This document shows positions 1-39,866 of a stretch of 39,866 nt of DNA, piece after piece. The stretch's first letter is position 1; each line of letters begins with the position of its first letter. A model generated the notes under the pieces. That model did not search any database. It was not told where the DNA came from and saw only the letters and a list, made by a program, of their open reading frames with translations. Source of the DNA: a virus. Position numbers and translations under genes: made by a program. The stretch covers positions 1-39,866 of IMG/VR virus record IMGVR_UViG_3300037245_001340, one strand, 5' to 3'.

Positions 1-356
1 ATGTGAAGCCCGCGCCGGGTGCATATACGCAACGAGAGATAACAGAGGGTACGGCTAACGAGGATATAGAGAACCTTGTCAATCTCGTCAAGGAAGATGT
101 TGAAAAGAGTAACCAGATAAATGCTGAAATAACGAGGATACAGGAAGAGGGTAAGAAGGCGGGGCTCACAGAGGAAGTATCCACCAACGCACCGCTACTC
201 ATACAGGGGATTGCGAATAGGCTGGAACGTGAGAACGTTGACCCTGTTGAATTTCTTAAAAAGATATCGCTTAAGAAAGAAAGGTTTGCCGATATTAAGG
301 CTTTAATCGAGAAAGGTAAGCAGGTTTTTCAGGCTGATATCAAAGAGCCAAAGAGA
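1..356. repeat. Left copy of the terminal overlap
   Basis: Aligned without gaps to 39511-39866. Positions 1-229 differ at 23 sites (17 of them between 149 and 229), all substitutions, several changing the protein (for example Arg to Leu at codon 228-230). Positions 230-356 are identical, exactly 127 nt. This marks circular closure of the contig through two sequence variants. Confidence 0.95.
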
Positions 357-3300
357 GTTGTTGCCCCTCGTGGTATGCTTACCATAGAGCAAGAAGCCTA
401 TACGATATCATTATTTGAGGAGGCCGACCTCTCTACCGTATTACACGAAGTCGGGCATATCGCGCTTAATGAATATACCAACCTTGAAACTCTCGGCCAA
501 GCCTCGGAGTCGCTTATCAATGACATGGGCGTTATCCGGGAATGGGTAGGCGCGGAGAAAGGGCAAGACTTTACTATAGACCAGCTAGAGCAGTTTGCAA
601 AGGGCTTTGAGGCATATCTCATGGAAGGCAAGGCCCCGACCTCAAGCCTTAGAGAAGCGTTTGAACGGTTTAAGCGATGGATGGTAGAAACTTACAAGAC
701 AGTAAAGGGCCTTGACGTTAAGCTCACCCCGAAGGTCAGGCAAGTATTTGACCGGATGCTATCGACCAATCTGGAAGTTGAGGCCGCCGCTGCCGAGGGT
801 GGGTTCATAGTAAAAACAAAAGAAGAGATGAACGCGCTCGGCATGACTAAGCCAGATCAGATATTTGCGACACGGCTCATGGAGATTGTAGACCAGAAAG
901 CGAAACGTAGGCTTGCGCGGGATCGGAACAAGGGCCTTGTAGAGAATAGGAAGACGTGGGCCGAGGAAGCAAGGAGAGAATTAAGGCGAGAGAATCCGGT
1001 TTATAATACGATAGACGAAATTATAAAAGAAGATCTTAGAATTGATCGTACAGAATTCATAGAAAGATATGGCGAAGAATCTTTAAAGCTATTGCCAAAC
1101 CAGAAAATATTAAAAAAGGACGGCGCACCCATTGATGAGGTGGCTATTTTCTATGGCTATACAGACAGCAACGCCATGATAGAGGCCTTTTTCGCAACTC
1201 CAAAGCTTACCGTTGCCGTCAACCAGCGCGTAGAAGAGAAGCAGGCCGCACACGACGCACAGTTCAGGGCAGAGGATTACTTTGTCGATCTCAAAGAATA
1301 CCGCGATTATCTTGGTGTGATGGCTCGATACATAGGCGGGAGAACTATTGACGAGGCCGCTGTCAATAAAGGCATACAGAGAAACATTAAAAAATGGGAA
1401 GATGAATCACGCGCTGAAGTCGAACTAATGAACGAAAATCGCGTATATGGTATAATCGATTCTATAATAAAAGAAAATGCAAGGCTTGATCGAGATGACT
1501 TTATAGATCGATATGGGAAGGAGGCTATTGGGCAACTACCCAATCAAAACGTTTTAATAAAAAATGGCGTTCCGCTCAATATAGCCGCCGAAAAATATAA
1601 TTATATAAACGCCGAAGCAATGATAAACGCTTTTTTTAGAACGCCTAATTTTTCAGAAGCGACAGCCGAACGAGTAAGGCTTAACAACGAAACGCCCGGT
1701 AAGCTTGCCGATAAAAGTTTAATCAAGGATATAACCGAACGTACACAGGAAAAGATAGGCGCATTCCAGCAAAGAAAGGCAAAGGCTTCTGTTGTTACAG
1801 AGGACACCATAAAAGACCTTGCACGCCGAACGATGGCCGCGACAACGGTAAGAGACGCGAGAAGGGTTGACAAGTATATGTCTGCCATGAAAAAGGCCGC
1901 GTCAGATGAGCGGAGAGCGATTTTAAGGAAGGATTGGGGTGCTGCATCTACCGCGAGTGAGTTAGCGCGGTTTAACTATGAAATGGCCGGTCTATCGGTG
2001 AAGGTACGCGAAGAGATTGACACGATACAGAAACGCGCTAAGAGAATCGGTAAGCCTAAGAAAAAAGAGCTTATTGATATTACGCATAAGGAAGCGATTT
2101 TACATCTTGTCAATAGGTATAATATTGCCTCATTAGTACCGACAGACGCACTGGTAACGCCTGATTACGCGGCACTATTTGCTGGTGACAATACATCAGG
2201 TAACGAAGATGGGCCGAGGGTTGATGACGGTATACCAGAGCCAGAGTTTTTAAGAAGTAACGTAAGAGACTTTAGAGATCTGACAACAGAACAGTTAAGA
2301 GAGCTTGACAATGCGATAAGATACCTTGAAAAAGTCGGGAATCTTAAGCATAAAAAAACATTGTCTGACGGCGTAACCCTGGTTCAAGATATTGCAGACG
2401 AATCCGTTGCTATCTTGGATACGATGAAAGTTCTTAAGGTTTGGGAAAAGGGCTCGATGATGCGCAGGTTGACTGACCCGGCTAGAAAGTTCTTTTCAAG
2501 GCCAGACAGTCTAACGTTCACCGCAAAGTCAGCTGATGGATATACGAATCTAGGTAAGGACGGGATTAAAGGCCCAATAGAGAGATGGGTGATTGACCGC
2601 ATAAAAGCCGCGCATAATGATATGATTATAAATGCTACAGAGATTAAAGAGATGATCGACCCGCATCTTGACCAGATAAGTAAGACGGTCAGAAAGTGGC
2701 ACAAAGAGTTTGGTAACAGAATAAAGATAGAGGGCGTACCTGTCCCGGAGCTCATGAGAGATATAGGGCAGACAACAGGCTGGAAGGCACAACAAATATT
2801 CGCGGTAGCTTTAAACACAGGTAATAAAGGGGACGCGAGTAACTATCAAAACTTATTAGCCGGATATCCTGATCTCACGCCGGGGATGGTTGATGCTATT
2901 CTGGAGATGTTGACCGTTGAGGACATGCGCGCGGTTCAAGGTATATGGGACGCAATGGAGTCGCTATTTCCTAAGACGAACGAGAAACACACCAATATCA
3001 AAAACTTTAATATGTCTAAGGTCCAGGCAACACCGTTTACCTTCAAGGGGGCGCAGTTTAAAGGCGGGTATTATCCTATAAGGCACGATAGAGAGCTGTC
3101 TTATTTGGTAGATGACAGGGGCAAGAAAACCGATCTCTTTGAAAGTGACGAGGCGGGGTTTACTACCCCATACGCTAAATCAGGCCATACTATAAAAAGG
3201 ATTAAGGGTGTAGCTTTACCGCTATTATTAGACCTTAGTGTAATAGATGCTCATTTCAGAGATACGTTACAGTATATCCATTTCTCGGAAGTGATAGCTG

Positions 3301-4502
3301 ATTCCGATAAAATAACAAGAAACGCATCGTTTAGAAGATCCGCAACAAAAGTACTCGGTAAAGACGTTTATAACACCATAAGACCGGCCCTAAAGCATAT
3401 TGCTAATCCGAGACGAGAAGGGCTTGACTTGCCGGGCGCGCGCGGTATCGAGTGGATGAGAGGCCTTTCAACCGCTTATATTCTCGCATGGAATACAGGT
3501 GTTGCTATTAAGCAGCCACTATCAACCTTTGGTGCTATCCGTGATATGGGTGCGAAAGCATACTTACAAGGCTTTGCCTCAACATTCACGTCTCCATCGA
3601 TCCATTATCAAAAGATGATAGAATTATCGTCTTACATGAAAGACCGCCTAACCTCATTCGATAGGGAGCTTAAATCTGCTTTTTTGAAGCTGTCAAGTGA
3701 ACAGAGAGGCGTTTATTTTGGCGACAAGAATGTGACGTGGCGGGATGTAGCAAACTTTGGATTTTGGCAAATAAGGATAGCAGACACAACAACAGTGCTT
3801 CCTATATGGAACGGGGCCTTTAACGATAAGCTAAATGCCGATCAGTCAAACTTGCAAGAGGCGATTAATTACGCTGATGATATTGTAAGAAATTCACAGC
3901 CGAGCGCGCAACCGCTTGATCTTTCCTCATGGCAAAGGGATGGTGGGGTTATAAGGCTGTTCTCTCAATTCCAGACCTTTACGGTCGGTAAGTATGGACA
4001 GAGGCAACGATTATTTTACAGAGCATGGCGCAACGGTACAGTATCGAACGTTGACTATGCGTGGTTTAACTTCATGGACGCCTTTGTGCCTTTGGTCGCA
4101 ATCAATCTTTTACAGGCCCTTATATGGGGTAATGATCTCGGAGACGAGGAAACGCAAAAAGACATGGTCATTGATGTACTTCAAAGCTGGGCCTTAATGG
4201 GCGTGCCTATATTAGGTCAAGTTGCCAGGTCAATACTTAGGTATGGCGATCCGTTCGACAGCCCGGTATTAGAAACAGGCAATAAGGCCGTTCGTGGTGT
4301 GGTAAGTGGCGCTAAAGGACTGGCAAACTTCGACGATAGAAGGGCGCGCGAGAAGGCCCTATGGGGACTTGCGCACGTAGCATCGATATTATCAAAAGTA
4401 CCAGTAGACAAAATGGTACAAAGGGCGAAACGTGGAGCAGAACAAGACAAAGGAGTGCCGGGCATAAAGTACTTAGTACCGGCACCACCTAGAAAACGAT
4501 AA
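1..4502 (+). CDS. Giant polyvalent/internal virion protein, C-terminal part (continues from 38001-39866)
   Basis: This is the downstream part of one very large gene; the frame is already open at the left edge and is the same frame that leaves the right edge, so the GTG at 3 is not a start. Joined across the circle the protein is about 2,003 aa. It carries HEVGH (full-length residues about 652-656), the zinc-binding motif of zincin metallopeptidases, followed by a conserved helical stretch containing FAKGFEAYL, as seen in phage large polyvalent proteins. A block of about 85 aa is duplicated at nt 990-1250 and 1434-1690. The C-terminal third is rich in hydrophobic helices. Its place after gp13/14/15-like genes equals that of T7 gp16, the ejected internal core protein. 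I infer it is injected with DNA and that the protease acts in the host or in virion maturation. I see no transglycosylase motif. Confidence 0.8.
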   Translation, partial: VKPAPGAYTQREITEGTANEDIENLVNLVKEDVEKSNQINAEITRIQEEGKKAGLTEEVSTNAPLLIQGIANRLERENVDPVEFLKKISLKKERFADIKALIEKGKQVFQADIKEPKRVVAPRGMLTIEQEAYTISLFEEADLSTVLHEVGHIALNEYTNLETLGQASESLINDMGVIREWVGAEKGQDFTIDQLEQFAKGFEAYLMEGKAPTSSLREAFERFKRWMVETYKTVKGLDVKLTPKVRQVFDRMLSTNLEVEAAAAEGGFIVKTKEEMNALGMTKPDQIFATRLMEIVDQKAKRRLARDRNKGLVENRKTWAEEARRELRRENPVYNTIDEIIKEDLRIDRTEFIERYGEESLKLLPNQKILKKDGAPIDEVAIFYGYTDSNAMIEAFFATPKLTVAVNQRVEEKQAAHDAQFRAEDYFVDLKEYRDYLGVMARYIGGRTIDEAAVNKGIQRNIKKWEDESRAEVELMNENRVYGIIDSIIKENARLDRDDFIDRYGKEAIGQLPNQNVLIKNGVPLNIAAEKYNYINAEAMINAFFRTPNFSEATAERVRLNNETPGKLADKSLIKDITERTQEKIGAFQQRKAKASVVTEDTIKDLARRTMAATTVRDARRVDKYMSAMKKAASDERRAILRKDWGAASTASELARFNYEMAGLSVKVREEIDTIQKRAKRIGKPKKKELIDITHKEAILHLVNRYNIASLVPTDALVTPDYAALFAGDNTSGNEDGPRVDDGIPEPEFLRSNVRDFRDLTTEQLRELDNAIRYLEKVGNLKHKKTLSDGVTLVQDIADESVAILDTMKVLKVWEKGSMMRRLTDPARKFFSRPDSLTFTAKSADGYTNLGKDGIKGPIERWVIDRIKAAHNDMIINATEIKEMIDPHLDQISKTVRKWHKEFGNRIKIEGVPVPELMRDIGQTTGWKAQQIFAVALNTGNKGDASNYQNLLAGYPDLTPGMVDAILEMLTVEDMRAVQGIWDAMESLFPKTNEKHTNIKNFNMSKVQATPFTFKGAQFKGGYYPIRHDRELSYLVDDRGKKTDLFESDEAGFTTPYAKSGHTIKRIKGVALPLLLDLSVIDAHFRDTLQYIHFSEVIADSDKITRNASFRRSATKVLGKDVYNTIRPALKHIANPRREGLDLPGARGIEWMRGLSTAYILAWNTGVAIKQPLSTFGAIRDMGAKAYLQGFASTFTSPSIHYQKMIELSSYMKDRLTSFDRELKSAFLKLSSEQRGVYFGDKNVTWRDVANFGFWQIRIADTTTVLPIWNGAFNDKLNADQSNLQEAINYADDIVRNSQPSAQPLDLSSWQRDGGVIRLFSQFQTFTVGKYGQRQRLFYRAWRNGTVSNVDYAWFNFMDAFVPLVAINLLQALIWGNDLGDEETQKDMVIDVLQSWALMGVPILGQVARSILRYGDPFDSPVLETGNKAVRGVVSGAKGLANFDDRRAREKALWGLAHVASILSKVPVDKMVQRAKRGAEQDKGVPGIKYLVPAPPRKR

Positions 4503-4515
4503 ACAGGAGATAATC

Positions 4516-5406
4516 ATGACAATAGCTGAAGCGACACCAATATTCAGATATGACGGGGATGACAATGCGACAAACTTCCCGTTCACCCAGATATTTTATG
4601 AGGATGATGATTTATTGGTAATACGTCTTGAGCTAGACGGTGTTACAGAAACCATCCTTGTAAAGGATGCGGATTATACGGTAAATGGTGTACTGACAAC
4701 ATCAGGTTCAGTTGACTACCCGATATCTGGCGATCCTCTTGCAACCGGCGAGCAACTTACCGTCCGAAGAATTACCGATAAAGATAGAGTTACTGATCTA
4801 CAAGGCATATTTAAGTTTAGTACAGTAAATAATGACGCTGACCGAGCCGTCGCAATGGCGCAGGAAGCCCTTGAACTATTAAGCCGTTGCGCCACGTTTA
4901 AGGCGAGTAACGGCGATACGCCCCCAACACTTGAGGCGCTTATGGTTGGTACCGGAGACGGGAACCACGCTAATCTTGACAAGCTCGCATACGCATTGTC
5001 CGGCCATACCGGTTTCATGGAGAACATTCACTTCCTTTTATTTGATCTGGTCGAGCTCAACACAGATTGCGCGGTTAACAACGTGGGGCTTAGAGTAGGG
5101 TTCCCTATGCCCTTTGACGGGACCTTCCTCCAGTCGGATACCATAAGACACCTATACGCCTTTAATGAAACGGCGGGGGTTACAGGCACAGCAACCGTTG
5201 ATATCCTTCTTAATGGTACGTCTATAATGACTACCGATAAGATAAGCATAGTCACAACGGAAAAAGACTCGTTCGTGGCTGGCACTCAACCGGTGCTAAC
5301 GACAACGGCGTTTTCTGCCGGTGATATTGTTCAGATAACCCAGCCCGCTATCCGCACGACTCCGGGTAAGGGGCTGTCATTATTAATGGCCGTAAGGCAA
5401 TCATAA
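4516..5406 (+). CDS. Tail fibre protein with T7-gp17-like N-terminal domain
   Basis: The protein has 296 aa. The first ~120 residues have the pattern of the T7-type tail-fibre N-terminal domain that docks on the tail: an early aromatic/acidic segment ending in TNFPFTQIF, a Y-x-V turn (DADYTVNG), and LTVRRITDKDRVTDLQG followed by a helix (AVAMAQEALELL) that resembles the family's ending. The rest is a short beta-rich region that does not resemble a long fibre shaft, so it probably acts as an adaptor for the receptor-binding proteins encoded just downstream. A good SD (AGGAGA) stands 5 nt before the ATG. The gene follows the giant internal protein by 13 nt and belongs to the late operon. The domain call rests on pattern recognition; the adaptor role is inference. 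Confidence 0.75.
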   Translation: MTIAEATPIFRYDGDDNATNFPFTQIFYEDDDLLVIRLELDGVTETILVKDADYTVNGVLTTSGSVDYPISGDPLATGEQLTVRRITDKDRVTDLQGIFKFSTVNNDADRAVAMAQEALELLSRCATFKASNGDTPPTLEALMVGTGDGNHANLDKLAYALSGHTGFMENIHFLLFDLVELNTDCAVNNVGLRVGFPMPFDGTFLQSDTIRHLYAFNETAGVTGTATVDILLNGTSIMTTDKISIVTTEKDSFVAGTQPVLTTTAFSAGDIVQITQPAIRTTPGKGLSLLMAVRQS

Positions 5407-5419
5407 GGAGATAAAATCG

Positions 5420-5638
5420 ATGGCATTACTAAAAGAAGCTAACAGAAGGGAAAAGGCCCAAGCGTTAAACGCTTATTTAACACAAGGTACAAACGCTATA
5501 AACCAGTTGAAAGGTATAAAGGCAGGGGTTTCAGCACTTAAAGATACGGTTATAGCTGACGATGATTTTGCTGTGGAAGACCAAACAGACGTGCAATCTG
5601 TTATTGACCAGCTATTAGCAGGGATCGCTTCAATTTAG
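5420..5638 (+). CDS. Small protein between tail fibre genes
   Basis: A 72-aa protein of unknown function. It is predicted to be almost entirely helical, with charged heptad-like stretches (KEANRREKAQALNAYL) and an acidic C-terminal half. An SD (AAGGAG) precedes the ATG at 9-10 nt. It sits 13 nt after the fibre base gene and 12 nt before the LamG gene, so it is co-transcribed with them. It could be a fibre chaperone or a short connector; nothing in the sequence decides this. Confidence 0.65.
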   Translation: MALLKEANRREKAQALNAYLTQGTNAINQLKGIKAGVSALKDTVIADDDFAVEDQTDVQSVIDQLLAGIASI

Positions 5639-5650
5639 AGGGGTAAGGAT

Positions 5651-6778
5651 ATGGCTTGGTTTAGCGCTAACTGGAAATACAGAGTAAAGCTGACCGTACA
5701 AAGCTCTAAAGTGGAGGCTACGGAAACAGATATTCCTGTATACGTCGATCTGTCCGATGCCGACTCAGATTTTTGGAGCAATGTAAAATCGGACGGCGGG
5801 GACCTTATTGTAACGATGGCTGATGGTATTACACAGCAAGCCATTGAGGTGGTAGCCATAGATACAGGCACTGATACGGGGGAGATACATTTCAAAGCGA
5901 GCTCCCTGAGTAGTGCAGTAGATACAGATTTCTACGTGTACTATGGTAATCCCGGGGCGTCACAACCAGCGGCTTCATCTACCTATGGATCTGAAAATGT
6001 ATGGCCGAGTAATCATAAAGGAGTGTGGCATCTAAACGAATCAGGGAACGGTGCTACTGATGAATTTTCTGAATCCACATCAAACGGAAATGATGGTACT
6101 GGTGGAGGTGGCACAGCGTCAAAAACCCCGGCGCAGGTTGACGGACAGATGGGTAAGGGGCAGCATGGTGACGGAACAGACGACTACATAGATTGTGCGA
6201 CATCTTCCGATTATCATTTTAATAGGAATGATACATATTCAATTTCTATGTGGGTTGATTTCGATGTCTTGGGCGCGTATGAGATGTTGTTGTCTCGTAT
6301 TATGGATGATGGCTCAACATACGCAGGTTGGGCGATATATAAAAGAGACGACAACAAGCTTGAGTGGCAAAACATATACCACTGGAGTACAGACAGATTA
6401 GCCGTCTACACTCGGCGTGACAACCTTTTCTCCTCTTGGCATCACGTAGTAACCACCTACAACGGTAACGGCGACGCGACTGGCGTTAAAATATATGTGG
6501 ATGGGGTTAATGAACAACTTGATATTAGATATGATACACTGACAAGCGACCTATCAGACACGGGCCGACCTCTAATGTTGACCGGGCGAGAAGTTGGTGG
6601 TGCGCAATGGAACCCACTGGACGGTAAAATTGATGAAGTGCGCATAACGAATGACGTGAAACCCCTTGATCTTATTCTTACAGAATATAATAATCAGAGC
6701 AGCCCGTCAACCTTCTACGCTTTTGGCGCACAAGAAGCGAGTCCGTTTACATTCTTGCCTAAATTAATACGTTTCTAA
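5651..6778 (+). CDS. DUF2341-LamG tail protein, receptor-binding candidate
   Basis: 375 aa. Residues ~8-115 fit DUF2341: a W-x-Y-R-V start, alternating strands, and an ending FYVYYGNPGASQP. Residues ~120-350 fit a LamG/concanavalin-A-like jelly roll: GVWHLNES, then a central YSISMWVDF strand, WHHVVTTYNG, VKIYVDGV and a final GKIDEVRI, which is the family's typical last strand. Such beta sandwiches usually bind glycans. The position at the end of the tail genes makes it the best candidate for the host-recognition protein. It ends at 6778, overlapping by 4 nt the end of the convergent amidase gene. An SD (GAGGGG) lies upstream. Domain calls come from motif recognition; receptor binding is inference. 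Confidence 0.8.
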   Translation: MAWFSANWKYRVKLTVQSSKVEATETDIPVYVDLSDADSDFWSNVKSDGGDLIVTMADGITQQAIEVVAIDTGTDTGEIHFKASSLSSAVDTDFYVYYGNPGASQPAASSTYGSENVWPSNHKGVWHLNESGNGATDEFSESTSNGNDGTGGGGTASKTPAQVDGQMGKGQHGDGTDDYIDCATSSDYHFNRNDTYSISMWVDFDVLGAYEMLLSRIMDDGSTYAGWAIYKRDDNKLEWQNIYHWSTDRLAVYTRRDNLFSSWHHVVTTYNGNGDATGVKIYVDGVNEQLDIRYDTLTSDLSDTGRPLMLTGREVGGAQWNPLDGKIDEVRITNDVKPLDLILTEYNNQSSPSTFYAFGAQEASPFTFLPKLIRF

Positions 6779-7245
6779 ACCATAGAGCCCAATAAATCGG
6801 CGAACTCATCGATCTTGTTAGAACCCATACACGCCCTGAAGAGATCCATATCCATAGCCGGGCAGGTCTTATTATTGTCAAGTTCGTAATGCCCTAATAT
6901 ATTCTCTACGCCGACATCGTACTTCTCCATCAGGTGCAGGCATAGCTTACGGGCGGACAATAGTTGCGCTTGGCTGAACTTACATTTACCGGTCTCTGGA
7001 TCAGGCTTACCGATTAAGCATATCCCTATCGAGTCGGTGTTATGGCCATATACGTGCGCTCCCATTTTTTCAACTGGCCTGCCTATCTCGATACCGCCGT
7101 CAAATAGTTCGTTCTTGCTGTACCTTATTACAAAGTGATAGCCGATGAGAGGCCACCCTCTTTGCCTGTGCCACTTGTCTATTATTACCGCCCCGCCGAA
7201 GTTACTTACCGAACAGTGCAATACTATCTCGTTAATTTTTCTCAT
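6775..7245 (-). CDS. N-acetylmuramoyl-L-alanine amidase (T7 lysozyme-like endolysin)
   Basis: 156 aa, the length of T7 lysozyme. It hydrolyses the amide bond between MurNAc and L-Ala in peptidoglycan. The zinc ligands of the Amidase_2 fold are visible: H10 (IVLHCS), H119 (ILGHYELD) and C128 (KTCPA). The catalytic pair of the family matches Y36 (IGYHFVI) and K126. There is no signal peptide, so release needs a holin or membrane damage. In T7 this protein also inhibits the phage RNA polymerase; no such polymerase is seen here, so lysis is the likely role. It is the last gene of the leftward operon and overlaps the preceding gene by 14 nt. SD GAGGAG lies 7 nt before the ATG. Confidence 0.92.
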   Translation of the reverse strand: MRKINEIVLHCSVSNFGGAVIIDKWHRQRGWPLIGYHFVIRYSKNELFDGGIEIGRPVEKMGAHVYGHNTDSIGICLIGKPDPETGKCKFSQAQLLSARKLCLHLMEKYDVGVENILGHYELDNNKTCPAMDMDLFRACMGSNKIDEFADLLGSMV

Positions 7246-7582
7246 CGGGTATCTCCTCGTATCCGTATTGTCTATAATATCTGTTTAATCCTAAAGCGTT
7301 ATCAATGGCGTGTTCTAATGTGTTACCATTAAAGTGTTGATATTTTATGTTAAATATCCCAAGATAAAAAGTAGAGTTTTCTGACTGATCCCCACACTCG
7401 CCCATATTAAAAGAAACGTAACTATCTTTTATGAAGTCTAGATACTCCGCGTCAGATAGCTTTGGTGTGTATTCTTTTTTATATATTTCGTGTAGCTCTA
7501 TTCGTAATTCTCTACCATGTTCTGCGGGAACAAAGCTAGACAATATACGCTTAATTTCTTTTATTCTATCAGCACTTTTCAT
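7232..7582 (-). CDS. Hypothetical protein, leftward operon
   Basis: 116 aa, not recognised. The N-terminal half is basic and helical (ADRIKEIKRILSSF). The centre holds a FYLGIFNIKYQHF strand region, and the C-terminus is tyrosine-rich (LNRYYRQYGYEEI). Its ATG shares one base with the stop of the upstream gene (TGATG), and its end overlaps the amidase gene by 14 nt, so translation is coupled on both sides. No membrane segment or metal motif is visible. Confidence 0.65.
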   Translation of the reverse strand: MKSADRIKEIKRILSSFVPAEHGRELRIELHEIYKKEYTPKLSDAEYLDFIKDSYVSFNMGECGDQSENSTFYLGIFNIKYQHFNGNTLEHAIDNALGLNRYYRQYGYEEIPDEKN

Positions 7583-8049
7583 CAGTCATCCCCCTTACAT
7601 CGCGCAAACAAGCCCTGCTTAATATTCTTCTTATGTGTCGCGACCTTCTCGTCAAAGTCAAGGTCTTTATCCTTCGCGATTAGCGTTGTCATCCCGCCAG
7701 TCATGCGCGATACCTCATCAACCGCCAGATCAATAACCTTGTTCTGCTCGGCGATCTCTTCAAGCGCATCCTTAAACGATTTATGAACCTCGTCGATCGT
7801 CATCTCTTTAGCTTCTCGGTCAATGCAGATAGGATCAGCGGTGAACGTCAACTCTATATCATGCACCATATCCTTTATATCGCTTATACCCACGCCAGCA
7901 TCACATATAGCCTTAAATATCTGATCTTTGTCCATGTCCAGTATGTCGGCCCGCTCTGGATATTTAAAAGGGAAGCATACGCCTCCCTGCCCTTTCTCCG
8001 CCCCCATCAATATTGCGTTTATTGTACCTGTTTTAGCGTCGATTATCAT
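7582..8049 (-). CDS. Hypothetical acidic protein, leftward operon
   Basis: 155 aa of unknown function. It starts MIIDAKTG and has a helical, acidic middle (EVHKSFKDALEEIAEQ) and a basic tail with CKGDD at the end. The start is supported by GGGAGG 8 nt upstream and by a TAATG junction with the preceding stop. It contains no obvious catalytic motif. It lies between a DUF5662-like gene and another unknown gene, all with 1-nt overlaps. Confidence 0.65.
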   Translation of the reverse strand: MIIDAKTGTINAILMGAEKGQGGVCFPFKYPERADILDMDKDQIFKAICDAGVGISDIKDMVHDIELTFTADPICIDREAKEMTIDEVHKSFKDALEEIAEQNKVIDLAVDEVSRMTGGMTTLIAKDKDLDFDEKVATHKKNIKQGLFARCKGDD

Positions 8050-8657
8050 TACCCGATCCTCCCGTTATTTTCTTTATGTAAATATTCCACGTTTAGTGTA
8101 TTCTCAATATGACAACGTGTCTGATGACTTAAAGACATACTTCTTTTGTTCTTTTGATACCATTCTCTTGTTTCGTGATATTTATCGTGTTTAGGACTGT
8201 TAAATCCTTGTGCTTTGCCTGCCCCTATCCAATCACATAACATTTCTTTTCCATATTTATCAGGCATATCAAACAGTTTAAATCCTCCGTTGTCCTCTGG
8301 TAACATCCACCATTGCCAATGATGCTTATTCCTTTTTTGATGTTTTAGCCATGCCATATCGAACATGTTAGGCTTTTCTCTAAAATCAGGACATTTAGGA
8401 GCCTGTTCTCCGCCGGCTATACCGGAAAAATTAATTCCACATTGTCCATGCCGTGATATTACATTCTGGCATTCATAACAGGTCAAGTCTTTTTTCTTGC
8501 CATAAAAAAACTTAGCATAAGCAACGAACTCCGACGGTAAAAGTTTGCTCAAGTCATGTACGATTCCTCTCCAATACAATCCCATCTTAAAACATTCTAT
8601 CATTACATACCACTTATGCCTGATGATATATTTTAGATATTTTAGATATTTTTTCAT
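8049..8657 (-). CDS. DUF5662-like protein with HD and Cys insert
   Basis: 202 aa. The pattern HKWYV, then VHDLSKLLPSEF (H34, D35), then AWLKHQKRNKHHW (H106, H112, H113) matches DUF5662, a phage and bacterial family whose paired HD and H-x5-HH residues look like a metal site. Its biochemical activity is not known to me. Between the two halves is an insert with CYEC, CG and CP cysteines (about residues 60-89) that could bind zinc. SD GAGGAGGG lies just upstream. The start overlaps the end of the DUF1064 nuclease gene by 4 nt (ATGA). Confidence 0.7.
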   Translation of the reverse strand: MKKYLKYLKYIIRHKWYVMIECFKMGLYWRGIVHDLSKLLPSEFVAYAKFFYGKKKDLTCYECQNVISRHGQCGINFSGIAGGEQAPKCPDFREKPNMFDMAWLKHQKRNKHHWQWWMLPEDNGGFKLFDMPDKYGKEMLCDWIGAGKAQGFNSPKHDKYHETREWYQKNKRSMSLSHQTRCHIENTLNVEYLHKENNGRIG

Positions 8658-9076
8658 TTAACCCTCCTCGGTCTATTATCGATCTCTTTTAATATTCGCC
8701 AGACACCCTTGACCTTATGCTGCATTGTCCATTTAAACCCCTTAAACCTCTCCGCGCAGGTCTTAAACTTCACGTTGGCCGATTCTCTCAAGTACCCCTT
8801 TACCTCAACGAACTCCTGCGATCCGTCTGGGTAGAGTAGTAAGAAGTCCGGCGTGTATGTCGTCTTTGGGGCTAACGTAAACCGTACCGCCTCGTAATGC
8901 CACTCTACGATCTCACCGGCGGCGACAAGTTGATTAAGGTGTTGCGCGTATTCAAGCTCCCATAGGCTCCTATATGGTGCGTATGGAGCGGCCTTCTTTT
9001 TCTTGTTGTCTTTACCGGGAGAACCTTTACCCATGCGCTCTAAGAGCTCTTTGTATTCTTCTGGGGTGTACTTCAT
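8654..9076 (-). CDS. DUF1064-type PD-(D/E)XK nuclease (Holliday resolvase-like)
   Basis: 140 aa. It shows the nuclease core PD-x(n)-E-x-K: YTPDF with D77 and FVEVKG with E91 and K93, preceded by an acidic helix (SLWELEYAQHL, about residues 37-47). Together with the length this is the DUF1064 family, found in phage recombination regions and proposed to act on branched DNA. It lies downstream of the exonuclease, Sak4-like and SSB-like genes of the same operon, which fits a resolvase or end-processing role. Both ends overlap neighbouring genes by 4 nt. The N-terminus is lysine-rich, perhaps for DNA contact. Confidence 0.8.
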   Translation of the reverse strand: MKYTPEEYKELLERMGKGSPGKDNKKKKAAPYAPYRSLWELEYAQHLNQLVAAGEIVEWHYEAVRFTLAPKTTYTPDFLLLYPDGSQEFVEVKGYLRESANVKFKTCAERFKGFKWTMQHKVKGVWRILKEIDNRPRRVK

Positions 9077-9750
9077 TTCTTCCCCTTCTTCGCGCGGTCA
9101 AACAGGTTTAGCTGCTCTCGTCCCCTTGCAGTCTTGCCGAGGTGGAGCCTTAAGTCGTTGAGGTTACGCATTATCTTTTTAAACGTGGTGTTTTCTTGTT
9201 TGAGCCCGCCAAACTCTTTGATAGCATTGTCGATACCTTTTAATAACTGGTCATGAGTAGGTGGCCCGAAACTAGATGTGTCCGAGTTAATACCGTTTAC
9301 CTTACCATTCATCTCTATAAATTTACGCTTAAGCTCCGAGTAGCACTCTCTAATAATTGAAAGTTTTTCATTTTCTCTCTTAAGCGCGACGTTTCCCTCT
9401 TTCGTTCTCTCGTGCCGATCCATCTTTTCCTTGATGTTTTCACGTAACAAGGATATACCTACATACTTATAGCCATTACCAAACAAAGCCCTTATGACGA
9501 GCTTGGCGTTTACTTCTCCAAGCGCGCTTTTGGTTTTGAGTTTGGCGTTCGCTTCTTTAAGCTTGAAGCATTTCTCGGTTGATTCCTTGGTCGTCGCTAT
9601 CCACCCGTCGCGATCTTTTTCAAGTTCTTTTATCTTTTCCTCGTGATTGAGGAACAAAGCTTTTATGGTGCTAACCCGATTCTCGCTACCTTCCATATCG
9701 TCTAAGGCCATGCCTAGTGCAGCGTTCAAATGTTTCGTTATTTCATACAT
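9073..9750 (-). CDS. Coiled-coil protein, leftward operon
   Basis: 225 aa of unknown function. Long charged helices dominate: residues ~30-75 (NHEEKIKELEKDRDGW and following) and ~100-145, with heptad spacing that suggests a coiled coil, then a glycine/proline break (SFGPPTHDQ) and another helical end rich in lysine. SD GAGGAG lies about 9 nt upstream of the ATG. Its stop overlaps the DUF1064 start. It may be a DNA- or protein-binding scaffold; no enzyme motif is seen. Confidence 0.7.
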   Translation of the reverse strand: MYEITKHLNAALGMALDDMEGSENRVSTIKALFLNHEEKIKELEKDRDGWIATTKESTEKCFKLKEANAKLKTKSALGEVNAKLVIRALFGNGYKYVGISLLRENIKEKMDRHERTKEGNVALKRENEKLSIIRECYSELKRKFIEMNGKVNGINSDTSSFGPPTHDQLLKGIDNAIKEFGGLKQENTTFKKIMRNLNDLRLHLGKTARGREQLNLFDRAKKGKK

Positions 9751-9803
9751 AATAAGCTCCTCATTTCCAATATTAGCCGTTAATAATTAAAACTCTACCC
9801 CTG

Positions 9804-10025
9804 CTATGTGGTGTTTCCCTTCAAGTGGCTTATGTACCGATCAACCTCGCTGACAAAGACAAACATCCACCCCCGGTCACCATCCCTGAAAACATTAAGT
9901 TTGGTACGGTCAAACGTCTTAGATGAGTCAACACATTTCTTGATAAATTGAGGATACCCGAGAGTCCCGATCATCTCAACCGCTTCGTTTACCCTTATTG
10001 ATTTATCGATTTTTCTTTTCTTCAA
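9804..10025 (-). CDS. Small HTH-like protein, TTG start
   Basis: 73 aa with a basic N-terminus (KKRKIDKSIRVNEAVEMI) and a pattern similar to small winged-helix/excisionase-like folds ending FVSEVDRYISHLKG. No ATG exists before residue 18, but a TTG at 10025 is preceded by AGGAGAG with 5 nt spacing, so TTG is the likely start. Function is unknown; DNA binding is only suggested. Confidence 0.6.
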   Translation of the reverse strand: MKKRKIDKSIRVNEAVEMIGTLGYPQFIKKCVDSSKTFDRTKLNVFRDGDRGWMFVFVSEVDRYISHLKGNTT

Positions 10026-10038
10026 GTCTACTCTCCTT

Positions 10039-10437
10039 TTAATGATCGTCGTCTAGTTCAAAGTCGCTGCATATTATTTCTGGGTTAAGGTGTTTACGAC
10101 GTTCGCAAGTGTCTGCTATCACGCAATCATTGCAACGATCACCTGATCCCTGTTCGGTTTCTTCGTCCAACTCCTTAGATGCCTTGCAATAAGCGTCCAA
10201 ACCAACTTTTTCAAGTTGCAACCTATCATACATATGGGGCGTTCTTCTGTTCCCGCATTTTCGGTTACATCGAAACGCGTCCAGCTCGCTAGTATCCGAT
10301 ATGATCTTGCTTAAAAGCTCGACGATCTTTTCGTTAATGGCATCTTGCCGTGCTCGGCTCCGTATAATCGCCACCCACGTTATCACCGCTGCCGCGACGA
10401 TCACCACCCCGAGTATTATCAATATTGTTGTTGTCAT
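10039..10437 (-). CDS. Membrane-anchored Cys-rich protein
   Basis: 132 aa. Residues ~4-27 form one strong transmembrane helix (ILIILGVVIVAAAVITWVAI) followed by positive residues, so the rest probably faces the cytoplasm. The soluble part has paired cysteines: CNRKC, CNDC, and single C residues near the end (about 8 in all), suggesting a metal-bound knuckle. The tail is acidic. SD GGAGAG lies upstream. I do not recognise a family. An envelope-linked role such as exclusion or anchoring is possible but unproven. Confidence 0.65.
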   Translation of the reverse strand: MTTTILIILGVVIVAAAVITWVAIIRSRARQDAINEKIVELLSKIISDTSELDAFRCNRKCGNRRTPHMYDRLQLEKVGLDAYCKASKELDEETEQGSGDRCNDCVIADTCERRKHLNPEIICSDFELDDDH

Positions 10438-10532
10438 GTTACTCTCCGTTTAATTAATTTCGTTTTCGACTTGCCCCGCTTGAGCGATATGCTCGGGATG
10501 TTCCAAAACATACCGCTCGTCAGCAGGTGTTG

Positions 10533-10985
10533 TTAAAAGGGTATATCGTCGCCTGAAACGGTACTGTTGCCAGAATCAAGCTTTCTTTGAATCCAGATAT
10601 TTTGTGCTTCCTTTTCCTCGTTCTTGTGATTGACGTACTTCTTTGTAACTGTCTTGACCTCTAGCTTTGTGTTGAGTAAAAGGTGCAAGCTCTCTGGAAG
10701 GTCTGAGAACTTACCGAGCGTCATGCCGCATATAGAGAGGTCGGTCTTTATAAACGGTAAAGTCTTGTCGGTTATCACGGCGTTTTTAAATAATAAGCGG
10801 CCCTCAAATGGCCCTGTCATTATCTTTAGTTTCCATGTAAGCATAGGTGTTTGCTTTTCTTTTGTCTCTGTCAAGTTCGCTTCATCAACGAACACTTGAT
10901 ATGTCCCGTCTGGTAGCTTTTCAAAGTCCTCGCCCATCGTCTCTGCGTCTTCGTATGTCTGATCGAATCCTGTTAAGTCCATCAT
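10533..10985 (-). CDS. DUF669 ssDNA-binding-like protein with SSB-type tail
   Basis: 150 aa. The centre (LPDGTYQVFVDEANLTETK, then LTWKLKIMTGPFEGRLLFKNAVI) fits DUF669, a phage family placed with ssDNA-binding/OB-fold proteins. The last residues are SGDDIPF, which copies the acidic tip DDDIPF by which bacterial SSB recruits partner enzymes, so this protein probably recruits host repair and replication proteins too. It follows the Sak4-like ATPase with a TAATG junction. SD AAGGAG is inside the upstream gene end. The pairing of SSB-like protein and Sak4 is common in phages. Confidence 0.82.
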   Translation of the reverse strand: MMDLTGFDQTYEDAETMGEDFEKLPDGTYQVFVDEANLTETKEKQTPMLTWKLKIMTGPFEGRLLFKNAVITDKTLPFIKTDLSICGMTLGKFSDLPESLHLLLNTKLEVKTVTKKYVNHKNEEKEAQNIWIQRKLDSGNSTVSGDDIPF

Positions 10986-11668
10986 TATTTAGCTCCTTTT
11001 TCTTTAAATAGGTTTTCTAATAACATGCCATCCTTGAAGAAGTCGACACGTCCCCCTGCGAAATAATCATTGCTATATACGCTCCTGACCACTCGCTCCT
11101 TTTTATCCTCTCTGTCCTCTATCCTGGCATATAGCGCGATATCAACAAACGCCGTGATAGCTTCCTCAATAGAGCCCGAGAAACACAAAGTAACCCTGTC
11201 AAAGTTACCCGTCCTTGTCTTTACTTCCTTTTCTTTAGAGTGTCCCACCAGCACAAGGCCGGTTGAAAGTGCAGCGAGCTTGTGTAACACCCTCATAAGC
11301 TCAAGCCTTACCCTTGCATAGCCCTTGCCATAATCAAGGTCTGATTCATGATCCCAGCCGTTTTTCTGGCATATATGCTTTGCGCATAACTGGTACATAC
11401 CGTCAATCGTATCAATGATAATGGTTTTAAACTGATGCTTCCCTTCTGCGATCTCTTTTGCTATGGACAGAAAGTCATCCCATGATTCTACCAGCGGAGT
11501 TGAGAAGACACTAAGGTTCTTAAGCCCGGCCTCCGTTGGTATAAATAGCGCGCCAGGTATCCTTGAACACGCCTCGCTCTTTCCTATTTTGGGCTCACCA
11601 TAAAGCAGTATGGTATACTCAAAAGGGTTTGTTTTCTTCTCGCTTTTCTTCGTTGGTAATGTTGTCAT
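10985..11668 (-). CDS. Sak4-like RecA-fold ATPase (single-strand annealing recombinase)
   Basis: 227 aa. A P-loop at residues 24-31 (GEPKIGKS) and a Walker B strand at ~82-87 (TIIIDT) define a small RecA/AAA_24 domain. The overall order, with LVLVGHSKEKE after the second helix block, matches the Sak4-type phage nucleotide-binding proteins that promote strand annealing. It lacks the N- and C-terminal domains of cellular RecA. Its start overlaps the exonuclease gene by 50 nt, with SD GGAGAG. Exonuclease, Sak4-like ATPase and SSB-like protein in a row form a phage recombination cassette. Confidence 0.85.
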   Translation of the reverse strand: MTTLPTKKSEKKTNPFEYTILLYGEPKIGKSEACSRIPGALFIPTEAGLKNLSVFSTPLVESWDDFLSIAKEIAEGKHQFKTIIIDTIDGMYQLCAKHICQKNGWDHESDLDYGKGYARVRLELMRVLHKLAALSTGLVLVGHSKEKEVKTRTGNFDRVTLCFSGSIEEAITAFVDIALYARIEDREDKKERVVRSVYSNDYFAGGRVDFFKDGMLLENLFKEKGAK

Positions 11669-12518
11669 CTTCTCTCTCCTTATAATAGTTTTGTATGATT
11701 AAGGGATTATCCCCGCTGTTACATATCTTAAAAAATTCACATTCTCCGAAACCAGAACACTGAGACCTGTTCTTATAAAATGTCTTACACTTGCCAACAT
11801 CCTGTGAAATATCCCAAACCTCTTGCCTCACTTCGCTAAGTCTTAGCTCATCGGTCAATATTCTTTCTCTATGGAATACCGAGCTATCGGTCAAGTATCT
11901 TTCTTTCAGTCTGTCGACAAACTCCTCAAATGTCTCATTTTGGCGTTGCTTAAGAGAAACCTTTTGCAGGATATTATAAATAACGCCCCTTACCTTCTTA
12001 CCGGTCACCGTCTCGTATGCTATGGCGTAGAGCATAATCTGTAAATCGTGCCATATCCTTGAAATATATCCTACGTCCAGCTTCGCCGCAGTCTTATGCT
12101 CATGTAGCCATATCCCGTCCTCTTTTTCCTCGACCATATCAATGAAGCCGTGCAGGTTAAACTTGCGTGACTTCCTGCCGGTCTTTGGGTTTATGATCGG
12201 GCACTCATAAGGAAACTCTGTGCTTAGTATCTTGATGCCCGCATCCTCGCCGTGATATCGATTAACATATCCGGCCATCATTGCATGAGCCAAGGCGTTA
12301 TAATGCGTGCCGGTCGGGTTGTTTTCGTTTATTATGCCTGCATAAGGCTTTTTATTATAATGCGCCTCTAGGCAGGAGTGTATAAGCTTCCCAAAAGATA
12401 ACGCGTCTGACGACCTTAGCGGCTCAATTCGGTTGATATACCTAAACTTAAAGCTCTTGCGACAGGTGCAAAACCGCCTCATCGCCGAATAGCTTATTGT
12501 CTTTTTCTCCTTTAACAT
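11619..12518 (-). CDS. Cas4/RecB-like PD-(D/E)XK exonuclease with Fe-S cysteines
   Basis: 299 aa. The nuclease motifs of the PDDEXK_1 (RecB/Cas4) group are in order: GKLIH (H47), GFID (D117), EHK (E130, K132) and QIMLY (Q150, Y154). Four cysteines, one at 17 or 19 and C244, C250, C256, sit as in Cas4/AddB and probably hold a 4Fe-4S cluster. The expected role is to resect DNA ends for the Sak4/SSB pair encoded next. No cas1/cas2 and no CRISPR repeats are present, so a CRISPR role is unlikely. SD GAGGAGAG precedes the ATG. The last ~20 residues are charged and overlap the next gene. Confidence 0.87.
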   Translation of the reverse strand: MLKEKKTISYSAMRRFCTCRKSFKFRYINRIEPLRSSDALSFGKLIHSCLEAHYNKKPYAGIINENNPTGTHYNALAHAMMAGYVNRYHGEDAGIKILSTEFPYECPIINPKTGRKSRKFNLHGFIDMVEEKEDGIWLHEHKTAAKLDVGYISRIWHDLQIMLYAIAYETVTGKKVRGVIYNILQKVSLKQRQNETFEEFVDRLKERYLTDSSVFHRERILTDELRLSEVRQEVWDISQDVGKCKTFYKNRSQCSGFGECEFFKICNSGDNPLIIQNYYKEREDDNITNEEKREENKPF

Positions 12519-12553
12519 CTTTACTCTCCTCTATATTTATTGGCCCTGCTTAA

Positions 12554-12952
12554 TTATCTATCTTCGTCTATCCCGTCAACCCTACCAGCCTTCACATCAT
12601 CTTTATGAATAGCCGCGCAATCTCCTGAGCAGAATATATTGCTGTCAAAGTCGTCACCGGTACCATACCAAACCTCTGCCGGATTGTAGTATTTGTGGCA
12701 ATATTGGCATTGGCTGAGCGTTGACCAGTCGATTTCTGATATAAGGCGGTCATAAGCCTTGTTACACCATTTGTCAATACAAAGCTCATGCACATCATCC
12801 CGAAAGGCTTTTATAATATTACACGACAAGCCATACGCATCACTGTTTATGTTCTCTATTATATATTTCTTCAGTATAAAGCCAGCTTTCCCCGGCTGTC
12901 CCCACACAACATCTTTATCTATATATGCTACTTGTAGGTCTCGTTCGCTCAT
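12554..12952 (-). CDS. Zinc-knuckle hypothetical protein
   Basis: 132 aa. The C-terminal half has CQYCHKYY and, about 25 residues later, FCSGDCAAIH, a CxxC...CxxxC arrangement that suggests one zinc site. The N-terminal half is mixed alpha/beta with no recognisable motif. The ATG overlaps the upstream stop (ATGA). It lies just before the exonuclease gene, so a nucleic-acid role is possible but not shown. Confidence 0.65.
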   Translation of the reverse strand: MSERDLQVAYIDKDVVWGQPGKAGFILKKYIIENINSDAYGLSCNIIKAFRDDVHELCIDKWCNKAYDRLISEIDWSTLSQCQYCHKYYNPAEVWYGTGDDFDSNIFCSGDCAAIHKDDVKAGRVDGIDEDR

Positions 12953-13266
12953 TTGATTACTCCCATCAACTCATCTTTTATTTTCTCGTGTGATTTCTTG
13001 CCACCCGTCAGGTCGTGTATCTTGTTAACGGCTCGGTCAAGGGCGGCTTCTAATCTTTTCTTACCAATATGTTTATTTCTGCGTACATCTGCTCTTTCTC
13101 CTAACACTCTCCAATAATATGTAACAGCGTCATTCTCAGTCAAATGATTGCCCATTCTTATTTTTACGTCGTTAAAAAGAATCCAATTATCGCTGTTGCA
13201 AGTATTGTATAGTGTTGTTACTGCGTCAGCTATTAAAGTACATGGTTCTATTATTATTTCGCTCAC
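12949..13266 (-). CDS. Hypothetical protein, GTG start coupled to a tiny membrane ORF
   Basis: About 105 aa. An ATG exists further upstream at 13311, but the GTG at 13266 is better: GGAGGT stands 6 nt before it, and the GTGA overlap with the stop of the 26-aa ORF is a typical coupling. The protein is helical with a basic middle (RADVRRNKHIGKKRLEAAL) and ends LMGVIK. No family recognised. It overlaps the next gene by 4 nt. Confidence 0.6.
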   Translation of the reverse strand: MSEIIIEPCTLIADAVTTLYNTCNSDNWILFNDVKIRMGNHLTENDAVTYYWRVLGERADVRRNKHIGKKRLEAALDRAVNKIHDLTGGKKSHEKIKDELMGVIK

Positions 13267-13343
13267 TTCACCACCTCCGTCAGTACCCACACACAGGCCG
13301 CCGCCGTCCATGCGGATAGTATTGTTAAGTATATGTTAGTCAT
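13263..13343 (-). CDS. 26-aa single-span membrane peptide
   Basis: This tiny ORF has a good SD (GAGGAG, 9 nt spacing) and overlaps the next gene by GTGA. It begins MTNIYLTILSAW and continues with Ala, Cys, Val and Trp to a Glu-Val-Val-Lys end, so nearly the whole peptide is a transmembrane helix. It is the first reading frame after the hammerhead ribozyme candidate. Function is unknown; it may exist mainly to couple translation. Confidence 0.5.
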   Translation of the reverse strand: MTNIYLTILSAWTAAACVWVLTEVVK

Positions 13344-13370
13344 TGTGGTTATCTCCTCATATTTTACCTG

Positions 13371-13433
13371 CTAACCGCCCCCGATCAGAGGGACGATTTC
13401 GTCCTCATGGACTCGTCAGAGCAGGGGGGCTAA
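13371..13433 (-). ncRNA. Hammerhead ribozyme candidate (type I layout)
   Basis: Read on the - strand, the conserved core is complete: CUGACGA (C3-A9, 13419-13413); stem II GUCC (13412-13409), loop AUGA, GGAC (13404-13401); GAAA (13400-13397); a short stem III AUC/GAU (13397-13395 with 13386-13384) closed by a 6-8 nt loop; then C17 (13383). Predicted cleavage is between 13383 and 13382. Stem I is open: CCC/GGG (13426-13424 with 13380-13378) plus UUAGCC with GGUUAG-side bases (13433-13428 with 13376-13371, one wobble each side), interrupted by a C-C mismatch and a 2-nt bulge (13422-13423), near U-G and C-G pairs next to the core. Bulges in stem I are normal in natural hammerheads. A rival hairpin pairs GAGGACGA with UCGUCC-C-UC. 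It sits between the stop of the upstream gene and the SD of the 26-aa ORF. Confidence 0.75.
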
Positions 13434-13648
13434 TTAAAGCCTTCTATAAACTTTCTCATAGAAGCTGTATCGTTTAAAAACCCGCCCATAAGTTGTGCCA
13501 TGCCAAGGCTTATACCGATATGCCCTTCCGTTTCTGGGTGCTTATTTAAGTCTGATGCCATAGAAGCTAACGCACCATTTATATCGCCATTATCTACATA
13601 CTCTAATGCTCTCTTTTTACAAAAATCCATATGTTCCTCTCTAGTCAT
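13430..13648 (-). CDS. Small conserved phage protein
   Basis: 72 aa. It resembles a recurrent family of small phage proteins that begin MTxEEHxxFCKxRAL and end MRKFIEGFN, with a TPR-like helix pair (ALEYVDNGDINGALASM) and a KHPETEGHIGI turn. Function is unknown. SD GGGAGG lies 7 nt before the ATG. Its TAG stop lies inside the 5' strand of stem I of the hammerhead candidate, so ribozyme folding and translation termination of this gene would interfere with each other. Confidence 0.7.
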   Translation of the reverse strand: MTREEHMDFCKKRALEYVDNGDINGALASMASDLNKHPETEGHIGISLGMAQLMGGFLNDTASMRKFIEGFN

Positions 13649-13681
13649 CTCAATCCCTCCCGGTTTATCTTCGTTAATAAA

Positions 13682-13864
13682 TTACTTTGCTTGATTACCC
13701 TTCATCTCTTCCAGTAACCCTATCGCATCCTTAATAGCGTCCTTTGGGTTGTGCCTCGGCATAGGACACCATATTATACTTTCCGCTAGAGTAACCGGAT
13801 CTGTCACCTTAACGCCGCCCTGATGGAGCGTGTGTATCTTTCTTGTGGTTGTTGATAGGTTCAT
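13682..13864 (-). CDS. Hypothetical small protein
   Basis: 60 aa, not recognised. It has a basic, threonine-rich start, one CPMPRHNPKD turn and a C-terminal helix (AIKDAIGLLEEMKGN). The SD is weak (GGAG about 13 nt upstream). It is kept because it fills a gap between two well-supported genes of the same operon and its composition fits. Confidence 0.5.
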   Translation of the reverse strand: MNLSTTTRKIHTLHQGGVKVTDPVTLAESIIWCPMPRHNPKDAIKDAIGLLEEMKGNQAK

Positions 13865-13889
13865 TGGGTTCTGACTCCATCGTTAATTT

Positions 13890-14756
13890 TTAACTAATAA
13901 TTTCAATAACCGCCTTAATAAAGTCGGTAGTGACAACACCACTATCACTCTTACTCTTTTTAGGGTCGTCAACGTGTTCTTGTAGCTCATGCAACGTCTT
14001 TTCATACCCCTTCATTTTTGGAAACATTACTCCCGTCCGCTTCATATGTGTTAAAGCGGCAAGTTTTAAAGTTCGCCCACAATATATATTATATATATTC
14101 GTGAATACATATAATGGGGAAACCTCTAGCGACCAAATATCAAACATTGAGTCGCCCCCGCGATGTATAGTGATTTGGTCACCAATGCTATAAAACTCTT
14201 TCACTGGAATTTTACCCAAATCCGTTTCAAGCTTTCTTATAACCTTATCATTAACTTGTGCCTCATTGAGAGGGGTTAGAGCGCAATCTATGTTTGCCAA
14301 TATTTCGATTGGATCATGAAGTTTCCGTTCTATTTCTATCTCTTCTTCCTTGACTTCTTTCATGAAGTCATGCATAGGCATAGTTTTTAAAATCTTAACT
14401 TCGTACTTAACCATATTTTTGGGATCTTCTATATAACTTCGGATTTTAATCTTGACCTTTTCGCTAGTGCTCGGGATTTGATAGTGGGGCTTAACATCAA
14501 ATCCATTATTGACGGTAATATATCTCTTGGGGGTGGCGTCTAAATCACCAGTGCTCCACACGGGACCGGCATGAATCTCGCATATAGCTATCTCTTCGGT
14601 TCTTGTTTCTGGCGGGGCAGTTATAATCTCACCAGATTTGAGATTATAGCCCAGGAATAAGACCTCCTTTATTTTATAAATTTCCTTCGCCATATAGTCA
14701 ATGTTCCCGATCTCGTCCCCTTTAAATAACTCTAATGTAATTTCTTGCTTTGCCAT
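13890..14756 (-). CDS. First gene of leftward operon, unknown 288-aa protein
   Basis: About 288 aa. An ATG at 14771 is possible, but the ATG at 14756 (MAKQEITLEL) has GGGAGG 5 nt upstream and is preferred. The protein is mixed alpha/beta and lysine/glutamate-rich, with a segment KEVKEEEIEIERKLHDPIEI, a central PVKEFYSIGDQITIHRGG strand pair and a helical end (MKGYEKTLHELQEHV). I recognise no family and no catalytic motif. As the promoter-proximal gene of the operon it should be among the first products made, so a regulator or host take-over protein is conceivable. The frame is open throughout. Confidence 0.7.
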   Translation of the reverse strand: MAKQEITLELFKGDEIGNIDYMAKEIYKIKEVLFLGYNLKSGEIITAPPETRTEEIAICEIHAGPVWSTGDLDATPKRYITVNNGFDVKPHYQIPSTSEKVKIKIRSYIEDPKNMVKYEVKILKTMPMHDFMKEVKEEEIEIERKLHDPIEILANIDCALTPLNEAQVNDKVIRKLETDLGKIPVKEFYSIGDQITIHRGGDSMFDIWSLEVSPLYVFTNIYNIYCGRTLKLAALTHMKRTGVMFPKMKGYEKTLHELQEHVDDPKKSKSDSGVVTTDFIKAVIEIIS

Positions 14757-14798
14757 TTCTACCTCCCTCATTATTTATTCCCTTCATCCTTGTTACAC

Positions 14799-14826
14799 AA
14801 TCTAACAAATTATCACACATTGTCAA
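14799..14826 (-). promoter_or_regulatory. Leftward promoter
   Basis: On the - strand TTGACA (14826-14821), 16-nt spacer, TAGATT (14804-14799), about 43 nt upstream of the first leftward ATG. The surrounding AT-rich stretch has repeated ACACA/TGTGT words that could be operators, but no clean palindrome. Confidence 0.6.
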
Positions 14827-14905
14827 GGGTTTTTCACACTTTTTTTATATCTATTTTAGTTTGGTAATGATATTGAGGGGTTAGGGAGTAAATTATTTTT
14901 ATTTA

Positions 14906-14943
14906 AAATAAAGTTTGACAAATAAAGAACTATATTGTACATT
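14906..14943 (+). promoter_or_regulatory. Rightward early promoter
   Basis: TTGACA (14915-14920), 17-nt spacer, TACATT (14938-14943), then a short leader and the SD of the HTH gene. The -35 is embedded in AAATAAAGTTTGACAA (14906-14921), which recurs exactly at 17737-17752, so both promoters may share a regulator or UP-like element. Confidence 0.65.
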
Positions 14944-14973
14944 ATTAAACAATACAAATAAGGAGTGATTTTT

Positions 14974-15180
14974 ATGACTGAAAACATAGAGCAGAAAACG
15001 GCTCACTTAACGATTGAAGAGGCCCGACAAGAGTTCGCTAATATGTCCCCACAATGGTACTGGCAAAAGTTAAAAAGCGGTGATCTGAAGTCCAAAGGGG
15101 GCGGCAAAAAAGGAGCGGTCCACCTGATAAGCCGGGAAAGCCTTGAGCAATATTTTAAAGGTGACAACGGTAATGGATAA
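14974..15180 (+). CDS. Small HTH protein (excisionase/MerR-like)
   Basis: 68 aa. ATG at 14974 has AGGAG with 8 nt spacing; an in-frame GTG at 14965 overlaps the SD and is unlikely. The layout LTIEEARQEFANMSPQWYWQ, a loop rich in Gly/Lys, then VHLISRESLEQYF fits the small winged helix of excisionase/HTH_17 proteins. It is the first rightward early gene, 30 nt from the promoter, opposite the leftward promoter, so control of the divergent region is plausible. A similar protein is encoded at 18258. Confidence 0.6.
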   Translation: MTENIEQKTAHLTIEEARQEFANMSPQWYWQKLKSGDLKSKGGGKKGAVHLISRESLEQYFKGDNGNG

Positions 15181-15367
15181 GATAAATGTACTAAGCTTTA
15201 GCGGTGGCAAAGACAGCACGGCGACATTAATTCATTTGATTAAAGTGCTCGGCATTGTCCCGATAGTGGTGTTTTGTGATACAGGGAATGAATCAAAAAT
15301 AACGCATGATTATATAGATTATGTTTCAGAACTATTAAAATCATGGGGTGGGTTACCTGCTTATTAA
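15173..15367 (+). pseudogene. Truncated PAPS reductase-like PP-loop fragment
   Basis: Only about 64 aa. INVLSFSGGKDSTATL is the PP-loop of adenine-nucleotide alpha hydrolases, and VVFCDTGNESKITHDYIDYV follows as in phage PAPS-reductase-like proteins, which are normally over 200 aa. The frame stops just after this first Rossmann unit, and the next sequence starts another gene, so it is an N-terminal remnant rather than a frameshift. The ATG at 15173 overlaps the upstream stop; AAGGTG lies upstream. It may be decayed, or a free nucleotide-binding domain. Confidence 0.6.
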
Positions 15368-15376
15368 GGGGATGGG

Positions 15377-15610
15377 GTGAGAGGGATGGTAGATATAATG
15401 TGCAAAAACGAAAGGACCGGAGAAGAGAAAACACTCGAAGCGGTTCTCTTGGGGATAGGCAAGGGCAAAAGGAAGCGCAAAGTAGAACATTACTGTCGAG
15501 AGTGTAAAGAGACGACTACGCATTTTAAGTTTACGTCTTATAAAAAAAGCGATGATAGTGTTGAATATTGGTGCCTTACATGCGGCACACCAACATTTAA
15601 GGAGGAGTAA
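15377..15610 (+). CDS. Zinc-ribbon small protein
   Basis: About 77 aa (GTG at 15377; ATG at 15386 or 15398 also possible). Residues in the second half show YCRECKETT and, ~22 residues later, YWCLTCGTP, a CxxC...CxxC zinc ribbon. The first half is basic (GKGKRKRKVEHY). Probably binds nucleic acid or protein. The following gene starts at once after its stop. Confidence 0.6.
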   Translation: MRGMVDIMCKNERTGEEKTLEAVLLGIGKGKRKRKVEHYCRECKETTTHFKFTSYKKSDDSVEYWCLTCGTPTFKEE

Positions 15611-15745
15611 ATGAAATATGTGTGTAGTAAGTGTGAAGAAGGATGTTTTGACCCGTGTGTATTAATTTTAGATGTATTCTATAGTAAGCCGACACTTTGC
15701 CCGCTTGACGGTGATGACGCTGACTGGCAACTAGAGGAGAAATAA
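15611..15745 (+). CDS. 44-aa Cys-rich small protein
   Basis: A short ORF with an ideal SD (AAGGAGGAG) just before its ATG. Cysteines at VCSKCEEGCFDPC and LCPLDG suggest one small zinc site. It is packed between the zinc-ribbon gene and the next gene (stop 3 nt before the next ATG). Function unknown. Confidence 0.6.
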   Translation: MKYVCSKCEEGCFDPCVLILDVFYSKPTLCPLDGDDADWQLEEK

Positions 15746-15748
15746 ATC

Positions 15749-15931
15749 ATGGGAAAATATAAGATAGCCTGGTCATACGTAGACGATAAGCTCGACGATA
15801 GCAAGAAGCGTTACGAGCTAGAGGAATACGACGATCTGAAAGAGGCGAAGCAGGAACTAAGGCGGCTGAACGGAGCATGGCCGGCCTCTGCTATAAAACA
15901 TTGGATAGAGGAGGATGGTGATGAAGATTAA
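15749..15931 (+). CDS. Hypothetical small acidic protein
   Basis: 60 aa, rich in Asp/Glu and Lys, with WSYVDDKLDDSKKRYEL and ending IEEDGDED. It may be a small DNA-mimic-like or adaptor protein, but nothing proves this. SD GAGGAG overlaps the preceding gene's end. It overlaps the next gene by 11 nt. Confidence 0.55.
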   Translation: MGKYKIAWSYVDDKLDDSKKRYELEEYDDLKEAKQELRRLNGAWPASAIKHWIEEDGDED

Positions 15932-16400
15932 AATATCATTAAAGGATCAGGTAGTTCGCCGTGATATAGCGGAGGAGCTTACCAAGAAGCTTAAGAGCAT
16001 GGGGATAGAGGTGGAGAGCGCTTTACGCTGGTATAAAATGCCAGATGATATGTATAATGTATTTTTACCGAGAGAGGAGCGGATTTTACATATTGATGCT
16101 GTTCAAATATGTATCGCCCCCACCCTCCCCGAGATATTATCGGTGTTGCCAGACGAGATAGACGGGCATCAATTAGACCTAAACACGTTGGAGTACATAA
16201 AATATGTAACCGTTGCCCTTAACTGTGATATTCCACAATCTTTAGGGTATGATAAAGATGGGTGTATGCCTTATTTTAAAGAACGAGACGAGAAACTATC
16301 CGCTACGGCCGTCGCCAAGCTTGCGATATGGGCTATCGACGAGGGGCATATAAAAGGAGAGGAGGCCAACGATGATAATAGAACATTTAAAAAAGGGTGA
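15921..16400 (+). CDS. Hypothetical protein
   Basis: 159 aa, not recognised. ATG at 15921 (MKIKISLKDQ) is preferred over 15915 because GGAGG then has 6 nt spacing. The pattern of a basic helix (IAEELTKKLKSMGIEVES), a strand pair (ERILHIDAVQICIAP), then an ATAVAKLAIWAIDEGHI helix suggests a compact alpha/beta fold. It overlaps the next gene by 29 nt. Confidence 0.6.
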   Translation: MKIKISLKDQVVRRDIAEELTKKLKSMGIEVESALRWYKMPDDMYNVFLPREERILHIDAVQICIAPTLPEILSVLPDEIDGHQLDLNTLEYIKYVTVALNCDIPQSLGYDKDGCMPYFKERDEKLSATAVAKLAIWAIDEGHIKGEEANDDNRTFKKG

Positions 16401-16608
16401 TTTCCCAACACACGTCCTAACGGCCGGGCACGTAGATAAACAGGTGTTTTTTGACGATTTCATGAAAGAAGAGAGCTATGTGGACGAATTTCAGCTTGAC
16501 GAGGTTGAGCATATGTACATAACAGGCATAAGCCCAAACATTAAACTGTCAATGCTCAAGATAAATCAACATTCTGAGCCAGTAACGATATTAGACTATA
16601 AAATATGA
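16372..16608 (+). CDS. Hypothetical small acidic protein
   Basis: 78 aa. Acidic, with VFFDDFMKEESYVDEFQLDEV in the centre and a strand-like end. SD AGGAGAGGAGG lies in the upstream gene. Not recognised. Confidence 0.55.
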   Translation: MIIEHLKKGDFPTHVLTAGHVDKQVFFDDFMKEESYVDEFQLDEVEHMYITGISPNIKLSMLKINQHSEPVTILDYKI

Positions 16609-16618
16609 GAGGACACCG

Positions 16619-16723
16619 ATGACCAATAACCCGGAAGACAAAACCGACTCCCTCGCCACGATGAGGGAGATATACGAGATCGCCGCGCAGGTCAAGAAGA
16701 GTGAGGGTGGCGATGACCTGTAA
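16619..16723 (+). CDS. 34-aa small protein
   Basis: Short ORF with GAGAGG about 6 nt before the ATG and an 11-nt overlap with the following J-domain gene. It is polar and helical (MREIYEIAAQVKKSE) and ends GGDDL. Probably translated; function unknown. Confidence 0.45.
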   Translation: MTNNPEDKTDSLATMREIYEIAAQVKKSEGGDDL

Positions 16724-17225
16724 AGAAATTGCAGATAGGATGGAGTCTTATAGCGGAGGAATGGAGGAGTTTGAAGTTGAATATGGTGGCGGAGATTTAA
16801 ACAAAAGAATTGAAGAGTATATTGACGCTTATCCAGAAATGTACTCCGATGGCGTTATAAGAATTTCGGGCTTCTGCTATGAAGAAGCATACCATAAGGT
16901 AGATGGTAACTGGGCGTTAAAGTGGAAAAATATTGACGTTGAGGTGTTACGAGACTGGGCAGACACTTACGATAAATTTGATACACTAATGGCTATAACT
17001 TACAGAGACTATAAATTAAAAACATGTCCGTATGATATATTGGGGATGAACCGGGGCGATAGGTTTAGAGACCATAAAAAGAGAATTATGGACATTATTA
17101 AAAAGTTCCACCCAGACACGAACCCAAAGCTCTATGAAAGCAAGCCGTTTTATGTAAGCCCAGTAGAGCACAGGTTTATAGAGTTTAAGACTTTGATGAA
17201 CGCATTTAATGAGTTAAAAGACTAA
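16713..17225 (+). CDS. J-domain-like protein A
   Basis: 170 aa. The C-terminal ~65 residues read as a J-domain: YDILGM, a helix with HKKRIMDIIKKF, the diagnostic HPDTN (H about 133), an insert, then FKTLMNAFNELKD, which equals helix III and the LxD ending. The J-domain calls DnaK/Hsp70 ATPase activity into use. The N-terminal ~100 residues are acidic and unknown and may bind a client. ATG at 16713 chosen; a GTG at 16701 is an alternative. A second gene with the same C-terminal domain is at 20407. No phage DnaK is present, so the partner would be the host chaperone. Confidence 0.7.
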   Translation: MTCKEIADRMESYSGGMEEFEVEYGGGDLNKRIEEYIDAYPEMYSDGVIRISGFCYEEAYHKVDGNWALKWKNIDVEVLRDWADTYDKFDTLMAITYRDYKLKTCPYDILGMNRGDRFRDHKKRIMDIIKKFHPDTNPKLYESKPFYVSPVEHRFIEFKTLMNAFNELKD

Positions 17226-17319
17226 CATATCACGAGTATGCCGACCGGAACCTTACGATCCCGCAACGGATGAACAGGCACGAGAGACGGAAAATGAAGG
17301 CGATTATGAGGAGGGGTGG

Positions 17320-17733
17320 ATGATACCAGAATTTATAGCGTGGGATCCAGACGGCGAGGAAGGCGGTAAGTGGATATCACCGGACTATATCGATAGAGAC
17401 GGTTTAGCGTGGTGGAAATCAAATTCCATTCCGACGTGTACCGATAAGGTGTACCCCTACATAGGCAGGAAAGACAAGGACGGGAAGAAGGTGTACGCGG
17501 GGAGCAGGGTTAGCTTTTTATTTAAAGAGGGTCACCGATATTCTGGTCACCGATATTCTGGAATAGTTGAATATGACGCTAGGGATTCATCATACATCAT
17601 AGCGTTTAATCGCTGTAGCTCTTGCAGGGCTGGACAAGCTAAAGATATTAAAGTCGTCGGCCATATAGCTGAGGATGGATGCGGGGTGGTAAAACATGCG
17701 CAGGTTCGAGTCCTGCACTCTCCGCCAAAATAG
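17320..17733 (+). CDS. YopX-like protein A with tRNA-derived tail
   Basis: 137 aa. FIAWDPDGEEGGKWI, then YPYIGRKDKDGKKVYAG and VVGHIAEDG are the three landmarks of the YopX family of small beta-rich phage proteins, function unknown. Two oddities: a 15-nt exact tandem duplication (17530-17559) gives GHRYSGHRYSG, and the last ~13 codons after the normal family end are encoded by a tRNA 3'-end-like sequence. The paralogue at 18492 stops at the equivalent of HIAEEVV. SD GAGGAGGGG is 4-5 nt upstream. Confidence 0.75.
   Translation: MIPEFIAWDPDGEEGGKWISPDYIDRDGLAWWKSNSIPTCTDKVYPYIGRKDKDGKKVYAGSRVSFLFKEGHRYSGHRYSGIVEYDARDSSYIIAFNRCSSCRAGQAKDIKVVGHIAEDGCGVVKHAQVRVLHSPPK
17700..17727 (+). other. tRNA-Ser 3'-end fragment, attP-like core
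   Basis: A perfect 5-bp T-stem (GCAGG/CCTGC) with loop TTCGAGT, then the 7-nt acceptor strand ACTCTCC, discriminator G and CCA. A matching 5' half (GGAGAGT start, anticodon arm) is absent in the 150 nt upstream, so this is not a tRNA gene. The G discriminator and GGAGAG-type acceptor suggest tRNA-Ser. Phages that integrate into tRNA genes carry such 3' ends as attP cores, but no integrase is seen in this genome. Confidence 0.6.
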
Positions 17734-17736
17734 TTG

Positions 17737-17773
17737 AAATAAAGTTTGACAATAAGGAAAAGTAGTATATAAT
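17737..17773 (+). promoter_or_regulatory. Consensus sigma-70 promoter of the ankyrin gene
   Basis: TTGACA (17746-17751), 16-nt spacer, TATAAT (17768-17773): both hexamers are perfect. It sits 10 nt after the tRNA fragment and ~28 nt before the ankyrin ATG. The 16 nt 17737-17752 equal those of the early promoter at 14906. Confidence 0.8.
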
Positions 17774-17801
17774 AAGTAAAAATATAAGGGAGGTAAATGA
17801 T

Positions 17802-18257
17802 ATGTTTTATAAGTCCCCGTCGTACAGGGAAACAAAAAGAATGGCAGGAGAAGGAGAGATCCGTAAAGAGCTATATTCTGCTATAGTGCGCGGCGATATT
17901 GCCGAGATAAAAAAGGAACTAGAAAGGGGGGTTCCAGTCAATGCGGTATACAACGGTTTTCCCATAGCGTACATAGCCCAAAACGGCCCCATAGCGTCTC
18001 TAAAAGCAGTGCTAGATGGCGGGGTAGACGTTAACCAGCAGGGTAAGCTTGGGTATGCAGCACTACACATGGCGGTGATACACCAACCTAGGAGCAACTC
18101 AAACAAAAAGCTCGCGGTGGTCAAGCTTCTACTAGAGCGCGGTGCAGACCCCATGATAACAGATAGTGGGGGTAATGACGCGGTATACACAGCGAAGAAT
18201 TTTTGTAAATGTAAAAAGACAATAAAGCTACTAGAAAAAGCATGTAAGGAGATATAA
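17802..18257 (+). CDS. Ankyrin-repeat protein
   Basis: 151 aa with about three ankyrin repeats: ELYSAIVRGDIAEIKKELERG with VPVNAV; PIASLKAVLDGGVDVNQQG with YAALHMAVIH; and LAVVKLLLERGADPMITDSG. Consensus LLxxGADxN-type turns are clear. Ankyrins bind proteins and have no catalytic role, so this product probably targets a host protein. It is directly behind the strongest promoter seen, suggesting early high expression. SD GGGAGG, 8 nt spacing. The stop is followed one base later by the next ATG. Short for the family but complete. Confidence 0.85.
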   Translation: MFYKSPSYRETKRMAGEGEIRKELYSAIVRGDIAEIKKELERGVPVNAVYNGFPIAYIAQNGPIASLKAVLDGGVDVNQQGKLGYAALHMAVIHQPRSNSNKKLAVVKLLLERGADPMITDSGGNDAVYTAKNFCKCKKTIKLLEKACKEI

Positions 18258-18449
18258 ATGCAAGAATGGATCAGTATAAGCGAGGCCAGAGAAAAGATAA
18301 TCAATTATAGTGATAAGAAGCTTATGGAGCTTATAGACACCGACAAAATAATCGGTACTAAGGGGAAGGGGAAGGGCGCCAAGAGGATGATAAATGTCGC
18401 TAGCCTTAGAGCTCATCTTGAATGTTTATCTCAACCTATGGGGTCGTAA
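18258..18449 (+). CDS. Small HTH protein (excisionase-like)
   Basis: 63 aa. WISISEAREKI, then KKLMELIDTDKIIGTKG and a wing rich in Gly/Lys followed by RMINVASLRAHLECL, fit an excisionase/HTH_17 winged helix. It is related in layout to the protein at 14974. It lies 530 nt from the tRNA fragment, which would suit a recombination directionality factor, but without an integrase a transcription role is as likely. SD AAGGAG. Confidence 0.6.
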   Translation: MQEWISISEAREKIINYSDKKLMELIDTDKIIGTKGKGKGAKRMINVASLRAHLECLSQPMGS

Positions 18450-18491
18450 CATGGGGATTGTAAATAAAATCGATCTGAGGAGGGGCAGCAA

Positions 18492-18842
18492 ATGAAACTA
18501 GAGTTTATAGCGTGGGATAGAGATAAGAGGGAGTGGGTTGATCCAAACAGTATATTTATCAGGGGCAATGGATTAATAGGTCTTTTTGGTAAACCGTTTA
18601 TCACTAAAGAAATGGGAGAGCCTAAAAATATATCCATCTACCCCTACATAGGCCGCAAAGATAAGAACGGTAAAAAGGTGTATAATGGGAGTTTGATCGC
18701 CATATTGCGTGAAAATAAAATTATTGTGCAACGCACCATAGATGTAGATGATAAATATATTAAAGACAACATCCCTCCAAACTTAGGATGCGCTGGCACT
18801 CCATGGGCAGTCATCGGCCATATAGCTGAAGAGGTGGTATAA
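18492..18842 (+). CDS. YopX-like protein B
   Basis: 116 aa. FIAWDRDKREWVDPNSI, YPYIGRKDKNGKKVYNG and AVIGHIAEEVV mark the YopX family; it is a paralogue of the gene at 17320, sharing the central motif almost exactly. It keeps the normal C-terminus. SD GAGGAGGGG. The stop overlaps the next ATG (TAATG). Confidence 0.75.
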   Translation: MKLEFIAWDRDKREWVDPNSIFIRGNGLIGLFGKPFITKEMGEPKNISIYPYIGRKDKNGKKVYNGSLIAILRENKIIVQRTIDVDDKYIKDNIPPNLGCAGTPWAVIGHIAEEVV

Positions 18843-19024
18843 TGGGAACAACATATATTGCAAAAACATTACAAGAGGCGGTTGCTTATATGTATTTAAA
18901 AGGTGGTGATTTTGACGATAAAAAAACCCTTATTTCTGGTGGGGCATATATGACCTATTTTTATAAAAAAGGTAGTAAGGTGGCTGTGTATGACGAAATT
19001 TACAAAAAGCTTTTTATTTATTAG
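18842..19024 (+). CDS. Hypothetical small protein
   Basis: 60 aa, basic and tyrosine-rich (YMTYFYKKGSKVAVYDEIYK). Not recognised. Coupled to the YopX gene by TAATG and followed 12 nt later by the replication gene. Confidence 0.55.
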   Translation: MGTTYIAKTLQEAVAYMYLKGGDFDDKKTLISGGAYMTYFYKKGSKVAVYDEIYKKLFIY

Positions 19025-19036
19025 GGGATTTTTAAT

Positions 19037-19837
19037 ATGGGAATGGAATACGCAAGACTATACTTTGACTTCTTCACCAGTGAGAAGACTCAATATCTCA
19101 TAGATGAGTGCGGCGACAGTGGGCCGATCTGTTTGATGCGTTTATGGGTCCGAGCCGGTCAAAGGAATAATGACGGTGTTTTTTTAAAAAGTGGCAGAGC
19201 CCTAGAGAAAATAGCCGGGTGGAAAGGTGAAAAAGGGAAGCTCGTAAAAACACTAACAGATCCCGACTTTCTTTTTCTCGACGAAATATCAGAAAATGAG
19301 TTTGCACTGCATAACTGGGATAATAACAATCCTCACCTTGGCGAAAAGGCAAAACAAATACGTACAGATAAGGCTCGTAGAGCGGGTTTAGCCTCGGCGG
19401 AAAAGAAGAAACAAGAAGCAACTACAAGTCAACTACAAGTCAACTCGGAGTCAACCCCAAGTCAACTAAATCCAACTCAAGGTCAACTTGGTTCAACTAA
19501 CGTAACTAAAGGTAAAGTAACTAAAGGTAAAGTAACTAAAAAAAGAAATATAAAAGAAAAAATACCATACGAGGAAATAGTTGATTTCTTAAACGAGACT
19601 TTGAAAAGAAATTACAAGCACACAACAAAGACCATACGATCCAAAATAAACGCCCGGTTCAACGAAGGGTTTACGGTAGACGACTTCAAGACCGTCATAA
19701 CCAGAAAGCATAAACAATGGAGCGCTGACCCTGATATGATGGAGTACCTACGACCAGAGACGCTATTCGGTACAAAGTTTGAATCTTACCTTAACCAGCT
19801 AGAGAAAAAAGAAATCGACCTAGGGAGATGGGCATGA
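19037..19837 (+). CDS. Replication initiator (phage conserved C-terminal domain, TIGR02220 type)
   Basis: 266 aa. The C-terminal ~90 residues (IPYEEIVDFLNETLKR, then KINARFNEGFTVDDFKTVI, YLRPETLFG and FESYLNQLE) are the phg_TIGR02220 domain of phage replication proteins. The N-terminus (EYARLYFDFFTSEKTQYLI, then a winged-helix-like ALEKIAGW) looks like a replisome-organiser DNA-binding domain. The two are joined by a low-complexity linker rich in Gln/Ser/Thr and then Lys, whose DNA carries 8 CAACT-core repeats at helical spacing (19419-19498): as in lambda O, the origin probably lies inside the initiator gene. The stop overlaps the next gene (ATGA). Confidence 0.85.
   Translation: MGMEYARLYFDFFTSEKTQYLIDECGDSGPICLMRLWVRAGQRNNDGVFLKSGRALEKIAGWKGEKGKLVKTLTDPDFLFLDEISENEFALHNWDNNNPHLGEKAKQIRTDKARRAGLASAEKKKQEATTSQLQVNSESTPSQLNPTQGQLGSTNVTKGKVTKGKVTKKRNIKEKIPYEEIVDFLNETLKRNYKHTTKTIRSKINARFNEGFTVDDFKTVITRKHKQWSADPDMMEYLRPETLFGTKFESYLNQLEKKEIDLGRWA
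19410..19565 (+). repeat. Iteron array and AT-rich tract, candidate replication origin
   Basis: CAACT or CAACC cores begin at 19419, 19430, 19441, 19452, 19463, 19473, 19484 and 19494, i.e. 11, 11, 11, 11, 10, 11 and 10 nt apart (mean ~10.7, one helical turn). Best-conserved form is AAGTCAACT. The spacing is not a multiple of three, so the protein does not explain it. Next come a 15-nt tandem (ACTAAAGGTAAAGTA type, 19504-19538) and an A-rich strand (19538-19562) fit for unwinding. Confidence 0.7.
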
Positions 19838-20361
19838 TAAAGAAAAACGAAACGATACAGATATTACAAAGCATAGCTGACCGGCTGAATATAGGCACGG
19901 TAATAACGACCGCGATGGTGGAAGCGCACCATATTACGATATCAAAGCACGATATAGGCATTATAAAGGCCGCGAGAGATCACCTGGTAAGTGATTGGGA
20001 AAGGAACTACTTTCCTAAGCCATCGCATTTTAGGGAATATATTTTATCAGCCGAGAACAAAGCGAATATAGGGAAAACCACTTTTAATCCAGGGCCCAAC
20101 GATGTAAGCAGTATGAGCGCCCGGGTAAGAAAGCTTGTCGGTACAAGTGAACGCAACATCGAGAGGCGGGCGAGAAACAAGGATAAGTCAAGAGAGCCCT
20201 GCGGGAAGTGTGATAAGCCTGCCATAATGAACCTGACCGCGGATGATTATTGTCATTACTGGAACCACCCGGTTTTCGACAAGTACCGAGGAAAGTATCT
20301 CTGCGGGAGATGCGTTGATGAATTAAACAAATCTTTAAAAAAAGGCGTGAAGGGCGGGTGA
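19834..20361 (+). CDS. Replication-associated protein, possible helicase loader, zinc-binding
   Basis: About 175 aa; ATG at 19834 has GGGAG at 6 nt and overlaps the upstream stop (ATGA). The N-terminal ~80 residues (IADRLNIG, then a helix pair, DHLVSDWERNYFPKPSHFREYI) resemble the helical N-domains of phage helicase loaders, which often end in a FPxPxxxR segment. The C-terminal half has CGKC and CGRC with spacing for one zinc ion. Its place right after the initiator parallels lambda O-P. I infer that it loads the host helicase at the iterons. Family assignment is not secure. Confidence 0.5.
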   Translation: MIKKNETIQILQSIADRLNIGTVITTAMVEAHHITISKHDIGIIKAARDHLVSDWERNYFPKPSHFREYILSAENKANIGKTTFNPGPNDVSSMSARVRKLVGTSERNIERRARNKDKSREPCGKCDKPAIMNLTADDYCHYWNHPVFDKYRGKYLCGRCVDELNKSLKKGVKGG

Positions 20362-20406
20362 GTCGGCGAGCTTGTCGGCGGGATAGGGAAATAAAAGGAG
20401 AGAGAT

Positions 20407-20817
20407 ATGGCACGTATGCAGTCAACGCCGGTACTAGTATCAGATTTTATACGATGTGGGCCGGTCGTTTCGTTACCGTCGAAAGAGGAAATATATGAAC
20501 ATTACTACAAGATTGAGCTTAAAAAAGCAGAAGAAGAGCAGCGTAAATACGATAAGATTTATAACATGGTTTGTTTTGGACGTATGATAAAGCCTACCCC
20601 CAGGATGATTCTTGGGCTAAGGCTTGGCGATAAGCTTAAGGACCATAGGAAGCGGATAATGGAAACTATAAAAGAGTATCACCCCGATACTAATAAGGAT
20701 TTTTATTGTTCAGATTATATAGAAACAAAGCACGATAAATCGCCAGTATATTTATTCGCTCTATATGTGTCAGCTTATGACCTTATTAAACAGGAGGACC
20801 AACCATGCAACAAATAA
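20407..20817 (+). CDS. J-domain-like protein B
   Basis: 136 aa. ILGLRLGDKLKDHRKRIMETI followed by HPDTN (H92) matches the J-domain of the protein at 16713, and a helix with YVSAYDLIKQ stands where helix III should be. The N-terminal ~60 residues are charged and differ from the paralogue, suggesting another client. SD AAAAGGAGAG. It overlaps the next gene by 13 nt. The divergence around helix III makes a full J-fold less certain than in protein A. Confidence 0.62.
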   Translation: MARMQSTPVLVSDFIRCGPVVSLPSKEEIYEHYYKIELKKAEEEQRKYDKIYNMVCFGRMIKPTPRMILGLRLGDKLKDHRKRIMETIKEYHPDTNKDFYCSDYIETKHDKSPVYLFALYVSAYDLIKQEDQPCNK

Positions 20818-21065
20818 CCTTACACCGTAAAGGTGGGCGTAAGCCGTGGGTGTTTGAGAGGAATAGCCAGGTTTATGCTTTTAAATATAAAGAAGACGGC
20901 GAGACATATTCGATATGCCTTCAATCAGACAACATAATGATAGGGGTGTTGGAGGTCGAACATTTTGGAGACGATTTTGATGAGTGGTTTGGTGAATATA
21001 AGGACGTAAGTAAGCAGATCCACGCGAGCCACTTTGTGCTAGGCAACGTGACAATAACTTTTTAG
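20805..21065 (+). CDS. Hypothetical small beta-rich protein
   Basis: 86 aa, predicted strands throughout (ITLHRKGGRKPWVFERN, VYAFKYKEDGETYSICL) with an acidic DDFDEWFGEY loop. Not recognised. SD GGAGG at 7 nt inside the previous gene. Confidence 0.55.
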   Translation: MQQITLHRKGGRKPWVFERNSQVYAFKYKEDGETYSICLQSDNIMIGVLEVEHFGDDFDEWFGEYKDVSKQIHASHFVLGNVTITF

Positions 21066-21078
21066 AGGAGAGAGGAAA

Positions 21079-21441
21079 ATGGATCAATTAGAGAAAGCGA
21101 AAGAAGCTGTAGAAAATACGAGAGAGTCAGGCCTATATACGAATCAAGCTATGTGCGAATGCCTGCTCAGCATAGCGATATCGTTGGATGAGAAGAACAA
21201 GGCAAATCAGATTATGCGCAAAAGCTGGCTAAAAGAACACTCGAAACTTTCAATGGAAGAAAGAAGAGAGCTACACACACAAGTACCGCCGAACCCAACC
21301 TGCCATTATTGCGGAGAGGAGATCACGGGATCGTTCTGGTATAGCACAAAAGACCAAAGGACGTATCATACTAACTGCCATGACGAAAAACATCGACGCA
21401 TAGAAACAGACGGCAGTATAGCAGATCCCAACGAGACATAA
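21079..21441 (+). CDS. Zinc-finger hypothetical protein
   Basis: 120 aa. A helical N-terminal half, then CHYCGEEI and HTNCHDEKH, a CxxC...HxxC pair that should bind one zinc in the style of HNH-less Zn fingers. SD GAGGAGAGAGG. No nuclease motif. Followed by a 100-nt gap with two short hairpins (GTCTA/TAGAC at ~21458-21473 and ACCC/GGGT at ~21500). Confidence 0.6.
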   Translation: MDQLEKAKEAVENTRESGLYTNQAMCECLLSIAISLDEKNKANQIMRKSWLKEHSKLSMEERRELHTQVPPNPTCHYCGEEITGSFWYSTKDQRTYHTNCHDEKHRRIETDGSIADPNET

Positions 21442-21555
21442 CACCCCACACGGCAAAAGTCTATAGGGGTAGACGAATACAAAGCACCTTAACGCATACC
21501 CTAGCATGGGTTGAGAAAATGAAGGGCTTAAAATGGAGATGAGGAGGAGGGGAGT

Positions 21556-21816
21556 TTGATAGAAAATTACAAAGATAGCGTTGTCGATAAAAAGAACCGG
21601 TTTGAAGATGTTAAAACGCTGGGGATAATAGTTGACCGATTTAGTAAGCTAGATGATCCTGCGATACAGAGGATTTTAACTTACTTATTATCGGCATATA
21701 AACCCAAGCTTGTGGAAGCTCAAGAACATACTTCCGAACAGATCTCCCTGATGACGGTAGAGCAGTACAAGAGAAACAGAGATCGGATATTAAGGTCTCT
21801 CAATAGACCGATCTAA
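21556..21816 (+). CDS. Hypothetical helical protein, TTG start
   Basis: 86 aa. The TTG at 21556 has GGAGGAGG at 5-8 nt and no nearby ATG, so TTG is chosen. The protein is helical and charged (NRFEDVKTLGIIVDRFSKL). Unknown function. It is the last gene before the hairpin/T-run terminator candidate. Confidence 0.5.
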   Translation: MIENYKDSVVDKKNRFEDVKTLGIIVDRFSKLDDPAIQRILTYLLSAYKPKLVEAQEHTSEQISLMTVEQYKRNRDRILRSLNRPI

Positions 21817-21855
21817 GTCCCTGATCGGTAGGTGACGACCAAACGCACCCTTTTT
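21807..21855 (+). terminator. Tandem hairpins with T-run
   Basis: First hairpin ACCGATC/GATCGGT (21807-21813 with 21823-21829, 9-nt loop). Second GGTG-a-CG/CG-CACC (21831-21849, one bulged A) followed by C and TTTTT (21851-21855). Placed right at the end of the early gene row, it would act as a rho-independent terminator. Confidence 0.55.
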
Positions 21856-22038
21856 CGGACTAAAATATTTAAAGAAAAAAACTCATAAAAACACGGCGGT
21901 TAGGGACCATCAAGAAAGAATGATTAAATATCGATTTGTAAATAGGTATATAAGAGGGATAAGTTATGTATAGGGTATACCTATTAATCTTGTAACTGTG
22001 CGGGATTGTTGAGGTAAAAAAAGTGGAGGGTAAAAGGG
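21856..22038. other. AT-rich non-coding stretch with long inverted repeat
   Basis: Apart from the terminator this 180-nt stretch has no credible gene. AATAGGTATA (21941-21950) is repeated inverted as TATACCTATT (21976-21985), 10 of 10, with a 25-nt spacer; the right arm overlaps the palindrome GTATAC. It may be an operator for the genes at 22039 onward. Confidence 0.4.
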
Positions 22039-22143
22039 ATGAATAAAGCTGAGGCGATTGCAATATTAGGTATATTGGCAGGAATAGGATTGATGTGTTA
22101 TGGGTTTAATAAGCTATCGACTTTACTTGAAATGTTGAAATAA
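22039..22143 (+). CDS. 34-aa single-span membrane peptide
   Basis: Starts MNKAEAIAILGILAGIG, giving one transmembrane helix of about 18 residues, then a polar end (FNKLSTLLEMLK). GGAGGG is about 9 nt upstream. Could be a small holin-like or antiholin protein; only the membrane helix is seen. Confidence 0.55.
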   Translation: MNKAEAIAILGILAGIGLMCYGFNKLSTLLEMLK

Positions 22144-22156
22144 GGGAGGACTCTTA

Positions 22157-22324
22157 ATGGCATACGCTGATCCACTCTTTGAGATTAAGCAAGAAATACT
22201 TGCCCGGCGAAAAAATGCCGAGGAGATGGCCGAGTTGATGTTAGGCGGGGAACCTATCGGGGTTGAGTTTGACGATGATTTTAAGGAAAAAATAGACGGG
22301 GTCGAGGAGGTTTTAAAACATTAA
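22157..22324 (+). CDS. 55-aa acidic small protein
   Basis: SD GGGAGG 7 nt before the ATG. Helical and acidic (KQEILARRKNAEEMAELM, then GVEFDDDFKEKIDGVEEVL). Not recognised. Spaced 13 nt from the membrane peptide gene and 14 nt from the next. Confidence 0.55.
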   Translation: MAYADPLFEIKQEILARRKNAEEMAELMLGGEPIGVEFDDDFKEKIDGVEEVLKH

Positions 22325-22338
22325 ACGGGAGGGTAAAG

Positions 22339-22503
22339 ATGAATGAAACAATACACCCCTTGACAAGCCAAAATAAACCTGTTATCCTACATGGGAGAGT
22401 TTTACTACTTTTTTTTATTTTGTTTCAGGGGGCGGCAGAGATACGGCACATCAAACCCGCCCTCACCCCTAAAGAGGAGTCTCAAGCATGGCGTTTCCGA
22501 TAG
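22339..22503 (+). CDS. 54-aa membrane protein overlapping a promoter
   Basis: SD GGGAGGG precedes the ATG by 5 nt. A hydrophobic centre (RVLLLFFILFQGAAE) is flanked by polar segments; the end overlaps the next gene by 16 nt. The DNA of its first codons also holds a promoter candidate at 22360-22388, so transcripts from there would lack its start. Translation is therefore likely only from upstream transcripts. Confidence 0.45.
   Translation: MNETIHPLTSQNKPVILHGRVLLLFFILFQGAAEIRHIKPALTPKEESQAWRFR
22360..22388 (+). promoter_or_regulatory. Promoter candidate before lysis/packaging genes
   Basis: TTGACA (22360-22365), 17-nt spacer, TATCCT (22383-22388). Ideal -35 and spacing, moderate -10. The next well-led gene starts at 22488. 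Confidence 0.55.
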
Positions 22504-22811
22504 TACCCGCAATAATCACACTAATAACAAGCCTGCCTGATATACTAAGGGCCGTTAAGATCATAAAGCCTATCAAGGATAAAATACTAGAGGTTGAGAA
22601 GACCACTAGAGACAACAATACCGTAGGCATACCGAAACCAAGAGATATACTCAACATAGAGAAGCACGCTATAGTCGCTAAGTGGGTAAAGCTCCATATA
22701 CTACCAAACATAAGGCGATACGGCTTTGATGAGTATGACGTTGATACCATAATCAGGTTTATAGTTCTGTTCGTTCGCAAGATGAAGAAGTTAAGACGGT
22801 TCAAAGGATAA
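22488..22811 (+). CDS. Hypothetical protein with hydrophobic N-terminus
   Basis: 107 aa. The first ~22 residues (MAFPIVPAIITLITSLPDIL) are hydrophobic and could insert in the membrane; a second hydrophobic stretch is TIIRFIVLFVRKMKK near the end. The rest is basic. It may be a holin or a peripheral membrane protein. SD GAGGAG, 8 nt spacing. In T7 the holin gene is also just upstream of the terminase small subunit. Confidence 0.55.
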   Translation: MAFPIVPAIITLITSLPDILRAVKIIKPIKDKILEVEKTTRDNNTVGIPKPRDILNIEKHAIVAKWVKLHILPNIRRYGFDEYDVDTIIRFIVLFVRKMKKLRRFKG

Positions 22812-22819
22812 GGGAGTTT

Positions 22820-23248
22820 ATGCCAGGATCACCTAAGAAGGCAGGGTCATACATGGAACCCTCCAAAAAGTTCTATTATCAAGAGAACGATATCGACAAG
22901 ATCCCTTATGCAGGGCCCGAGCAGCGGAGAAGGGCTAACGATAGGCCCAGATTGTCACAGGAAGGCCAAGAGGTTGTTGATGCCGTAAGGGAGTTGGTCG
23001 ATTGTAGATCAGGGTGCGTCCTGCCTAAAGAGCTTATAAATTCTCTTGGACACGTGACCGGAGAACTAAAGAAGGCCGGGGACGGCAGTATAAGCCGGGG
23101 GATAAACAAGTTTGTATCTGTACACGAGGAATCAGATGAGTTCTTTACCGGCATAAAGGCCACCAAGTCAAGGGCATGGTCTACGTTGGTTTATGGGATG
23201 GTACTTGCCATGTTAGGGTGGATCGGTATAAAGCTGTATAAGGGGTAG
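22820..23248 (+). CDS. C-terminally anchored membrane protein, holin candidate
   Basis: 142 aa. Soluble charged N-domain (GPEQRRRANDRPRL, then helices) and a single transmembrane helix at the end (TLVYGMVLAMLGWIGIKLYKG). This tail-anchored form with a charged last residue cluster occurs in XhlA-like and other holin-associated proteins; that is a resemblance, not an assignment. SD GGGAG. Neighbours on both sides are also membrane proteins. Confidence 0.55.
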   Translation: MPGSPKKAGSYMEPSKKFYYQENDIDKIPYAGPEQRRRANDRPRLSQEGQEVVDAVRELVDCRSGCVLPKELINSLGHVTGELKKAGDGSISRGINKFVSVHEESDEFFTGIKATKSRAWSTLVYGMVLAMLGWIGIKLYKG

Positions 23249-23252
23249 GTAA

Positions 23253-23402
23253 ATGATAGATAAAACAATAAGCATACTAGCGATAACGGCGGTGTTGATG
23301 ATGTCGGTAGTATGTTGTATGCTTCAAATAGAGAAGGAAGCAATAGGCGATCCCGTAAATATAGAGTGTCTTGACGCTCCTGTTGTGTTTGAGGGGATAT
23401 GA
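23253..23402 (+). CDS. 49-aa small membrane/secreted protein
   Basis: An N-terminal helix (ISILAITAVLMMSVVCCML) followed by ~25 polar residues with one Cys. Twin cysteines at the helix end might be a lipidation site but the lipobox is poor. In the lysis cluster a spanin-like role is possible. The stop overlaps the next gene's ATG codons. No strong SD (GGGGTAGG 8 nt upstream). Confidence 0.5.
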   Translation: MIDKTISILAITAVLMMSVVCCMLQIEKEAIGDPVNIECLDAPVVFEGI

Positions 23403-23545
23403 TGCTAACAACACTTAACAGGTTAATAAACAAGCTAATTAAGATACTGCCGGACAAGTTCTACGGCGAAGTTAATATAAAATTTGAGAATGGCAAGATA
23501 GTCAGCTTGAAGAAGATAGAGAGCGTAGAAATAAATAAAAGATAA
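23402..23545 (+). CDS. 47-aa DUF2292-like small protein
   Basis: After a short amphipathic helix (NRLINKLIKILPDKF) the sequence YGEVNIKFENGKIVSLKKIES has the pattern of DUF2292-type small proteins (yGxVxIxxxdGKIVxI). Function unknown. GAGGGG precedes the ATG at 23402 by 5 nt. Confidence 0.55.
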   Translation: MLTTLNRLINKLIKILPDKFYGEVNIKFENGKIVSLKKIESVEINKR

Positions 23546-23681
23546 TAACCACATACTAGCTATTGAACTCATGAGCGGGGGCGCTGGCACATATCAAGTA
23601 GTCAAGGTTAGACGTTGGTATAATGCGGAAAGCACCGCTCGCTAGTATTACAACTAAATAAGTAAGGTATTGGAACAACCA
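23546..23681 (+). other. Non-coding stretch with promoter-like element, possible small RNA
   Basis: No well-led gene. GAGCGG (23573-23578) can pair with CCGCTC (23635-23640). TGGTATAAT (23616-23624) is an extended -10 with no good -35. RNA starting near 23631 would reach the terminator at 23719, about 90 nt. A 24-codon ORF (23571-23645) crosses it without an SD. Confidence 0.35.
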
Positions 23682-23719
23682 AGCCTCATTGATCCTAACG
23701 GATTCGTGGGGCTTTTTTT
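23682..23719 (+). terminator. Rho-independent terminator before terminase genes
   Basis: AGCCTCA pairs with TGGGGCT (one G-T pair), the inner ATCC/GGAT closes a 4-nt loop across a small internal loop, and seven T follow. It would end early/lysis transcription just before the small terminase ATG at 23734, or act as a start-up attenuator of the late operon. Confidence 0.75.
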
Positions 23720-23733
23720 GTGAGGGAGAAGGA

Positions 23734-24237
23734 ATGGGAAGGGGTAAAGGCAGGCCGACAAAGTTTACACCAGAATTGGGTGCAGAGATATGCCTGCGCA
23801 TAACAGCAAAGCCTTTTCCCGAAAATAGCCTAACTAGAATATGTAAAGACGAAGATATGCCATGCAGGACTACGGTATATATGTGGATTTTAAACGCTGC
23901 AATAGAAAGCGCAAGCGTAGAAGAAAAAGATTTTCTGAACCGTTACAATACGGCGCACCTGATTAAGATTGATAATATGTATGATGAATCCTTTGAGATT
24001 GCCTATGATGATGCTGATGATATATTAGAAAACGAAAAGGGATATATCGGCAACTCAACCAATGTTGCACGCGCAAGGCTTAAGGTCGATTTGATTAAAT
24101 GGGCATTATCTAAACTAAACCCTAAGAAGTACGGCGACAAGATACAGACTGAGCTAAGCGGGACAGTAACGACAATGACAGCACACGAAAAGATGATGCT
24201 TGAGATGATAGAGAAGAACGAGAACAGGAAGAAATAA
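23734..24237 (+). CDS. Terminase small subunit
   Basis: 167 aa. An N-terminal helix-turn-helix (KFTPELGAEICLRI, then SLTRICKDEDMPCRTTVYMWI) is the DNA-recognition domain of small terminases, followed by a helical oligomerisation region (ARARLKVDLIKWALSKLNPKKYGDK), which is typical of the terminase small subunit-like family. It recognises phage DNA for packaging. Start at 23734 has GGGAGAAGGA upstream; the longer frame begins inside the terminator. Its TAA shares a base with the ATG of the large subunit. Confidence 0.85.
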   Translation: MGRGKGRPTKFTPELGAEICLRITAKPFPENSLTRICKDEDMPCRTTVYMWILNAAIESASVEEKDFLNRYNTAHLIKIDNMYDESFEIAYDDADDILENEKGYIGNSTNVARARLKVDLIKWALSKLNPKKYGDKIQTELSGTVTTMTAHEKMMLEMIEKNENRKK

Positions 24238-25811
24238 TGTCATCAGCCATACTACACAACAAGACAGACAAACAAAAGCTAATCAGCGAGATCGCAGAGG
24301 CTTTTATTGATTATTGCAGGGACTTCTTGAAGGTCAAAGACTTTGAGGGTAATCTTGTTCCGTTTATACCGAATAGTCCCCAGGTTAGATTCATTTACGC
24401 GATTGTAACGCAATGGGTTAACGTAGGATATATCCGCGCCATTATAGCAAAGGCCCGAAAGATGGGGTTCTCAACAGTTATTACCGCGTTTATCTTCTGG
24501 CGATTAAATATAAACAAGGGGTTGGGTGCTATAGCAGGCACGCACCATCAAGACACAAACTCCGTGCTTGTCGATATGTACAAAAGATTTCACGACAATC
24601 TCCCGGAGAAAATACGGCTAACAATAGAAAAGTCAAACGCTAGCGGTGTGAAGTATCGCAACCTTCAAACAGAGTATTATGTATGTTGCGCCAGTAACGC
24701 GGAAAAGGTCGGGCGGGGGCCGACAGCTCAAATGATCCACGTATCAGAGATTGCCCATATAGACAACGCAGGCGCATTGCCCAAGAGCCTATTTAATGCG
24801 GTCGGTGGATTTGTAAAAGATTCTATGATATTTCTCGAGTCAACGGCCAACGGTATGGATAACTACCACCACAAGCTATATACGAAGGCAGAGAGCCGGT
24901 CAGATGGGTGCGAGTATATTGCCTTCTTCGCTGCATGGTACGAGGACGACAGATATGTCAAGCCGTTGCCGCCACACTTTATTTTAACCGATGACGAACT
25001 TAAAGAGAAAGGGCTTTACGGGTTATCAGATGAGCAGATGTGCTGGCGTAGATCAATGATTGCTCAAATGGATGGCACGCCAGAGCAGGCGGTAGCTCAG
25101 TTTAGGCAGGAATATCCGGGTAATTCAGTTGAGGCATTCCAATATAGCGCGACCGAAAGCTTTATTGAGGCCAACCTTGTGCTCTCTGCCATGAACAGAC
25201 CGCAGTATAGATCGGTCGGGCCGGTTATAGCCGGGTATGATCCTTCGCATAAAGGTAAGGATAGGGATGCCTTTGTATTGAGACAGGGCGCAAATCTTTT
25301 TGGGCTTGAGACCCCGCGCTTTGGAGAGGACTTTGAGGCAAGGGTCAGGTTTCTAAAAGAGAAGCTAGACAATAAAATATTGAATATTACCATGCTTTTC
25401 ATAGATGCTGGCGCAGGTTATCAGATAGCGTCAAGGCTTGCAACTGACGGGTATGGCAAAAGGGTGCGTAGAATAGAGTTTGGTACTGCCGCGGATAATA
25501 GCGTCAAATATCCACTAAAGCGCGACGAGATGTTCGGAGACTTTAGGGAGCTTATGGTTGACAAGCAAGTTCCTTTGTCAATCGAGGTAAGCGATGAGCT
25601 CAAGGACGCCTTCTTGCAGGATTTGACGCTTACAGGATATAAGTTTGACCATAAGGGCAGGCCAAAGATGCAAAGTAAAGATAGCCTGCCGATGTCAACA
25701 GACTTGACCGACGCATCTATCCTCACGGTAGCACAGAAGATAATCGGGCCGCACGTATCAGGCAATATACATCATCACGCAGTAGACAACACGGATATAT
25801 TCAATCATTAA
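24237..25811 (+). CDS. Terminase large subunit
   Basis: 524 aa. ATPase: a variant P-loop KARKMGFST (72-80), Walker B MIHVSE (166-171) and the coupling motif ESTANG (201-206). Nuclease: GYDPS with D335, FIDAG with D390, and a third acidic site in STDLTDASIL near residue 490. It is the motor that cuts concatemers and translocates DNA into the prohead through the portal encoded next. The KARKMGFS type of P-loop occurs in several podovirus terminases; packaging mode (cos, pac or terminal repeat) cannot be read from this. Confidence 0.93.
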   Translation: MSSAILHNKTDKQKLISEIAEAFIDYCRDFLKVKDFEGNLVPFIPNSPQVRFIYAIVTQWVNVGYIRAIIAKARKMGFSTVITAFIFWRLNINKGLGAIAGTHHQDTNSVLVDMYKRFHDNLPEKIRLTIEKSNASGVKYRNLQTEYYVCCASNAEKVGRGPTAQMIHVSEIAHIDNAGALPKSLFNAVGGFVKDSMIFLESTANGMDNYHHKLYTKAESRSDGCEYIAFFAAWYEDDRYVKPLPPHFILTDDELKEKGLYGLSDEQMCWRRSMIAQMDGTPEQAVAQFRQEYPGNSVEAFQYSATESFIEANLVLSAMNRPQYRSVGPVIAGYDPSHKGKDRDAFVLRQGANLFGLETPRFGEDFEARVRFLKEKLDNKILNITMLFIDAGAGYQIASRLATDGYGKRVRRIEFGTAADNSVKYPLKRDEMFGDFRELMVDKQVPLSIEVSDELKDAFLQDLTLTGYKFDHKGRPKMQSKDSLPMSTDLTDASILTVAQKIIGPHVSGNIHHHAVDNTDIFNH

Positions 25812-25822
25812 GAGGTGACGAT

Positions 25823-26176
25823 ATGGGCGGTGGATCAACTAAAAAACTATGGAAGGACTTAGGTACCGCGGCGATAGTGGGTACCGCGACGGCTGTTGGT
25901 GGCCCTTGGGCGGGTGCGGCTACTTGGGGCGCCTTGAGAAAGTCAGAAGGCAAGTCCGCTATCGGGTCCGACATCAAACCAAAGATACCGGGCGCGCCAG
26001 ACGTACCAGAGGTTCCCGGCGATGAGGATGAACGATTGAAACAAAAGGCAATCCTGGACAGGATACGGAGGGCGGCATTTACCGGTGAGGGTAGAAAGGC
26101 AACCATAGCAACAGGCGGGCAGGGCGTTACTGCCAGAGCCTCAACACTAAGACGAACACTTACGGGAATAAGATAA
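25823..26176 (+). CDS. Small virion-associated protein between terminase and portal
   Basis: 117 aa. Begins MGGGSTKKLWKDLG, then a Gly/Ala-rich hydrophobic stretch (GTATAVGGPWAGAATWGAL), a proline-rich linker and a basic end with GRKATIATGGQG. Proteins of this kind (N-terminal MGG, C-terminal RxATxxTGxxG) commonly stand before the portal gene in such phages; role unknown, perhaps a head-tail or minor head protein. SD AGAGGTG. Confidence 0.6.
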   Translation: MGGGSTKKLWKDLGTAAIVGTATAVGGPWAGAATWGALRKSEGKSAIGSDIKPKIPGAPDVPEVPGDEDERLKQKAILDRIRRAAFTGEGRKATIATGGQGVTARASTLRRTLTGIR

Positions 26177-26177
26177 C

Positions 26178-27848
26178 ATGGCACAGCTTAACATAAGGAA
26201 GAGGGACATAACGCGATTCAGAGAGTTGCAGTCAGAGCGTGACGGTAACGGGTGGACTGACAAGTGGAAAGAGATTAGAAACTACATCTACCCACAGGGC
26301 GCCCGGTTTGACGATGATGACCAGCCTAACGATGGTAAGCGTAAAGATAACTACATAGTGGACTCAACCGCTAGGATAGCGCACAGGACACTAACCGCCG
26401 GTATATATTCAGGCGTTACATCCCCTGCAATGTTATGGTTTAAGTTCGTGACTACTAACGCCACACTCAAAGAGCTCGCCGAGGTTATGGACTACTTTGA
26501 CGAGGTGACAAATATAATGTTTGCTGACCTTGCACAGTCTAATTTCTACACAACGGCTGGCTCAACCTATGCGGCGCTTAGCGCATTTGGTACGGCAGCG
26601 GTACAGATAGAGGCTGACCCTGACAAGGTGTTTAGGTTTACACCGTTCGCAACGGGACAATATGTAATAGACACCGACTCAAGCGGACTGGTGAACTATA
26701 TAGCGCGTGAATACTCTATGCGTGCGAGGAACGTAATAAACGAGTTCGGCGAGGATAAGGCCTCTGATAAAGTAAAGGCTATGGTGGCTGGTGACAAGAC
26801 AGGCTCTAATTGGGTTAAGATAATACACATCCAAGAGGAGAACGTGGATCGTGACGTAACTAAACTGGACTCTAAGAATAAGCCTTTTAGGTCAGTATAC
26901 TACGAGGCAGACGCTAACGAAAAGCCACCGTTGAGGGAGTCGGGCTACGATTCGCAACCATTTGTAGGCGCTCGGTGGGAAGTTCACGGGGATAATGTTT
27001 ACGGAACTGGCCCGGGAGAGACGGCGCTCGGAGACGTCAAGGCACTACAAACCCTTGTTAAGGATCTGTTAATCGCTGTTGCTAAGAAGATAAAGCCGCC
27101 ATTGGTGGCCAACGCATCAGCCGGAGACCTGTCAATCAACACATCGGCCAGCGCGGTAACATATACCAACGGGGTGACGACACAACATGGCCCGATAATA
27201 GCACCTGCTTATATTGTAGATATACAGATCAATGAGCTGTTGCTTGTGATACAGGCGCATCAGGAGCGCATAAAGTCGGTATTCTTTGCTGACCTGTTCT
27301 TCATGCTGTCTAGCTCTAATAAGAAGCAACAGACGGCCTACGAGATAGCCGCTATACAAACTGAGCTTTTAAGGTTGCTCGGCCCGATAATAGAGAGACT
27401 ATACCCGGACGACCTAAAGATACAGCTATCAAGGTGCTACGACATAGAAAACGAGATGGGTCGGTTACCGATACCCCCAGACATATTGCAAGGCACTGAC
27501 TTTAAGGCAGAGATTATATCTCAAATAGCAATGGCACAGAAGCAATCGGTCATTCAGCCGATTGAGCAGATGATTAGCATAGCAATGCGGGCAGCAGAGG
27601 CATGGCCATCGGTACTTGATAAGGTTAACATAGATCAAGTCATGGATGAGGTGCATAATGCTCTAGGCCTACCGGCAGGAACCATAAACTCTGACGAGGT
27701 AGTGGCTAAAGTTAGGGCTATGGAGGCCCAGCTGGTACAGGAACAACAAGCAGCGGAGCAGGCACAAAGCATGGTTGACAATGCGCAGAAGCTATCACAG
27801 ACAGATGTTAGCGGCGACAACGCACTTACCGCACTGACGGGGGCTTAA
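26178..27848 (+). CDS. Portal (head-tail connector) protein
   Basis: 556 aa, the length of T7 gp8-type connectors. FRELQSERDGNGWTDKWKEI, then YIVDSTARIAHRTLTAGIYSGVTSP (in pieces) and the later HGDNVYGTGPGETALGDVKALQ are landmarks of the Head-tail_con family (podovirus portal). A Gln/Ala-rich C-terminal helix forms the barrel. It forms the 12-fold ring at the packaging vertex. It starts 1 nt after the preceding stop. Confidence 0.92.
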   Translation: MAQLNIRKRDITRFRELQSERDGNGWTDKWKEIRNYIYPQGARFDDDDQPNDGKRKDNYIVDSTARIAHRTLTAGIYSGVTSPAMLWFKFVTTNATLKELAEVMDYFDEVTNIMFADLAQSNFYTTAGSTYAALSAFGTAAVQIEADPDKVFRFTPFATGQYVIDTDSSGLVNYIAREYSMRARNVINEFGEDKASDKVKAMVAGDKTGSNWVKIIHIQEENVDRDVTKLDSKNKPFRSVYYEADANEKPPLRESGYDSQPFVGARWEVHGDNVYGTGPGETALGDVKALQTLVKDLLIAVAKKIKPPLVANASAGDLSINTSASAVTYTNGVTTQHGPIIAPAYIVDIQINELLLVIQAHQERIKSVFFADLFFMLSSSNKKQQTAYEIAAIQTELLRLLGPIIERLYPDDLKIQLSRCYDIENEMGRLPIPPDILQGTDFKAEIISQIAMAQKQSVIQPIEQMISIAMRAAEAWPSVLDKVNIDQVMDEVHNALGLPAGTINSDEVVAKVRAMEAQLVQEQQAAEQAQSMVDNAQKLSQTDVSGDNALTALTGA

Positions 27849-28223
27849 TTGAGAAAAGAGGATACAGAGAATAGCGATAAAACATCACTTGAGGCTAACG
27901 TACAGACCCGCGATAAGCTTGTGAAAGAGGCTAATCTGCTGGAAGCGTTTAAGCGTACCGTAAATACGCCCGAGGGTGAAACGGTAATTAAGTGGATATT
28001 AAGAAGGACTAAGGTGCTGGATAACCCATTCACCAATAACGGGCATACAGCATTTTCACTTGGAGAGCAGAATATCGGTAGAGAGATAATGTTTAAGCTA
28101 ATAGACACAGGGCTAGACCTTAAACTTACCGATCTTATAGAAGAGGTTAACAATAATAGATTGAATTATATCAATAATGAGATAGCAACATTAACGCAAA
28201 ATATAACGGAGGAAAACAAGTAA
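27849..28223 (+). CDS. Bbp19-like virion protein, TTG start
   Basis: 124 aa. NLLEAFKRTVNTPEGETVIKWIL, then AFSLGEQNIGREIMFKL fit the small Bbp19 phage structural domain (TPEG, then G-x-R-x-hh). TTG at 27849 follows GGGGG and the portal stop; no ATG is near. It is between portal and scaffold, as in Bordetella-type podoviruses. Its stop overlaps the scaffold start (TAATG). Confidence 0.65.
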   Translation: MRKEDTENSDKTSLEANVQTRDKLVKEANLLEAFKRTVNTPEGETVIKWILRRTKVLDNPFTNNGHTAFSLGEQNIGREIMFKLIDTGLDLKLTDLIEEVNNNRLNYINNEIATLTQNITEENK

Positions 28224-28900
28224 TGGCAGACGAACCAACAATCGCAACGCCCGCGACACAGGGTAACACCGACGCGCCGGTAGCGACAGAACCAGTAGTA
28301 GAAGCACCGACAACCCCCGGTTTAATGGGCGGCGAGAAAGCCCCCGAAGCAGAAGGCTTGATGGGTGAGAAGGCAGACGGAGAGACGAAAGACGACCCGG
28401 CGACAAGTGACGCCAAAGAAGGTGAAGAGAATACACTAGAGGGCGCACCCGAAAGCTACGGTGAGTTTACACTCAACGACAGTTACCAGATGACCGATGC
28501 GGACGTGGAAGAGTTTACAGCATACGCCAAAGATAATAACTGGTCAAAAGAGACAGCTCAACAGGCCCTTAACCTTGACATGGCTAGACAGGCGAAGTTT
28601 GCTAAGAGCCAAGACGAAACACTCAAGGAATGGCAGACAGAGGTCAAGAAAGAGTATGGTGACAAGTACGCGGAAGAGATCGCGGTGGCGGGTAAGGCTT
28701 ACGATACGTTCGCCTCTAAGAAGCTACAGACGCTCTTTACCGAGGCAGGGCTAAACTCTCACCCGGAAGTTGTCAAGATGTTCAACGCTATGGGTAAGGC
28801 CATCAGCGAGGATAGCTTTGTGAAGGGTGGAAATGCAGTAAAAGGAAAGAATGAGGGTGGGCTAAAGGATATGTTTAGTGACCTCAATAATAAAACTTAA
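28223..28900 (+). CDS. Capsid scaffold protein
   Basis: 225 aa. A disordered acidic first third (Pro, Thr, Glu, Ala) contains two GLMG repeats (GLMGGEKAPEAEGLMGEKAD). Next comes a helical core (TDADVEEFTAYAKDNNWSKE, EVKKEYGDKYAEEIAVA) and a short basic tail, the plan of T7 gp9-like scaffolds. It directs assembly of the capsid protein encoded 15 nt downstream and then leaves the head. Confidence 0.82.
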   Translation: MADEPTIATPATQGNTDAPVATEPVVEAPTTPGLMGGEKAPEAEGLMGEKADGETKDDPATSDAKEGEENTLEGAPESYGEFTLNDSYQMTDADVEEFTAYAKDNNWSKETAQQALNLDMARQAKFAKSQDETLKEWQTEVKKEYGDKYAEEIAVAGKAYDTFASKKLQTLFTEAGLNSHPEVVKMFNAMGKAISEDSFVKGGNAVKGKNEGGLKDMFSDLNNKT

Positions 28901-28915
28901 ATAAAGGAGAACAAG

Positions 28916-29929
28916 ATGACAGACTTCAATAAAAAAAATACAATACAGCATGTCATGGCGGCAGCTACAGAAGATGGTGCAATGCTCGAGGCGGCTGACG
29001 TTATATCGAAATCAAACGAACTAATGGCAGTATTGCCGATGTATCCAACTAACCTGCCATTCGCTAACAGATCCCTAAGGGATGTTTCGGACTTTGAGCC
29101 GTCTGCGAGAGCCGTAAACTCTGGCTCGGATACTGGCGTTAATGAGACAGAGCAAGTAGAGGACAACCTTGTAAGGTTTGAGACAGAGATCGCAGTCGAT
29201 GAGCAAGCCCTTGTCGGCATTAACGACCCGTCTCAGTGGTTTGCAGACCAGATAATGAAAACGTCCAGAGGGTTTTCTAATGTCGCCGCAGGGCAGACTA
29301 TAAGCGGGGATTATTTAGCTGATCCCGGCAAGCAGTTTGATGGGCTATTGAAACGTAATAACGCGCTTCCTGCTTCGTCAGTAGACGTAACAGACAGATA
29401 CTATAATGTAATACCGGGCGGCGGCGCTGGTTCCGATAATACAAGTATCTATCTTGTTGGTCTGGGCAAGGGTGGAGTACACGGTATATACTTCAAGAAC
29501 GGCCAGGCGGGGCTACAGGTTAACCGTAAAGGTAGGCAAAGAGTAACAGATGCAGCCGGCAGGCCTTACTGGGCCGAAACCGCACAGATGATATGGGATA
29601 TCGGCTTGGTAGCAACTAACCACAGGGCTATGGGGCGTATACCTAACATCGATGATAGCGCGTTGACACTTGATGCGGCTACCGGTGCTAACGTTACATT
29701 ACTTATGATCCAGCTACTGAACAACGTGAAGCATAGCGATGACGGGCTTACACCGTATTGGTTGATGAGTAATAAGCTTAAGACTTATTTCCACACCCAG
29801 ATAACTTCTAAGGCAAACGTCAACATCGCTTTCGATAAGGATGATTTCGGTAAAATAAGACCTGTGTTCGGCGGCGTGCCTATCCTTAGGATGGACGAAA
29901 TCGGCATAGCAGAGGCGCTGGTATCTTAA
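28916..29929 (+). CDS. Major capsid protein
   Basis: 337 aa. Position after the scaffold, size, and the pattern of an N-terminal arm, LPMYPTNLPFANRSL, a charged E-loop-like segment (ETEQVEDNLVRFETEIAVDE) and a C-terminal GIYFKNGQAGLQVN...PVFGGVPILRMDEI core all fit HK97-fold capsid proteins of podoviruses. The exact family is not certain to me. It should be the most abundant virion protein. SD AAAGGAGA, 5-6 nt. Confidence 0.88.
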   Translation: MTDFNKKNTIQHVMAAATEDGAMLEAADVISKSNELMAVLPMYPTNLPFANRSLRDVSDFEPSARAVNSGSDTGVNETEQVEDNLVRFETEIAVDEQALVGINDPSQWFADQIMKTSRGFSNVAAGQTISGDYLADPGKQFDGLLKRNNALPASSVDVTDRYYNVIPGGGAGSDNTSIYLVGLGKGGVHGIYFKNGQAGLQVNRKGRQRVTDAAGRPYWAETAQMIWDIGLVATNHRAMGRIPNIDDSALTLDAATGANVTLLMIQLLNNVKHSDDGLTPYWLMSNKLKTYFHTQITSKANVNIAFDKDDFGKIRPVFGGVPILRMDEIGIAEALVS

Positions 29930-29959
29930 TAACAATTAACTAAATGGAGGGTTTATATA

Positions 29960-30394
29960 ATGGGCATGATAAGAGATGCGTACAGAACATTTATGGACGG
30001 CGCGATAGGAACATCACAGGGTACTACCTATACAGACGCTTTTAATGTAGGTGAGCAAGGCTTCCCTATAGACAAGATGCACATTTACGGACAGATAATA
30101 GACGCTGCCACATCAGGGGGGTCCGCAACTGTTCAATTTGTAATTGAGAAGGACACCACTTCTGCCTTTGGTTCCGCAACCGAGGTATGGGATTCTGGGG
30201 CTATCGCGGTCGCAACGTTGGTAGACGATTATGTCATCAAAAACGCTGTCATAGATAGCCTTGATTGGCAAGAGGCGGTAGGTAGCGATACTTGGTTACG
30301 TATCAAGATAGTAATAGCAACGGCAGACTTGACCGCGGGCGATGCTTTCTTTGGCATAGTGTCAGGCACACCACCCATCAATACAAGAGTATAA
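29960..30394 (+). CDS. Bbp16-like capsid cement protein
   Basis: 144 aa, beta-rich. Starts MIRDAYRTFMDGAIG after MG; the middle TYTDAFNVGEQGFPIDKMHIY and WLRIKIVIAT strands follow the Bbp16-type cement proteins that bind outside the capsid and strengthen it. The gene immediately follows the capsid gene, as expected. SD GGAGGG, 8 nt. Confidence 0.7.
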   Translation: MGMIRDAYRTFMDGAIGTSQGTTYTDAFNVGEQGFPIDKMHIYGQIIDAATSGGSATVQFVIEKDTTSAFGSATEVWDSGAIAVATLVDDYVIKNAVIDSLDWQEAVGSDTWLRIKIVIATADLTAGDAFFGIVSGTPPINTRV

Positions 30395-30409
30395 AAGGAG
30401 GAGTTAGAA

Positions 30410-30904
30410 ATGCAATTCAAATGTAATATCGCACCAAACGCAGTACCGTGTACATCTATCAAGACACACGACCCTACAACGGGCAAGAAACTTGACAAGC
30501 CATTAAAAAGCTACAAGGTAGTCAAGAAGGGTAAAACAGTGACATGGGTAGATAGATGCTCACGTAAACATTTCATCGCGGTAGATGAAGACGCGAAGGC
30601 TCTTAACGCTAAAGACTTTAAGGACATGAAGGATGAGCTTGGTGCCCTAAGAGCTAAACTACCGTCAGATGCTACGTTTGCGGAGTGCGCGGACAGTCTC
30701 GCTAAGATTGAAGCTAAAAAGTTATGGAAAGAGTCCACGAAGGCACAAAGGGTTTTTACACCAGAAAGCGAAGAAGCTGACAGCACCACAAGCGAGCTGA
30801 CGAACAAAGAGATAAAGGCTATCCTTGACGCTAACGATATTGAGTATCCAGCCCAAGCTAACAAGGCAACGCTAACAGCCCTTTTACCGGCAGATGAATC
30901 TTAA
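30410..30904 (+). CDS. Virion protein with C-terminal HeH/SAP-like motif
   Basis: 164 aa. The N-terminal ~60 residues have C-rich strands with VKKGKTVTWVDRCSRKHF. The last ~30 (LTNKEIKAILDANDIEY, then KATLTALL) look like an HeH/SAP-type helix-extension-helix, which binds DNA or a protein partner. Role in the head is unknown. SD AAGGAGG. Confidence 0.6.
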   Translation: MQFKCNIAPNAVPCTSIKTHDPTTGKKLDKPLKSYKVVKKGKTVTWVDRCSRKHFIAVDEDAKALNAKDFKDMKDELGALRAKLPSDATFAECADSLAKIEAKKLWKESTKAQRVFTPESEEADSTTSELTNKEIKAILDANDIEYPAQANKATLTALLPADES

Positions 30905-30910
30905 TAATGT

Positions 30911-30949
30911 AATATTACCGGCGGGGGTGTAACTGCTCCCGCCAATATT
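30911..30949 (+). other. Strong RNA hairpin in late operon
   Basis: AATATT/AATATT and GGCGGG/CCCGCC (30911-30916 with 30944-30949, 30920-30925 with 30938-30943) form a 12-bp stem with a 3-nt bulge and a 12-nt loop. No T-run follows, so it is more likely an RNA processing or stability element or partial attenuator than a full terminator. Confidence 0.55.
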
Positions 30950-30965
30950 AAAGGGGGTATGCAAC

Positions 30966-31766
30966 ATGGCAGACGGTATTCCGATAGTTCAGGTGTCTGG
31001 TGGTATCAACACCGAAATGATACAAAACAACAAAATAATAGTCGTTGATGCTGGCTATATTAATCAGATCAGAGAAGGTAATATTGATGGCCATGTTTAC
31101 GTACACATAAAAGGCCATAATCACGGGTTAGCTACAACCCCTCAAGAGCTGTCTGCTTTAGGAACTGCTGCTTTCGGGAACTGGCCCTCTGTTGCGGCAG
31201 GGGCTGTTATAGTAAGCGATCACGCCCAAGATAAGGTAGATGGTACTGGTGCAAGGTCTATCCTAGTGAAAGGGCTTGATAGTTCATGGGAGTATGCAGA
31301 GGCAACGATTATACCTACGGGATTAACGCCTACTGCGGCTACATCCCAAACATTCATTCGAATAGACGAAATAGAATTAATAACCTCCGGATCGGGGTTG
31401 ACAAACGCGGGGGATATATCTCTTTCGATTAGCGGTGCTGACATAGTGGGAATGTACGTCAATCACAGCGTATCGAACCCCGGCAGAAGAACAGTTCCAG
31501 CGGGCCAGATATTGTATCTTGAGAACTTAGAAGGGTCATCGGTCGGCAATAAGGAAGTTACTTATCATATATATGGTAGAGATAATACGGTTGCCGATGC
31601 ACCGTTTAAGCTAAGAACTACATGGCACTCTCTAGACGGTGGATTTAGACCAGGGTGCAAGTTATTGCCTTTTACCGAAAAAACAGATGTGATTATAATA
31701 TCGCATACAGAGGTCGCCGGTGCCAAGGCTAGTGCAAGTATGGAAGGGTGGCTGGAAGTAGTATAA
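30966..31766 (+). CDS. Beta-rich virion structural protein
   Basis: 266 aa. The sequence runs GARSILVKGLDSSWEYAEA, then FIRIDEIELITSGSGLTNAGDI and RRTVPAGQILYLENLEG. This pattern (GARxxxVxGLD, then RIxxxxxxxxGSxxxNxGxI, then YTVPAG-like) recurs in decoration/minor structural proteins of phages and some large viruses, one after the other as a beta sandwich. Location between head and tail genes suggests a head fibre or decoration protein. Specific function unknown. Confidence 0.65.
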   Translation: MADGIPIVQVSGGINTEMIQNNKIIVVDAGYINQIREGNIDGHVYVHIKGHNHGLATTPQELSALGTAAFGNWPSVAAGAVIVSDHAQDKVDGTGARSILVKGLDSSWEYAEATIIPTGLTPTAATSQTFIRIDEIELITSGSGLTNAGDISLSISGADIVGMYVNHSVSNPGRRTVPAGQILYLENLEGSSVGNKEVTYHIYGRDNTVADAPFKLRTTWHSLDGGFRPGCKLLPFTEKTDVIIISHTEVAGAKASASMEGWLEVV

Positions 31767-31778
31767 TAGGGGGACAAT

Positions 31779-32375
31779 ATGACATCAACAGACTTATCAA
31801 ATAAAGCACTCGGCAACATATCCATGTCAAAGATTGATAGTATAGACACGGTTGGTGATGCCATATCAATTGCTTGTAAGGATAACTATGACGATACAAG
31901 GCTAGAGTACCTTAGACAGGCAGACCCGAGCTTTGCTAGACGAGAGATTGCCCTTGCGTTGGCGTCTGGTGAGGAGTCAGTTAAATGGCAATATGTATAT
32001 GCTTATCCGGCCAACACCTTAGTATTGAGAGAGATATGGAACGGGGCAGGTAATAACAGCCCGAAGGTAGAATATGTGATAGGATCTCACGGTTCATTGA
32101 CCAGTAGCGTCATACTAACCAATCAAGCTACTCCGACAATGTTCGTCACGGTTGACATAGAGAACCTGAACGTATGGCCCGCTAGTGATATACTGGCATT
32201 TTCTTACCTGCTAGCGTCTAAGCTTGCCAGCTCTGATATAAAGAAAGATATGCAGTTAAGCGATTTAATGATGAACAGATACCTAGCGGCAATGGCTATG
32301 TCGAAAGCAACCAGTCGGCAAGAGCAGTTTAAGGAACTGCCAGACTATGAAACTTACATCAACGCGAGGAACTAA
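31779..32375 (+). CDS. Tail tubular protein A (head-tail adaptor, gp11-like)
   Basis: 198 aa, the size of T7 gp11. DLSNKALGNISMSKIDSI, then ACKDNYDDTRLEYLRQADPSFARREIA-type helices (in order) and a conserved YAYPANTLVLREIW strand are typical. It forms the 12-fold ring between portal and nozzle. The stop shares its last base with the next ATG. SD AGGGGGA. Confidence 0.88.
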   Translation: MTSTDLSNKALGNISMSKIDSIDTVGDAISIACKDNYDDTRLEYLRQADPSFARREIALALASGEESVKWQYVYAYPANTLVLREIWNGAGNNSPKVEYVIGSHGSLTSSVILTNQATPTMFVTVDIENLNVWPASDILAFSYLLASKLASSDIKKDMQLSDLMMNRYLAAMAMSKATSRQEQFKELPDYETYINARN

Positions 32376-35179
32376 TGGCTAAGATAGAATCATTTAGTTC
32401 GGGTATACTATCTCCAGCCCTTGACGCCAGCACGGAAGTCGAGAAGCACCGCTACGGCCTTAAAGAGTGTACTAACATGATAGTTGACCAGCTGGGCGGG
32501 GTAAAGAACCGTCCTGGTACTGAACACGTCTGCGCTGCTCTCGGAGGCAAACTTGTTCCATTTCAGTTCAATGTGGAACAGGGGTATATGCTTGAGGTAG
32601 GAACTACAACCACAGCGATGCAGGTCATAAAGGACGGATCGCAGGTATTGACCGACCTCGTTGACACATCAGTATATAAGTGGACAGAATCAGTTGCACA
32701 GGCAGGAGAGTATCACCTTGAGCTTGCGGCAGGTGGAGATCCGGGAATATTATCCATACAATACCTCTTAGAAGATGGGTCTAAAATGACCGAGGGTTCT
32801 CTCGGCAGTCTGGCAGAGGGCGAGTGGAAGTATGGTAACAATGATACACTTGGATACAATACACCTTATGTCCGTATAGTGGGAACGACTGACCCTGACG
32901 GGGAGTCAACGGGCTACATACAAGCACCTGTCATGGTAGCGTCACCACTGACCAGCATAACCGACTTAAACTATACTCAATCAGCCGATACTTTATACTT
33001 AGTAAACGGCGTTGACGCACCACATAAGCTTACAAGAAGGTCACACGTAGACTGGGATTTTACAGAGATAGCGTTTGAAGATGGGCCATATAAGGCACGC
33101 GTGCCATTGGTAGATAGCAAGGTAAGCATAAACGCAAAGTTTATTTCAGGCGTTATCTGGGAGTTCAAGGCAAGCTCGGCCATATTTGGTGATGTTGGGC
33201 TTGGTGAACCAGTAAGGCTTGGGTTCCCTGTACAGGGCGACTCATCTACTATATATTGGAGCTGGTTTATTGTATCGACATTAACAAGCGATACTGTTAT
33301 CCGCGCAGAGGTTCAGGGAGATCAGACGGTAGTCAAGGAACAGATCACCAACCCTAAATTTAAAGACGGACTTACGTTTTGGGAGGATACTACCCCAGTA
33401 CGAACCGTTGCCAAGCTTACTTACGATAGTGCAACTTACACCGCTGTGCTAACAGAGGACGGGGTGGCTGGCGAGGCCCGAATGGAGCAGTTAATATCTA
33501 CGTTCGCCAACAGAGGACATAAGCTTAAAATAGTGGTTACTTTAACCGGAACGCCCCCCAATATTATCAATGTGCATATCGGTACAACATCAGGTGGGAC
33601 TGAGGACGACCCGGCCACGCCTATAGTAATAACGTCATCAGGAACCTATGAGTTTGACATAATACCGTCAACAAACTTAATATATCTTAGCCTAAACACC
33701 AATGGCTCTACTAATGGCGTTGTTGCTAAATTTAGTTTAATATCGGTAACAACGACAGACACTTTGGTCGCCGGGGCTACAGAGCATAACACTAACGACT
33801 GGCGACTTGCCGCATGGAACGCTACATACGGGTATCCATCAGTAGTTGAGTTTGACCCTATGTCTGACAGGTTAGTGTTTGGCGCAACCCCATCAGAGCC
33901 GCAGTCATTATGGATGTCTAAGGTCGGCGATTATGAGAATATGGGGTTTAGTACCCCCATTATTAGCTCTGACTCTTTCGGGATTACACTTAACGCAAGG
34001 CAACTGAACGGCATTGAGTGGATGTTGCCCATAGACAGCCTAGCTATAGGGACGAAGGGATCGCTGTGGAGGCTTACTGGCGGCGCTAACTACGCTCCCA
34101 TGACACCTACATCCATAAGTGCCAGGCAGCAGAGCAAGACGCAGAACTCTAGCGTCTACCCCGAGATAATCGGCAAATCGATAATCTTGATAGAACGTAA
34201 CCAGACCAGTATAAAAGAGATGACATATTCTCTTGATGCTGACGGTTATGGTGATAGAGATCTGACATTTTTAGCCGGGCACTTATTTAAGGGGCTATAT
34301 AACCCTAACCCGTCAGATCCTGGAGGTCAGCTTAACTCTATTAAGTTAATTGACATGGCCTATGCGGAAACACCAGACTCAATATTATGGTGCGTTCAAA
34401 ATGACGGCACTCTGCTGGGCATGACTTACGATAAATCAATCGATATTTGGGCTTGGCATAAACACACAACGCCGGGCTGGGGCGGCACAACATTCAGTCA
34501 AGTATCTGTCATACCGGGAGAATATAGTCCTTTTATAGATACTCAAGATGATGTTTATTTTACTGTAGCTAGATTTAATCTCAACGCCCCGCCACCGTTC
34601 CGTGAGTACCATATTGAACGATTGGGGCGTAGGATAACAAATGCGGCTAGGTATGATTATTTGTTTTTAGATGATAGCTCCACTTATGACGATTTTTCAA
34701 CCCCAATAACAGTAGTAACGGGACTAGAGCGATTTAATGGCATAACGGTAACGGTACTCGCCGATGGAGTTGTGATAAAAGGCAAGACAGTATCGAACGG
34801 TCAGATAACGCTTGATACGGCAGCATCGTTAATCCATGTGGGACTACCCTACACGTCAGAGATCGAGACGCTTGACATAGAGACTATGTTCAGGGATACG
34901 GGAAGCACACAGGGTATGTTAAAGAGCGTCACTAGCGTAACGGCCTACTTTAAAGATACTAGGGGCGCAGAGGTAGCCGATAGCGATGTCAATACTTATT
35001 TTTCTATACCGTTTGATGACGAGAAATACGGGGAGGGCCCGCCGGATCTATATAATGGTAGTAAGGAAGTGGTGATTAAAAGCGTACCAACTAAAGAGAA
35101 ACGTGTCAAAATAAGGCAGACAGAGCCTTTACCGATACACATTAAGAGGTTGATATTTGATGTTAAATATACAGGATAA
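32375..35179 (+). CDS. Tail tubular protein B (nozzle, gp12-like)
   Basis: 934 aa. The start FSSGILSPALDASTEVEKHRYG, GLKECTNMIVDQLGGVKNRPGT (in pieces) is the hallmark of nozzle proteins; later LAAWNATYGYPSVVEFDPMSDRLVFG and TPTSISARQQ-type segments follow the gp12 family. It is longer than T7 gp12 (~794 aa), with extra beta domains near residues 330-460 that may bind carbohydrates or fibres. It forms the hexameric tail end on which fibres dock. It overlaps the next gene by 20 nt. Confidence 0.9.
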   Translation: MAKIESFSSGILSPALDASTEVEKHRYGLKECTNMIVDQLGGVKNRPGTEHVCAALGGKLVPFQFNVEQGYMLEVGTTTTAMQVIKDGSQVLTDLVDTSVYKWTESVAQAGEYHLELAAGGDPGILSIQYLLEDGSKMTEGSLGSLAEGEWKYGNNDTLGYNTPYVRIVGTTDPDGESTGYIQAPVMVASPLTSITDLNYTQSADTLYLVNGVDAPHKLTRRSHVDWDFTEIAFEDGPYKARVPLVDSKVSINAKFISGVIWEFKASSAIFGDVGLGEPVRLGFPVQGDSSTIYWSWFIVSTLTSDTVIRAEVQGDQTVVKEQITNPKFKDGLTFWEDTTPVRTVAKLTYDSATYTAVLTEDGVAGEARMEQLISTFANRGHKLKIVVTLTGTPPNIINVHIGTTSGGTEDDPATPIVITSSGTYEFDIIPSTNLIYLSLNTNGSTNGVVAKFSLISVTTTDTLVAGATEHNTNDWRLAAWNATYGYPSVVEFDPMSDRLVFGATPSEPQSLWMSKVGDYENMGFSTPIISSDSFGITLNARQLNGIEWMLPIDSLAIGTKGSLWRLTGGANYAPMTPTSISARQQSKTQNSSVYPEIIGKSIILIERNQTSIKEMTYSLDADGYGDRDLTFLAGHLFKGLYNPNPSDPGGQLNSIKLIDMAYAETPDSILWCVQNDGTLLGMTYDKSIDIWAWHKHTTPGWGGTTFSQVSVIPGEYSPFIDTQDDVYFTVARFNLNAPPPFREYHIERLGRRITNAARYDYLFLDDSSTYDDFSTPITVVTGLERFNGITVTVLADGVVIKGKTVSNGQITLDTAASLIHVGLPYTSEIETLDIETMFRDTGSTQGMLKSVTSVTAYFKDTRGAEVADSDVNTYFSIPFDDEKYGEGPPDLYNGSKEVVIKSVPTKEKRVKIRQTEPLPIHIKRLIFDVKYTG

Positions 35180-35657
35180 ATACGGTAACAGAATAGTTGA
35201 AGTGGTGAACCATAATTACGATGCGCATATACATCATGTTGCGCTCAACTTAAGGGCCGCTGACTTTGACGAGGTATTTGCCGAGACAGGGGAGAGTCCG
35301 CACCTTGAGATAGAGGAATACGTGTTGTTTTCTTTAAAGAAATGGGTTATACTGAACAAGCATAGCGAGGCCGTTGCGATCTTAGGAGTTAGGCCGCTGA
35401 CACAGTTTAGCAAGATAGGGATACCCTGGCTGTTGGGCACTGATGGACTGGGCAACATGAAAAGATTTTTTGTAAGCGTTAGCAGGCCAACAATCGAGAA
35501 CATGAAAGGGGGGTTTGATCTATTGATAAATCATGTTGACGCACGATATACAAAGGCAGTAAGGTGGCTTGAGTGGTGTGGTTTCACGGTGGAAGAGCCA
35601 AAGCCGCATGGCGTTTTAGGGGAGCCGTTTCATAAATTCTACATGGAGTGTTCATAA
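35160..35657 (+). CDS. gp13-like (GNAT-related) virion assembly protein
   Basis: 165 aa. LRAADFDEVFAETGESPHLE, then AILGVRPL, GIPWLLGTDGL, LLINHVDARYTKAVRWLEWCGF and EPFHKFYMEC match the T7 gp13/DUF2833 family, an acetyltransferase-fold protein needed for internal core assembly in T7. The acetyl-CoA loop is poorly kept, so enzyme activity is doubtful. ATG at 35160 chosen over TTG 35157. Confidence 0.85.
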   Translation: MLNIQDKYGNRIVEVVNHNYDAHIHHVALNLRAADFDEVFAETGESPHLEIEEYVLFSLKKWVILNKHSEAVAILGVRPLTQFSKIGIPWLLGTDGLGNMKRFFVSVSRPTIENMKGGFDLLINHVDARYTKAVRWLEWCGFTVEEPKPHGVLGEPFHKFYMECS

Positions 35658-36226
35658 TGGGTGGAGCCGCAATAATAGGAATAGGTGCAGGAGTACAGGC
35701 TTATAGCACTTATCAAGGCTATCAGTCAGCCAGAACCTCCGCTAAGTATCTAGCTAACATAAACAGACAGAACGCCGCGATAATAGACGCGCAGAAGAAG
35801 GACGTTATCACTACCGGCAAGAAGGCCGAAAAGAGGCTTGAGCGGGAGACGGTAGAGTTTATCGGCGACCAGGTGACAGCCTTTGCCGCAAGTGGTATTG
35901 ATATCTCGAGCGCGGTAGTCGGAGAAGTTACAGAACAGACAGCGCGGACAGGCGCGGCTGACATAATAGAGCTACAACAAAACATAAAGCGTGAAGTATG
36001 GGGCTTAGAGGTTGGCAAGAGAAGCGAGCTTGCAGAGGCCAATCTTAATAAATACAAGGCTAGGCAGGCTAAAAGAGCCGGGGTTTTAAGCATAGCCACT
36101 GGCGCAACGCAGATATATGGCAGTACGTTAACACCGAAGAGCCCGCTAGTAAGGACATCCCCACGAGGGGCCGGACTGTTGAGCACTAGCAGGAACACAG
36201 CAATTAACTTCCCGAGGTTCAGATAA
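35657..36226 (+). CDS. gp14-like internal virion protein
   Basis: 189 aa. A hydrophobic Gly/Ala start (GGAAIIGIGAGVQAYSTYQG), then long helices with YLANINRQNAAIIDAQKKD and a GIDISSAVVGEV turn, as in the gp14 internal/ejection protein, whose N-terminal helix inserts in the host outer membrane. TAATG junction with the gp13-like gene; GGAG 8 nt upstream. The longer frame from GTG 35648 is less likely. Stop coupled to the next gene. Confidence 0.8.
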   Translation: MGGAAIIGIGAGVQAYSTYQGYQSARTSAKYLANINRQNAAIIDAQKKDVITTGKKAEKRLERETVEFIGDQVTAFAASGIDISSAVVGEVTEQTARTGAADIIELQQNIKREVWGLEVGKRSELAEANLNKYKARQAKRAGVLSIATGATQIYGSTLTPKSPLVRTSPRGAGLLSTSRNTAINFPRFR

Positions 36227-38001
36227 TGACATTAAAGGTACCAGTATTACGGAATAGAGTATCGGAAACACCATTACCAGCCGCAAGAGTTAGCGGCGGT
36301 CAGGTAGGCACTGACTTAGTGTCGGGGGAGATTGGGCGATTAGGCGGTCAGATCGGCCAGCTGGGTCGTACCGTTCAGGCGGTAGAGACCGAAGAGCAGA
36401 GGCGCGCGGATAAGCAAGCCAGCGAACAGGCAAGGGTGCAAGCGGAGTTTAAAAAGAGAGAAGATACGCTTCATGCCGATAAAGCCATGACCGACATAAA
36501 CGACTGGTTTAGAAACAAGCAACCTGAATACACAGCCGGTCAGGGGCTTGACGCTAGAGGCTCAACCGACCTGATGAACAAAGACCTTGAGACTAGGAAG
36601 AACGAGCTGCTTGCTAATGCAAAGAACGAAGAGCAACGTGCCTTAATAAATGCGGCGTTTGCACCAAAGCGTGAAGTGTGGCTCAATAAGCAGAAAGGCT
36701 TTGAAGTTGGCGAGTTTAGAACGGCAGAGGTAGCCGCAAATCAATCAAAGATACAAAACGCTATACGTGACGCTTCCGACAACTTTGACGACCCGCTAGC
36801 ATTACAACTGGCCAAAGATGAACTAAGGGATGGGATAAACGTTACGATAAAGGGCATGGCGCCGGAGCAACGCAAGAATGTAACCGCCGAGTACGTGTCA
36901 GCTCTACATGAGGGCGTGCTAAATAACATGGTAACGTCAAGCGCAGAGGCGGCCCGTGTATATTATGACGATAACAAAAAGAACATATTGCCGGAACACC
37001 GCGACGAGATCGAGAGAGTATTACAAACAGAGGACACGCTACAGTTTGCACAACAGAAAACGGATGAGATAATGCGCGCGGAGAGTGACTACGAGAAACA
37101 GCTTGAAATGGCGCGGGACATTGAAGATCCCGAAAAGAGAGAGGCAACGGTTAGTCTTGTTAAAACCCGTAAGAAGGAAACAGACCAATTAGACAAAGAA
37201 GGGGCCCGCGAGGTGCGATTAAACGACCTGTCAAACGTACTTGATGCCCCCGATCTTGAGTCGGCGATGGAAATAGTGAACAGGATAGATAATGCCGACG
37301 ATAGGATAAAAGCTCAAAAAGTAGCCGACAATCGATTTGAAAAGAAAACAAGGGCTAATGATACCGATAGGGACGTGCAGGCCACCGTGTACGAGAAGAT
37401 AGCGAGCGGAGAGATAAAAGAGGTCAGGGACTTAATAGAGTACGCTCCTGACCTATCTGACGGCGATTACACAAGGATGATTACAGAGATCGAAAATAAG
37501 GATAAGAACGGCAGGGGTATAGGCACAGCTTACATAAAAGATGCCACAGCGAAAAACGCTTACGCACTTGTTAAGGGCTTACCGTTTGATATAGAAAAAC
37601 ACTCTAAGGAATATATGTACGTAAGAGAGGGGCTTGATAGGTTGGCGCAAGAGAAAGGCCGCGATTTAACGCCGGTCGAGGCGCAACAAGAGGCCGCCAA
37701 GTTAATAGTAAGCGGCGAGCTCCCCGGAACCGGTATCATCTGGAGCGACAAGCTGACAAGGCAAGAGGCAGAGCAAACCGGTAAAATGGACATTTGGCTA
37801 CCGCGTATAAATGAGGATGATGTTGATAACGGTCAGGAGCTTAGAGAGCTAAAAGAATGGAGCGCGGCAAAGCTTAAGGTAAGCGATCCTAGCGATGAGC
37901 TTCTTGGTATGATAAAGAGAGAGGGCGCCGTGGGGGTTGAGTTATCAGAGTCGCAACGTATAAGATTCAATGAGCTCATATTAAAGGAAAAGGATAGATA
38001 A
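36226..38001 (+). CDS. gp15-like internal virion protein
   Basis: 591 aa, nearly all helix and strongly charged. GLDARGSTDLMNKDLETRKNE is a landmark of phage gp15-like internal core proteins, and AFAPKREVWLNKQKGFEVGEF follows as usual. In T7 gp15 forms the periplasmic tunnel with gp14 and gp16. Shorter than T7 gp15 (747 aa). The last base of its stop is the first base of the giant gene's ATG. Confidence 0.82.
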   Translation: MTLKVPVLRNRVSETPLPAARVSGGQVGTDLVSGEIGRLGGQIGQLGRTVQAVETEEQRRADKQASEQARVQAEFKKREDTLHADKAMTDINDWFRNKQPEYTAGQGLDARGSTDLMNKDLETRKNELLANAKNEEQRALINAAFAPKREVWLNKQKGFEVGEFRTAEVAANQSKIQNAIRDASDNFDDPLALQLAKDELRDGINVTIKGMAPEQRKNVTAEYVSALHEGVLNNMVTSSAEAARVYYDDNKKNILPEHRDEIERVLQTEDTLQFAQQKTDEIMRAESDYEKQLEMARDIEDPEKREATVSLVKTRKKETDQLDKEGAREVRLNDLSNVLDAPDLESAMEIVNRIDNADDRIKAQKVADNRFEKKTRANDTDRDVQATVYEKIASGEIKEVRDLIEYAPDLSDGDYTRMITEIENKDKNGRGIGTAYIKDATAKNAYALVKGLPFDIEKHSKEYMYVREGLDRLAQEKGRDLTPVEAQQEAAKLIVSGELPGTGIIWSDKLTRQEAEQTGKMDIWLPRINEDDVDNGQELRELKEWSAAKLKVSDPSDELLGMIKREGAVGVELSESQRIRFNELILKEKDR

Positions 38002-39866
38002 TGTCATTTGATTCATTATTATCAAAAGTAGAGGCTAAAGAGCCGGTCAGCGCGCCGACAACGAAATTAAAGGGCGCTGGGTTTGATTCATTAGCCGCTA
38101 AAGTAGACCTCCCGGACAGTGCATCGTCTCAAGCGCGATCTAACGTAAACGTTTCCGGCTTCATGACACCGGAACAAGAGGCAGAGGCTTACAACCTATC
38201 TAAAGAGACGGGGCTGCCTATATCAACAGTGCGGCTGCAGCCTCAACTCGTAAGAGAAAAATCACTTTATAAAGCGACGGCGGTTAAGGGTGTAAATGAA
38301 TATCTTGCCGCCGACATAAGCAACGCGACCATCTCTAAGGATGATGTGCCTAACCTTGAGAGGGCGGAGAGGGTTTTAACTGGCAAGGTTCCGCTTGGGC
38401 CTAGAATGGGCGAGCTTAGAGAGCTACCAGAGAAAGCACCGGAGAGAGTGACAACGCTTAGCCGACTACTTACGGAAACCCCAACGGTCGGCGGTATAGC
38501 AAAGACGGCAGGAGCGGCATTTGCAACGGGGGCGGTACAGATCCCGAAGTCTCTCGGTGATATGTTTGATTTCTTTGCTCCGTATATAGTGGATAAACGA
38601 AAGCTTGATTTTGCAGACAAGAATCTTGAGAAGGTTACTTTATCTGCTGACTTACAGGATTATCTAAGAAGCGCCTACGGGGAGACAAAAGCAGAGGAGC
38701 TTGTCGGGTCCGCGTTTGAGTCTCTAGGCACTATGGGCGCGCTTCTCGCTACTGGCGGTGGTGGAGCGATATTGCCCGGCATGTCAGCCATTGCAGGAGT
38801 TGAAAAGACAACAGGGGTCTTAGAGGAAGGCAGGGCCAACAGAACAACGGCGGTTGTGGCGGGCATAACTCAAGCTGCGACGGAATACTTAACGGAAAAA
38901 ATACCGATTGATATATTAAGAACACCAGCAATATCGTTTATGAGTAAGTTTGCTCGTGGCGCGGCGTTTGATGTACCGGGTGAGCTTGTCGCTACCGCAA
39001 CCGAGATGTGGCTGATAGATCAAGAGATGTTAGGCGGTGAGCATAAAACGCTTGACGAATACAAACAAGCACTTGTAGATACCGCGCTGGTCTCTATTAT
39101 CGCTACCGCCGCCGCGACAGTGCCTACTCACGGCATACAGAAGCTACAAGGCAAAGTAGACACGGAAATAATTAGACGACAAGTCGAATCTCTACAAAAA
39201 GATAAGGTGTTTCAAGACAAGATAAACGCCGAACGTGCCGCCATATCAGAGACCTTAACGCACCAACGAAGCCCTGACCATGCTAAAGAGTTTATAAAGA
39301 CTGTCGGCGCGGACCAGGATGTCTATATATCGGTGGAAGGTATAAGATTAATGCAAAGCCTACCTACAGAAGAAAGAGACGCACTTTTAAACAAAATAGG
39401 AGTTGCCCCCGACAAGGCGCAGCAAGCAATGGCAACCGGCGTGGATACCACCATAAAATCAAAAGAATTACTCACATTGAACGACGATGAGTATAACATT
39501 ATAAAAGAGGATGTGAAGCCCGCGCCGGGTGCATATACACAACGAGAGATAACCGAGGGTGCGGCTAACGAGGACATAGAGAACCTTGTCAATCTCGTCA
39601 AGGAAGATGTTGAAAAGAGTAACCAGGTCAATGCTGAAATAACGAGGATACAGGAAGAAGGTAAAAAGGCCGGGCTCACAGAGGAACTGTCCACTAACAC
39701 GCCATTACTCATACAGGGTATCGCTAATAAATTGGAACTTGAGAACGTTGACCCTGTTGAATTTCTTAAAAAGATATCGCTTAAGAAAGAAAGGTTTGCC
39801 GATATTAAGGCTTTAATCGAGAAAGGTAAGCAGGTTTTTCAGGCTGATATCAAAGAGCCAAAGAGA
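38001..39866 (+). CDS. Giant polyvalent/internal virion protein, N-terminal part (runs off the right edge, continues at 1-4502)
   Basis: The ATG at 38001 starts the protein; 622 codons lie here and the frame stays open to the edge. The N-terminus repeats one motif (FDSLLSKVE at 4-12, FDSLAAKVD at 29-37), as in T7-like gp16 relatives that begin with short core-anchoring repeats. Residues ~150-380 are hydrophobic and Gly/Ala-rich (GTMGALLATGGGGAILPGM and ALVSIIATAAATV) and may cross the inner membrane on ejection. QDVYISVEGIRLMQSLP is a recurring element in phage polyvalent proteins. The zincin motif is in the other part of the gene. Confidence 0.85.
   Translation, partial: MSFDSLLSKVEAKEPVSAPTTKLKGAGFDSLAAKVDLPDSASSQARSNVNVSGFMTPEQEAEAYNLSKETGLPISTVRLQPQLVREKSLYKATAVKGVNEYLAADISNATISKDDVPNLERAERVLTGKVPLGPRMGELRELPEKAPERVTTLSRLLTETPTVGGIAKTAGAAFATGAVQIPKSLGDMFDFFAPYIVDKRKLDFADKNLEKVTLSADLQDYLRSAYGETKAEELVGSAFESLGTMGALLATGGGGAILPGMSAIAGVEKTTGVLEEGRANRTTAVVAGITQAATEYLTEKIPIDILRTPAISFMSKFARGAAFDVPGELVATATEMWLIDQEMLGGEHKTLDEYKQALVDTALVSIIATAAATVPTHGIQKLQGKVDTEIIRRQVESLQKDKVFQDKINAERAAISETLTHQRSPDHAKEFIKTVGADQDVYISVEGIRLMQSLPTEERDALLNKIGVAPDKAQQAMATGVDTTIKSKELLTLNDDEYNIIKEDVKPAPGAYTQREITEGAANEDIENLVNLVKEDVEKSNQVNAEITRIQEEGKKAGLTEELSTNTPLLIQGIANKLELENVDPVEFLKKISLKKERFADIKALIEKGKQVFQADIKEPKR
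39511..39866. repeat. Right copy of the terminal overlap
   Basis: Repeat of 1-356, last 127 nt identical. It joins the giant gene in frame: codon phase at 39513 equals that at 3. Confidence 0.95.

Follow-up and report, generated by a model that had tools for sequence, protein, structure and literature searches.

Type I hammerhead ribozymes are known from phages and prophages, where they lie between genes of a co-directional string and have been proposed to process transcripts (Perreault et al. 2011, PMC3088659). Hammerheads in prophages flank genes, and it has been proposed that they divide long transcripts into mRNAs the length of an operon or a gene; those of Agrobacterium cleave in vivo in E. 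coli, and for an HF2 transcript the mapped 5' end is within 3 nt of a ribozyme cut (PMC3088659). What hammerheads do in bacteria and phages has been listed among the field's open questions (PMC6155905). Gut phages also carry self-cleaving Theta (HDV-like) ribozymes, which are linked to tRNAs (PMC10879173). Here we describe a predicted hammerhead in a window of 39,866 nt, the window being the whole stretch of viral DNA that was analysed. Its kind has been described before in bacterial viruses, and the element shares with the phage and prophage examples the core, the open stem I and the intergenic position in a co-directional gene string. It differs from them in having U as H17, in a 9-bp stem III with a U-G pair beside the closing pair, and in being a single copy rather than part of a cluster. 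Like the Theta ribozymes it is predicted to cleave within a phage transcript, but its fold is unrelated to theirs and no tRNA was found in the window.

The window is a tailed-phage genome encoding a terminase, a head-tail adaptor, a protease, a major head protein and a tail protein. A leftward operon starts near a promoter-like site (14826-14799) and comprises, before the ribozyme, ORFs of 293, 60 and 72 aa. After the ribozyme come a 26-aa ORF, ORFs of 120 and 132 aa, a PD-(D/E)XK exonuclease and a Sak4-like protein, and further on a DUF669 SSB and a DUF1064 nuclease, through to an amidase. Terminator-like sites within 6500-16000 were not in excess (9 compared to a chance mean of 7.7), which makes one long transcript plausible. 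The ribozyme is on the strand of the operon and wholly between two ORFs, and the earlier note was right in placing a type I hammerhead on the minus strand between the 72-aa gene and the 26-aa ORF. The features of the locus are as follows.

14799..14826, minus strand: promoter-like site, TTGACA, 16 nt, TAGATT, with TG before the second hexamer (consensus match only)
13430..13648, minus strand: upstream 72-aa gene, stop TAG at 13432-13430, 4 nt before stem I (at least 18 related IMG/VR loci)
13367..13425, minus strand: whole predicted type I hammerhead ribozyme, 59 nt (covariance match, MFE fold, shuffles)
13420..13425, minus strand: stem I, 5' strand CCUGCU, pairing with AGCAGG at 13372-13367 in 6 Watson-Crick bp
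13413..13419, minus strand: core C3 U4 G5 A6 C7 G8 A9, CUGACGA (sequence)
13401..13412, minus strand: stem II GUCC/GGAC, 4 bp, with tetraloop AUGA (sequence, MFE fold)
13398..13400, minus strand: core G12 A13 A14 (sequence)
13374..13397, minus strand: stem III, 9 bp, AUCGUCCCU/GGGGGCGGU, loop CUGAUC (RAGATH-1 alignment, MFE fold, covariance model)
13372..13373, minus strand: predicted cleavage site, U17 (13373)/A1.1 (13372) (position in the hammerhead fold)
13367..13372, minus strand: stem I, 3' strand AGCAGG, the would-be 5'-OH end of the downstream RNA (MFE fold, covariance model)
13263..13343, minus strand: 26-aa hydrophobic candidate ORF, ATG 29 nt past the predicted cut, AGGAG at 13357-13353 (ORF list, sequence)
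12949..13266, minus strand: next gene, probable start GTG 13266 (GTGA overlap with the 26-aa ORF)

The TGA of the 26-aa ORF overlaps GTG 13266 of the next ORF (GTGA). This suggests that the 120-aa ORF begins at that GTG, translationally coupled to the 26-aa ORF, and that the next gene probably starts there and not at ATG 13311.

Read from 13425 to 13367, the minus strand has the order CCUGCU CUGACGA GUCC AUGA GGAC GAA AUCGUCCCU CUGAUC GGGGGCGGU U AGCAGG. The unconstrained optimum of the 91 nt from 13445 to 13355 was this hammerhead plus a small 5' hairpin (-32.0 kcal/mol), and in a transcript ending at 13367 its pairs had probabilities of 0.97-0.99. Stems II (4 bp) and III (9 bp) are loop-closed and stem I (6 bp) is open, which is the type I topology. 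The conserved positions of the hammerhead core are all present (C3 U4 G5 A6 N7 G8 A9, G12 A13 A14, A15.1, U16.1 and H17, here U), as are the core-adjacent pairs of the three stems (1.1-2.1 A-U, 10.1-11.1 G-C and 15.1-16.1 A-U). The strands of stem III (13397-13389/13382-13374) include three G-U pairs; the closing pair is A15.1-U16.1, the adjoining pair 15.2-16.2 is U-G, and U16.1 and U17 stand at 13374 and 13373. Minus-strand 13425-13367 is thus very probably a canonical type I hammerhead, as predicted from its fold, and cleavage would most likely fall between 13373 and 13372, about 10 bases from the cut that the earlier note had proposed. U17 may predict slower cutting than C17, and the U-G pair at 15.2-16.2 could likewise slow cleavage. 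By inspection we found no clear pseudoknot, a 5'-side bulge with UUUA/UAAA outer pairs being possible but unsupported by comparison, and no clear loop-loop contact; stem I is flanked by C before and U after, compared to A/A most commonly in the family. GUCCAUG in stem II and its loop (13412-13406) is complementary to CAUGGAC (about 13311-13305) in the downstream coding region. Longer folds preferred this long-range pairing, with stem II predicted to be lost once that region has been made; it would be predicted not to form if cutting is fast or if a ribosome occupies the 26-aa ORF.

A descriptor scan for the core and the three stems gave exactly one match in the window, with a score of 17.2, compared to a best score of 13.4 in 7,516 dinucleotide-preserving shuffles of the whole window, none of which reached the observed value. 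We also built a covariance model from 43 IMG/VR phage type I hammerheads, with the window excluded. Its sole match in the window was the same 59 nt at full model length (31 bits, E=2.5e-7), with no second match at E<=10. The model sequences had been picked out by their stem II (GUCC..GGAC) and then screened for pairing, so that part of this score reflects the stem II sequence; the shuffle test is independent of that collection. The covariation count on the type I alignment is partly circular because its members were chosen by pairing, and is not evidence for the window. Rfam, searched at gathering and permissive thresholds, returned only sub-threshold hammerhead matches in the window, to RF00008 (Hammerhead_3; 17.1 bits, cut-off 48.5) and to RF03152 (RAGATH-1; 17.5 bits, below the gathering score of 56.3). 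Three IMG/VR contigs with clear type III hammerheads (L023-L025) also failed the Rfam gathering scores, indicating that Rfam is insensitive here, and passing a curated score cut-off is not one of the structural features that define a hammerhead. The covariance check suggested in the earlier note was therefore negative with the Rfam families and positive with the phage type I model, and the second result overturns the first since this variant is poorly fitted by the Rfam models. It was the sub-threshold RAGATH-1 alignment that first pointed to the correct pairing, with stems I and III and the cut placed rightly; stem II is almost absent from that family, whereas it has 4 bp here. The core is also shared with Hammerhead_3, found in plant satellite RNAs such as sTRSV. 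Stem II is nearly equal in the two (GUCC-AUGA-GGAC here, GUCC-GUGA-GGAC in sTRSV), but the open helix is stem I here and stem III there.

Nucleotide relatives of the region were absent from phage records, and no homologous copy of the hammerhead was found in phage records or in IMG/VR searches; hence there is no covariation for the element itself. The searches made gave no close relatives of the phage. By single-sequence search the 120-aa, 293-aa and exonuclease proteins had no IMG/VR relatives, and the terminase had one 35% relative, the record of which is without a type I hammerhead match. Three contigs with an exact stem II match were considered as relatives and rejected, as all are type III and not homologous. 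The 72-aa gene product had no PHROG, Pfam or PADLOC match. Its protein family was found on at least 18 IMG/VR contigs, has a conserved C-terminal IEGFN-like motif, and was absent from the 50,697 phage records searched. None of the 18 IMG/VR relatives had a hammerhead nearby, 15 records with relatives of the 72-aa gene gave no type I match when searched whole, and the sequence after the gene differs throughout its relatives, which have other neighbours. All that these relatives show is that there is no fixed link between the ribozyme and the 72-aa gene.

From the computed fold and position, we consider it likely that this is a genuine type I hammerhead that would act as a co-transcriptional processing element in the leftward early/recombination/lysis transcript of a tailed phage; cleavage and an effect on expression are what we infer from them. 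Once RNA polymerase had passed about 13360, the 59-nt RNA would fold and self-cleave in cis at 13373/13372. Of the two products, the upstream one, carrying the 293-, 60- and 72-aa genes, would have stems II and III at its 3' end, with a 2',3'-cyclic phosphate. The downstream RNA would start with a 5'-OH and AGCAGGUAAAAUAUGAGGAGAUAACCACAAUG, the 29-nt leader left by the predicted cut, with AGGAG as ribosome-binding site, and would span the 26-aa ORF, the 106/120- and 132-aa ORFs and the genes for the exonuclease, the Sak4-like protein and the SSB, on to the amidase. The two halves of the operon would gain separate ends and, presumably, separate stability, and it is a cut with such distinct RNA ends that would make the ribozyme an mRNA processing element. 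A single hammerhead cleanly between two operon parts, with a predicted cut 29 nt before a start codon, offers a simple test case.

We then compared the placement with that of other hammerheads. A scan of IMG/VR with stem II fixed gave at least 120 stretches (viral contigs L026-L145), and among the matches listed there were 122 distinct type I and 39 distinct type III folds; hammerheads of the type I kind are common in phage contigs. Genes were called by simple ORF rules, so the placement figures are approximate, and shifted positions in the same contigs served as controls. An upstream stop codon lay within -16 to +8 nt of the stem I edge in 75 of the 122 listed type I examples (shifted-position mean 13), a start codon lay 18-32 nt after the cut in 63 (mean 15), and both were in range in 48, compared to a mean of 1.8 at shifted positions. 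The stop codon was the UGA of the core in 22 of the 122, a count that is partly mechanical because every core carries UGA. The position of phage type I hammerheads is constrained, the stop falling within or next to stem I and the following start about 20-30 nt past the cut. The hammerhead in the window fits this placement (stop at 4 nt, next start at 29 nt), where the 29 nt assumes that the 26-aa ORF is next, the automatic rule having picked the longer ORF at ATG 13311 (61 nt). U17 was found in 2 of the 122 listed phage type I examples, C17 being the commonest. Only 6 type I hammerheads were among the matches listed from cellular genomes, too few to replicate the placement. A placement common to the 122 listed phage examples leads to specific, testable predictions about mRNA ends.

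Several other explanations were weighed against that of a processing element. The earlier note had correctly recognised CUGACGA (13419-13413) and GAAA (13400-13397) in the right order on the minus strand, with the 4-bp stem II and its AUGA loop; its extent of 13371-13433 had the right core and strand but the wrong boundaries. To this core it had added a 3-bp stem III (AUC/GAU), C17 at 13383 with a cut at 13383/13382, and a G/C-rich stem I holding the stop codon. C17 is the usual cut-site base and a UUAGCC/GGUUAG pairing is possible, but this fold, when forced on the same 91 nt, reached -20.8 kcal/mol, about 11 kcal/mol worse than the optimum, its short stem III had a pair probability of 0.00, and the covariance model places the site elsewhere. 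With a true stem III of 9 bp, U17 at the site and CCUGCU/AGCAGG as stem I, we regard the earlier fold as extremely improbable. A GGACG/CGUCC hairpin, which the same note had suggested as an off-switch, was rejected: its probability is 0.6-0.7 until transcription has supplied the 3' strands of stems III and I and 0.02 from then on, and a transient folding intermediate makes a poor off-switch. Just as strongly disfavoured is a chance hammerhead-like hairpin, or a mere intergenic stabilising stem-loop. The failure to find a homologue and the sub-threshold Rfam matches are in line with it, but the shuffles, the match to the phage type I model and the typical placement between genes all argue against it.

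Less remote, though still unlikely, is a decayed, inactive remnant that folds but has no useful cutting rate, owing to U17, the U-G pair at 15.2-16.2 and the missing tertiary contact. The atypical cut-site base and flanks, the weak Rfam scores, and a single copy with no relatives found in phage records or IMG/VR would be expected of such a remnant. However, the catalytic bases are complete and 19 stem pairs are unbroken, a state that neutral drift would soon destroy, and U is an allowed H17 base by published criteria (PMC3088659). We are similarly doubtful that the ribozyme is gated by translation, with ribosomes that finish the 72-aa gene covering the 5' strand of stem I so that cutting would occur only when the gene is poorly translated or between ribosomes; the fate of the downstream RNA would then be tied to translation of the 72-aa gene. 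The footprint of a terminating ribosome extends about 12 nt past the A site, and the stop codon, 4 nt before stem I, falls within it. The stop is not inside stem I, as the earlier note had it, but the idea behind that claim finds some support in the stops inside or adjoining the ribozyme in 75 of the 122 listed phage examples and in the 22 stops that are the core UGA itself. Against this, compact phage genomes push any intergenic element against a stop codon, and an ORF that reads into the core in the frame of its UGA must end there. Since both produce the same placement, the geometry alone is no proof of gating, and a co-transcriptional processing element is the reading that we prefer.

Type III hammerheads bear on mRNA ends as well. 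Among the viral type III hammerheads listed, 33 of 47 had a stable hairpin (z < -2; mean -2.9) just upstream of the cut, whereas 2 of the 47 controls, placed 150 nt further upstream, had one; for cellular genomes the corresponding counts were 53 of the 110 listed and 16 at control positions. Type III hammerheads release a 5' product without a terminal stem, whereas type I hammerheads keep stems II and III on the upstream product. With the preceding hairpin in the one and stems II and III in the other, both would give the upstream mRNA a structured 3' end, which supports mRNA end formation as a candidate common function of the two types. A bolder proposal, which we put forward only tentatively and think improbable as a whole, joins two parts: phage type I hammerheads would be placed so that the terminating ribosome sits on the ribozyme, as a translation-coupled switch for a downstream RNA with a 20-30-nt leader, and in type III the preceding hairpin and the ribozyme would form a protein-free way to make mRNA 3' ends. 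If this is true, self-cleavage would decide when downstream genes get an RNA of their own. We found no published account of the stop and start geometry or of the hairpin-plus-type-III arrangement in a search of openly accessible literature.

The hairpin before viral type III hammerheads lies a few nt ahead of the cut and in its frequent form, AGTGTCTTCAAAGACACT, is similar to a terminator stem; it accompanies type III hammerheads on contigs L023-L025, L048, L058, L098, L099 and others. A candidate tRNA T-arm beside the ribozyme of contig L023 was dropped, as its sequence is the kind of hairpin that precedes other type III ribozymes too. Cellular matches to the stem II pattern were mostly from Patescibacteria/CPR (Saccharibacteria, Parcubacteria and others) among the matches listed, which are not a random sample and comprised 114 type III folds compared to the 6 of type I. 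One Candidatus Parcubacteria contig (L171) has at least 8 type III hammerheads within 8 kb, and the Candidatus Parcubacteria copies are each preceded by a similar hairpin, gagctggg...cccgctgttc.
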